From contig JAFQOQ010000015.1 of NCBI GenBank assembly GCA_017403085.1, positions 1 through 36,374 of the forward strand: a stretch of DNA of 36,374 nt, given 5' to 3'. Positions 1 to 36,374 of this stretch are shown here, in pieces (the stretch's first letter is position 1; the number at the start of each line of letters is the position of its first letter). This DNA is from Alphaproteobacteria bacterium (lineage in GTDB: Bacteria > Pseudomonadota > Alphaproteobacteria > Rs-D84). The position numbers and the translations under genes are program-made. The notes under the pieces were generated by a model, which worked only from the letters and a program-made list of their open reading frames with translations, was not told the origin of the DNA and ran no database searches.

Positions 1-1
1 A

Positions 2-310
2 CGTAAATTAGATTCGAATACAAATACGTGGGGAGAATGCATGTTGGAATCGTGCAATAGTGGATATGAAATGTATAACAATGCATGTATGGCCACGGTT
101 CGTGATTGCCCGGCAGATGTTCTGGCGGCGGTGGATGAAAATGCATCTGTGGGTGTGCAGACGTGGGGCGGCACAGCATATGGTCCATGTACGGTGACGG
201 AATGTAAGGAATCGTATATATTGGGTTTGACGGGCAAGTGTGATGGCCCGTTTGAACCAATTGATAAACCGATAGATAAGGATGATGAAACAGCCACAGG
301 TGATCAATAG
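2..310 (+). CDS. C-terminal end of a Cys-rich secreted protein (5' truncated)
   Basis: The reading frame is open from base 2 to the TAG at 308-310, so the true start lies outside the window. An ATG at 41 is in frame but has no ribosome-binding site. About 102 residues are visible. They contain two related Cys units, SCNSGYEMYNNAC and ECKESYILGLTGKC, of the form C-x(2)-[GS]-Y-x(6-8)-C, then an Asp/Lys/Pro-rich tail. Similar C..GY..C units occur in the protein at 25011-25877, so these may belong to one family of disulfide-rich exported proteins. I cannot name a function. A strong terminator follows directly. Confidence 0.6.
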   Translation, partial: RKLDSNTNTWGECMLESCNSGYEMYNNACMATVRDCPADVLAAVDENASVGVQTWGGTAYGPCTVTECKESYILGLTGKCDGPFEPIDKPIDKDDETATGDQ

Positions 311-320
311 TCATTAAAAT

Positions 321-347
321 AAAAAATGCCCCAACGGGGCGTTTTTA
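321..347. terminator. Bidirectional hairpin terminator after the partial gene
   Basis: GCCCC (328-332), loop AAC, GGGGC (336-340), flanked by an A-run on the left and a T-run on the right, so it can work on both strands. Confidence 0.8.
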
Positions 348-387
348 TTTGCGATATTGTTGCAGAGGCAACTAGGATTTTAACGAC

Positions 388-408
388 AAAAAGCGCGCCA
401 AGGCGCGC
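388..408 (-). terminator. rpsT terminator
   Basis: Inverted repeat GCGCGCC/GGCGCGC (393-399 and 402-408). On the minus strand it is followed by five T residues. It sits just past the rpsT stop codon. Confidence 0.75.
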
Positions 409-430
409 GAATTTGTTTGCGATAAACGCA

Positions 431-691
431 TTATGCCATCTTAGAAACTTTCTTGGTCAGGCGAGATACTTTGCGTGCAGCGCGCTTTTTAGGCATGATT
501 TTGCCAACCATTTTCATGATTTTGCTTTCTGCGCTGCGTGTTGCAACAACAGCCGCTGCTTTGTCGCCAGATTCAATTGCCGCCAATGCTTTCTTGGTTG
601 CTGTTTTTACCGCACTGCGACGAGATGTGTTAATAGCGTTCTTTTTCGCTGTTACTAAAATTCTTTTATCAGATGACTTGTGATTTGCCAC
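431..691 (-). CDS. rpsT: 30S ribosomal protein S20
   Basis: This 86-residue, very Lys/Arg/Ala-rich protein has the S20 pattern: an N-terminal MANHKSS..KRI, a repeated basic helix with TATKKALAAIESGD, and a C-terminal RKVSRLTKKV. S20 binds 16S rRNA early in small-subunit assembly, and 86 residues is the usual size. The start codon is GTG (complement of 689-691), preceded by AAAAGGA. It is transcribed divergently from plsY, and the two putative promoters overlap at 721-753. rpsT often neighbours dnaA in alphaproteobacteria; here dnaA is about 3 kb away. Confidence 0.95.
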   Translation of the reverse strand: MANHKSSDKRILVTAKKNAINTSRRSAVKTATKKALAAIESGDKAAAVVATRSAESKIMKMVGKIMPKKRAARKVSRLTKKVSKMA

Positions 692-720
692 GTTATTTTC
701 CTTTTATTTTCTTCACGTTT

Positions 721-753
721 TTGATATTTTATAGAAAACAAACATAAAATCAA
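721..753. promoter_or_regulatory. Overlapping divergent promoters, rpsT (-) and plsY (+)
   Basis: Plus strand: TTGATA (721-726), 18 bp, TAAAAT (745-750). Minus strand: TTGATT (complement of 748-753), 16 bp, TAAAAT (complement of 726-731). The two promoters occupy the same DNA, so they may compete. This is motif reading only. Confidence 0.5.
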
Positions 754-764
754 GGAAAAATAAC

Positions 765-1352
765 ATGATATATATAATTGCAATCGTCGTTTCTTATTTG
801 TTGGGTTCTGTGCCAATGGGGTTGTTGCTGACCCGGGTGATGGGCAAGGGGGATTTACGCAAAGTTGGCAGTGGTAATATCGGCGCAACGAATGTTATGC
901 GTGTGGGTGGCCTGCGTATGGCGGGGCTGGTGTGGTTGCTGGATATGGCCAAGGCAATTGCAGCGGTATTTATTGGGCGATATGTGTCGGGCGATGCGTT
1001 CGGTGCGTGGTGCGGTTTTGCCGCGATTGTGGGGCATTGTTATCCTGTATGGTTAAAGTTTAAAGGGGGCAAGGGGATTTCGTCGCTGTTTGGTGTTTTG
1101 TTGGCGGTCAGTCCGATGTCTTTTGTTGTTTGCGCAATAGAATGGTTGTTGGTGGCATTGACCAGTGGAATTTCTTCGTTGGGGGCGACAATCGTATTCT
1201 GTTTGATTCCGATTTTAGGGTTTGCAATCAGCTTTAATGTTGGTTTCGCGTTTTTGGCAATTGGGGCGTTGTGTATGTGGCGACACCGTGAAAATATTAA
1301 ACGATTGCTGAATAAAACCGAATCGAAGATAGAGTGGAAATGGAAAAAATAA
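765..1352 (+). CDS. plsY: Acyl-phosphate:glycerol-3-phosphate acyltransferase PlsY
   Basis: PlsY is an integral membrane enzyme that moves an acyl group from acyl-phosphate to glycerol-3-phosphate, the first acylation in phospholipid synthesis. At 195 residues it has the usual length. The family motifs are clear: GSVPMG near residue 15, GSGNIGATNVMR around 36-47, and GHCYPVWLKFKGGKG around 91-105. Hydrophobic segments fill the rest and the tail is basic. AAGGA lies 8-9 bases before the ATG, and a terminator follows at once, so it is probably monocistronic. plsC (26131-26838), the second acylation step, is also in the window. Confidence 0.95.
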   Translation: MIYIIAIVVSYLLGSVPMGLLLTRVMGKGDLRKVGSGNIGATNVMRVGGLRMAGLVWLLDMAKAIAAVFIGRYVSGDAFGAWCGFAAIVGHCYPVWLKFKGGKGISSLFGVLLAVSPMSFVVCAIEWLLVALTSGISSLGATIVFCLIPILGFAISFNVGFAFLAIGALCMWRHRENIKRLLNKTESKIEWKWKK

Positions 1353-1358
1353 AAAAAG

Positions 1359-1381
1359 GCACCCGTTTTTGGGTGCTTTTG
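1359..1381 (+). terminator. plsY terminator
   Basis: GCACCC (1359-1364), loop GTTTTT, GGGTGC (1371-1376), then TTTT. Confidence 0.8.
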
Positions 1382-1412
1382 TTTATTTGGTCTTTATTTT
1401 TTATTGATTTTA

Positions 1413-1421
1413 TGATATAAT
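1413..1421 (+). promoter_or_regulatory. Extended -10 promoter element
   Basis: TGATATAAT, an extended -10 (TG-n-TATAAT), lies 32 bases before the ATG at 1454. No convincing -35 is present. Confidence 0.5.
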
Positions 1422-1453
1422 ACAAATTATTAAGAGTTAATGGGGAAGGGAAT

Positions 1454-2311
1454 ATGAAACGATTTATTTCTTTTATGTTGGTATCTTTGTGCGCGGTTCC
1501 TGCGATTGCGGCAAGTTCAGCCAGACGTTCTATGTCTGATCAGATGATGGCAGCGCCACGTGCGGTTGCGTCTAAGGCACAGATTTCATCGGGTGCAATG
1601 GTTGTAAATCCGTCGCCAACGCCGGCGGTTGCGTCTGCACCAGTGGAAGAGGTTGTAACACCACAGCCAACATTGGCCGTCACACCAGAGGTGATGGTGC
1701 CTGTGCAAAAGAATAATCGCGAGGCAGAAAAGTTGGCCTGTATCAGTAATAATATTGGTGTTGGAAATACATTTGTTTGGGCGTCGCGTTATAGTAATAC
1801 CAGCAATTATTCTTCGATGGTTGAAGATGTTGAAAACCCAGAAAATAATACATGTTTTGTGCGTATTGAAATGAAGTCTGCGGACCCAAAGATTAGTGTT
1901 TCTGATATCGCGCCATTATATTATGAAATGGGGCGCACAATCACATGTGGCAGTTGGGCAGATGAAGGAAAGATGAAGCAACGTATTCTGGATGCCAAGA
2001 AATCTGGTCGTACATGGGCGACAATTGGTGGCGCGGTTGGTGGCGCAGGTGTTGGTGTTGGCGCAATGGAATTGTTCGGTAATAGGCTGATTGGTGGCAA
2101 GGTTATGGGACAAAAAGCATTAGAGGGAACAGAGAGATTGCGCTCGCAATTGTTGGCGTTAAAAGAAAAAGATATTTCACAATATAATGAATTTATTGCC
2201 CAGTTGTCGGTGATTAAAAAGAACTGTAATGATGCAGTTTGGGGCAAGGTATCAACAGAAAAACCAAAAGCGTGCGAGACGTATGTTGGTTTGTTTGATT
2301 TAGCAAATTAA
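1454..2311 (+). CDS. Exported protein of unknown function with a Gly-rich segment
   Basis: The 285-residue product starts with a signal peptide (basic MKR, hydrophobic core, AIAA about residue 20). A Pro/Ala/Val-rich low-complexity linker follows (roughly residues 45-90). The main domain has Cys at CISNN, NTCFVR, TITCGSW, KNCND and KACET. Around residues 195-220 lies IGGAVGGAGVGVGAM, a Gly-zipper-like segment that could insert in or pack against a membrane. A good ribosome-binding site (GGGGAAGGGA) precedes the ATG and a terminator follows. The protein at 5141-6940 has a similar late Gly/Ala/Val segment followed by basic residues, but the resemblance is weak. I do not recognise the family. 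Confidence 0.75.
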   Translation: MKRFISFMLVSLCAVPAIAASSARRSMSDQMMAAPRAVASKAQISSGAMVVNPSPTPAVASAPVEEVVTPQPTLAVTPEVMVPVQKNNREAEKLACISNNIGVGNTFVWASRYSNTSNYSSMVEDVENPENNTCFVRIEMKSADPKISVSDIAPLYYEMGRTITCGSWADEGKMKQRILDAKKSGRTWATIGGAVGGAGVGVGAMELFGNRLIGGKVMGQKALEGTERLRSQLLALKEKDISQYNEFIAQLSVIKKNCNDAVWGKVSTEKPKACETYVGLFDLAN

Positions 2312-2313
2312 AA

Positions 2314-2338
2314 ATTCCGCCAAGTGGCGGATTTTTTA
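2314..2338 (+). terminator. Terminator after the exported protein
   Basis: TCCGCC (2316-2321), loop AAGT, GGCGGA (2326-2331), then six T residues. Confidence 0.8.
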
Positions 2339-2390
2339 ATGGGGGCGATTCGGGCTTTATTTATATTGAATGTTTTCATATTATATGGGT

Positions 2391-3413
2391 ATGTCTGATT
2401 TATTTAATAAGTTATTGATTTTGCGTACGCCTGGGATTGGGCCGGTGAAATATAATAGTTTGCTGGCGCGATTCGAATCGTTGGATGCGGCGGTGGCGTC
2501 ATTGCGGGTGGATATGCAATTGCGCGATAATGTTTTGCGTGAAATGGAACGTGCGGAAAAATTGAACATATATTATATATGTGATGATGATGTGCGATAT
2601 CCGTGTGCGTTGCGGCGGGTAAAAAATCATCCGCCAGTAATCACAGTACGTGGAAATTTAGATGCGTTGTCGCGGTCTGCGGTTGCAATGGTGGGGACGC
2701 GTCATGCGACCGCCACGGGGATGGGTTTTGTTGCGGATTTAGCCCAGGCGTTCGCGGAAAATAATTATGCCGTTGTATCGGGTATGGCAATTGGTACAGA
2801 TACGGCCGCGCATAAGGGCGCATTGCGGGCGGCTGGGAATGCGCAAACGATTGCGGTGTTGGCGGGCGGTGTTGATTATATTTGGCCGGTAGAAAACGAA
2901 TCGCTGTACTATGAAATATTAGAACGGGGCGCGATCATAAGTGAAATGCCGGTGGGATTTGTGCCTGTGGCAACAAATTTTATTCAACGAAATCGGCATG
3001 TGGCAGGTATCGCAGATAAATTAATCTTGGGCGAAGCGGATATAAAATCAGGTTCAATGGCAACTGTGCGATTCGCAATTGATTATAATCGTGATGTGTG
3101 GGCAATACCGTCACATCCCACGGATAGCCGGGCCGCAGGGCCGAATTCACTGATAAAGTCTGGGGTTGCACGTTTGTGCAGTGGTGTGCAAGATTTTTTT
3201 GATTCAGATGATAAACAAACAGAAAATAAAAAAATGAAAAAAAATTCTGAAAATGATTTGTCACTGATAGATAAAATAGGAATGGTTCCAGTGTCAGAAT
3301 CTGTATTGGCAGAAGTTGTCGGAAAAACAGTTTCGGAAATTAAAAGTGAATTAGTCATCTTGGAATTGCAGGGTTTAGTGCGAAAAGTAGATGGCGGATA
3401 TGTTAGATTGTGA
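2391..3413 (+). CDS. dprA: DNA-processing protein DprA (Smf)
   Basis: DprA binds incoming single-stranded DNA during natural transformation and loads RecA. An N-terminal helical region (LLILRTPGIGPVKYNSLLARF) is followed by the Rossmann-like core: VAMVGTRHAT, VVSGMAIGTDTAAHKGAL, TIAVLAGGVDYIWP, RNRHVAGI and SGSMATVRFAIDYNRDVWAIPS. A C-terminal winged-helix-like segment ends the protein (about 340 residues, normal size). In-frame ATGs exist at 2370, 2385 and 2391. I prefer 2391 because MSDLF fits family N-termini. None has a Shine-Dalgarno sequence, and a TATTAT -10-like hexamer lies about 6 bases before 2391, so a leaderless message is possible. Confidence 0.92.
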   Translation: MSDLFNKLLILRTPGIGPVKYNSLLARFESLDAAVASLRVDMQLRDNVLREMERAEKLNIYYICDDDVRYPCALRRVKNHPPVITVRGNLDALSRSAVAMVGTRHATATGMGFVADLAQAFAENNYAVVSGMAIGTDTAAHKGALRAAGNAQTIAVLAGGVDYIWPVENESLYYEILERGAIISEMPVGFVPVATNFIQRNRHVAGIADKLILGEADIKSGSMATVRFAIDYNRDVWAIPSHPTDSRAAGPNSLIKSGVARLCSGVQDFFDSDDKQTENKKMKKNSENDLSLIDKIGMVPVSESVLAEVVGKTVSEIKSELVILELQGLVRKVDGGYVRL

Positions 3414-3757
3414 TTCTTGTCATGTATATACACTGTATATACAATGCCCAGAAAACGGGCAAAAAAACGAATCGTTGTCAAAAAATAAATGTTCAAAAAT
3501 TGTTTAACATTTGGTTGCAAACTGAAATTTATCTTATAACTTATTTGACGTATCCAAAACGATAAAAAACAAACAAAAACGGTTGAACTTTGGTTTAACC
3601 AAAACATTAAAAAAGCGAGAGAGTGTAGGGCAATAAAAAATACCAATTAATTCTGAACTGAATGATAACAGATAAGAATAATTGGCGTTTTGTGCAGGTG
3701 GTTTTTACAACCTTTGCGGGCAGGAAACTCTTTTTAGGGAAGGAAAGGAGAAACGGC
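3414..3757. other. 344-bp AT-rich intergenic region upstream of dnaA
   Basis: No convincing gene is present. Visible elements are a tandem pair of TGTATATACA palindromes (about 3423-3443), a GCCC..GGGC stem (about 3445-3460), a possible promoter TTGGTT (3511-3516), 18 bp, TATAAC (3535-3540), and the inverted repeat TTGGTT-T-AACCAA near 3590. I looked for DnaA boxes (TTATCCACA-type) and found none, so I do not call an origin. An in-frame extension of dnaA up to 3662 is open but unlikely. Confidence 0.5.
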
Positions 3758-5038
3758 ATGCAGATAGCGGCAACAACACAAATGACAAACTTGGAAACAA
3801 TCAAGGGGGCCATTGCCGCAAAAATCGATTCTGCTAGCTTTACTTCTTGGATTGCACCATTACAATTTGACGTCGCAGGTAATGAATTAACATTGGTTGC
3901 GCAAAATCAATTCTCGGCTGATTATATCAATAGTGTTTATAGCAATGTTTTAAATTCTGTTGCAAATCAATTTGGTTTAAATGTTCAAATCGTTGTACGT
4001 AATACGACGGCACGTAACGTGGCGCCGGTTGCAAATGATAATGCAACCCAGACATTTACACCGACACCAGTGGCAGATGTCGCACCAGTTGCATTTGATT
4101 CGTTTATTACATCTGATGAAAATTTGTTTGTTGTGTCTGCATGTAAAAAATTAGCAGCAGGCAGCGTTCCTTTTTCGCCATTGTTTATCTATGGTGCGTC
4201 TGGATGTGGCAAATCGTTGTTGGCAGATTGTATTCATAGCGCGGCACAGGGTCGTGTTTTGAAAATGAGTGGCGCGCAGTTCGTTGCAGATTTTACACGC
4301 AGTCTGCATGATCGTACGGTTTTTGCGTTCAAAGATTTCTGCCGCAATTGTGATACGTTTATTTTGGATGATGTGCAATGTCTGTCTGGCAAAAAAGCGA
4401 CAACAGATGAATTTGTGCAATTGGTTGTTGATTTGCGTAATGCAGGAAAAAATGTTGTTCTGACGGCAAATGCGGCACCAAATAATTTAACCGGTTTTGA
4501 TCGTCGTGCCCAGTCTTTGTTGGCATCTGGTTTGGTTGCAGATGTTGCGGCACCAAATGCGTTTGTGAAATCTGTTATGTTGAAACGTGCAGGTGTTGCT
4601 GCAGATATTGTTGATACACTGGGGGCGCGTATTGCAAATGATGGTCATTTGATTGCAGGTGTTGCAACAAAAATCAAAACATATGCAGATTTGATGGGAA
4701 CAAATGTTGATTTGGCAATCGCAACACGTTTGTTGTCTGATACGTTACAGGCAACCAAAACGCCGATGGCGATGGTCAAGGGTATGTGTGAAAAATTGGG
4801 TGTGTCATATGATGCGGTATGTGGTGCAGGTCGCAGTCGTAATTTGGTCTTGGCACGCCAGATGATGATGGTTGTTTTAAAGGGTGCCACGGGTTTGTCT
4901 TTATCAGAAATTGGTAATTTTGTTGGTGGTCGTGATCATGCAACAGTATTGTATGCGATTAAGCAAATTGAAAAATTGCAACAGTCTGATTTGGTATTGG
5001 CTGCACAAATTCAGCAGATGATTAACGAATATAAATAA
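3758..5038 (+). CDS. dnaA: Chromosomal replication initiator DnaA, divergent AAA+ domain
   Basis: DnaA binds origin boxes and opens DNA. The start at 3758 is fixed by AAGGAG 8 bases upstream and gives 426 residues. Domain I (about 1-80) includes FTSWIAPLQF. A short Ala/Thr/Pro linker follows. The AAA+ domain has Walker A GASGCGKS (146-153) and Walker B FILDDVQ (about 201-207). Domain IV keeps the basic loop region (GRSRNLVLARQ) and the signature GGRDHATVLYA. Aligned by eye to E. coli, the box VII segment reads RRAQSLLASGL, putting Leu (residue 254) at the arginine-finger position, and the sensor II Arg position reads His (297). Sensor I is Asn instead of Asp. DNA binding therefore looks intact while nucleotide control is altered. 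dnaN is not adjacent; it is 12 kb downstream. Confidence 0.9.
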   Translation: MQIAATTQMTNLETIKGAIAAKIDSASFTSWIAPLQFDVAGNELTLVAQNQFSADYINSVYSNVLNSVANQFGLNVQIVVRNTTARNVAPVANDNATQTFTPTPVADVAPVAFDSFITSDENLFVVSACKKLAAGSVPFSPLFIYGASGCGKSLLADCIHSAAQGRVLKMSGAQFVADFTRSLHDRTVFAFKDFCRNCDTFILDDVQCLSGKKATTDEFVQLVVDLRNAGKNVVLTANAAPNNLTGFDRRAQSLLASGLVADVAAPNAFVKSVMLKRAGVAADIVDTLGARIANDGHLIAGVATKIKTYADLMGTNVDLAIATRLLSDTLQATKTPMAMVKGMCEKLGVSYDAVCGAGRSRNLVLARQMMMVVLKGATGLSLSEIGNFVGGRDHATVLYAIKQIEKLQQSDLVLAAQIQQMINEYK

Positions 5039-5040
5039 TA

Positions 5041-5065
5041 CCCCCCCCGCATCGGGGCGTTTTTA
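5041..5065 (+). terminator. dnaA terminator
   Basis: A run of eight C residues leads into the stem CCCCG (5045-5049), loop CAT, CGGGG (5053-5057), then a T-run. Confidence 0.75.
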
Positions 5066-5068
5066 TAT

Positions 5069-5097
5069 TTGGAATAAGTCATAAAATATGATAAAAT
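5069..5097 (+). promoter_or_regulatory. Promoter of the duplicated-domain secreted protein
   Basis: TTGGAA (5069-5074), 17 bp, TAAAAT (5092-5097) with the extended -10 TGA. The same -35 occurs at 29532. Confidence 0.6.
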
Positions 5098-5140
5098 TAA
5101 AACAATGAAGTTGTTTTGCCTGAAAAAGGAGAGGGTGAAT

Positions 5141-6940
5141 ATGAAAAAGTATTTTATAGGTTTTGTGGCGGTTATGGCGTTGTTGATGGTTTTTCCATTG
5201 GATTCGTTCGCAGATGATGGTAGTTATTTAGAAATACAAAATCTTTATGGTACTGGCAATTATGGTGGGGCGCCAAAGGCGACTAGTATTGTGAAGCAAT
5301 TTGGGTGCGGATTAAACCAAATGACCCTGGAGGGGAATCAAGATCCAGATGATGATGAGTTCTTGTATGATAGTTTGGAGGCTTTTAATTCTGCCCCGAA
5401 AAACAACGGAACTTATGCAGTCCAAGGAATGGTATGGGAATGTGATAATGAGTTTTGTGGCCATAATGAAGAAAAACAGATGGGGGCGGGACACGTTTTT
5501 GAAGGGAAAGTGATTGATAGTCCTGTTAAGTATAGATGTAAAACGGGTGGTTTTAGGCAGAGTCATTGGGAACCAATAGTTGCAGACGCGATATGTGGTG
5601 AAACAACCGTAAGTTTTGACGGAAATCAAAAACCGGCTGATAATGAGTTTTTGTATGAAAATACCATGGCGTGGAATTCTGTACAGGGGCGTCCAGATGG
5701 AGCGACGGTTGCTGGCGGTCGTGTTTATGAGTGTGATGATGAGCATTGTCATAATAATGAAAAGGTTGATATGCCAGCAGGACATTATTTTATGGGCGAG
5801 CGTATTGACGAAGCGGTTTCTTATCGTTGTGCTTCCGGATTCTGGAATGGTCAAGGAATCGACGATACTTGGGTTCGTATGAATAATGGATGTCGTTTCG
5901 GGGGGAGAGATATCCCAGTTGGTTGGTATACGGATGCAAATGGGACGCGTATGCAATTAACGTATGCTGAATGTAGTCAAGTTGATGATATGAATCCGGC
6001 GGATATTAATAAATTGTTTAATTTGGAATGTCTGGACGGTGGGCAAATGCGCTGTGTGCCGGTTGATGGTGGCAGTAGTGATGCGGGCGGTGGGGCGCAT
6101 TCTGTATGCCCAAGTGGTTCATCGAATACAATTCGGTCACAGGAAAATTGTGCAGCAAATCAGGTTTTCAAGTGTGTGGAAAATGCGGCGACAGGCGAAT
6201 GTATTTGTGGGCGCTGTGATGACAAGGCTGCTGTGACACCAGTGCCACCGGTAAAGCCAAATCCTGTTCCACAAAACTGTAAGCAGAAACGCGCAACAGA
6301 TGAAGGTAAGGCGTGCTGTGATGTTGAGCCAGTGGGGGCAAAATGGGAAAATAACCAGTGTGTATGTCCAAATGGTATGAAGTTTGAAATGGACGCCAAG
6401 ACCAAGGCAGGGCGTTGCATGCCGGTTGCGGGCGCGTCATTTGATTGCCCGGCATCTGTGACGGCATTGTTGGCGGAATATCGTGTTAAGTGTGCGCTGA
6501 AACCGGCAATTATGGCGGTGATTAAGGAAATTGACGATTTGTGTAAATCATCAACTAGAACCGCAGAACGGTATAATGCGCTGATGGCAACATTGACTGC
6601 GTTGCATCCAGAAAATTGTGCCAGTGAAGTGGCTGAGGCTGTTATTGAGCATAGTACGACCCAGGTAGAACGCAGAATAACAGATGCAACCGCACAGTTG
6701 GAATCAATGGCAGATGGTTTGAAAGTGACGGTGTGGAAGAACGAAGATGGAAAGTTTAATACAGCGCGTTTGGCATCGGATTCGATTGCGGGTGTTGTGT
6801 TGGGTACAACCGGCGCATTGGTCACCAGCAGTGTTGTAAAGAAAAACCAAGTTGAAAATGGTTTTGAAGATATTCAATGTACCGTTGGCGGTCAGGTTGT
6901 CGCCAGCTGGGGTGACGAGTTCCGCGTCGGTATCCAATAA
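5141..6940 (+). CDS. Large secreted Cys-rich protein with tandem duplicated domain
   Basis: AAAAAGGAGAGGG directly precedes the ATG at 5141, so I choose it over the in-frame ATG at 5105; the product is 599 residues. A signal peptide ends near residue 24 (DSFA/DDG). Residues 56-133 and 152-230 are two copies of one roughly 79-residue domain. Shared features are C, GNQ(D/K)P, (D/N)EFLY, EC(D)-x-x-x-C, H-N-E-K, GAGH or PAGH, and YRC at the end. More Cys-rich segments follow, including CVCPNGMKF. The C-terminal third is helical and ends in a Gly/Ala/Val-rich, membrane-compatible segment (SIAGVVLGTTGALVTSSVV), then KKNQVENGFED. It has its own promoter and terminator. I know no function; it is probably periplasmic or surface-exposed. 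Confidence 0.75.
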   Translation: MKKYFIGFVAVMALLMVFPLDSFADDGSYLEIQNLYGTGNYGGAPKATSIVKQFGCGLNQMTLEGNQDPDDDEFLYDSLEAFNSAPKNNGTYAVQGMVWECDNEFCGHNEEKQMGAGHVFEGKVIDSPVKYRCKTGGFRQSHWEPIVADAICGETTVSFDGNQKPADNEFLYENTMAWNSVQGRPDGATVAGGRVYECDDEHCHNNEKVDMPAGHYFMGERIDEAVSYRCASGFWNGQGIDDTWVRMNNGCRFGGRDIPVGWYTDANGTRMQLTYAECSQVDDMNPADINKLFNLECLDGGQMRCVPVDGGSSDAGGGAHSVCPSGSSNTIRSQENCAANQVFKCVENAATGECICGRCDDKAAVTPVPPVKPNPVPQNCKQKRATDEGKACCDVEPVGAKWENNQCVCPNGMKFEMDAKTKAGRCMPVAGASFDCPASVTALLAEYRVKCALKPAIMAVIKEIDDLCKSSTRTAERYNALMATLTALHPENCASEVAEAVIEHSTTQVERRITDATAQLESMADGLKVTVWKNEDGKFNTARLASDSIAGVVLGTTGALVTSSVVKKNQVENGFEDIQCTVGGQVVASWGDEFRVGIQ

Positions 6941-6960
6941 TCAGATGAGGAAAGACAAAA

Positions 6961-6989
6961 AACACCGCGTTATGCGGTGTTTTTTTTTT
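6961..6989. terminator. Bidirectional terminator
   Basis: AACACCGC (6961-6968), loop GTTAT, GCGGTGTT (6974-6981), T-run to 6989. The A-run on the left could also serve parE from the other side. Confidence 0.85.
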
Positions 6990-7098
6990 ATGAATATAAA
7001 AGGGATATTGCCTGGGGCTGAAAATTACAATTTTGCGGGGATGCGCAAGTCATGCGATGACACGGGGGATGAAGTGACGCAACAAGGTTTTGTATCGT

Positions 7099-9078
7099 TT
7101 ATACGAACAAATCTTTTACAAATTGGGCGTGTTCAGTTATAAATTTAAACCGGAATTCTGGTTTCTTGCCCATTAATTCGGATACGATTGTTCGTGTTTT
7201 TTCTGTGTCTTCGGCGCCTTCGTCCGTGCGTGGTGGTAATTCAACGCGTATCAGGCGGCGTGTCTTGGGCGACATTGTTGTTTCTTTTAATTGATTTGGC
7301 ATCATTTCGCCCAATCCCTTAAACCGGGATATCTCAACCTTTTTATTTTTGTATTTACCGTTCTTTAATGCGTCCAGTTCTTCGTCGGAATCAACGTATA
7401 TCGATTCGGTGCCGCATGTTAATTTATATAGTGGTGGGCATGATAAATATAGGTGGCCACCATAAATCAACTGGGGCATGAATTGATAGAAAAAGGCCAT
7501 TAGCAATGATGCGATATGGCTGCCATCGACGTCGGCATCGGTCATGACAATTATTTTTTCATAACGCAGTTTGTCTTCGTTCCAATCTTTGGCGGTGCCA
7601 GCACCAATAATGTCAATTAATTCGTTTAATTCTTTGTTTGCGCCGAATCGTTCGTCTGAATTAGATATAACATTTAATACCTTGCCGCGCAGGGGCATAA
7701 TAGCCTGGGTTGCACGGTCGCGTGCCTGTTTCGCAGTACCGCCCGCAGATTCCCCTTCAACAATGAACAGTTCTGTGCCGTCAATGCCATGCTTGGAACA
7801 GTCGGCCAATTTTGCAGGCATACGGACGCGTTTTGTCGGGGTTTTGCGCGCGATATCTTTGACTTGTTTTGTTTTGATACGGGCATTTGCCAGGTTAATA
7901 ACAAAATCTAGTAATGCGTTCGCAGTTTTTGGATCAGACGCTAAAAACATTTCCCATGGATCACGTAATGCATTTTCAGTGAAACGCGCAACTTCTGGGT
8001 TGGATAATTTTTCTTTGGTTTGGCCCAGGAATTGTGGCGTTTTATAAAATACAGATACAATTGCCGCAACAGAATCAAAGACGTCTTCGCCAATAATGCT
8101 GGCGGCGGATTTGTTGTTTGTTTTTTCGCCGTATGCCTTAATCCCCTTGGTAATTGCGGATTTAAAGCCAGTTTCATGCGTGCCACCGTCAATTGTTGCA
8201 ATTGTATTGCAATATGACGAGAAAAATCCATCGTCAGATGCAGCCCCATTTTCATCGGTTAAAAATGTTAATGCCCATTCAACGCGACCACTATCGTCAG
8301 GAAAATCAACACTGCCACTGAAAATGCGTGGTAATATGCGCGGTTTTGAATCTGTTTTTTCAGCCAAGAAATCGGCAACCCCATTTGGATAAAAGAACGT
8401 TGTATCGCATGGGATGTTCATGTCTTCGGTTAATAATGACGGGGCGCAATGCCAATCAATTTTGACGCCACGGGATAAAAATGCCTTGGCGCGCGCCATG
8501 CGGTATATTTTTACCGGCTTAAATGTCGCAGATGCGCCGAATATTTCGTCGTCAATTGTAAATCTAATTTTTGTGCCGTGTTGTTTTGTTGCGGCGCCAC
8601 GCTCAATAGAACTGGTAGCGATGCCGCGTGAAAACGTTTGACGCCATACATACCCATCACGAGAAATTTCAACAATCATTTCAGATGATAGGGCATTTAC
8701 AACCGCAGAACCAACACCGTGCAAGCCACCACTGGTCTTATATACATTGTTGTTAAATTTGCCACCGGAATGCAGAGTGGTTAAAATAACTTCTAGGGCG
8801 GATTTGCCGGGATATTTTGGGTGTTCATCGACCGGAATACCACGACCGTCATCAGTAATCTCAATCGTTTTAGAATCAATTAAATTTACAGTTATTTTCT
8901 TGGCAAAACCAGCGACCGCTTCGTCAATTGAATTGTCCATTATTTCAATTGGCAGATGATGCCATGCCTTTTCGTCGGTGCCCCCAATGTACATCCCAGG
9001 ACGAAGGCGAACAGGTTCAAGCCCTTCGAGAACTTGGATATCAGATGCGTCGTATGTGTGTGTATTCTTATCTATCAT
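7099..9078 (-). CDS. parE: DNA topoisomerase IV subunit B
   Basis: This is the ATPase subunit of topoisomerase IV, which separates linked daughter chromosomes. The GHKL ATPase motifs are EIMDNSIDEAVAG (Mg-binding Asn), ITDDGRGIPVD and KTSGGLHGVGSAVVNALS. The Toprim domain has ELFIVEGESAGG and DADVDGSHI. The C-terminus carries RFKGLGEMMPNQL. I prefer ParE over GyrB because of MYIGGTDEKAWHHL, the KTSGGLHGVG form, and a length of 659 residues without a GyrB insert. No Shine-Dalgarno sequence precedes the ATG; a -35/-10-like pair (TTGCCA, 17 bp, TAATAA) sits so close that the leader would be only a few bases. The partner parC is not in the window. Confidence 0.93.
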   Translation of the reverse strand: MIDKNTHTYDASDIQVLEGLEPVRLRPGMYIGGTDEKAWHHLPIEIMDNSIDEAVAGFAKKITVNLIDSKTIEITDDGRGIPVDEHPKYPGKSALEVILTTLHSGGKFNNNVYKTSGGLHGVGSAVVNALSSEMIVEISRDGYVWRQTFSRGIATSSIERGAATKQHGTKIRFTIDDEIFGASATFKPVKIYRMARAKAFLSRGVKIDWHCAPSLLTEDMNIPCDTTFFYPNGVADFLAEKTDSKPRILPRIFSGSVDFPDDSGRVEWALTFLTDENGAASDDGFFSSYCNTIATIDGGTHETGFKSAITKGIKAYGEKTNNKSAASIIGEDVFDSVAAIVSVFYKTPQFLGQTKEKLSNPEVARFTENALRDPWEMFLASDPKTANALLDFVINLANARIKTKQVKDIARKTPTKRVRMPAKLADCSKHGIDGTELFIVEGESAGGTAKQARDRATQAIMPLRGKVLNVISNSDERFGANKELNELIDIIGAGTAKDWNEDKLRYEKIIVMTDADVDGSHIASLLMAFFYQFMPQLIYGGHLYLSCPPLYKLTCGTESIYVDSDEELDALKNGKYKNKKVEISRFKGLGEMMPNQLKETTMSPKTRRLIRVELPPRTDEGAEDTEKTRTIVSELMGKKPEFRFKFITEHAQFVKDLFV

Positions 9079-9161
9079 AACGAGTATATTATTAGAACAT
9101 TTTTAAAATTTTGGCAAGCCCAAAGAATTTATACCCAATGGCTTTTATTGGGCTTGAATTT

Positions 9162-9170
9162 TGATATAAT
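9162..9170 (+). promoter_or_regulatory. dnaJ extended -10
   Basis: TGATATAAT, identical to the element at 1413, lies 45 bases before the chosen dnaJ start. No strong -35, and no heat-shock consensus that I can recognise. Confidence 0.5.
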
Positions 9171-9214
9171 GAGGCTATATATTCTATAACGATAAAATTA
9201 GATGGGTGTATGAA

Positions 9215-10342
9215 ATGAATAAAAATCCGTATGAAGTTTTAGGGGTCGCGCGTGATGCGTCAGATGCTGATATTAAAAAGGCATATCATAAACTGGTTAT
9301 GAAATATCACCCAGATAGAAATCCTGATAATAAAGATGCAGAAGAAAAGTTTAAAGAAGTTAATAATGCGTTCGATATACTGAAAGATCCGCAAAAGCGT
9401 GCGGCATATGACCGCTTTGGTGATGCGGCGTTCGCAGGTGGTAATGGCGCGGGTGCGGGCTTTGGCGGTGCTGGCAATCCATTTGGAGATGGGGCGTTCC
9501 ACTTTAATATGGGTGGTGGTGCAGGCATGGAAGATATCCTGAGAGAGGCCATGCGTGGATTTGGTTTTGGTGATTTTGGCGGTGGCGCAACACGTGGGGC
9601 ACCACAACGGGGCGGACGTGATTTGCTGGATGAAGTGACGATAGATTTAAAAGACGCTTATTTTGGTAAGACGCATACGGTGAAATTTTCAAGTAATGTA
9701 GAATGTGAAAAGTGTCATGGTAATGGGACGGCCGATGGAAAGCCTGCGCCGGCGTGCCCACGATGTGGGGGCAGTGGGTTTGTGCAAACACGACAAGGTT
9801 TCTTTGCGATGGAGGCGCCATGTCCGGAATGTAATGGACTGGGACGTAAAATTGACAAGAAGTGTAGCGAATGTGATGGTAGCGGTACCCAGCACAAACA
9901 ACGTACGTTAGAGGTAAAAATACCAGCAGGTGTTGAAGATGGGGCACGTCTGCGTTTGGCAGGACAGGGCGAGGCAGGTGCAAATGGTGCGCCGGCGGGT
10001 GATTTTTATCTGGATGTGCGTGTCAGACCGGATAAAAGGTTTGAACGTATTAATGATAATCTGATTATGCGGGTTGATGTGCCGTTTGTGACGCTTGCGC
10101 TGGGGGGCGAGATAGAGGTTGAAACCATAGACGATAAGAAGTTGGCGGTAAAGGTGCCTGCGGGTACGCAGGTTGGGGAAAAACTGCGGGTGCGTGGGCA
10201 TGGTATGCCAACACGTCGTGGTGGATATGGTGATTTGTATATTGATGTGGCGATTCATATTCCAACAAAATTGACGGACAAACAAAAGAAACTGTTGGGT
10301 GAATTTGCAGGGGCTAAATCTGATAAAAAGGGTTGGTTTTGA
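9215..10342 (+). CDS. dnaJ: Chaperone protein DnaJ (Hsp40)
   Basis: DnaJ delivers unfolded clients to DnaK and stimulates its ATPase. The full type I layout is present: a J domain with the HPD tripeptide (KYHPDRN), a Gly/Phe-rich linker, a zinc-binding domain with four CxxCxGxG-type repeats ([32 protein letters not shown]), and the C-terminal client-binding domain. I chose ATG 9215 (375 residues) because the family begins MxKxxYYEVLG-like and GGGTG lies about 7 bases upstream; an in-frame GTG at 9206 is the alternative. A small membrane protein gene follows 17 bases downstream without a terminator. dnaK is not in the window. Confidence 0.95.
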
Positions 10343-10359
10343 TAAAAAAAGAGTAACAG

Positions 10360-10593
10360 ATGACAAATCAAGGCAAACCTTTTAAATCCAGGATTGAATT
10401 GGAAGAATTGTGCGAGGATATCGTTTCTGCACAAGATGATAGACAGTTCAAACGTGCGCTTGCAATTATAGGATCGTTGTGTTGGGTGCTGGTATCGTTG
10501 GCATTGCTTATGTATGCCAAGGATGCGTGCCATAATATTGTTCAAAAGCGATCGCAAAATGTAAAAATTATTGAAAAAATAAAAAACCGGTAA
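10360..10593 (+). CDS. Small single-pass membrane protein
   Basis: A 77-residue product. A charged N-terminal helix (residues 1-35, with SRIELEELCEDIVSAQDD) is followed by one hydrophobic segment (about 35-53, ALAIIGSLCWVLVSLALLMY) and a basic C-terminal tail. It begins 17 bases after dnaJ, preceded by a purine-rich AAAAAAAGAG, so it is probably translated from the dnaJ message. Its stop codon lies inside the stem of the terminator. Family not recognised. Confidence 0.6.
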   Translation: MTNQGKPFKSRIELEELCEDIVSAQDDRQFKRALAIIGSLCWVLVSLALLMYAKDACHNIVQKRSQNVKIIEKIKNR

Positions 10594-10607
10594 AAGTACC
10601 GGTTTTT
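10582..10607. terminator. Bidirectional terminator shared by the dnaJ operon and uvrC-pgsA
   Basis: AACCGGTA (10585-10592), loop AAAG, TACCGGTT (10597-10604), with A- and T-runs on the two sides. Confidence 0.85.
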
Positions 10608-10624
10608 ATGCGTATAGCGGTTTT

Positions 10625-11224
10625 TTATTTTAATTTTTTTAAGTGGCCCATGAATGTCATTGTGTATTCTGTGGCAGACCAAATGGATGCAATCAATGAT
10701 AACCACAATCCCCAAATGCCAACCTGGGGCAAGATGTATAATGCATACATTAATGTCTTGCTGAATGTGTCGGCGTTAATTAATGTGCTGATTGCAAATA
10801 TTAACAAAAATGCCGCAATAGAAATCATTTGCAGGGTTGTTTTAATTTTGCCCATGGAAAAACGTGCCTTGGGTACGGGCATTTCGATTTTCTGGGTGCC
10901 CAAAAATTCGCGCAAACCACTGATGTACAATTCACGTGCAATCATGATTATGACAGGAATTACAATAAACCAAACAGGCATCATAACAGTCAGCATGATC
11001 AGTGTATTTACAACCAATAATTTGTCGCCAATATGATCCATTACACCGCCAATTTTTGTGCAGACGTTGTATTTGCGTGCCAAATAACCATCGAACCAGT
11101 CAGATATGGCCGCCAGTACATATATGATAAATGTCGTCCAATACAGTTGGAACATTAATGTTGGTATTATCGCAAATGCTGCGCAAATGCGAAACGCGGA
11201 AAGAAAATTAACAAAAAATTTCAT
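10625..11224 (-). CDS. pgsA: CDP-diacylglycerol-glycerol-3-phosphate 3-phosphatidyltransferase
   Basis: PgsA makes phosphatidylglycerol phosphate, the committed step to phosphatidylglycerol and cardiolipin. The CDP-alcohol phosphotransferase signature D-x2-D-G-x2-A-R-x8-G-x3-D-x3-D is complete: it begins DWFDGYLAR near residue 42 and ends at GGVMDHIGD. About four to five hydrophobic segments follow in 199 residues. AAAGGAG precedes the ATG. The gene lies 40 bases behind uvrC on the same strand, the uvrC-pgsA order also seen in E. coli. Confidence 0.95.
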   Translation of the reverse strand: MKFFVNFLSAFRICAAFAIIPTLMFQLYWTTFIIYVLAAISDWFDGYLARKYNVCTKIGGVMDHIGDKLLVVNTLIMLTVMMPVWFIVIPVIIMIARELYISGLREFLGTQKIEMPVPKARFSMGKIKTTLQMISIAAFLLIFAISTLINADTFSKTLMYALYILPQVGIWGLWLSLIASIWSATEYTMTFMGHLKKLK

Positions 11225-11264
11225 ATTGTTTCTCCTTTGGGTTGATTATATATGAATGTTGTAA

Positions 11265-12692
11265 TTATATCACTTCTGAATGAAAATGCGCATATATTTT
11301 TTCGGCGGCACTTTTTCCTAGGCCGGGAACATGTTTTAGCGCATTAAGGTCTGCGTCCATAATGGCGCGAACACTGCCAAAATGTTGCAGTAAATTCTTT
11401 TTTCGGGTTGGACCAATGCCGTCGATTTCGTCAAGAACGGATGCGGTCATTTGTTTGGCGCGTACATTGCGGTGGTATGTGATTACGAATCTGTGTGCTT
11501 CGTCGCGTACGGCACGTAGCATTAAAAATAAAGGACTGTCCTTGGGCAGGTTGTGGTAAATAGTGCCGTCGGGCAATATAAAGTGTTCGTCGCCATCGCG
11601 GACTTCGCCCTTGGTGACACCCATGACAGGTATGTTGTTGGCGGCGCGTGTGGCAATGCGCCATTGGGCAATCCCGCCATCAACAATAATTAAATCCAGT
11701 TTTGGACCGCGTTCAATTGCACGATGGATGAATTCTGACATCATGGCAACGTCGTTGCCGGCGCGTGATTTGTCTTTTAATTTAAAGTGACGATATCCAG
11801 ATTTTTCAAATCCGTTGTGGCCAAATGTTATCATCGCACCGACGGGTTGTTTGCCGAACAAGTGCGAATTATCAAATACGCCCGCTAAATTGATTTTTAT
11901 GCCCAGCCAATTTTCCAATTCTGTGACGTTTTTGTCCCAGGGTAATTCATTGCTGTACGCATGATTTCGCCGTATGCCGCGATTTGACGTGTGTGTTAAT
12001 GCGGCGATTTTATCGCGAATAATTGCGGCGGATTCAAAATTCATGTCTGTGGAAAATTTCTGCATTTGTTGTGTTAAATCGTGTATGATTGGGGTGCTGT
12101 CGCCGGTTAGTATTTTTCGCGCTATACGCACGTTTTCTGCGTATTTTTCGTGTTGTGGGGTGCAGCATGGTGCGCTGCATCGTCCGATTTGATATAGTAA
12201 GCACGGGCGCGTTCGGTTGCGCATAAATGTGTCGGTGCAGGTGCGCAAACAGCAAACTTTTTGAATTGTTTTTATTGTTTCATTTAATGCGCCAACCCCA
12301 GGATATGGTCCGTATACGTCGCGTCGCTGCGATATTTTGCCGCGAAATTTTAGCAGGCGCGGATATTCACTGTTGGTTAATGCCAACATTGGGTACATTT
12401 TCCCGTCAGTCAGCATTATGTTATATTTAGGTTTCTGGGTTTTAATAAGTTCTTGTTCGCGTAATAATGCGTCCGATTCGGTGGGGACGGTTTCCCATTC
12501 GACGCGTGTGACCAAGGTACGCATAACTTGTTTATGTAATTCTAGTTTTGATATATCCAGATATTGCTTTAAACGATTGGATAAATTCTTGGCTTTGCCA
12601 ACGTATAACAGGTTGTCGGCCGCATCATACATTTTGTATATGCCGGGGGCCGCAGGAACATTTTCAATCAAATCAGAAAATTGAATATTCAT
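11265..12692 (-). CDS. uvrC: Compact excinuclease ABC subunit C
   Basis: UvrC makes both incisions in nucleotide excision repair. With the start at MNIQFSDL (12692) the protein is 475 residues, against about 610 in E. coli. The GIY-YIG nuclease is present (PGIYKMYD, LLYVGKAKNLSNR), as are the Cys-containing region (RPCLLYQIGRCSAPC), the UVR helix pair (FESAAIIRDKI), the RNase H-like nuclease (FDNSH, GNDVAMM, IIVDGG, RDEAH) and the two helix-hairpin-helix motifs (IDGIGPTRKK, VPGLGKSAAEKI). Missing are about 110-120 residues between the UVR motif and the RNase H-like domain. The acidic residues and His of the second nuclease are kept. There is no Shine-Dalgarno sequence; a good promoter places the transcript start near the ATG. 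Confidence 0.92.
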   Translation of the reverse strand: MNIQFSDLIENVPAAPGIYKMYDAADNLLYVGKAKNLSNRLKQYLDISKLELHKQVMRTLVTRVEWETVPTESDALLREQELIKTQKPKYNIMLTDGKMYPMLALTNSEYPRLLKFRGKISQRRDVYGPYPGVGALNETIKTIQKVCCLRTCTDTFMRNRTRPCLLYQIGRCSAPCCTPQHEKYAENVRIARKILTGDSTPIIHDLTQQMQKFSTDMNFESAAIIRDKIAALTHTSNRGIRRNHAYSNELPWDKNVTELENWLGIKINLAGVFDNSHLFGKQPVGAMITFGHNGFEKSGYRHFKLKDKSRAGNDVAMMSEFIHRAIERGPKLDLIIVDGGIAQWRIATRAANNIPVMGVTKGEVRDGDEHFILPDGTIYHNLPKDSPLFLMLRAVRDEAHRFVITYHRNVRAKQMTASVLDEIDGIGPTRKKNLLQHFGSVRAIMDADLNALKHVPGLGKSAAEKIYAHFHSEVI

Positions 12693-12709
12693 GTTAAATA
12701 TGATAGAAT
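12681..12709 (+). promoter_or_regulatory. Prepilin gene promoter
   Basis: TTGAAT (12681-12686), 17 bp, TAGAAT (12704-12709) with extended TGA. It overlaps the first codons and the promoter of uvrC on the other strand. Confidence 0.6.
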
Positions 12710-12728
12710 ATAAATATATAAATATCAA
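12700..12728 (-). promoter_or_regulatory. uvrC promoter, likely leaderless
   Basis: Minus strand TTGATA (complement of 12723-12728), 17 bp, TATCAT (complement of 12700-12705), then seven bases to the uvrC ATG. Confidence 0.55.
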
Positions 12729-12742
12729 ATAGAGGTTGTAAT

Positions 12743-13207
12743 ATGAGACAAGAGTCAGGACGTTCTATGATTGAAATGTTGGGTGTGTTGGCCATTATGG
12801 GGGTTATTACCGTTGGCGCGATTGGTATGATTTCTACTGCGATGCGGACACAAAAATTAACAACGGTAAATGACCAGGTCGTTCAAATGGTGACGCTGGT
12901 ACGCAGTTTGCATGGTGAATATGATGATTTCTCAAATATGAATGGCGCAAAGATTTTTGGCGCAATTGGGATGTCTAATGCGAATCCGTATGGTGGAACA
13001 TATGAATTGGCGGTCGATCCAGCAAATCCAAGACAGTTTTTGGTGACCATCAATGGCTTAAGTCAGTCTGATTGTGAATCACTGGTAGCCAAGGCGTGGT
13101 CTGATTCTGTTGGGTATCAGATGTCTGCGGGTAAAAATGGTGGCGCAGTGGGTGACTGTAAAGATGAAAATGGTAAAAATGTTGTACAGATAACCTATGG
13201 TGAATAG
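12743..13207 (+). CDS. Type IV pilin-like (prepilin N-terminus) protein
   Basis: A 154-residue protein with a class III signal: a short basic leader MRQESG, then RSMIEMLGVLAIMGVITVGAIG, the hydrophobic helix that packs pilus cores. Glu at position +5 after the Gly fits prepilin peptidase processing, although +1 is Arg rather than Phe or Met. Two late Cys residues (SDCES and GDCKD) could form the pilin disulfide loop. It may be a type IVb-like or minor pilin, or a pseudopilin of a type II secretion system. No other pilus genes are nearby, so the role is open. The promoter overlaps that of divergent uvrC. Confidence 0.75.
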   Translation: MRQESGRSMIEMLGVLAIMGVITVGAIGMISTAMRTQKLTTVNDQVVQMVTLVRSLHGEYDDFSNMNGAKIFGAIGMSNANPYGGTYELAVDPANPRQFLVTINGLSQSDCESLVAKAWSDSVGYQMSAGKNGGAVGDCKDENGKNVVQITYGE

Positions 13208-13239
13208 CCGGTTTGTTTGTTGCCAAGTTGGGGTATGTT

Positions 13240-14208
13240 ATGGCAGATTTTGTTCAGATTTCTAAGGTAGAGGATGGAACACGCTTGTTGCGTTGGTTCT
13301 TGCGTAATTTTCCAAGTATGCCCCAGCGTGAATTTTATAAATTGTGTCGTGGGGGGCAAATTCGCGTAAATTCAAAACGGGTGCGCGGTACAGAAGTTTT
13401 GCGTGCCGGTGATGCGGTCAGAATTCCGCCAACTGTGACAGGATATACACAGGTGGCCAAAAAAACAGAAAGTGGTGATAACTTTTCCTTGGCAGATTTA
13501 GAAGTACTGCGAAAGTGTATTGTGCATAATGATGATGATATCGTTGTGTTTAATAAACCTGCGGGACTGGCGGTTCAAGGTGGGACGGGTGTGCGCAAGT
13601 CTGTTGATAAAATGGCGGCTGCACTGTTCCCGTATGATAAGATATCACTGGTACATCGTTTGGATAAAGAGACGAGTGGCCTGCTGTTGGTGGCGAAAAA
13701 TCAAAGAGCAGCACAAAAATTAGCAGATGCATTTCAATCAAAAACTGCGCATAAAGAATATCTGGCGTTGCTGAATGGTGATGTAAATCCAAAGTCAGGT
13801 GTTATTGATAACTATATGTTAAAGGGCCAGGTGTTTGATGGGCCAGAACGCCTGAATAACGGTGCGGGACAACGGCCACAACGCGCAGTGACGGAATACA
13901 AGGTTTTGTCTGGGGCGGCAGGATGTGTTTCGTGGGTGCGTTTTTCACCAAAAACAGGGCGGACACATCAATTGCGGTTGCATAGTGCGATTACGCTTGG
14001 GGCGCCAATTGTTGGTGATATGTTATATGGGAATAGAAAAAAATTAGATGGTGCGCTGTGTTCGATGATAGAAACAAATAACTTGTTTTTGTTCGCGTAT
14101 CGTTTAACATTTCAACACCCTGCAACAGGGCGATTGATGACGTTGCAGGCGCCAGTGCCAGAATTTATGCAGCCGGTTATGAAGTTCTTGGAATTTAAAT
14201 TGCCATGA
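13240..14208 (+). CDS. rluC: RluC/RluD-family 23S rRNA pseudouridine synthase
   Basis: Converts specific uridines in 23S rRNA to pseudouridine. An N-terminal S4 RNA-binding domain (REFYKLCRGGQIRVNSKR, residues 30-47) is followed by the catalytic domain with LVHRLDKETSGLLL, where the catalytic Asp is residue 142, and by KTGRTHQLRLH near the C-terminus. ATG 13240 is preceded by TTGGGG and gives 322 residues; an upstream TTG at 13213 is less likely. The stop overlaps the start of the AsmA-like gene (ATGA). I favour RluC over RluD on general likeness only, so the symbol is tentative. Confidence 0.82.
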   Translation: MADFVQISKVEDGTRLLRWFLRNFPSMPQREFYKLCRGGQIRVNSKRVRGTEVLRAGDAVRIPPTVTGYTQVAKKTESGDNFSLADLEVLRKCIVHNDDDIVVFNKPAGLAVQGGTGVRKSVDKMAAALFPYDKISLVHRLDKETSGLLLVAKNQRAAQKLADAFQSKTAHKEYLALLNGDVNPKSGVIDNYMLKGQVFDGPERLNNGAGQRPQRAVTEYKVLSGAAGCVSWVRFSPKTGRTHQLRLHSAITLGAPIVGDMLYGNRKKLDGALCSMIETNNLFLFAYRLTFQHPATGRLMTLQAPVPEFMQPVMKFLEFKLP

Positions 14209-16280
14209 AATTAAAACGCAGAATGTTTTTTTCAATTGTTCGTATATGCTGCTTGTTTATAGTGGGGCTGGTGGCGGCGTTTATAGTTGCGTTAAGTCAG
14301 ATTAATTTAGAATCTTTGCGGGGAAATGTTGTCGCAATTTTGCAAGAGGCAACAGGTGTGCCAGTTGAAATTGATGGGGCCGTGTCGTGGAAGTTGTCTT
14401 TGCGACCACAGGTGGAATTAAATCAGGTGCGTGTGCCAAATGCAGACTGGGCAAAGTGTAAGGATGCGTTTAATGCGGATAAGATAGATGTGACGTTGAA
14501 TCTGATTTCGCTGTTTCGTGATAGGCCAACAATTCAAAATGTTAAGATTTATGATGCAAAAGTATGTCTGGAAGAAAACGAGACTGGGCAATATTCAATT
14601 ACCCCATTTGCAAATGTAAAGAAATCTGTGGATGAAAATGTTGTAAAAAATCCAGATAAGTATCCGTTCAAAGATCCAGGATTGGGTGGGGTAGAGGTAA
14701 AAAAACTGAGCGCAAAAATATTTGGGCATCGTTATTCTGTGGCGGGTTTTAATGTTAGACATATTCCAAAGAAGTCGGGGCCAGAATATTCAGGATGGAT
14801 AAAATCTGATGAAGATGTATTTCCTTTTATTGTGTCGCTGTCTGAATATAATGCGCAGCGCAAGGTGTATCCTGTGCGCGTGGCGTTTGCAACAGGGGGG
14901 GATGCGCTGATTGCAAATGTTGCGTTGGAAGGAACAAGTAAAGCGCCAATTGATTTTATTATCAAAGGTGACGTTCCAAATCCAGAAGCGTTTGGGGCGA
15001 TTTTGAATTGGAATCTTGATGATGTGCCACAATTAAAAGTGAATTTGGCAGGTGGTTTTGATAGAAAAAAAATAACGTTGCGAAAATCATCAATTGCGCT
15101 GCGTGGTACAGAATTTACAATCGCAGGCGAATATGATTGGTCAAAGAAAAATCCGCAGATATATTTTAGTATGGATGCAGGTGATGTGGTTTTGGCGGAA
15201 CTGTTGCCGAATTTGTATGGGAATAAGTGGTCGCGACCAAATAGAAAATTAAATGTGTTTAAAAATGTTCCATTGTTTGGGGATGTGTTATTTGACAAGA
15301 ATATTCATATGGATTTGTCGGTGGATAAGTTAGTTGTTTATCGGGATTTAGCAATCAAGGATATAGATCTGAACGCGAAGTTAAAAGATAATCATGCGCG
15401 ATTAGACTTAAAAGCAAATATTGGTGATGGTGATGTGGAATTGGGTGCAGATGTTGAAATCGCCCCGGATGGTATGCTGGATGTTAAAATGGGTGGAATT
15501 GGCGAACGTATCTATGTTGGCGAGATATTAAAGCAAGTTCATAAAACTGATTTCTTGTCTGAATTGCCCTTGAATGCAGAATTATATGTCGAGGCAAATG
15601 GAAAAGATTTGTCTGATTTGATGAAGACTGTGACAGGGCCTGTTTATGTTTATTCGGTGGCTGCGGGGTATGCGCATTCAGCATTGGTGGCATATATGTA
15701 TGGGACGGATTTCTTGACGTCGTTGCGTCATGGAATACAGGATTTGTTTAGAACTGAAAAAAAGCATAATCAAATTAAGATATCGTGTGTGGCCCTGAAT
15801 GCAAAACTGCGTGACGGGGTGTTTGAAACGCAAAATGGATTTGCGATAGAGACAAATGCAATTAACATTAGATTGGCTGGGAATTTAGATTTGGGTGATG
15901 AGACGATGCGACTGTCTTTGACGACTGTGCCGGTGCGTGGGTTAAAATTATCGTTGGTGGGAAATGTTGTGAATTCAATCGAATTAACTGGCAGTTTGGC
16001 AGAGCCTGATATAAAGATTAGTGGGGCTGCAATGGCAGGCAAGGTTGCGTCTGCAACAGGAATTGGGTTGTTGTTGGCGCCATTGACGGGCGGCCTTAGT
16101 ATTGTTGCGGGGGCCGGTGTGGGATTGATTGCAGGGGACTTGTTGGAAAATTGGCTGGCGGATGATCATCCGTGTGAAACTGCGATGAAGCGTGGTGCGC
16201 CAGATATTCCAGATGACCCGGAATGGATGGCAAAACCAATGGCGGAATTGGTAAATGGAATTTTAATAGATGGCGAATAA
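14205..16280 (+). CDS. AsmA-family envelope protein
   Basis: A 691-residue protein with one N-terminal membrane anchor (about residues 8-30), then a long beta-rich periplasmic region. The start LRGNVVAILQEATGVPVEIDGAVSWKLSLRPQVEL is the typical AsmA opening, and the C-terminal part (IRLAGNLDLGDETMRLSL, GLKLSLVGNV, SGSLAEPDIKI-like) is the AsmA C-terminal pattern. AsmA-type proteins are thought to bridge the periplasm and carry phospholipids to the outer membrane. A late Gly/Ala-rich stretch (GLLLAPLTGGLSIVAGAGVG) is also typical. It overlaps the pseudouridine synthase gene by four bases and is followed closely by the diadenylate cyclase, so the three probably share a message. Confidence 0.85.
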   Translation: MKLKRRMFFSIVRICCLFIVGLVAAFIVALSQINLESLRGNVVAILQEATGVPVEIDGAVSWKLSLRPQVELNQVRVPNADWAKCKDAFNADKIDVTLNLISLFRDRPTIQNVKIYDAKVCLEENETGQYSITPFANVKKSVDENVVKNPDKYPFKDPGLGGVEVKKLSAKIFGHRYSVAGFNVRHIPKKSGPEYSGWIKSDEDVFPFIVSLSEYNAQRKVYPVRVAFATGGDALIANVALEGTSKAPIDFIIKGDVPNPEAFGAILNWNLDDVPQLKVNLAGGFDRKKITLRKSSIALRGTEFTIAGEYDWSKKNPQIYFSMDAGDVVLAELLPNLYGNKWSRPNRKLNVFKNVPLFGDVLFDKNIHMDLSVDKLVVYRDLAIKDIDLNAKLKDNHARLDLKANIGDGDVELGADVEIAPDGMLDVKMGGIGERIYVGEILKQVHKTDFLSELPLNAELYVEANGKDLSDLMKTVTGPVYVYSVAAGYAHSALVAYMYGTDFLTSLRHGIQDLFRTEKKHNQIKISCVALNAKLRDGVFETQNGFAIETNAINIRLAGNLDLGDETMRLSLTTVPVRGLKLSLVGNVVNSIELTGSLAEPDIKISGAAMAGKVASATGIGLLLAPLTGGLSIVAGAGVGLIAGDLLENWLADDHPCETAMKRGAPDIPDDPEWMAKPMAELVNGILIDGE

Positions 16281-16292
16281 AGGGGAAATGTG

Positions 16293-17051
16293 ATGTTTAA
16301 TTGGATTGGACTGGTTCAGATAATTATAATTGTGTCACTGGTTTGGTTGTTTTATAGAAGTTTTATTCAAAATACGCAGTCTGAAAAGTTGGTGCGTGGC
16401 TTGCTGGGGTTGGCAGGTCTGTGGGTGCTTAGTTTTGTCTTGTCGTGGGTGCGGCTGGATTTGCTGGCCAGTTTTTTGCATTATACCGCATTGTTCTTGT
16501 CGTTGAGTTTGATTGTTGTGTTTCAACCAGAACTGCGAAAGTTTATGGCGCTGATGGGGAATATTGAGGGATGGCGTCGTGTATTGAAACGTGGCGGGTT
16601 TCAAAGAAAAGATACTGCGTCGTTGGATGCGATTGTGTCGGCGGTTGAGTATATGTCGGCAAAGCATACGGGGGCATTGATTGTTTTCCCAAGCACATTG
16701 GATGAAAGTGCGATTGATAAAAAGGGGGTGCGGATAGATGCGAAAATTAGCAGCGAATTATTGCTGACGATTTTCTTTAACAAGACGCCACTGCATGACG
16801 GGGCGGTTATCATAGAAAATGACAGGGTGGCGTATGCAGGGGGGATTTTGCCGCTGTCGCAAAATAATTTGAACTGGAAATATGGTACGCGGCATCGTGC
16901 GGCGCTGGGGCTAAGTGAGGTTTCGCGTGCAGTTGTTTTGGTTGTTTCCGAAGAAAGTGGTGATATTTCAATTGCTGAAAAAGGTAAATTTACCAAATAT
17001 GATGATATGAAAAAACTGCGCGCCAAGTTAGAGAAAGTTTTAGATAGATAG
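16293..17051 (+). CDS. cdaA: CdaA-type diadenylate cyclase (c-di-AMP synthase)
   Basis: Makes cyclic di-AMP from two ATP. Three predicted membrane helices (residues about 3-22, 35-53 and 60-78) precede a DAC domain with both catalytic motifs: DGAVII (169-174) and GTRHRAALG (198-206). VFQPELRK links the two parts, as in CdaA of Gram-positive bacteria. GGGG lies 7 bases before ATG 16293; a GTG directly before it is the alternative. Length 252 is near the family norm. The usual Gram-positive partners cdaR and glmM are not adjacent. c-di-AMP enzymes are uncommon in Alphaproteobacteria as far as I know. Confidence 0.9.
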   Translation: MFNWIGLVQIIIIVSLVWLFYRSFIQNTQSEKLVRGLLGLAGLWVLSFVLSWVRLDLLASFLHYTALFLSLSLIVVFQPELRKFMALMGNIEGWRRVLKRGGFQRKDTASLDAIVSAVEYMSAKHTGALIVFPSTLDESAIDKKGVRIDAKISSELLLTIFFNKTPLHDGAVIIENDRVAYAGGILPLSQNNLNWKYGTRHRAALGLSEVSRAVVLVVSEESGDISIAEKGKFTKYDDMKKLRAKLEKVLDR

Positions 17052-17056
17052 CCTAA

Positions 17057-17081
17057 GGCCGCCCGAAATGGGCGGTTTGTG
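17057..17081 (+). terminator. Terminator of the rluC-asmA-cdaA unit
   Basis: CCGCCC (17060-17065), loop GAAAT, GGGCGG (17071-17076), then a short T-rich tract. Confidence 0.7.
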
Positions 17082-17098
17082 TTTATATGCTTTTGGTC

Positions 17099-17128
17099 TT
17101 GCACCGAATCGGTGTTTTTTGATAGACT
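17099..17128 (+). promoter_or_regulatory. dnaN promoter containing a terminator-like hairpin
   Basis: TTGCAC (17099-17104), 18 bp, TAGACT (17123-17128) with extended TGA. The spacer holds CACCG-AAT-CGGTG followed by six T residues (17102-17120), a second terminator for incoming transcription. Confidence 0.5.
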
Positions 17129-17183
17129 GAATATAAAAGAGTGTAGGATACACAAACATATATAAGGAAACAGGAGCGTAGTA

Positions 17184-18302
17184 ATGGAATTTTCAGTGTT
17201 TCGTCAGGTTTTGATTCGTGCGCTGGGGCATATGCAGTCGATTGTGGAAAAGCGTGCGACACTGCCAATATTGATGAATGTTAAATTAGAAGTGGCAGAT
17301 GATTTGGTGTTGTCTGCGACAAATGTTGATTTGGAATTGGTAGAACATGTTGCGGCCGATATCACGTTGGGTGGTAAGATAACAGTTCCTGTTCAGATGC
17401 TGTATGATATTGTTCGTAAATTGCCAGATGATGCAGAAATTTCGTTTAAACAATCTGGTGATCAGTTGGTCGTGTCTAGTGGGCGCGCAGTATTTCGTTT
17501 GCCAACATTGCCGGCAGAAAATTTCCCAGCAATGGCGGGTAGCAATTTGACAACAAAGTTCCAAATGACAACGGGTGATTTGGCACATTTGATTAATCAG
17601 ACAAAGTTTGCAATTCCAACAGATGATGTGCGTTATCATTTGGGGGGGATTTATTTCCATATCGCAGATGATAGTGGTGAAAAAATGCTGACTGCGGTTG
17701 CAACTGATGCCCAGCGTATGGCCCTGTGTGCAATGCCAGCCCCGGCAGGCAGTGCCGAAATGCCATCTGTTATTCTGCCAAGACGTGTTATTGGCGAATT
17801 GTCTAAGTTGTTAGAAGACGCAAATGTTGATGATGTTATGGTTGAATTGTCTGATACCAAGGCGCGTTTTGTTGTGGGCAGTGCAACATTGACCAGTAAA
17901 TTGGTTGATGCACAATATCCAAATTATCGCGTTGTTATTCCAAAGGGTAATGACAAGATTGCAATCTTGGATAGAAAGCAGTTTGTTAATGCGGTTGATT
18001 TGGTATCGGTTGCCAGTGTTGATAAAACAAAATCTGTTCAATTGACGTTCAGTATGAACAAGTTAGTTGTTAATGCGTCTAGCCCAGATGCGGGTACCGC
18101 AACCCAGGAATTAGATATTGAATATAATGGCGACAGTGCATTTACGGTTGTATTTAATGTAAAGTTCTTGTTGGATGTTGCTGGTCAGGTAGAAGGTGAT
18201 AAATTCCAAATGGAAATGCAAGATCCGCTATCGCCAACAATTATCAAATCGACAGAACAAGGAACAGATGCATTGTTTGTTTTGATGCCGATGAGGATGT
18301 AA
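17184..18302 (+). CDS. dnaN: DNA polymerase III sliding clamp (beta subunit)
   Basis: The beta clamp encircles DNA and tethers polymerase III. The 372-residue length and three-domain layout fit. Signs include IVEKRATLPILMNVKLEV near residue 20, SGRAVFRLPTLPAENFP near residue 100, ATDAQRMAL, IPKGND, and the C-terminal VLMPMRM, which forms part of the partner-binding pocket. GGAGCG precedes the ATG. It stands alone with its own promoter and terminator, not in the dnaA-dnaN-recF order seen in many bacteria. Confidence 0.97.
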   Translation: MEFSVFRQVLIRALGHMQSIVEKRATLPILMNVKLEVADDLVLSATNVDLELVEHVAADITLGGKITVPVQMLYDIVRKLPDDAEISFKQSGDQLVVSSGRAVFRLPTLPAENFPAMAGSNLTTKFQMTTGDLAHLINQTKFAIPTDDVRYHLGGIYFHIADDSGEKMLTAVATDAQRMALCAMPAPAGSAEMPSVILPRRVIGELSKLLEDANVDDVMVELSDTKARFVVGSATLTSKLVDAQYPNYRVVIPKGNDKIAILDRKQFVNAVDLVSVASVDKTKSVQLTFSMNKLVVNASSPDAGTATQELDIEYNGDSAFTVVFNVKFLLDVAGQVEGDKFQMEMQDPLSPTIIKSTEQGTDALFVLMPMRM

Positions 18303-18317
18303 GAAAAATCCAAAAGA

Positions 18318-18338
18318 CCGCCGCATGGCGGTTTTTTG
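18318..18338 (+). terminator. dnaN terminator
   Basis: ACCGCC (18318-18323), loop GCAT, GGCGGT (18328-18333), T-run to 18338. Confidence 0.85.
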
Positions 18339-18348
18339 TTTAAATAAT

Positions 18349-18375
18349 TGCAAATGTGTTTTTTTGTGATAGCAT
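18349..18375 (+). promoter_or_regulatory. ppa promoter
   Basis: TTGCAA (18349-18354), 15 bp, TAGCAT (18370-18375) with extended TGA. The spacer is short, so the extended -10 probably matters most. Confidence 0.5.
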
Positions 18376-18403
18376 TTCTGGGCAAATAAAATAGGGGTAA
18401 TTT

Positions 18404-18946
18404 ATGACACTGAATGAAATTTCAGCAGGGGCAATGCCGCCAAAGAAAATGAATGCAATTATTGAAATACCAGAAAATGGGCATGTGAAATATGAAATTA
18501 ACAAAGAAACTGGCCTGTTAAAGGTAGATAGAATTTTGCATGCACCGATGGCGTATCCTGCGAACTATGGGTATTTCCCAGGGACGTTGGGCGATGATGG
18601 TGATCCGTTAGATTGTGTTGTGGTTTGTAATGCGCCATTGCGTCCGGGTGTTTTGATTGAGGTTCGTCCGATTGGGGCGCTGTTGATGGAAGACCAGGCG
18701 GGTGGGGATGAAAAAATTATTTGTGTGCCACGTGATAAAATTGATCCGTATTATGAAAAGACAGAATATGTGGAACAGTTGCCGGAAATTCTGCGTTCTA
18801 AAATAGAATATTTCTTTCAGCATTACAAAGATTTACAACCAAATTCTTGGTCCAAGATTTTGGGTTGGGCGGATCGTGCAACGGCTGATAAGTTGATTAT
18901 GGAAAGTATAGATAGATATTGGGCGAATAAACGTAAAATGCAATAA
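18404..18946 (+). CDS. ppa: Inorganic pyrophosphatase, family I
   Basis: Hydrolyses pyrophosphate released by polymerases and tRNA synthetases, using Mg. The 180 residues match the bacterial enzyme. Key parts are IEIPENGHVKYEI, the Tyr-rich YPANYGYFPGT, the metal-binding signature DDGDPLDCVV, and the later KDLQPNSW. AGGGG sits 9 bases before the ATG. It stands alone between dnaN and efp with its own promoter and no clear terminator before the efp promoter. Confidence 0.97.
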   Translation: MTLNEISAGAMPPKKMNAIIEIPENGHVKYEINKETGLLKVDRILHAPMAYPANYGYFPGTLGDDGDPLDCVVVCNAPLRPGVLIEVRPIGALLMEDQAGGDEKIICVPRDKIDPYYEKTEYVEQLPEILRSKIEYFFQHYKDLQPNSWSKILGWADRATADKLIMESIDRYWANKRKMQ

Positions 18947-18950
18947 GCGC

Positions 18951-18978
18951 TTGCGTTGAGGTACGATATTCTTATAAT
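18951..18978 (+). promoter_or_regulatory. efp promoter
   Basis: TTGCGT (18951-18956), 16 bp, TATAAT (18973-18978), just after the ppa stop codon. Confidence 0.6.
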
Positions 18979-19010
18979 TTTAATGGTTAAAAAAGTAAGG
19001 GGTAAAAATA

Positions 19011-19580
19011 ATGGCATCTTATATTGCAAATGATATGCGTGTGGGTTGGGTAATTTCTCATAATGGGAAACGTTATTCTGTTACATCGATTACCAAGGTA
19101 AAGCCGGGCAAGGGTGGCGCGTTTGTTCAGGCCGATTTGCGTGATATCGATTCTGGGAACAAGGGCGGCGATCGCTGGCGCGCAGAAGATAAAGTTGAAA
19201 AATTGATGGTCGAAGATTTTGAATGTCAGTATCTGTATTCTGATGGCGCGGATGCGTTCTTTATGAATTTGTCTGACTATGAACAATTTACAATGCCGGT
19301 TGAATCTTTGGGCGAAGCGATGAAATTCTTGGCGCCGGAAATGTCGGTCAAGGCAAACTTTGTCGAAGGTCAGCCTGTGTCGATTTCTTTGCCAAAGACA
19401 GTTATCGCGACAGTTGAAGAAACAGAGCCTGCGTTAAAGGGTCAGACCGTTTCGTCCAGTGGTGGCAAACCTGCGATTTTAGATAACGGTGTTCGTGTTC
19501 AGGTTCCTTTGTTTATTGAACAAGGTGAAAAGATTGTTGTAAATACTGAGACCCTTGAATACGTCGAACGCGCAAAATAA
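19011..19580 (+). CDS. efp: Translation elongation factor P
   Basis: EF-P relieves ribosomes stalled on proline runs. The three-domain protein has 189 residues. The tip loop reads KPGKGGAF, and Lys34 is the position modified (beta-lysylation) in many bacteria. The family signature near the C-terminus is present as LDNGVRVQVPLFIEQGEKIVVNTETLEY. AAGGGG lies before the ATG. No epmA/epmB-like gene is in the window, so the state of Lys34 cannot be told. The gene ends just before the duplicated hairpin element and faces fba. Confidence 0.97.
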   Translation: MASYIANDMRVGWVISHNGKRYSVTSITKVKPGKGGAFVQADLRDIDSGNKGGDRWRAEDKVEKLMVEDFECQYLYSDGADAFFMNLSDYEQFTMPVESLGEAMKFLAPEMSVKANFVEGQPVSISLPKTVIATVEETEPALKGQTVSSSGGKPAILDNGVRVQVPLFIEQGEKIVVNTETLEYVERAK

Positions 19581-19603
19581 ATTATAATAATTCATCTAAA
19601 AGC

Positions 19604-19772
19604 AAATCGGGAATCTCACGTAGCGGCTAGTACGCTACGATTCCCGATTTACTTTTATCTAAATCATTCTAATTTATTTTACACCACGCAAGGGGTGTGG
19701 GGAATCTCACGTAGTGGCTAGTACGCTGCGATTTCCGATTTGCTTTTATCTAAATCATTCTAATTTATTTTA
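19604..19772. repeat. Direct duplication of a hairpin-forming element between efp and fba
   Basis: Segments 19609-19681 and 19700-19772 agree at 69 of 73 positions by eye (offset 91). Copy 1 folds as AAATCGGGAAT (19604-19614), bulge CTCA, CGTAGCG (19619-19625), loop GCTAGTA, CGCTACG, ATTCCCGATTT (to 19650). In copy 2 the inner stem changes to CGTAGTG/CGCTGCG, which still pairs through G-T wobbles. Both copies end in an identical 30-base AT-rich tail. Copy 2 reaches 13 bases into fba and supplies its stop codon. It may be a fba/efp terminator region that was duplicated, or a small dispersed repeat. Confidence 0.8.
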
Positions 19773-20707
19773 TTGTTGCTGCCCATTATATTGGTTATTT
19801 CATCAATGCAGGTTTGGGTCATTTGATTTATTGCCGCGTTCAAGTATTCGCGCGGATTAAAATTCCCAGGGTTTTCTGACAGTGATTCGCGTATGGCGGC
19901 TGTAAAGCCCAGACGTAAATCGCTATCTACATTTATTTTGCAAATATTCATTTCTGTTGCGCGTCGCAGCTGTTGTGTTGCGATGCCGCGTGCGTTTGAT
20001 ATGTGGCCACCGAATTTGTTTATTGTGGTAATTAGGTGTGTGGGGATGCTGGATGCGCCATGCAGAACCAGTGGAAAATTTGGCATGCGTTTGGCGATGT
20101 CTGATAATATATCAAATCTTAGTTCTTCGTCGTCTGATTTGCGTTTGTGGGCGCCGTGGCTGGTGCCGATTGATATGGCCAAAGAATCGATGCCTGTTTG
20201 TGTGACGAATTTTTCTGCGTCAGAAGGATTGGTGTATGTTGAATATTCTGATGATGTGTTTTCGTCTTCTATGCCGGATAAAGTGCCCAGTTCGGCTTCG
20301 ACACTGACGTTATGCCTGTGGGCCAGTTCTACAACAGTCTTAGAAATATTAACGTTTTCATTAAATGGTAGTTTGCTGGCGTCAATCATGACGGATGAAA
20401 AACCGATTTCTATGGCGTGTCGGCATGTGTCGATGCAGGTCCCGTGGTCCAGGTGCAGTGCAATTTGTTCATCTGGGTGAATGTTGGCACCACGAATTAG
20501 ACCAATCAGCATGTCGTCGCCCATGTATTTTAATGCGGATTCTGATACGGCCAAAATAACAGGACTGTGTGTCGCGCGCGCGGCACGTAATATTGCGGAT
20601 AATGTTTCCATGTTGTAAAAATTAAATGCGGGTATGGCATAGTGCCCGGCAATGGCATTGGCAAACATTTGGTTTGTGTTGGATAATCCCAGGTCTGTGT
20701 ATTTCAT
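19760..20707 (-). CDS. fba: Class II fructose-bisphosphate aldolase
   Basis: Zinc-dependent aldolase that splits or forms fructose 1,6-bisphosphate. Visible motifs are the metal site HLDHG (about residues 86-90), MIDASKLPFNENV, VEAELG, IGTSHGAHK, the second metal His in LVLHGASSIP, and KINVDSDLR near the C-terminus, all in the class II (ketose-bisphosphate aldolase) order. At 315 residues it is typical. AAAGGAA precedes the ATG, and TGATACACT (complement of 20732-20740) is a possible extended -10. The last codons and the TAG stop lie in the duplicated element. Confidence 0.93.
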   Translation of the reverse strand: MKYTDLGLSNTNQMFANAIAGHYAIPAFNFYNMETLSAILRAARATHSPVILAVSESALKYMGDDMLIGLIRGANIHPDEQIALHLDHGTCIDTCRHAIEIGFSSVMIDASKLPFNENVNISKTVVELAHRHNVSVEAELGTLSGIEDENTSSEYSTYTNPSDAEKFVTQTGIDSLAISIGTSHGAHKRKSDDEELRFDILSDIAKRMPNFPLVLHGASSIPTHLITTINKFGGHISNARGIATQQLRRATEMNICKINVDSDLRLGFTAAIRESLSENPGNFNPREYLNAAINQMTQTCIDEITNIMGSNNKIN

Positions 20708-20779
20708 ATAGAATTCCTTTCTGTTGGTATAAGTGTATCATATTTTTCTGGTTTGTGGGCTTTTTTTTGATACCGGTGC

Positions 20780-20809
20780 TTGACAGGTGGCTTATTTGTG
20801 CAACAATAC
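20780..20809 (+). promoter_or_regulatory. Lipoprotein gene promoter
   Basis: A perfect TTGACA (20780-20785), 18 bp, CAATAC (20804-20809). Confidence 0.5.
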
Positions 20810-20859
20810 GTACGTGGCTGGAGTTGTGGGCAGAGAAAATATTATCCAAGGGGTCTGTT

Positions 20860-21192
20860 ATGAAAAATATTTTAATTTCTTTGTTCGGTCTGGCAATATT
20901 GACGGGTTGTGCGTCGTATTATGATTATTACAAGGGCGGGGTGCGTTATACCCAGGATGGCGATGATTGCGTGTTTTATTATGCAGAACGTGGTCGTCAT
21001 TTTTCTGATAAAATTCGCTCGCTGGATACAGATAAGAAGGTCGTTTATCGCAATACAAAATGCAGTGATTTGTATTTGCGTGATAATGCGGGTCAGCCTG
21101 CGCGTCATGATAGAAAAATAATTGTACCTGCGGCAAAATCTGATTGTGGGTGCAAGACATGCTCGACGAAAAAATATGTTATTGTGAAATAA
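20860..21192 (+). CDS. Small predicted lipoprotein, Cys-rich tail
   Basis: A 110-residue product. The signal sequence ends in the lipobox LTGC, with the lipidated Cys at residue 17. The mature part is Tyr-rich at first (ASYYDYYKGG), then has Cys at DDCVF, TKCSD, and a cluster DCGCKTCS near the end, which could bind metal or form disulfides. CCAAGGGG precedes the ATG, which I prefer over longer upstream frames. Family not recognised. A terminator follows directly. Confidence 0.75.
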   Translation: MKNILISLFGLAILTGCASYYDYYKGGVRYTQDGDDCVFYYAERGRHFSDKIRSLDTDKKVVYRNTKCSDLYLRDNAGQPARHDRKIIVPAAKSDCGCKTCSTKKYVIVK

Positions 21193-21219
21193 AAAAATCG
21201 CCCATTGGGCGATTTTTTA
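21192..21219. terminator. Lipoprotein gene terminator
   Basis: A-run plus ATCGCCC (to 21203), loop ATT, GGGCGAT (from 21207) plus T-run, near-symmetric and so able to act on both strands. Confidence 0.85.
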
Positions 21220-21236
21220 TTTGTGTGTTAATTTGT

Positions 21237-21265
21237 TTGTAAGTTAGTCTTTTTTGTGATAAAAT
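21237..21265 (+). promoter_or_regulatory. VirB2-like gene promoter
   Basis: TTGTAA (21237-21242), 17 bp, TAAAAT (21260-21265) with extended TGA. Confidence 0.55.
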
Positions 21266-21290
21266 GTTGGAAAAGGCAAAGGGGGATTTT

Positions 21291-21656
21291 ATGAAAAAAA
21301 TGATTAAGAAAGCAAATTGGGCAATGTTAGGCATGTTGGTGTCTGTGCCTGCGTTCGCGGCGCCGGCTGCGTCGGGCATTAATATGGAAGGCTTGTGCGT
21401 GCTAATCAATCAGTTAAAAAGTGTATTTAATGTTTTGCGTACATTGGCGTTTGTTGGCGCGGCCTTTATTATTGCTGGCTGGGCGTGGGGATTTATTTCC
21501 AAAGGTGCTGGTGTAGATATTGAAAAAGATTTAAAACCAAAGGGTATTGGGATGCTGGTTGGTTTTATCTTGTTATTTACCATTGGTGTCGTGTTACAAT
21601 TCTTGGTTTCGACAACAGGGGCCGAGGTTATGGGTTGTGTGACAAGTGGTTGGTAA
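21291..21656 (+). CDS. TrbC/VirB2-like pilin protein
   Basis: A 121-residue product: a basic start and signal peptide ending near AFA/AP (residue 23-24), then two hydrophobic helices (about 48-70 and 86-106) separated by a short charged loop with DIEKDLKPKG. This is the layout of VirB2/TrbC major pilins of type IV secretion systems. Cys36 and Cys116 flank the helices and could form a disulfide. GGGGGA lies before ATG 21291; the upstream ATG at 21264 lies inside the promoter. No other type IV secretion gene is in the window. Other small two-helix proteins can look alike. Confidence 0.65.
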   Translation: MKKMIKKANWAMLGMLVSVPAFAAPAASGINMEGLCVLINQLKSVFNVLRTLAFVGAAFIIAGWAWGFISKGAGVDIEKDLKPKGIGMLVGFILLFTIGVVLQFLVSTTGAEVMGCVTSGW

Positions 21657-21670
21657 ATTGTAAGATTTAA

Positions 21671-21701
21671 AAAAGGCGCGATAAAATATCGCGCCTTTTT
21701 T
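21671..21701. terminator. Bidirectional terminator between the VirB2-like and DinD-like genes
   Basis: GGCGCGATA (21675-21683), loop AAA, TATCGCGCC (21687-21695), flanked by A- and T-runs; it serves both convergent genes. Confidence 0.9.
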
Positions 21702-21702
21702 A

Positions 21703-22662
21703 TTATCTTAATTTTATCTGTGAATATTTATTGATGAAATCCCGTTCGATTTTTGATAGTTCGGAATTTACGGCATCGACATCGGTTGTGTAAATGTCCT
21801 GTTCGGGACGAATTTCATGTTGTTGTATGGTGCGGACGCGTTCTTGGGTCATGGTGTCGCATAGCAGCAGGCGAAATGTTTCCAGGTTTTTGTGTCTGAC
21901 CATGTTGAATCTGTCGATAGTTCTATGAAATGCGTTTGCGCGTGCCTGTAATGTTATAGGGCCCATATAATTGGACAATGGGTCATTGGTTTTTAATGGG
22001 ATTTGGTATGCGTCTTTGATGTCGTTGGCGGTATAGCCATAGAAAAAGGCACGGTTCATTTCATGATATATTTGTCGAAAGTCACCATTGTATCTATGGA
22101 TTATGCCGCTGATGAATTTTTCAAAGTATGTCAGGCGTTCGCGCAGGCGAATTCTGGCAAATTGATATACTTTGGCGCGTAAATCATCATACGAGATATT
22201 TGGGGCAATGATTGGTGATATAAAATAAATTCGACTGAATATCATGTATGGGTTGTCGCGACACAATGACCAGCATGCATAGCGCGATAGTTTCATGTCA
22301 GAGGCATCTATTTTTGGAATATTGCCCAGGTGATATGTGTGTTGGAATGTGGCGGTGTGGTCGCGCCAAAAATCAATAGATGCGTGTGTTAATGGTGGGT
22401 TCTTGCGGCCGCCGTTTGATTTGGATGGCATAACCAGGTTTGGCCAAACGTGTGCGTCGATAGTTGGTTCGGTGGGAAAGTAATCTTGGCCAAATAAATT
22501 ATGTAAATCAGAATAATACCAACATTCAGAATCGATGTTTATGTTTGGCACTTCGTGTTCTGGGAACAGGGCACGTTGCGCATATTCATTTACGTGATGC
22601 TTTTTCTGATTTAGTGTTGCAAAGATTTCTGATTTTCGTGGGAATGCCATATCGATGTCCAT
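21703..22662 (-). CDS. DinD-family protein (BRO-N/antirepressor-like)
   Basis: I place this 319-residue protein in the DinD family by motif likeness. Residues 45-60 (SECWYYSDLHNLFGQ) match the opening W-x-ARxLxxLLG-like helix. MKLSRYACWSLCRDNP (123-138) matches the hallmark LSRYACYL, followed by YF. RLRERLTYFEKFI, FFYGYTANDIK (207-216) and NYMGPITLQARANAF (231-245) match the DinD LYG..xxDIK and MG-x-x-EL-A-x-N-x-F segments, and VRTIQQHEIRPE sits where DinD has its VRxTI..PEELP. E. coli DinD is SOS-induced and acts on RecA filaments. It starts 3 bases after the RHH gene, without a clear ribosome-binding site, so translation is probably coupled. Confidence 0.72.
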   Translation of the reverse strand: MDIDMAFPRKSEIFATLNQKKHHVNEYAQRALFPEHEVPNINIDSECWYYSDLHNLFGQDYFPTEPTIDAHVWPNLVMPSKSNGGRKNPPLTHASIDFWRDHTATFQHTYHLGNIPKIDASDMKLSRYACWSLCRDNPYMIFSRIYFISPIIAPNISYDDLRAKVYQFARIRLRERLTYFEKFISGIIHRYNGDFRQIYHEMNRAFFYGYTANDIKDAYQIPLKTNDPLSNYMGPITLQARANAFHRTIDRFNMVRHKNLETFRLLLCDTMTQERVRTIQQHEIRPEQDIYTTDVDAVNSELSKIERDFINKYSQIKLR

Positions 22663-22665
22663 TGG

Positions 22666-22890
22666 TTATTTTTTATCTTCGATATTGGCCAGTGAAAATA
22701 ACACGGATGATATTAAAGATTGGTATGGTACGTGTTGCTGGTCGGCCAGTTCTTTTATCTTGTCCAGAATAGGGCGTGGAATTCGCATGTTTATAACGCA
22801 GTCGGATTTGTTAAACGCCTTGTAGGCGGCGTATTCTTTTAGCAAAGATTCAATGTTCATAATGAACAATTGTTGCATAACGTTTGGCAT
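22666..22890 (-). CDS. Ribbon-helix-helix (CopG-like) DNA-binding protein
   Basis: Start chosen at complement of 22888-22890 because TAGGAG lies 7 bases upstream; this gives 74 residues. The C-terminal half fits the RHH fold: strand VINMRIP, helix RPILDKIKELADQQ, turn HVPY, helix QSLISSVLFSLANI. The pattern resembles CopG/BrnA-type antitoxins and small repressors. It is the first gene of a two-gene unit with the DinD-like gene. Repeated TACAAT/ATTGTA motifs overlap its promoter, as expected for an autoregulated RHH repressor. That regulation is inferred. Confidence 0.75.
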   Translation of the reverse strand: MPNVMQQLFIMNIESLLKEYAAYKAFNKSDCVINMRIPRPILDKIKELADQQHVPYQSLISSVLFSLANIEDKK

Positions 22891-22927
22891 ATGCATTCTC
22901 CTATACACTGCGCAATACTGCGGTCAT

Positions 22928-22963
22928 TACAATGGACTATATCATTGTATTTACAATTGTCAA
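22928..22963 (-). promoter_or_regulatory. Promoter and operator-like repeats of the RHH/DinD unit
   Basis: Minus strand TTGACA (complement of 22958-22963), 16 bp, TATAGT (complement of 22936-22941) with extended TGA. The -10 is framed by the inverted repeat TACAATG (22928-22934) and CATTGTA (22943-22949). A palindrome ACAATTGT (22953-22960) touches the -35. Two ATATTTAC copies follow near 22970-22990. Confidence 0.6.
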
Positions 22964-23102
22964 TACAAATATATTTACGTTGATATTTACATTTGTGATG
23001 GCGGGTGTGTGGTATGTTGTGTTGTGGTGATTTAGATTTGATTTTTGTGTCTATAGAATATAAAATTGCGATATATCTGGTCAGTGACGGAAAGGGGTTA
23101 TT

Positions 23103-24422
23103 ATGTTTAAACGGGTATTGTCTGTTTTGATTTGTTTGTTTGTTGCGTTTTCAGGCGCGCGCGCCGATTTAAAGGTTGATATTATCGCTGGTGCGGCCGA
23201 GCCTATATCAATCGCGGTGCAAAAATTTGAAACTGCGGGCGATGTGCGCAGCAAGGACGCGGCAATGATACGCGAAGTTGTCGAAGCGGATTTAAAACGT
23301 ACGGGATTATTTCATATTGTAAATCATAATGCGTTCCCAGAATTTGTTAAAATGAATGCGCTGCCGAACTTTAAATCGTGGCAGGCAATTAAAACACAGG
23401 TCTTTGTTCAGGCCAAATTATCGGCCGAGGCCGGTGGTCAATATAAATTAGAATTCTATGTGTGGGATGTTAATGGGCGCGAACAGATAGAGGCACAATC
23501 ATTGGTGGCGTCTAAAAAGTCTGCACGACGGTTGGCGCATATTATGGCAGATGCAATATATGAACGATTGACAGGTGAATTGGGATATTTTGATACCCAG
23601 ATTGTATTTATTGCAGAAACAGGGCCGGTACATAAACGGGTAAAACGTTTGGCAATTATGGACCAAGATGGATATGGTATGCGATATTTGTCAGATAAAG
23701 ATACATTTGTTATGTCACCGCATTTTTCGCCAAATATGCAATCAATTGTGTTCTTGTCGTATTATAATGATGATCCGATGGTGTGGTCGTTGGATTTGGA
23801 TACTGGCGAACAGCGCAGATTGGGCCAGTTCGGTGGTATGAATTTTGCGCCACGTTTTTCGCCAGATGGGACCAAGATTGCATTGTCTTTGGTGAAAAAT
23901 GGTATTACGCATATATATGAATATAACATTGAAACCAAGGAATTGCGTCAATTAACGTTTGGAATTTCGATAAATACCAGTCCGTCTTATTCGCCAGATG
24001 GCAAGAAAATGGCGTTTAATTCAGACCGGTCTGGACGCCAGCAGATTCATGTTTTGGATTTAGAAACGGGCGAACAGTCGCGTATTACGTATGGTGCGGG
24101 GCGATATGCAACGCCTGCGTGGTCGCCAGATGGCCAGTTTATTGCATTTACTAAGATTGCAGATGATACGTTCTATGTGGGGATTATGAATCCGCAGGGA
24201 CGTAATGAAAAGATTTTGGCCGGAGGATGGTTTATGGAGGCACCATCATGGGCGCCTGGGTCGCGTCGTGTTGTATATTACGAGACTGAAAAGGCATTAG
24301 ATGGTATAGAACGCATTAGTCATATTCGCAGTGTCGATATAACTGGGCAGAATATATATGACATTGAATTGCCAGAAAATGTAAATGGGCTGGAACCGAC
24401 GTGGTCGCCCAGATTGCCATAA
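23103..24422 (+). CDS. tolB: Tol-Pal system protein TolB
   Basis: TolB is the periplasmic propeller that links TolA and Pal during cell constriction. A signal peptide ends near residue 21 (ARA/DLKVDI). An N-terminal domain follows (PISIAVQKFE..., VVEADLKRTGLFHIV), then a C-terminal beta-propeller with repeated FSPDG/YSPDG/WSPDG blades (ARFSPDGTKIAL-, PSYSPDGKKMAF-, PAWSPDGQFIAF-type). The length of 439 residues is normal. GGAAAGGGG precedes the ATG. A weak promoter-like TAGAAT lies near 23054. The partner pal is 5 kb away on the other strand, and tolQRA are not in the window. Confidence 0.95.
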   Translation: MFKRVLSVLICLFVAFSGARADLKVDIIAGAAEPISIAVQKFETAGDVRSKDAAMIREVVEADLKRTGLFHIVNHNAFPEFVKMNALPNFKSWQAIKTQVFVQAKLSAEAGGQYKLEFYVWDVNGREQIEAQSLVASKKSARRLAHIMADAIYERLTGELGYFDTQIVFIAETGPVHKRVKRLAIMDQDGYGMRYLSDKDTFVMSPHFSPNMQSIVFLSYYNDDPMVWSLDLDTGEQRRLGQFGGMNFAPRFSPDGTKIALSLVKNGITHIYEYNIETKELRQLTFGISINTSPSYSPDGKKMAFNSDRSGRQQIHVLDLETGEQSRITYGAGRYATPAWSPDGQFIAFTKIADDTFYVGIMNPQGRNEKILAGGWFMEAPSWAPGSRRVVYYETEKALDGIERISHIRSVDITGQNIYDIELPENVNGLEPTWSPRLP

Positions 24423-24428
24423 AAATTA

Positions 24429-24449
24429 AAAACCGCCGTTGGCGGTTTT
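24429..24449. terminator. tolB terminator
   Basis: AAAACCGCC (24429-24437), loop GTT, GGCGGTTTT (24441-24449). Confidence 0.8.
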
Positions 24450-24465
24450 GTATATGGGGGTGCGC

Positions 24466-24885
24466 ATGAGGTTTTGTTTTATTGCGTTATTATGTGCGTG
24501 TTTTGTTCGTGGTGCATATGCGGTGCCTGCGATTTCAGATTATGTGTTTGATGGTGATACGTTTGCGGCATATGTAAATCTGGATGATGGGATTCAGATT
24601 TCTGTGCGGGTGCGTCTGATAAATATTGATACGCCGGAAATTCATGGTGCATGTCAGTATGAAATAGATATGGCGTCGCGTGCGCGGGAACGTTTGGCGC
24701 AACTAATTCCCAATGGGACATTGGTTGATTTGCAGAATATCAAGGATGATAAATATTTAGGTCGAATTGACGCCAATGTTATTTTGCCAGATGGTCGTGA
24801 TGCTGGCCAGGTTTTAATAGATGAAAAACTGGGACGGCCGTACAGTGGTGGTCGTCGTCAGCCGTGGTGCGATAATAAATCATAA
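24466..24885 (+). CDS. Secreted thermonuclease-like (SNase) protein
   Basis: A 139-residue protein with a signal peptide ending near AYA/VPA (residue 19). The staphylococcal nuclease fold is indicated by DGDTFAAYV, then RVRLINIDTPEI and YLGRIDANV. The residues matching the S. aureus active site are Arg50, Asp55 and Glu58 and then Arg100, so it should be active. Two late segments (GQVLIDEKLGRPYSGG) match the family C-terminus. It likely degrades DNA or RNA in the periplasm or outside. GGGGG lies 6 bases before the ATG. It follows the tolB terminator by 16 bases, so its own promoter is unclear. Confidence 0.85.
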   Translation: MRFCFIALLCACFVRGAYAVPAISDYVFDGDTFAAYVNLDDGIQISVRVRLINIDTPEIHGACQYEIDMASRARERLAQLIPNGTLVDLQNIKDDKYLGRIDANVILPDGRDAGQVLIDEKLGRPYSGGRRQPWCDNKS

Positions 24886-24961
24886 CGGCCGTGTGTGCAT
24901 AGATTAAAAAGGATAACACCTGGGGCCCGAACAAGCCATGGGATGATAAAAGGAAAACAAA

Positions 24962-24989
24962 TAAAAAATCCCCCGGTTGGGGGATTTTT
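24962..24989. terminator. Bidirectional terminator between nuclease and Cys-rich genes
   Basis: AAAAATCCCCC (24964-24974), loop GGTT, GGGGGATTTTT (24979-24989). It serves the convergent genes on both sides. Confidence 0.85.
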
Positions 24990-25010
24990 GGGTGTGAGAA
25001 CTGTGTTAAA

Positions 25011-25877
25011 CTAGTTTTGATAATAGCAATCATCGGTTAATTCGTATGTACCCTTGGCGTCGGATAGGCTGTCGCCGCTTTGCAGATAGCATTCGGTTAT
25101 GTCTGTTGCAAAGCCTATGCGGATTCCGTCGCCGGTTGTGCCGTATGTTTTGTTGTTGTCGTTGTGTTGCGGACAGCGCATGCATATGTTGAGTTGTTTG
25201 TAATATCCAACATCGCAATTCAGGTTATTATTTAGGCATGTGCCATTTGATGGGCATGATACACATGCGGTGCCAGTGGCGTTTGGTATATATCCACTGT
25301 TACAGACAAATGTCGAACCGTTGCCACCGGCGCATGTTGCGTTGGATGGACATGCGGTACATCCGGTCGTGGATGTCGTGCTGGCGGTGCCATAGAACCC
25401 TTCCATACATTCGCGTGCCATGACGGTTGTTTTACAACTGCATGTATAACTTGAAGTTGTATCGTTGCATGTGTATTGAATTGTCTGTTGGACGGTTTCT
25501 GTATGTCCATAAAGTGAATTATTTCGTGTGGTTGTACCCCGACACGAATTGCATAATAAGTTCGAGCATGTTAAGGTGTCTTTGGTATATGTTGCCGGGC
25601 ATGTAAGGGCGGGCCAATACATGCATGCCAGTTGGTCTTCGTCTAGGTCGCATTCGCAGGTTTCTAGATTTAAAGTATATCCGTTTGGGCATGTTTTTCC
25701 GTCACAGATAGTTTCGATGGTGATACATTCGCATGTACGTGGATCTAGGTAGCCATTCAGGCATGATTTGTTACCGCAGAGGGTCGGGTCGATAATAAGG
25801 TCGCCACTGAAGGCACCGAAAGATTGGGTGGGCAATGCCAAGAATAGGGCAAATAGTGGATATAATAGTTTTTTCAT
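25011..25877 (-). CDS. Secreted Cys-rich repeat protein
   Basis: A 288-residue protein with a signal peptide ending near SFG/AFS (residue 21-22). The mature chain has very many Cys residues in short EGF- or VSP-like units: SCLNGYLDPRTCEC, TCPNGYTLNLETCEC, GCTACPSNATCAGGNGS, ACVSCPSNGTCLNN and CMRCPQHNDN. Such C-x-x-C spacing with GY turns resembles growth-factor-receptor-like repeats of surface proteins, but I assign no function. AGGAGAG precedes the ATG. Upstream lies the structured RNA with a terminator (25906-26100), so expression may depend on read-through. It may share ancestry with the partial protein at 2-310. Confidence 0.75.
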   Translation of the reverse strand: MKKLLYPLFALFLALPTQSFGAFSGDLIIDPTLCGNKSCLNGYLDPRTCECITIETICDGKTCPNGYTLNLETCECDLDEDQLACMYWPALTCPATYTKDTLTCSNLLCNSCRGTTTRNNSLYGHTETVQQTIQYTCNDTTSSYTCSCKTTVMARECMEGFYGTASTTSTTGCTACPSNATCAGGNGSTFVCNSGYIPNATGTACVSCPSNGTCLNNNLNCDVGYYKQLNICMRCPQHNDNNKTYGTTGDGIRIGFATDITECYLQSGDSLSDAKGTYELTDDCYYQN

Positions 25878-25905
25878 TCATGCTCTCCTGTTTTTCTTTC
25901 GAACG

Positions 25906-25936
25906 AAAAAACCGCCGGCAAGTGTCTTAGGCGGTT
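25906..25936 (-). terminator. Terminator in the leader of the Cys-rich gene
   Basis: Minus strand AACCGCC (complement of 25930-25936), 13-base loop, GGCGGTT (complement of 25910-25916), then six T residues. It ends about 30 bases before the Cys-rich ATG. Its first arm can instead pair with 25990-25999. Confidence 0.65.
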
Positions 25937-26100
25937 GGAGGCTTGAAACTATCATGTAAAATAGCGGGCTTATTTAAACATATCGCCACCCTCCAACCGG
26001 TATCCGATTGGAGATGTCGCAATTTTCGAATTGCACGTCGTTACATGAAGTGGTTTCAAGGCCACGTCCCAAGAACACCTTGGGATGTGAATAGAGTAGT
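25930..26100 (-). ncRNA. Candidate structured leader RNA or attenuator (strand uncertain)
   Basis: The region is free of genes and rich in paired segments. CTTGAAAC (25942-25949) pairs with GTTTCAAG (26053-26060), and CATGTAA (25953-25959) with TTACATG (26041-26047); these enclose two hairpins. The first is CTCCAACCGG-TAT-CCGATTGGAG (25991-26013); the second is GCAATT-TTCG-AATTGC (26019-26034). Outside lies CACGTCCCAAG-AACAC-CTTGGGATGTG (26063-26089). CGGTTGGAGG (25932-25941) is complementary to CCTCCAACCG (25990-25999), which competes with both the 25991 hairpin and the minus-strand terminator. I favour the minus strand, as leader of the Cys-rich gene. A free plus-strand small RNA ended by the terminator at 26101-26132 is also possible. 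No known riboswitch, 6S, tmRNA, SRP or RNase P motif fits. Confidence 0.5.
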
Positions 26101-26132
26101 AAAAAAAGTCTGGCATTGCCAGACTTTTTTTT
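26101..26132. terminator. Bidirectional terminator next to plsC
   Basis: A-run plus GTCTGGC (to 26114), loop ATT, GCCAGAC (from 26118) plus eight T residues. It serves plsC on the minus strand and any plus-strand transcript of the structured region. Confidence 0.85.
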
Positions 26133-26838
26133 ATGCGCTGTGACGATTTATTGCGTCGGATATTTCGTCCAGTGACGCGTTGCATGGTAATAACGGTTCA
26201 AACCATACGTGGGCCGTGCCGGGGGTCATGCGACCGCGCTTTGGCCAATATAGGCCGGCATCAGTCCCAACCGGTAAAATTGGTAATTTTAATGTGTGGG
26301 CCAATAATAATAGCCCGCGTTTTAATGGAATCTTTTGTCCTGGTTTGGCACGTGTGCCTTCGGGGAATATTACCAATGTGTGGCCGTCCAGAACGCGCGA
26401 TTCGACATCGTCTGCTAGTTTTTTCATATTGGTTTTGCCACGTGCGCGATTTACCCCCAGCATGCCACAGCGCCAAAATGCCCAGCCGTAAATCGGTATC
26501 CACAGTAATTCACGCTTTAATATAAAAAATGTGTTGGGCATTACTTTGGATATAATGGCGATTTCTAAAATCGACATGTGTTTCGCGGCGACGATGCATT
26601 TGCCGTCAATGCGCTTGTTCCCGTCGGGCAATGATGGGATGCCGTTTTCTTCGGTAATTGGATAATGTACTTCGTATTTTATGCCGGTAATCCAGCGTGC
26701 TAGTAATAAAACGCCCGCTGCGTCTGCAAAAACCAATTTGCGGGATAGTTTTTTTGATATCAGGCCAATCAATAAAAATGGTGACCATAATGTGAAATAA
26801 ATACCCAATGTGATTTTAAAGAGTATGGTTCTGAACAT
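26131..26838 (-). CDS. plsC: 1-acyl-sn-glycerol-3-phosphate acyltransferase
   Basis: PlsC acylates lysophosphatidic acid to phosphatidic acid, the step after PlsY. One N-terminal hydrophobic segment is followed by motif I AAKHMSILE (an H-x4-E variant of the usual H-x4-D), then the GWAFWRCGMLGVNR region, motif III FPEGTRAKPG and motif IV LPILPVG. The 235 residues fit. AAGGAAAG precedes the ATG. It is the last gene of the ftsE-ftsX-ydcF-like-plsC operon, and its stop codon lies within the flanking terminator. Confidence 0.92.
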   Translation of the reverse strand: MFRTILFKITLGIYFTLWSPFLLIGLISKKLSRKLVFADAAGVLLLARWITGIKYEVHYPITEENGIPSLPDGNKRIDGKCIVAAKHMSILEIAIISKVMPNTFFILKRELLWIPIYGWAFWRCGMLGVNRARGKTNMKKLADDVESRVLDGHTLVIFPEGTRAKPGQKIPLKRGLLLLAHTLKLPILPVGTDAGLYWPKRGRMTPGTAHVWFEPLLPCNASLDEISDAINRHSA

Positions 26839-26853
26839 TGTGCTTTCCTTTTT

Positions 26854-27363
26854 TTAACTTTCTTTGATTCCAAACATTGTGACGATATATTTTATATATT
26901 CTGTTGTCCAGCGTTCAAGACGCTTTGCCGGCGGCATGCCAGTTAGCGTTGCAGGGCATGCGATGATTTCAGTGTTTGGTAATTCGTGTTCTATTAAATA
27001 CATGGCGCGGTTAATGTGGTCTTCGGTGGTGACGACAACCAATCTGTCCAGGCCGTTCTTTATCGCAATGTCTTTGATTGCCAGCGCGTTTTGATACGTC
27101 GATTTCGAATCGGATTCAATAACAACTTGCTGGGTTGTATTTACGGGGACTGTCGCGCCTGCGCCAATGATATACAGGTCTGCATTTGGATATTTGCGCA
27201 ACTGGCGCATGGCAAATGGAATACGGCGTTGGTCGCCGGTTAATACAAATATGCTGTCGTCTTGGCGGATGCCACTGCATATCGTTGGGGCCATCGATTT
27301 AAACATCATGCCCCCCAGCACAAAACAACAGACAATTAAAAATGATGGTGTGAAAAATTTCAT
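26854..27363 (-). CDS. YdcF/DUF218-family protein
   Basis: A 169-residue protein with an N-terminal membrane anchor (about residues 5-25). The DUF218 core reads DDSIFVLTGDQRRIPFAM, then ADLYIIGAG, ESDSKSTYQNALAIK and LVVVTTEDHINRAM, the order seen in YdcF and ElyC/SanA-like proteins. ElyC is linked to envelope and lipid-carrier homeostasis; the reaction is not settled. Its ATG overlaps the ftsX stop (TAATG), so translation is coupled. The location between ftsX and plsC supports an envelope role. Confidence 0.82.
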   Translation of the reverse strand: MKFFTPSFLIVCCFVLGGMMFKSMAPTICSGIRQDDSIFVLTGDQRRIPFAMRQLRKYPNADLYIIGAGATVPVNTTQQVVIESDSKSTYQNALAIKDIAIKNGLDRLVVVTTEDHINRAMYLIEHELPNTEIIACPATLTGMPPAKRLERWTTEYIKYIVTMFGIKES

Positions 27364-28202
27364 TAGCTGTTTTTTAAAATGTTAATTGTTGTGCGCTTGG
27401 TAATGCAAATTGCAAAGATGACAATCAGAATCGGTAATAATATCAATGTTATCCATCCGGCCCCAGATATGCCCAGCATCGCCATTAGGCCAACGCGCGC
27501 AGATGATGCAGTGGATATAATCAATAATAATACCGGGGCAGCAACCAAAAATCCAATTGCACATGCGCTGGCGCAAATCTTGGCAACGATTATTTGCATT
27601 TGGCGGGCGACAAAATTATCGGATGCGCCAATTTGGTTTAATATTTCTAGTTCGCGTTTATGCAACATGGCCGTGTTGCGTGCAATGTATGATATGCATA
27701 CGCCAATCGTCCCCAGCGTCAGCAATAATACCAGTGTGGATATCATTATCATTTTCCAACCCGCAGATGTCGAAGATTTTAATGCGCGGGCGTGTGTTAA
27801 AAAGCGCGCAGATGTGCCGATTTCTTGGCCAAAATCATGCAGCGCCGATTCGGATTTAAATTTAATTTCCCACATCTTTGGCAGGTAATTTTTTAATACG
27901 CTGCCGCCAGAAACCCATGGTGACATTAGTTCGTTCATTTGTTTTGCATCTATCTCGCGAACCGATTCGATTTTGTCTGAATTTTTATCGATAATTTTTT
28001 GTACGGCGTCGGATTTGGATGTGTCCATAACCTGGACGGTGGCAAATAAATCCCATTGCGCGTTCCAGCGTAAAACCCCAGTGCCAATAGATAACGCAAT
28101 GCCCAGCGCAATAACCGCCAAAAATGTTAATAGCGACATAATTGCCGTCATAAATACGGATTGTTCGCGAACCAGTGAAAATACAATTGGTGTTTTCTTC
28201 AT
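27363..28202 (-). CDS. ftsX: Cell division protein FtsX
   Basis: FtsX is the membrane part of FtsEX, which activates septal peptidoglycan hydrolases. There is one N-terminal helix (about residues 18-42), then a periplasmic domain up to about residue 150, and three further helices near 150-172, 210-235 and 243-268. The cytoplasmic loop RELEILNQIGASDNFVARQMQ is typical of FtsX. The gene starts 3 bases after the ftsE stop and overlaps the next gene by one base. The 279 residues are on the short side but normal for alphaproteobacteria. Confidence 0.9.
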   Translation of the reverse strand: MKKTPIVFSLVREQSVFMTAIMSLLTFLAVIALGIALSIGTGVLRWNAQWDLFATVQVMDTSKSDAVQKIIDKNSDKIESVREIDAKQMNELMSPWVSGGSVLKNYLPKMWEIKFKSESALHDFGQEIGTSARFLTHARALKSSTSAGWKMIMISTLVLLLTLGTIGVCISYIARNTAMLHKRELEILNQIGASDNFVARQMQIIVAKICASACAIGFLVAAPVLLLIISTASSARVGLMAMLGISGAGWITLILLPILIVIFAICITKRTTINILKNS

Positions 28203-28205
28203 GTG

Positions 28206-28991
28206 CTATGCGTTCCCGATATCGTCAAATTGTTTTGATAATTCTGCAAAATAGTTTTGTGGTTTTGGGCCACGCCACATTTTCTTTTCAGTGGTGGCAG
28301 GCTGAGCCGCAGACGTGCCAGTAAATGTGACCCGATGGTTTGCAACATTTATCACAGGAAATTTATATGTTTCCATTAACTTTTTACTGTGTGTTGCCAA
28401 TATGATTGTTGTGCCAAACATTTTATTCATTTGAATAAATAATTCCATCAGGCGTGATGCATTTTCATCGTCCAGGTTTCCGGTTGGTTCGTCTGCCAAC
28501 AGGATAGATGGCTGAACAATAATGGCGCGGGCAACGGATACACGTTGTTGCTGGCCACCGGATAATGATTTTGGATTTGCGTCTGCGAATTTGCCCAGGC
28601 CGACCCAATCAAGCACCTTGGCCACCAGTTTTTTTATTTTGTCTTCGGATACGCCACGGACGCGCAGGGGCAGGGCAACATTGTCAAATACCGACAGGTG
28701 TGATAATAACGAATATTCTTGGAATACGATTGCCATGCGTTGGCGCAGGGCGGTTATTTCATCGCGTGTAATATCATTTGTTGTGCGTCCAAATAATTTA
28801 ATTTGACCGCGTGACGGCTTGTGCAATTGGTATATCAATCGCAGCAGCGTTGTTTTACCGGCCCCAGATGCGCCCGATAAAAAATAAAATGCGCCATTAC
28901 TGATGTTAAATGAAACGTCAGATAGAATTTCGGGGGTGCCGTCATATCGTGCGGCAACGTTTGCAAATGATATAGCTGTCTTTTCTTCCAT
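28206..28991 (-). CDS. ftsE: Cell division ATP-binding protein FtsE
   Basis: The ATPase of FtsEX. Motifs are Walker A GASGAGKTT, a Q-loop in FQEYSLL, the ABC signature LSGGQQQRVSVARA, Walker B ILLADEPTGNLD and the switch His in ATHSK. An extra C-terminal tail of about 40 residues (AAQPATTEKKMWRGPKPQNY...) goes beyond the usual FtsE end. No ribosome-binding site precedes the ATG. The promoter TTGACG-N17-TATATT places the -10 only 6 bases away, so the message is probably leaderless. First gene of a four-gene operon. Confidence 0.93.
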   Translation of the reverse strand: MEEKTAISFANVAARYDGTPEILSDVSFNISNGAFYFLSGASGAGKTTLLRLIYQLHKPSRGQIKLFGRTTNDITRDEITALRQRMAIVFQEYSLLSHLSVFDNVALPLRVRGVSEDKIKKLVAKVLDWVGLGKFADANPKSLSGGQQQRVSVARAIIVQPSILLADEPTGNLDDENASRLMELFIQMNKMFGTTIILATHSKKLMETYKFPVINVANHRVTFTGTSAAQPATTEKKMWRGPKPQNYFAELSKQFDDIGNA

Positions 28992-28997
28992 GGTTGG

Positions 28998-29026
28998 AAT
29001 ATAATAGAAAAAATTTTTATCGTCAA
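28998..29026 (-). promoter_or_regulatory. ftsE operon promoter, leaderless type
   Basis: Minus strand TTGACG (complement of 29021-29026), 17 bp, TATATT (complement of 28998-29003), then six bases to the ftsE ATG. The -35 starts just after the T-tract of the pal terminator. Confidence 0.65.
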
Positions 29027-29050
29027 ATAAAAATCCGCCGAAGCGGATTT
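29027..29050 (-). terminator. pal terminator
   Basis: AAATCCGC (29031-29038), loop CGAA, GCGGATTT (29043-29050); on the minus strand a T-rich tract follows. Confidence 0.8.
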
Positions 29051-29051
29051 C

Positions 29052-29450
29052 TTATTTTTTGACTACAGTTGTGGCATTTCTGTTCTTGGCCCATACTTCT
29101 TCGCCGGTGCCAGGATAGATTGGGTTTTCTTTGCCATAAGATATTGTTTTGATGCGTTCTGATTCAACGCCTTCTTGGATGATTGCGTGTTCTGCGTTGC
29201 CTGCGCGTAATGCGCCCAGTGCCAAATTGTATTCGGATGAACCGCGTTCGTCACAGTGGCCTTCGATAATAATCTGGGTGTCTGGGTTCTTTTTCAGATA
29301 TAGGGCCTGTTTTTTTAATTCTTTGCGTGCGTCCTTGGAAATTTCGGCAGAATCAAATGCAAAGAATGCCTGGCGGCCGTCGATTTGTGATGGAACCTGG
29401 GTACATGCGACCAATGATAATGTCGCCATTGTAAATACGATTTTTTTCAT
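29052..29450 (-). CDS. pal: Peptidoglycan-associated lipoprotein Pal
   Basis: Pal is lipidated in the outer membrane and binds peptidoglycan through its OmpA-like domain. The lipobox LVAC puts the lipidated Cys at residue 16. The OmpA-like domain holds FFAFDSAEI, IIIEGHCDERGSSEYNLALGALRA (Asp and Arg contact diaminopimelate) and WAKNRNATTV. At 132 residues it is short because the linker after the lipidated Cys is brief. AAAGGA lies 9 bases before the ATG. TolB is encoded elsewhere in the window. Confidence 0.93.
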   Translation of the reverse strand: MKKIVFTMATLSLVACTQVPSQIDGRQAFFAFDSAEISKDARKELKKQALYLKKNPDTQIIIEGHCDERGSSEYNLALGALRAGNAEHAIIQEGVESERIKTISYGKENPIYPGTGEEVWAKNRNATTVVKK

Positions 29451-29485
29451 TTTTGTGAATCCTTTCTTGCTCTCTGTATGTATTA

Positions 29486-29514
29486 ATTTAGCAAAATATT
29501 CAAAAAGTTGTCAA
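29486..29514 (-). promoter_or_regulatory. pal promoter
   Basis: Minus strand TTGACA (complement of 29509-29514), 17 bp, CTAAAT (complement of 29486-29491). Confidence 0.6.
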
Positions 29515-29531
29515 TATTTCATTTTTAAAGT

Positions 29532-29560
29532 TTGGAAGCAGGCGCTTTTTATGATATAGT
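29532..29560 (+). promoter_or_regulatory. Outer-membrane barrel gene promoter
   Basis: TTGGAA (29532-29537), 17 bp, TATAGT (29555-29560) with extended TGA. Confidence 0.65.
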
Positions 29561-29587
29561 ATAGGAAAAGTTGGAGGGTTTTTTATC

Positions 29588-30304
29588 ATGAAAAAATTAG
29601 TATCTTTGGTGGCATTGGTGGCTTTGACCGCAACAGCGGCAGATGCAGCGCCCAGTTATTTGACCCGTGATAGTGACGGTGGGTATAAAGTGACGTATGA
29701 TTATACCGATCGGGCCGAGGCAGGATGGTGGTATCTGGGGGGCAGACTGGATATGAATATCTTGAATTGGAAAAATGAATCCAGTACAGATGCACCAGAC
29801 GCATCAAATTTGGCAGATGAATCATTTACAGAATTACTGTTTGGCGGAAATGTCTTTGTTGGGCATACATTTAATTATTTTTGGCGTGCTGAATTAGAAG
29901 CAGGTATTATTTCTGAATTTGAAGACGAATTTGGTGGTACGACATTTAAAATGACAATCCCATATTTGATGGCAAATGGGTATTATGATTTTACAAATGG
30001 GTTCTATGTTGGTGGTGGTCTGGGTATCGCGCTGCCAAAAACACAACTGCAAAGTCCAGCGTTTAATATAGATGATAATGGTTCAGAACGTGCAGTATCG
30101 CCTATGATTGGTTTGATGGGTGGTTGGTCGTATCATCTGGATTATAATCTGTTGTTGGATGTGCGTTATCGTTTGGCGGCATTGTGGGGGCCGGAACATG
30201 AACGTAAGTTTGAACATACCGATGGTAATGTTTATAAATTTACAAACGATGTTGGTTTGATTTTGGATAATTCGATATCTATTGGGCTGCGTTACGAGTT
30301 CTAA
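29588..30304 (+). CDS. Outer-membrane beta-barrel protein
   Basis: A 238-residue protein with a signal peptide ending near ADA/AP (residue 20). Alternating hydrophobic strands rich in Tyr, Trp, Gly and Phe follow (GWWYLGGRLDMNI, FVGHTFNYFWRAELEAGI, FYVGGGLGIAL, MIGLMGGWSYHL, LLLDVRYRLAAL). The chain ends SIGLRYEF, with the terminal aromatic Phe used for barrel assembly. It resembles OmpW/OmpA-like small porins or the generic OMP beta-brl class. GGAGGG precedes the ATG. No function beyond outer-membrane location can be read. Confidence 0.82.
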   Translation: MKKLVSLVALVALTATAADAAPSYLTRDSDGGYKVTYDYTDRAEAGWWYLGGRLDMNILNWKNESSTDAPDASNLADESFTELLFGGNVFVGHTFNYFWRAELEAGIISEFEDEFGGTTFKMTIPYLMANGYYDFTNGFYVGGGLGIALPKTQLQSPAFNIDDNGSERAVSPMIGLMGGWSYHLDYNLLLDVRYRLAALWGPEHERKFEHTDGNVYKFTNDVGLILDNSISIGLRYEF

Positions 30305-30331
30305 TTTTTTAGGAAAAAGCAGAAAAAGGTA

Positions 30332-30361
30332 TTGACCCCGATTCGCAAAATGTGATAATAT
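30332..30361 (+). promoter_or_regulatory. Promoter of the surface-protein array
   Basis: TTGACC (30332-30337), 18 bp, TAATAT (30356-30361) with extended TGA; an alternative -10 is GATAAT (30354-30359). The spacer contains CCGATTCG, also found in the 34519 promoter. Confidence 0.6.
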
Positions 30362-30381
30362 TTAACTCAGGAAAGAGATTT

Positions 30382-32184
30382 ATGAGAAAAGAACTGAAAA
30401 TATCAACGCTGTCTATTGTTTGTGCGCTTTGCACAGCGGCTATTTCACCGGCGTTTGGTGCTTCGTCTGTTCGTGCGTTGGGTGGCGCGGGAACGTATTC
30501 CAGTGCGTCAAGTGCGGCGGCGGCGAAGTCTGGTTCTGGTGCTGTGTCTGTTAAACGTCCGGTAACCCGTACAACATCGTCGTCAAATAAGACGTCTGGT
30601 TCGACAACGGGTGGTGCAACGGCGGGGCGTGCGGCGGCAACACCACGTTTGTCTATTGGTAAATATCTAAGTGGTTCTTCGGCAGTTTTGAATCCAAGTG
30701 GTGCATCGGGCAGTATGAAGCCGGGTCAGGCAGAAGGTAATCTGCAGGAACGTATCGAAGTGTTGGAATCCTTTATGGGGTATTCGAATTCTGGTCCAAC
30801 AATTGCGCAAGATGTTGATAGTTTGCAGATTAAGGTTAAAGAACTGTCGGATGATTTGACGGCGTTAAAGGGTGTTCAGACGACGGTTGATTATGTGGAT
30901 GGTGTTTTGACTGTGACCCAGGGTGCGAATGAGCCGGTCGCGTTTGATTTGAAAAATGATTTTGCGTCTTTGTCTGTGGTTGCGGCGTTACAGGCGGCAG
31001 TTGATGAAATAACTGGTGCAGAATATTTGACCGCAGAAGATTTAAGTGAATTAAATTCAGAAGTTGATGCATTGGTGTTGGCGGATGAAAAAATTAATGC
31101 TGCGATCGATAGTTTGAAAAATAGCCAGGTGACCAATGAAAAGGTTGCGGAATTAGAAACCGCGGATGCGGAATTGCGTGGTGCGATTAGCGCATTGCAA
31201 AATTCTGTTGCGGGTATTGATGATTTGGCCAAGACGGAATATGTTGATGGCTTGGTTGCGGCGTTGCAAGCAGAAGATGCAAGATTAAGTGGTTTGATTA
31301 CTGCGTTGAAACAGCCAGACGTTGATTTGGCATATGTTGATGAGAAGGTGGCTGGTTTGCAGTCGTCTATTGATGGTTTGGTCGCGGCGGATGCGTCTTT
31401 GACGGAACGTGTTGCGGGGATTGAAAATGATTTGGCGACATATGCGACCAAGACGGAATTAGATCAACAGGTTGTGGCGCTGACGGCAAAGATAGACGCG
31501 GTGCAGAAGGGTGAAATCGTTCTGGATGATTATTACAAGGCGGCCCAGGTTGATGCGTTGTTGGCGGATAAGGCAAATCAGGCTGATTTAGATGCTGTGT
31601 CTGCGATTGTTTCTGCAAATACTAATTCAATTAATTCTTTGAATACGGCCATGGGTTCCAAGGCAGAAGCGGAAGATGTTTCTGAACTGTCTGGTACGGT
31701 TGTGCAGTTGCAGGGTCAGATTAATACAGTGTCTGAAAATGCGGCGGCGGCAAATCTGGCGGCACAAGGTGCCCAGGCGGGTGTTGATGGATTGGCCCAA
31801 ACGGTGGCTGCGTATGGCGATGTTGTGACGTATAATGCGGATGCATTTGCAACGGCGGCCCAGGGTGCATTGGCGGATACCGCGGTTCAGCCAGAAGATT
31901 TATCGGAATATGGTTATGTTGCCGCAGATGATTTGGCGACACAGGTGACACAATTGTTTGAAAATAAATCAATTGCAATTCCAGATGGTTCTGTGACGGC
32001 AGAAAAATTGGCGGATAATGCGGTGACGACACGCGCGATTGACGATGGTGCCGTGACGGCGAACAAGATTGACGATGGTGGTGCAGTGGCGGTCAGCGAA
32101 GAAACCGGTGCGTACGGTTATGCAATGCTGACCCGAAATGCAGCAACGGGCGAACCAGAGTGGGTCGCAGTAGAAGTTTTTTAA
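30382..32184 (+). CDS. Exported coiled-coil, tail-fibre-like surface protein 1
   Basis: AGGAAAGAG precedes ATG 30382 (600 residues). A signal peptide ends near residue 26 (AFG/ASS). A Ser/Gly/Thr/Ala-rich stretch runs to about residue 115. From about residue 120 comes a long run of heptad-like segments with repeated A/L-x-x-D-x-x-I spacing (LQIKVKELSDDLTALKG, LASLQSSIDGLVAADASL-type), typical of trimeric coiled coils. Near the C-terminus is GSVTAEKLADNAVTTRAID with GAVTANKIDDG, a repeat type known from phage tail fibres. It ends with YAMLTRNAATGEPEWVAVEV. Probably surface-exposed and trimeric; adhesion is an inference. First member of a five-gene array. Confidence 0.72.
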   Translation: MRKELKISTLSIVCALCTAAISPAFGASSVRALGGAGTYSSASSAAAAKSGSGAVSVKRPVTRTTSSSNKTSGSTTGGATAGRAAATPRLSIGKYLSGSSAVLNPSGASGSMKPGQAEGNLQERIEVLESFMGYSNSGPTIAQDVDSLQIKVKELSDDLTALKGVQTTVDYVDGVLTVTQGANEPVAFDLKNDFASLSVVAALQAAVDEITGAEYLTAEDLSELNSEVDALVLADEKINAAIDSLKNSQVTNEKVAELETADAELRGAISALQNSVAGIDDLAKTEYVDGLVAALQAEDARLSGLITALKQPDVDLAYVDEKVAGLQSSIDGLVAADASLTERVAGIENDLATYATKTELDQQVVALTAKIDAVQKGEIVLDDYYKAAQVDALLADKANQADLDAVSAIVSANTNSINSLNTAMGSKAEAEDVSELSGTVVQLQGQINTVSENAAAANLAAQGAQAGVDGLAQTVAAYGDVVTYNADAFATAAQGALADTAVQPEDLSEYGYVAADDLATQVTQLFENKSIAIPDGSVTAEKLADNAVTTRAIDDGAVTANKIDDGGAVAVSEETGAYGYAMLTRNAATGEPEWVAVEVF

Positions 32185-32231
32185 ACAAACGACGGTTGTG
32201 AAACCGCACAAACAAAAAAGGAAGGAAAAAA

Positions 32232-33362
32232 ATGAAAATAGGAAAAATTGCTTTTTCAGGATTTGCAGCAGCTATCTTGATGGGTGCGTGCGGTGCAGCA
32301 GAAGCAGCCGTGCAATTGGCGTCTAAGGGCTATGTCGAAGCACAGGTTCGGGACGTTAATGATAATATGTCCAGAAAACAGGATAAATTGATTGCGGGTG
32401 ACGGTATCGTTATTGGCGAAGATGGTAAAACAATCTCAGCAGCGATTACAGATGACGAAGGCAACGTTGTAAATGTGTCCAAGGCAATCGAAGATGCAAC
32501 AAGTGCAGCGGCAGCGGCACAGGGTACAGCGGATGGCGCGGCACAGGCAGCAGGCACAGCACAGGCAGCAGCCGAAGCGGCGCAGGGTACAGCGGATAAC
32601 GCAGCAACTGCAGCAGGCACAGCGCAAGCAGCAGCCGAAGCAGCACAGGCAGATGTTGATGCATTGGAAGGCAAGGTTGGTACAATTGCCGAAGGTTCAA
32701 CTGTTTCTGGTTTAATCGATGCGGCGCAAACAGCGGCAAACAACGCGGCAGGCGCGGCCACCCAGGCACAAAACGAAGTTGATGCATTAGAATTGCTCGT
32801 TGCAGACAAGGCTGCCCAGGCAGATTTGGAAGCATTGACAGGTCGTGTCAGCACAAATGAAGCGGGTGTTGCAGCAAATAAGGCAGCGATTGACAAATTG
32901 AATGGTGGTGCTGAAGTAGAAGGCTCTGTTGCGTATCAGATTAAAGATTTGAGAGAAGATTTGGCGTCATCTGGTGAAAGTGCAGAAGCAGTTGCGGCAC
33001 AGGTTGAGCAGTTGATTACAGATGTTGATCAGGCCGAAGCGGATATTGATGCATTGGAAGAAAAAGTTGGCACAGAAACAGTTGCAAAACAAATCCAAGA
33101 TGCAACAGCCGGCATGGTGACGGAAACAACTTTGTCAGCAAAGGGTTATGCGACAGAATCTTATGTTGATCAGGCAGAATCTGATGCGGTTGCGGCTGCA
33201 AAAGAATATGCGGTTGCAAAGAAGTCAGTTCCTGCGGGTACATTCTTGGTGACATCTGATGGTAATGGCGGACTGTCATGGACATCGATTGAGGTCACGG
33301 GTGATGATGGCGATCCAATGGATTTGACTGAAGATACAGTGCCAAGCAATACAGTTCAATAA
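32232..33362 (+). CDS. Exported coiled-coil surface protein 2
   Basis: A 376-residue protein. A signal peptide (MKIGKIAFSGFAAAILMG..., cleavage near residue 25) is followed at once by VQLASKGYVEAQVRDVND, an N-terminal motif shared with proteins 3-5. The middle is extremely Ala-rich and contains a 21-residue duplication (GTAQAAAEAAQGTAD...), then coiled-coil segments (VDALEGKV, DIDALEEKVG). It ends TFLVTSDGNGGLSWTSIEV, the C-terminal motif of this family. AGGAAGG precedes the ATG. The gap to protein 1 is 47 bases without a terminator, so they are probably co-transcribed. Confidence 0.72.
   Translation: MKIGKIAFSGFAAAILMGACGAAEAAVQLASKGYVEAQVRDVNDNMSRKQDKLIAGDGIVIGEDGKTISAAITDDEGNVVNVSKAIEDATSAAAAAQGTADGAAQAAGTAQAAAEAAQGTADNAATAAGTAQAAAEAAQADVDALEGKVGTIAEGSTVSGLIDAAQTAANNAAGAATQAQNEVDALELLVADKAAQADLEALTGRVSTNEAGVAANKAAIDKLNGGAEVEGSVAYQIKDLREDLASSGESAEAVAAQVEQLITDVDQAEADIDALEEKVGTETVAKQIQDATAGMVTETTLSAKGYATESYVDQAESDAVAAAKEYAVAKKSVPAGTFLVTSDGNGGLSWTSIEVTGDDGDPMDLTEDTVPSNTVQ
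32521..32646 (+). repeat. 63-bp tandem duplication in surface protein 2
   Basis: Two units starting AGGGTACAGCGGAT/A at 32521 and 32584, in frame, 21 codons each, Ala-rich. Moderate divergence suggests an older duplication. Confidence 0.7.
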
Positions 33363-33438
33363 AAACGGATTGAATAAAAACTAAACCATGCCAAAACTCG
33401 CCATAGGGTCAGGCATAAAAAAACGAAAGGAAAGAAAA

Positions 33439-34494
33439 ATGTTAAAAGTAAAAAATATTGCATTTACTGGCTTTATGGCGGCTATCCTGATGGGTGCCAC
33501 CGCCACAGACGCACGCGCAGTAAGTGTTGCATCTACGGAATATGTTAATGCACAGGTCGGCGCTGTTTCTGGCGAAGTGACAGCGTTGTCTGCAACAGTT
33601 GGTACTAAGGCAGCGCAGTCGGATTTGAATGCATTGACTGAAACAGTTGGTACTAAGGCAGCGCAGTCGGATTTGAATGCACTGTCTGCAACAGTTGATA
33701 CTAAGGCAGCGGCGTCTGAAGTGTCAGAGTTGGCAGGTCGTGTTGGTACTGCGGAATCTGATATTGATTCTTTGGAAGGTCGTGTTAGCGCAAATGAATC
33801 GGGTATTAGCACACTGAATAACAATGTTGGTGATGTACAAACCTTGCCTACGACGGCGAAAACAATCGTTGGTGCGATTAATGAAATTAACTCTGACGTT
33901 TATCGCAAGGCAGAAACGTATCTGAAATCAGAAGTAAATGCGTTGATTGGCGATATCCAGGCGGGTGACGTTGATTTGAAGGGTTATGTAAAAGAAACTA
34001 CGTTAAACGAAGAATTGGCAAAAAAGCAGAATAATCTGACTGAAGACCAGTTGAAGGCTGTTGATTCTGGTATCACAGGTGCGTTGGTTGAAAAGTATAA
34101 TGCTTATGAAGCGGCTATCGGCTCAAAGGCTTCTCAGGCTGATTTGAATGCATTGTCTCAGACTGTTGAAGGTAAAGCAGATGCTGCGACATCACTGGCT
34201 GGCTATGGTATCGCAGATGCATATACCAGCACACAGACAGATAATTTATTGGCTGGCAAACAGGATAATTTATCTGGTTCGACATATGTTTCTGTTGAAA
34301 ATGATACAGTTTCTTTGAAGGTTGATGGTGAAATCGCAGCCGGTAACGAAGGCTTGGTAAAGGGTAGTCAGATTTATACATATGCACTGCCAAAACCAGA
34401 AGATTGCGCAAATGAAAAATGTGTTCTGTCGGTTGATTTGAATGGTCAGCCATACTGGATGAAACTGGAATTGGCGACAACACCAGGGGCCTAA
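33439..34494 (+). CDS. Exported coiled-coil surface protein 3
   Basis: Start at 33439, with AAAGGAAAG upstream (351 residues; the in-frame ATG at 33388 has no such site). A signal peptide ends near residue 25 (ARA/VSV), followed by VASTEYVNAQVGAVSGEV, the family N-terminus. A 16-residue repeat GTKAAQSDLNAL(T/S)xTV occurs about two and a half times (33595-33720). Coiled-coil segments follow, then AGYGIADAYTSTQTDNLLAGKQD, a motif style known from tail-fibre proteins. The end reads CANEKCVLSVDLNGQPYW, with a Cys pair and the shared C-terminal pattern. A promoter for the next gene follows. Confidence 0.72.
   Translation: MLKVKNIAFTGFMAAILMGATATDARAVSVASTEYVNAQVGAVSGEVTALSATVGTKAAQSDLNALTETVGTKAAQSDLNALSATVDTKAAASEVSELAGRVGTAESDIDSLEGRVSANESGISTLNNNVGDVQTLPTTAKTIVGAINEINSDVYRKAETYLKSEVNALIGDIQAGDVDLKGYVKETTLNEELAKKQNNLTEDQLKAVDSGITGALVEKYNAYEAAIGSKASQADLNALSQTVEGKADAATSLAGYGIADAYTSTQTDNLLAGKQDNLSGSTYVSVENDTVSLKVDGEIAAGNEGLVKGSQIYTYALPKPEDCANEKCVLSVDLNGQPYWMKLELATTPGA
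33595..33720 (+). repeat. 48-bp tandem repeats in surface protein 3
   Basis: Units begin ACAGTT at 33595, 33643 and 33691. The first two share a near-identical run starting GGTACTAAGGCAGCGCAGTC. The third is diverged. In frame (16 codons). Confidence 0.75.
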
Positions 34495-34518
34495 GCTCTA
34501 ATTAATTAAAATTAGCCA

Positions 34519-34548
34519 TTGACGCGATTCGGTGAAAAATGGTAAAAT
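34519..34548 (+). promoter_or_regulatory. Internal promoter in the surface-protein array
   Basis: TTGACG (34519-34524), 18 bp, TAAAAT (34543-34548) with TGG extension. The spacer begins CGATTCGG, like the promoter at 30332. Confidence 0.65.
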
Positions 34549-34577
34549 AGGAATAACTTGAGAAAGGAAGGGAAAAA

Positions 34578-35816
34578 ATGAAAAAATTAACAGCAAGTAT
34601 CTTTACAGTATTACTGGGCGTTGTCTCGGTAAATGCTGCCGATGCAGCCGTCGCGTCAAAAGGCTATGTTGATCAAGAGGTTGGCAAAGCAAATACTGCG
34701 ATTGCGGCGGAAACACAGGCGCGTACAACAGCGATTGCAGACGAAGTTACGGCACGTAATACAGCAATTTCAACAGCGGTTTCGGCGGAAACACAGGCGC
34801 GTACAACAGCGGTTTCTGGTTTGCAGGCATCAATTGATGCAATCAATAATACAGACACTGGTATTTTGGCGCAGTCCAAGGGTTATACAGATACTGAATT
34901 GGATAAACTGGAACAAAGTTTAAGTGGTACAACAACAAACCTGACAGAGTTGTCAAATAAAGTTGATACAAATGCGGAAAATATCGGCAAGAATACATCT
35001 GCGATTGGTGTGTTGAATGGCGATGTCTCTACGGTGGGTTCGGTTGCAAAATCTATCGCAGATGCATTGGTAGATTATTCAACAACGTCAGAAGTTGAAA
35101 GCAAAATTTCAACTGCCACAACAAATATGGAAGTGACCACGAATAAGTTGTCTGTTGAATCTGCAGAAAATTTGACGGATGAACAGTGGGCTAATGTCTC
35201 TTTATATCCATCTATGGATACAGCGACTAAGATGATTGATTACAAGATAGCTACTAATAACGATGATATAACAGGTGCTATTAGTGATGTGTCCAATGCA
35301 AAGGTGTCTATTGCACAGGAATCAGCGAATCAGGCAATGATTACAGATGCGGAAGGTAATGTGACGACGGGCCAGATTGCGACAGGTATGATTGCAGATG
35401 CCAATGTTACAGAAGCTAAATTGGAACAGAATGTTCAAACTGCATTGGGTTTGGCGAGAACAGCGAAACAGAACTTTAATGAATTGACTGTTGCAGAAGT
35501 GGCAGAAGCAGGTAAGGCGATTGTTGCTGTATCTGAAACAAATGGTATGGTAACTGCGACGGTTGGTGAAATCACAGGTGCGGGTATCACAGATGGTACG
35601 GTTCTGAGGGCTGATTTAGACTCAGGTGTTCAGGCATCTTTGGGCTTGGCAGATAGTGCATTACAAAGTGAAAACGTGAACTGGCTGGCCAAGAATTTGA
35701 ATGTTCCAACAGAGTGCAGCGATGCGACAAATTATTGCGTCTTGACATATAACAATACCGGCTTTGTCTGGGAAGTTATTGCGCGTGGCACCGAAGGTGA
35801 CAATAACGGAAAATAA
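34578..35816 (+). CDS. Exported coiled-coil surface protein 4
   Basis: A 412-residue protein. The signal peptide ends near ADA/AVA (residue 23), then VASKGYVDQEVGKANTAI. A 26-residue duplication with AETQARTTA (29 identical bases at 34705 and 34783) resembles tail-fibre Ala repeats. Coiled-coil segments follow, then LTDEQWANVSLYPSMDTATKMIDYKIATN, a block nearly identical in protein 5. MIADANVTEAKLEQNVQ and GTVLRADLDSGVQ are further tail-fibre-like elements. The C-terminus carries CSDATNYCVLTYNNTGFVWEVIA with a Cys pair. GGAAGGG precedes the ATG; its own promoter lies at 34519-34548. Confidence 0.72.
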   Translation: MKKLTASIFTVLLGVVSVNAADAAVASKGYVDQEVGKANTAIAAETQARTTAIADEVTARNTAISTAVSAETQARTTAVSGLQASIDAINNTDTGILAQSKGYTDTELDKLEQSLSGTTTNLTELSNKVDTNAENIGKNTSAIGVLNGDVSTVGSVAKSIADALVDYSTTSEVESKISTATTNMEVTTNKLSVESAENLTDEQWANVSLYPSMDTATKMIDYKIATNNDDITGAISDVSNAKVSIAQESANQAMITDAEGNVTTGQIATGMIADANVTEAKLEQNVQTALGLARTAKQNFNELTVAEVAEAGKAIVAVSETNGMVTATVGEITGAGITDGTVLRADLDSGVQASLGLADSALQSENVNWLAKNLNVPTECSDATNYCVLTYNNTGFVWEVIARGTEGDNNGK

Positions 35817-35830
35817 TAAATAAAAAATAT

Positions 35831-35855
35831 GCTGTGGTGGGATAACCGCCACAGC
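35831..35855. other. Stem-loop between surface genes 4 and 5
   Basis: GCTGTGGTGG (35831-35840), loop GATAA, CCGCCACAGC (35846-35855), ten pairs with one G-T. No T-run follows on the plus strand, so it is more likely an mRNA stability or processing element than a terminator. Confidence 0.55.
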
Positions 35856-35885
35856 GCAAACCGACAAGAAAGAAAGGAAAGAAAA

Positions 35886-36374
35886 ATGAAAAAAATATTA
35901 ACTGCATCTTTGGTTGCAATGATGGCGGTAAGTGCTGCAAACGCGGATATCGCATCTACGAATTATGTGGAAGATAGAACTGGTGAATTTACAGAACAAG
36001 GTGGGCAATTGATTGGTGATTATGCCGGCGATGGACAGGAATTGAAGAATATTGCGAATACGGATACTTTGACCAAGGCGATTGGTAAGTTGGACGCTGC
36101 GATTGATAGTGTTGCTGGTGGTGAATTAGAGTTGGGCCAGGATTCTGTTGATACAGAGCAGATTGTAGATGGCGCTGTCACGAATGACAAATTGGCAGAG
36201 GGTGCGGCGGTTGCAAATATTGGTTATACGCCGGAGGATGAAGCGCGTAAGATGATAGGTATAGGTGAGGAAGAAACTGCAGAAAAATTGACGGATGATC
36301 AGTGGAAAAGTGACGAATTATATCCATCTATGAATACAGCGACTAAGATGATTGATTACAAGATAGCTACTAAT
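35886..36374 (+). CDS. Exported surface protein 5 (3' truncated by window)
   Basis: An open frame from ATG 35886, with AAAGGAAAG upstream, to the window end; 163 residues are visible. The signal peptide MKKILTASLVAMMAVSAANA is followed by DIASTNYVEDRTGEF, the family N-terminus. Tail-fibre-like segments appear: DSVDTEQIVDGAVTNDKLAEG and VANIGYTPEDEARKM. The visible end repeats the LTD(E/D)QW...LYPSM(D/N)TATKMIDYKIATN block of protein 4, almost identical at the DNA level. No independent promoter is obvious, so it is probably expressed with protein 4. Confidence 0.7.
   Translation, partial: MKKILTASLVAMMAVSAANADIASTNYVEDRTGEFTEQGGQLIGDYAGDGQELKNIANTDTLTKAIGKLDAAIDSVAGGELELGQDSVDTEQIVDGAVTNDKLAEGAAVANIGYTPEDEARKMIGIGEEETAEKLTDDQWKSDELYPSMNTATKMIDYKIATN

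Follow-up and report, generated by a model that had tools for sequence, protein, structure and literature searches.

Competing pairings in front of a gene for a Cys-rich secreted protein: a probable C4-type antisense layout turned cis attenuator

Competing pairings in the leader

We begin by considering the minus strand in front of a gene for a Cys-rich protein, in a stretch of 36,374 nucleotides of alphaproteobacterial DNA (the window). The question is whether the mutually exclusive hairpins of this leader make a switch for the gene, and to which kind of RNA such a switch would belong. An earlier note on this DNA had described a hairpin, an antiterminator and a terminator in competition, and had taken the interval 25906-26132 for a possible new riboregulator. 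Read from the sequence, the three are all present on the minus strand, followed by the Cys-rich secreted gene, and their coordinates are collected in Table 1. Of the interval, 26084-25906 holds the proposed switch, while 26132-26101 is the terminator of the upstream gene and does not belong to it.

Table 1. Parts of the leader and its flanks in the window
Feature	Positions	Strand	Remarks
P0 hairpin CCCAAGGUGUUCUUGGG	26068..26084	(-)	5' end of the leader; similar hairpin by eye in most relatives
H1 hairpin GUGG-CCUUGAAA-CCAC	26050..26065	(-)	loop holds a1; stem varies among relatives
a1 CUUGAAA	26054..26060	(-)	partner a'
b1 UCAUGUAA, 8 nt	26041..26048	(-)	partner b'
Variable hairpin	26016..26036	(-)	between b1 and strand A; place of the isrK-type terminator in C4/sRNA-Xcc1 loci
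Strand A, anti-antiterminator	26004..26014	(-)	partner B
Strand B CGGUUGGAGG	25990..25999	(-)	partner A or C; 5' edge of the sRNA-Xcc1/C4-like core
H4	25967..25987	(-)	second hairpin of the sRNA-Xcc1 core, in shortened form
H5 hairpin GCUAUU..GAUAGU	25948..25965	(-)	b' in loop region
b' UUACAUGA	25952..25959	(-)	partner b1
a' UUUCAAG, 7 nt	25942..25948	(-)	immediately 5' of strand C
Strand C CCUCCAACCG	25932..25941	(-)	antiterminator with B; final 5 nt double as terminator
Intrinsic terminator AACCGCC..GGCGGUU + U-run	25906..25936	(-)	5-nt overlap with C
Regulated gene (putative)	25011..25877	(-)	288 aa, 29 Cys, signal-peptide-like start; SD AGGAG just upstream
Separate terminator hairpin	26101..26132	(-)	ends upstream acyltransferase-like gene (named by eye); flank, outside the switch

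Strands C and B are complementary at 10 of 10 positions, as had been described, and the terminator arm AACCGCC occupies 25936-25930. Strand B can also enter the hairpin A:B, in which 26013-26004 pairs with 26000-25991 through 10 pairs, including one G.U, around a 3-nt loop. The long-range stem that the note had drawn around these hairpins (26060-26041 with 25959-25942) is present as well, as CUUGAAA/UUUCAAG plus UCAUGUAA/UUACAUGA, but it is no mere scaffold of the fold: it constitutes the a1b1:a'b' helix, with which the antiterminator is topologically incompatible. Along the order a1 b1 A B b' a' C, this helix encloses A:B and is compatible with A:B and the terminator together. B:C crosses it, a' abutting C, and the two states should therefore exclude each other.

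For the 201 nt of the minus strand the folding energy is -67.8 kcal/mol, compared with -47.5 +/- 4.0 kcal/mol for dinucleotide-shuffled sequences (z = -5.1), and none of the 200 shuffles reaches so low a value. The covariance model of the relatives, which counts the window copy among its 44 training sequences, matches the window at exactly one place, the leader. The window contains no tRNA or tmRNA, and no Rfam family matches it at gathering score. A lax Rfam scan of the window returns RF02221 (sRNA-Xcc1) with 31.7 bits and E 7e-4, below the gathering cut-off of 53 bits. The statement that no known RNA family could be recognised here has to be given up, since the core is a sub-threshold relative of sRNA-Xcc1 and the layout is that of the phage C4/isrK RNAs. 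A conserved riboregulator-like leader with exclusive pairings is what stands of the riboregulator reading; a wholly new RNA is not.

Several other identities are rejected: a T-box (AGGGUGG lies at strand B of the window and is not conserved in relatives), an integron attC site (CTCCAAC/GTTGGAG are similar to its core sites, yet these strands differ between the types and end in terminators), a short leader ORF AUG UUU AAA UAA after GGAGG in H4 (missing from the other copies), and a CsrA-like site (some relatives have ACAGGGAUGU in the loop of P0, but the window and several copies do not). The genes around the leader, by eye TolB-like (23103-24422), ABC transporter/FtsX-like (27363-28991) and Pal-like (29052-29450), are ordinary chromosome, so the window copy lies outside any recognisable prophage.

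A family of leaders with their own a/b pairs

The next question is whether the leader has relatives. A DNA search of its own genome finds four further copies, each in front of a gene, and the RF02221 model finds more copies in 15 of 30 genomes of relatives and none in 14 control genomes. The set collected comprises 58 loci, 57 besides the window, and a covariance model of the core (R1) is built from these loci. Searched with R1, 75 of the 79 genomes of the order have the element, while in the rest of 190 genomes drawn from the class only 3 do. The window's genome of ~1 Mb has 17 core matches, and copy number among relatives ranges from 1 to 48, the highest number again in a genome of ~1 Mb. 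On the contigs of that genome (G014, e.g. L012 and L027) some adjacent copies are near-identical. Goat rectum, yak rumen and horse faeces samples are among the sources of the relatives' contigs. The earlier observation is thus right but understated: the pairings belong to a larger fold common to 57 further loci.

Absence of covariation in relatives had been named beforehand as speaking against a riboregulator; covariation is strong, and the claim survives. The B:C stem has double-sided changes at 7 of its 8 pairs (44 sequences), and strand A changes along, being CCUCCAAC in type I sequences and CCCUGACC in type II, so that A, B and C changed together. RNAalifold, run on the mixed alignment of both types, recovers only B:C because H4 and H5 align poorly between type I and type II; H1, a, b and H5 are therefore examined by a parser, and a/b by permutation. 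The zero mismatches in 792 pairs that the parser reports are biased by its choice of the best helix, and are left out as evidence for this reason. The stems of H1 vary among relatives (GGGG/CCCC, GAGG/CCUC, GUGG/CCAC, GGCU/AGCC, GGGA/UCCC), and the 16 copies tested from one genome all have different b1 strands.

The permutation test takes the 57 elements with enough flank and scores each upstream region against its own a'/b' and those of all other elements. The element's own a'/b' fall in the top 5% (p<=0.05) in 53 of the 57, where 2.9 are expected, and beat those of all other elements at finding the upstream a1/b1 in 44. For a2/b2, a further copy at the RBS of the downstream gene, a single-helix test carries no information and a joint permutation test is used instead; it gives 7 of 57 at p<=0.05 in the window group (2.9 expected), with a median p of 0.50. 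Judged from sequence, the leader structure is under selection.

A simple detection rule places a terminator after or overlapping C in 44 of 57 elements and in 0 of 20 RF02221 loci; by eye the overlap amounts to 3-5 nt in nearly all elements. The B:C duplex is stronger than A:B in 56 of 57. When the a1b1:a'b' helix is forced, the fold is the minimum free energy structure or close to it, and it is lower than the B:C-forced fold in 54 of 54 usable cases, by a median of 13.6 kcal/mol (14.2 in the window); these energies cover nested structures, a pseudoknot with B:C and a1b1:a'b' together lying outside the calculation. A -10-like box is found 30-38 nt 5' of H1 in 34 of 55 copies, and anywhere in a 62-nt stretch in 43 of 55 copies vs 41 of 153 in the control, so many copies seem to own a promoter; in the window copy the box is weak.

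The start codon follows the element at a median distance of 48 nt. Of 54 downstream genes, 36 count as signal-peptide-like under a crude hydrophobicity rule, compared with 25 of 145 other ORFs of the same loci (p about 1e-10), and the remaining downstream genes include Cro/C1 HTH proteins, a Stealth capsule-type protein and an RgpF protein. Small HTH-like proteins follow the copies L005, L014, L022, L032 and L038, with the Cro/C1-type HTH confirmed for L005 and L014.

A proposed switch and its rivals

We turn our attention to what such a leader may do. The reading that we favour, and consider probable, is that a C4-type antisense RNA has been rewired as a cis-acting transcription attenuator of the Cys-rich secreted gene, OFF by default. 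In the OFF state, a1 (in the H1 loop) and b1 would pair with a' and b' while A pairs with B, and C would stay free to complete the intrinsic terminator with its last bases. In the ON state, the a1b1:a'b' helix would not be made and the C4-like core would close through B:C, which would remove the base of the terminator stem and let RNA polymerase read into the gene. Because the fold with a1b1:a'b' forced is at or near the minimum and the B:C-forced fold is costlier, the leader should terminate by default. What is computed are the sequences with their conservation and covariation, the a/b pairing specific to each locus, the missing RBS target, the overlapping terminator and the energy order of the two nested states; that termination is actually regulated, and OFF by default, we infer. 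Something that engages a1b1 or a'b' would open the leader; this partner could be a protein, RNase P cutting at B, or an RNA able to pair with a or b, and opening by a trans RNA would have its analogy in isrK.

The same parts could instead yield a trans-acting C4-like sRNA: the transcript would end at the terminator, RNase P would cleave it 5' of B, and a core with free a'/b' would silence other mRNAs, read-through being incidental. C4 of phages P1 and P7 is cut by RNase P from a longer transcript, and the multi-copy C4-like RNAs of Acinetobacter are apparently RNase P-processed at GG as C4 is, with a'/b' choosing the targets (PMC5320573). Strand B starts at GG here as well, which is compatible with RNase P processing 5' of the closing stem and says no more than that. 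GCC or ACC follows C as in sRNA-Xcc1, and sRNA-Xcc1 itself is observed as an RNA of ~100 nt (PMC2996969). We nevertheless regard a trans-acting product as unlikely: the element lies close before a same-strand gene and has a terminator of its own that overlaps C, a'b' would be occupied by a1b1 on the same transcript unless the latter were cut off, and the genome search for trans targets of the window's a'/b' returns a single pattern match, about as frequent as with a reversed control pattern, and no second target for the window copy.

A leader that lowers transcription by a fixed factor, with a fold handed down from a mobile C4 cassette and no regulation, would agree with the amplification of the element in the lineage, and at one locus a partial terminator that acts constitutively and retains a fossil C4 fold would have a similar appearance. 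The same appearance is not expected across many loci, and here the a/b helices are locus-specific and near-unique in 53 of 57 copies, the A:B/B:C exchange is kept in both sequence types, and the short overlap with the terminator recurs in nearly all; constitutive attenuation is accordingly improbable to us. Even less probable is a metabolite riboswitch, whose conserved core would bind a small molecule and steer the terminator. The branched fold, the terminator/antiterminator exchange and an internal loop that most relatives conserve as AUACAACA..GAAA, reduced in the window, would suit it. But that loop is largely missing from the type I copies, to which the window's belongs, nearly every copy has an a and b of its own, the downstream genes share nothing metabolic, and sRNA-Xcc1 loci contain this core as well, with an a/b pairing that reaches the RBS.

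If the favoured attenuator reading is true, a type of phage-immunity RNA has been recruited on a large scale as a chromosomal gene switch. The orphan family sRNA-Xcc1 also gains a testable function, a potential pairing with the RBS of the next gene in about half of the loci tested. One may speculate, as a long shot, that the lineage holds an RNA-addressed switchboard: dozens of C4-derived attenuators in front of genes for secreted and surface proteins would have their own a/b addresses, and cognate trans RNAs from phage, plasmid or chromosome would open a1b1:a'b' and so turn single surface genes on or off. We know of no work on the regulation of surface proteins in this uncultured gut lineage.

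Comparison with sRNA-Xcc1, C4/isrK and attenuators

The closest catalogued relative of the core is sRNA-Xcc1. The window copy aligns over all 87 positions of the RF02221 model, with the closing stem B:C, a hairpin, a hairpin with loop, and the conserved linker, and from B to C the two cores agree in the closing stem, the second hairpin, H5 with b' in its loop, and a' before C. The RF02221 model matches the window group at E 1e-7 to 1e-3, the best score in the genus being 46.8 bits, under the 53-bit cut-off; R1 matches 14 of 20 RF02221 loci at the right place, with E up to 0.3 (13 of these below 0.02). Loci above the cut-off occur in 39 of 398 Pseudomonadota genomes, and they share H1, a1 and b1 upstream of the core with the window group, in a region outside the Rfam model. 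In the same permutation test, RF02221 loci are best of all upstream in 14 of 20 and downstream in 10 of 20. In about half of them the additional strands a2 and b2 lie on either side of the next gene's Shine-Dalgarno, a feature found here and outside the Rfam definition, which the window group is without. In L070, an example by eye that is not among the loci passing the permutation test, UCGAAAACCCCAAUAGUAGC stands upstream and UCGAAAAGGAGAAUAGUAGCCAUG at the start codon. Judged from these 20 loci (L059-L078), the catalogued 88 nt of sRNA-Xcc1 seem to correspond to the 3' half of an element of the C4 type; in the literature, partially covered, we found no statement equating sRNA-Xcc1 with C4.

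The groups differ in that the terminator follows C in the window group and lies between b1 and B in sRNA-Xcc1 loci, and in that the downstream genes are mostly secreted in the former; SymE (PF08845), BRO-N proteins and others follow the latter. In Xanthomonas integrons sRNA-Xcc1 sits upstream of symE (PMC12444791). A CRISPR array of about 20 repeats (L073, 24-1193) lies a few hundred bases upstream of one RF02221 element.

With C4 of P1/P7 (RF01695) and isrK/c4-a1b1 (RF01394) the window group shares the order of parts, P0, H1 with a1 in its loop, b1, and a core with b' in a loop and then a', all placed in the leader of the controlled gene and with a1/b1 complementary to a'/b'. By our own reading isrK is the motif listed as c4-a1b1 in PMC2864571. 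Genuine C4 loci have the same order, with isrK directly upstream in 2 of 3 scanned. The models do not reach across: RF01695 has no match at E<=1 in the genomes G000, G003, G010 and G014, the window's genome included, and R1 matches 0 of 6 C4 loci. The a' and b' of C4 pair with the RBS of the target (PMC5320573); the window group, in contrast, is without an RBS target and has its terminator elsewhere. The isrK-type Rho-independent terminator between b1 and core is absent in the window, where the variable hairpin is plain, without a U-run, and the terminator lies after the core instead. For isrK of Gifsy-1, compensatory mutations were used to test two alternative folds of the middle region: helix b-I, made with sequence further downstream, is the inactive one, and the hairpin b-II within the region is the active one. 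A trans RNA relieves the inactive helix (PMC4825925).

With attenuators and transcriptional riboswitches that use intrinsic terminators, finally, the leader has in common that anti-antiterminator, antiterminator and terminator share strands, and relatives keep both the bases shared by terminator and antiterminator and the competing anti-antiterminator. It differs from them in lacking a T-box, a conserved leader peptide and a ligand domain of any known class; a C4-type antisense pair takes the place of the switching part. The leader is a divergent relative of sRNA-Xcc1 with the layout of C4, although formal membership in both Rfam families fails on score, and the window group probably couples the a/b pairing of these RNAs to a different output.
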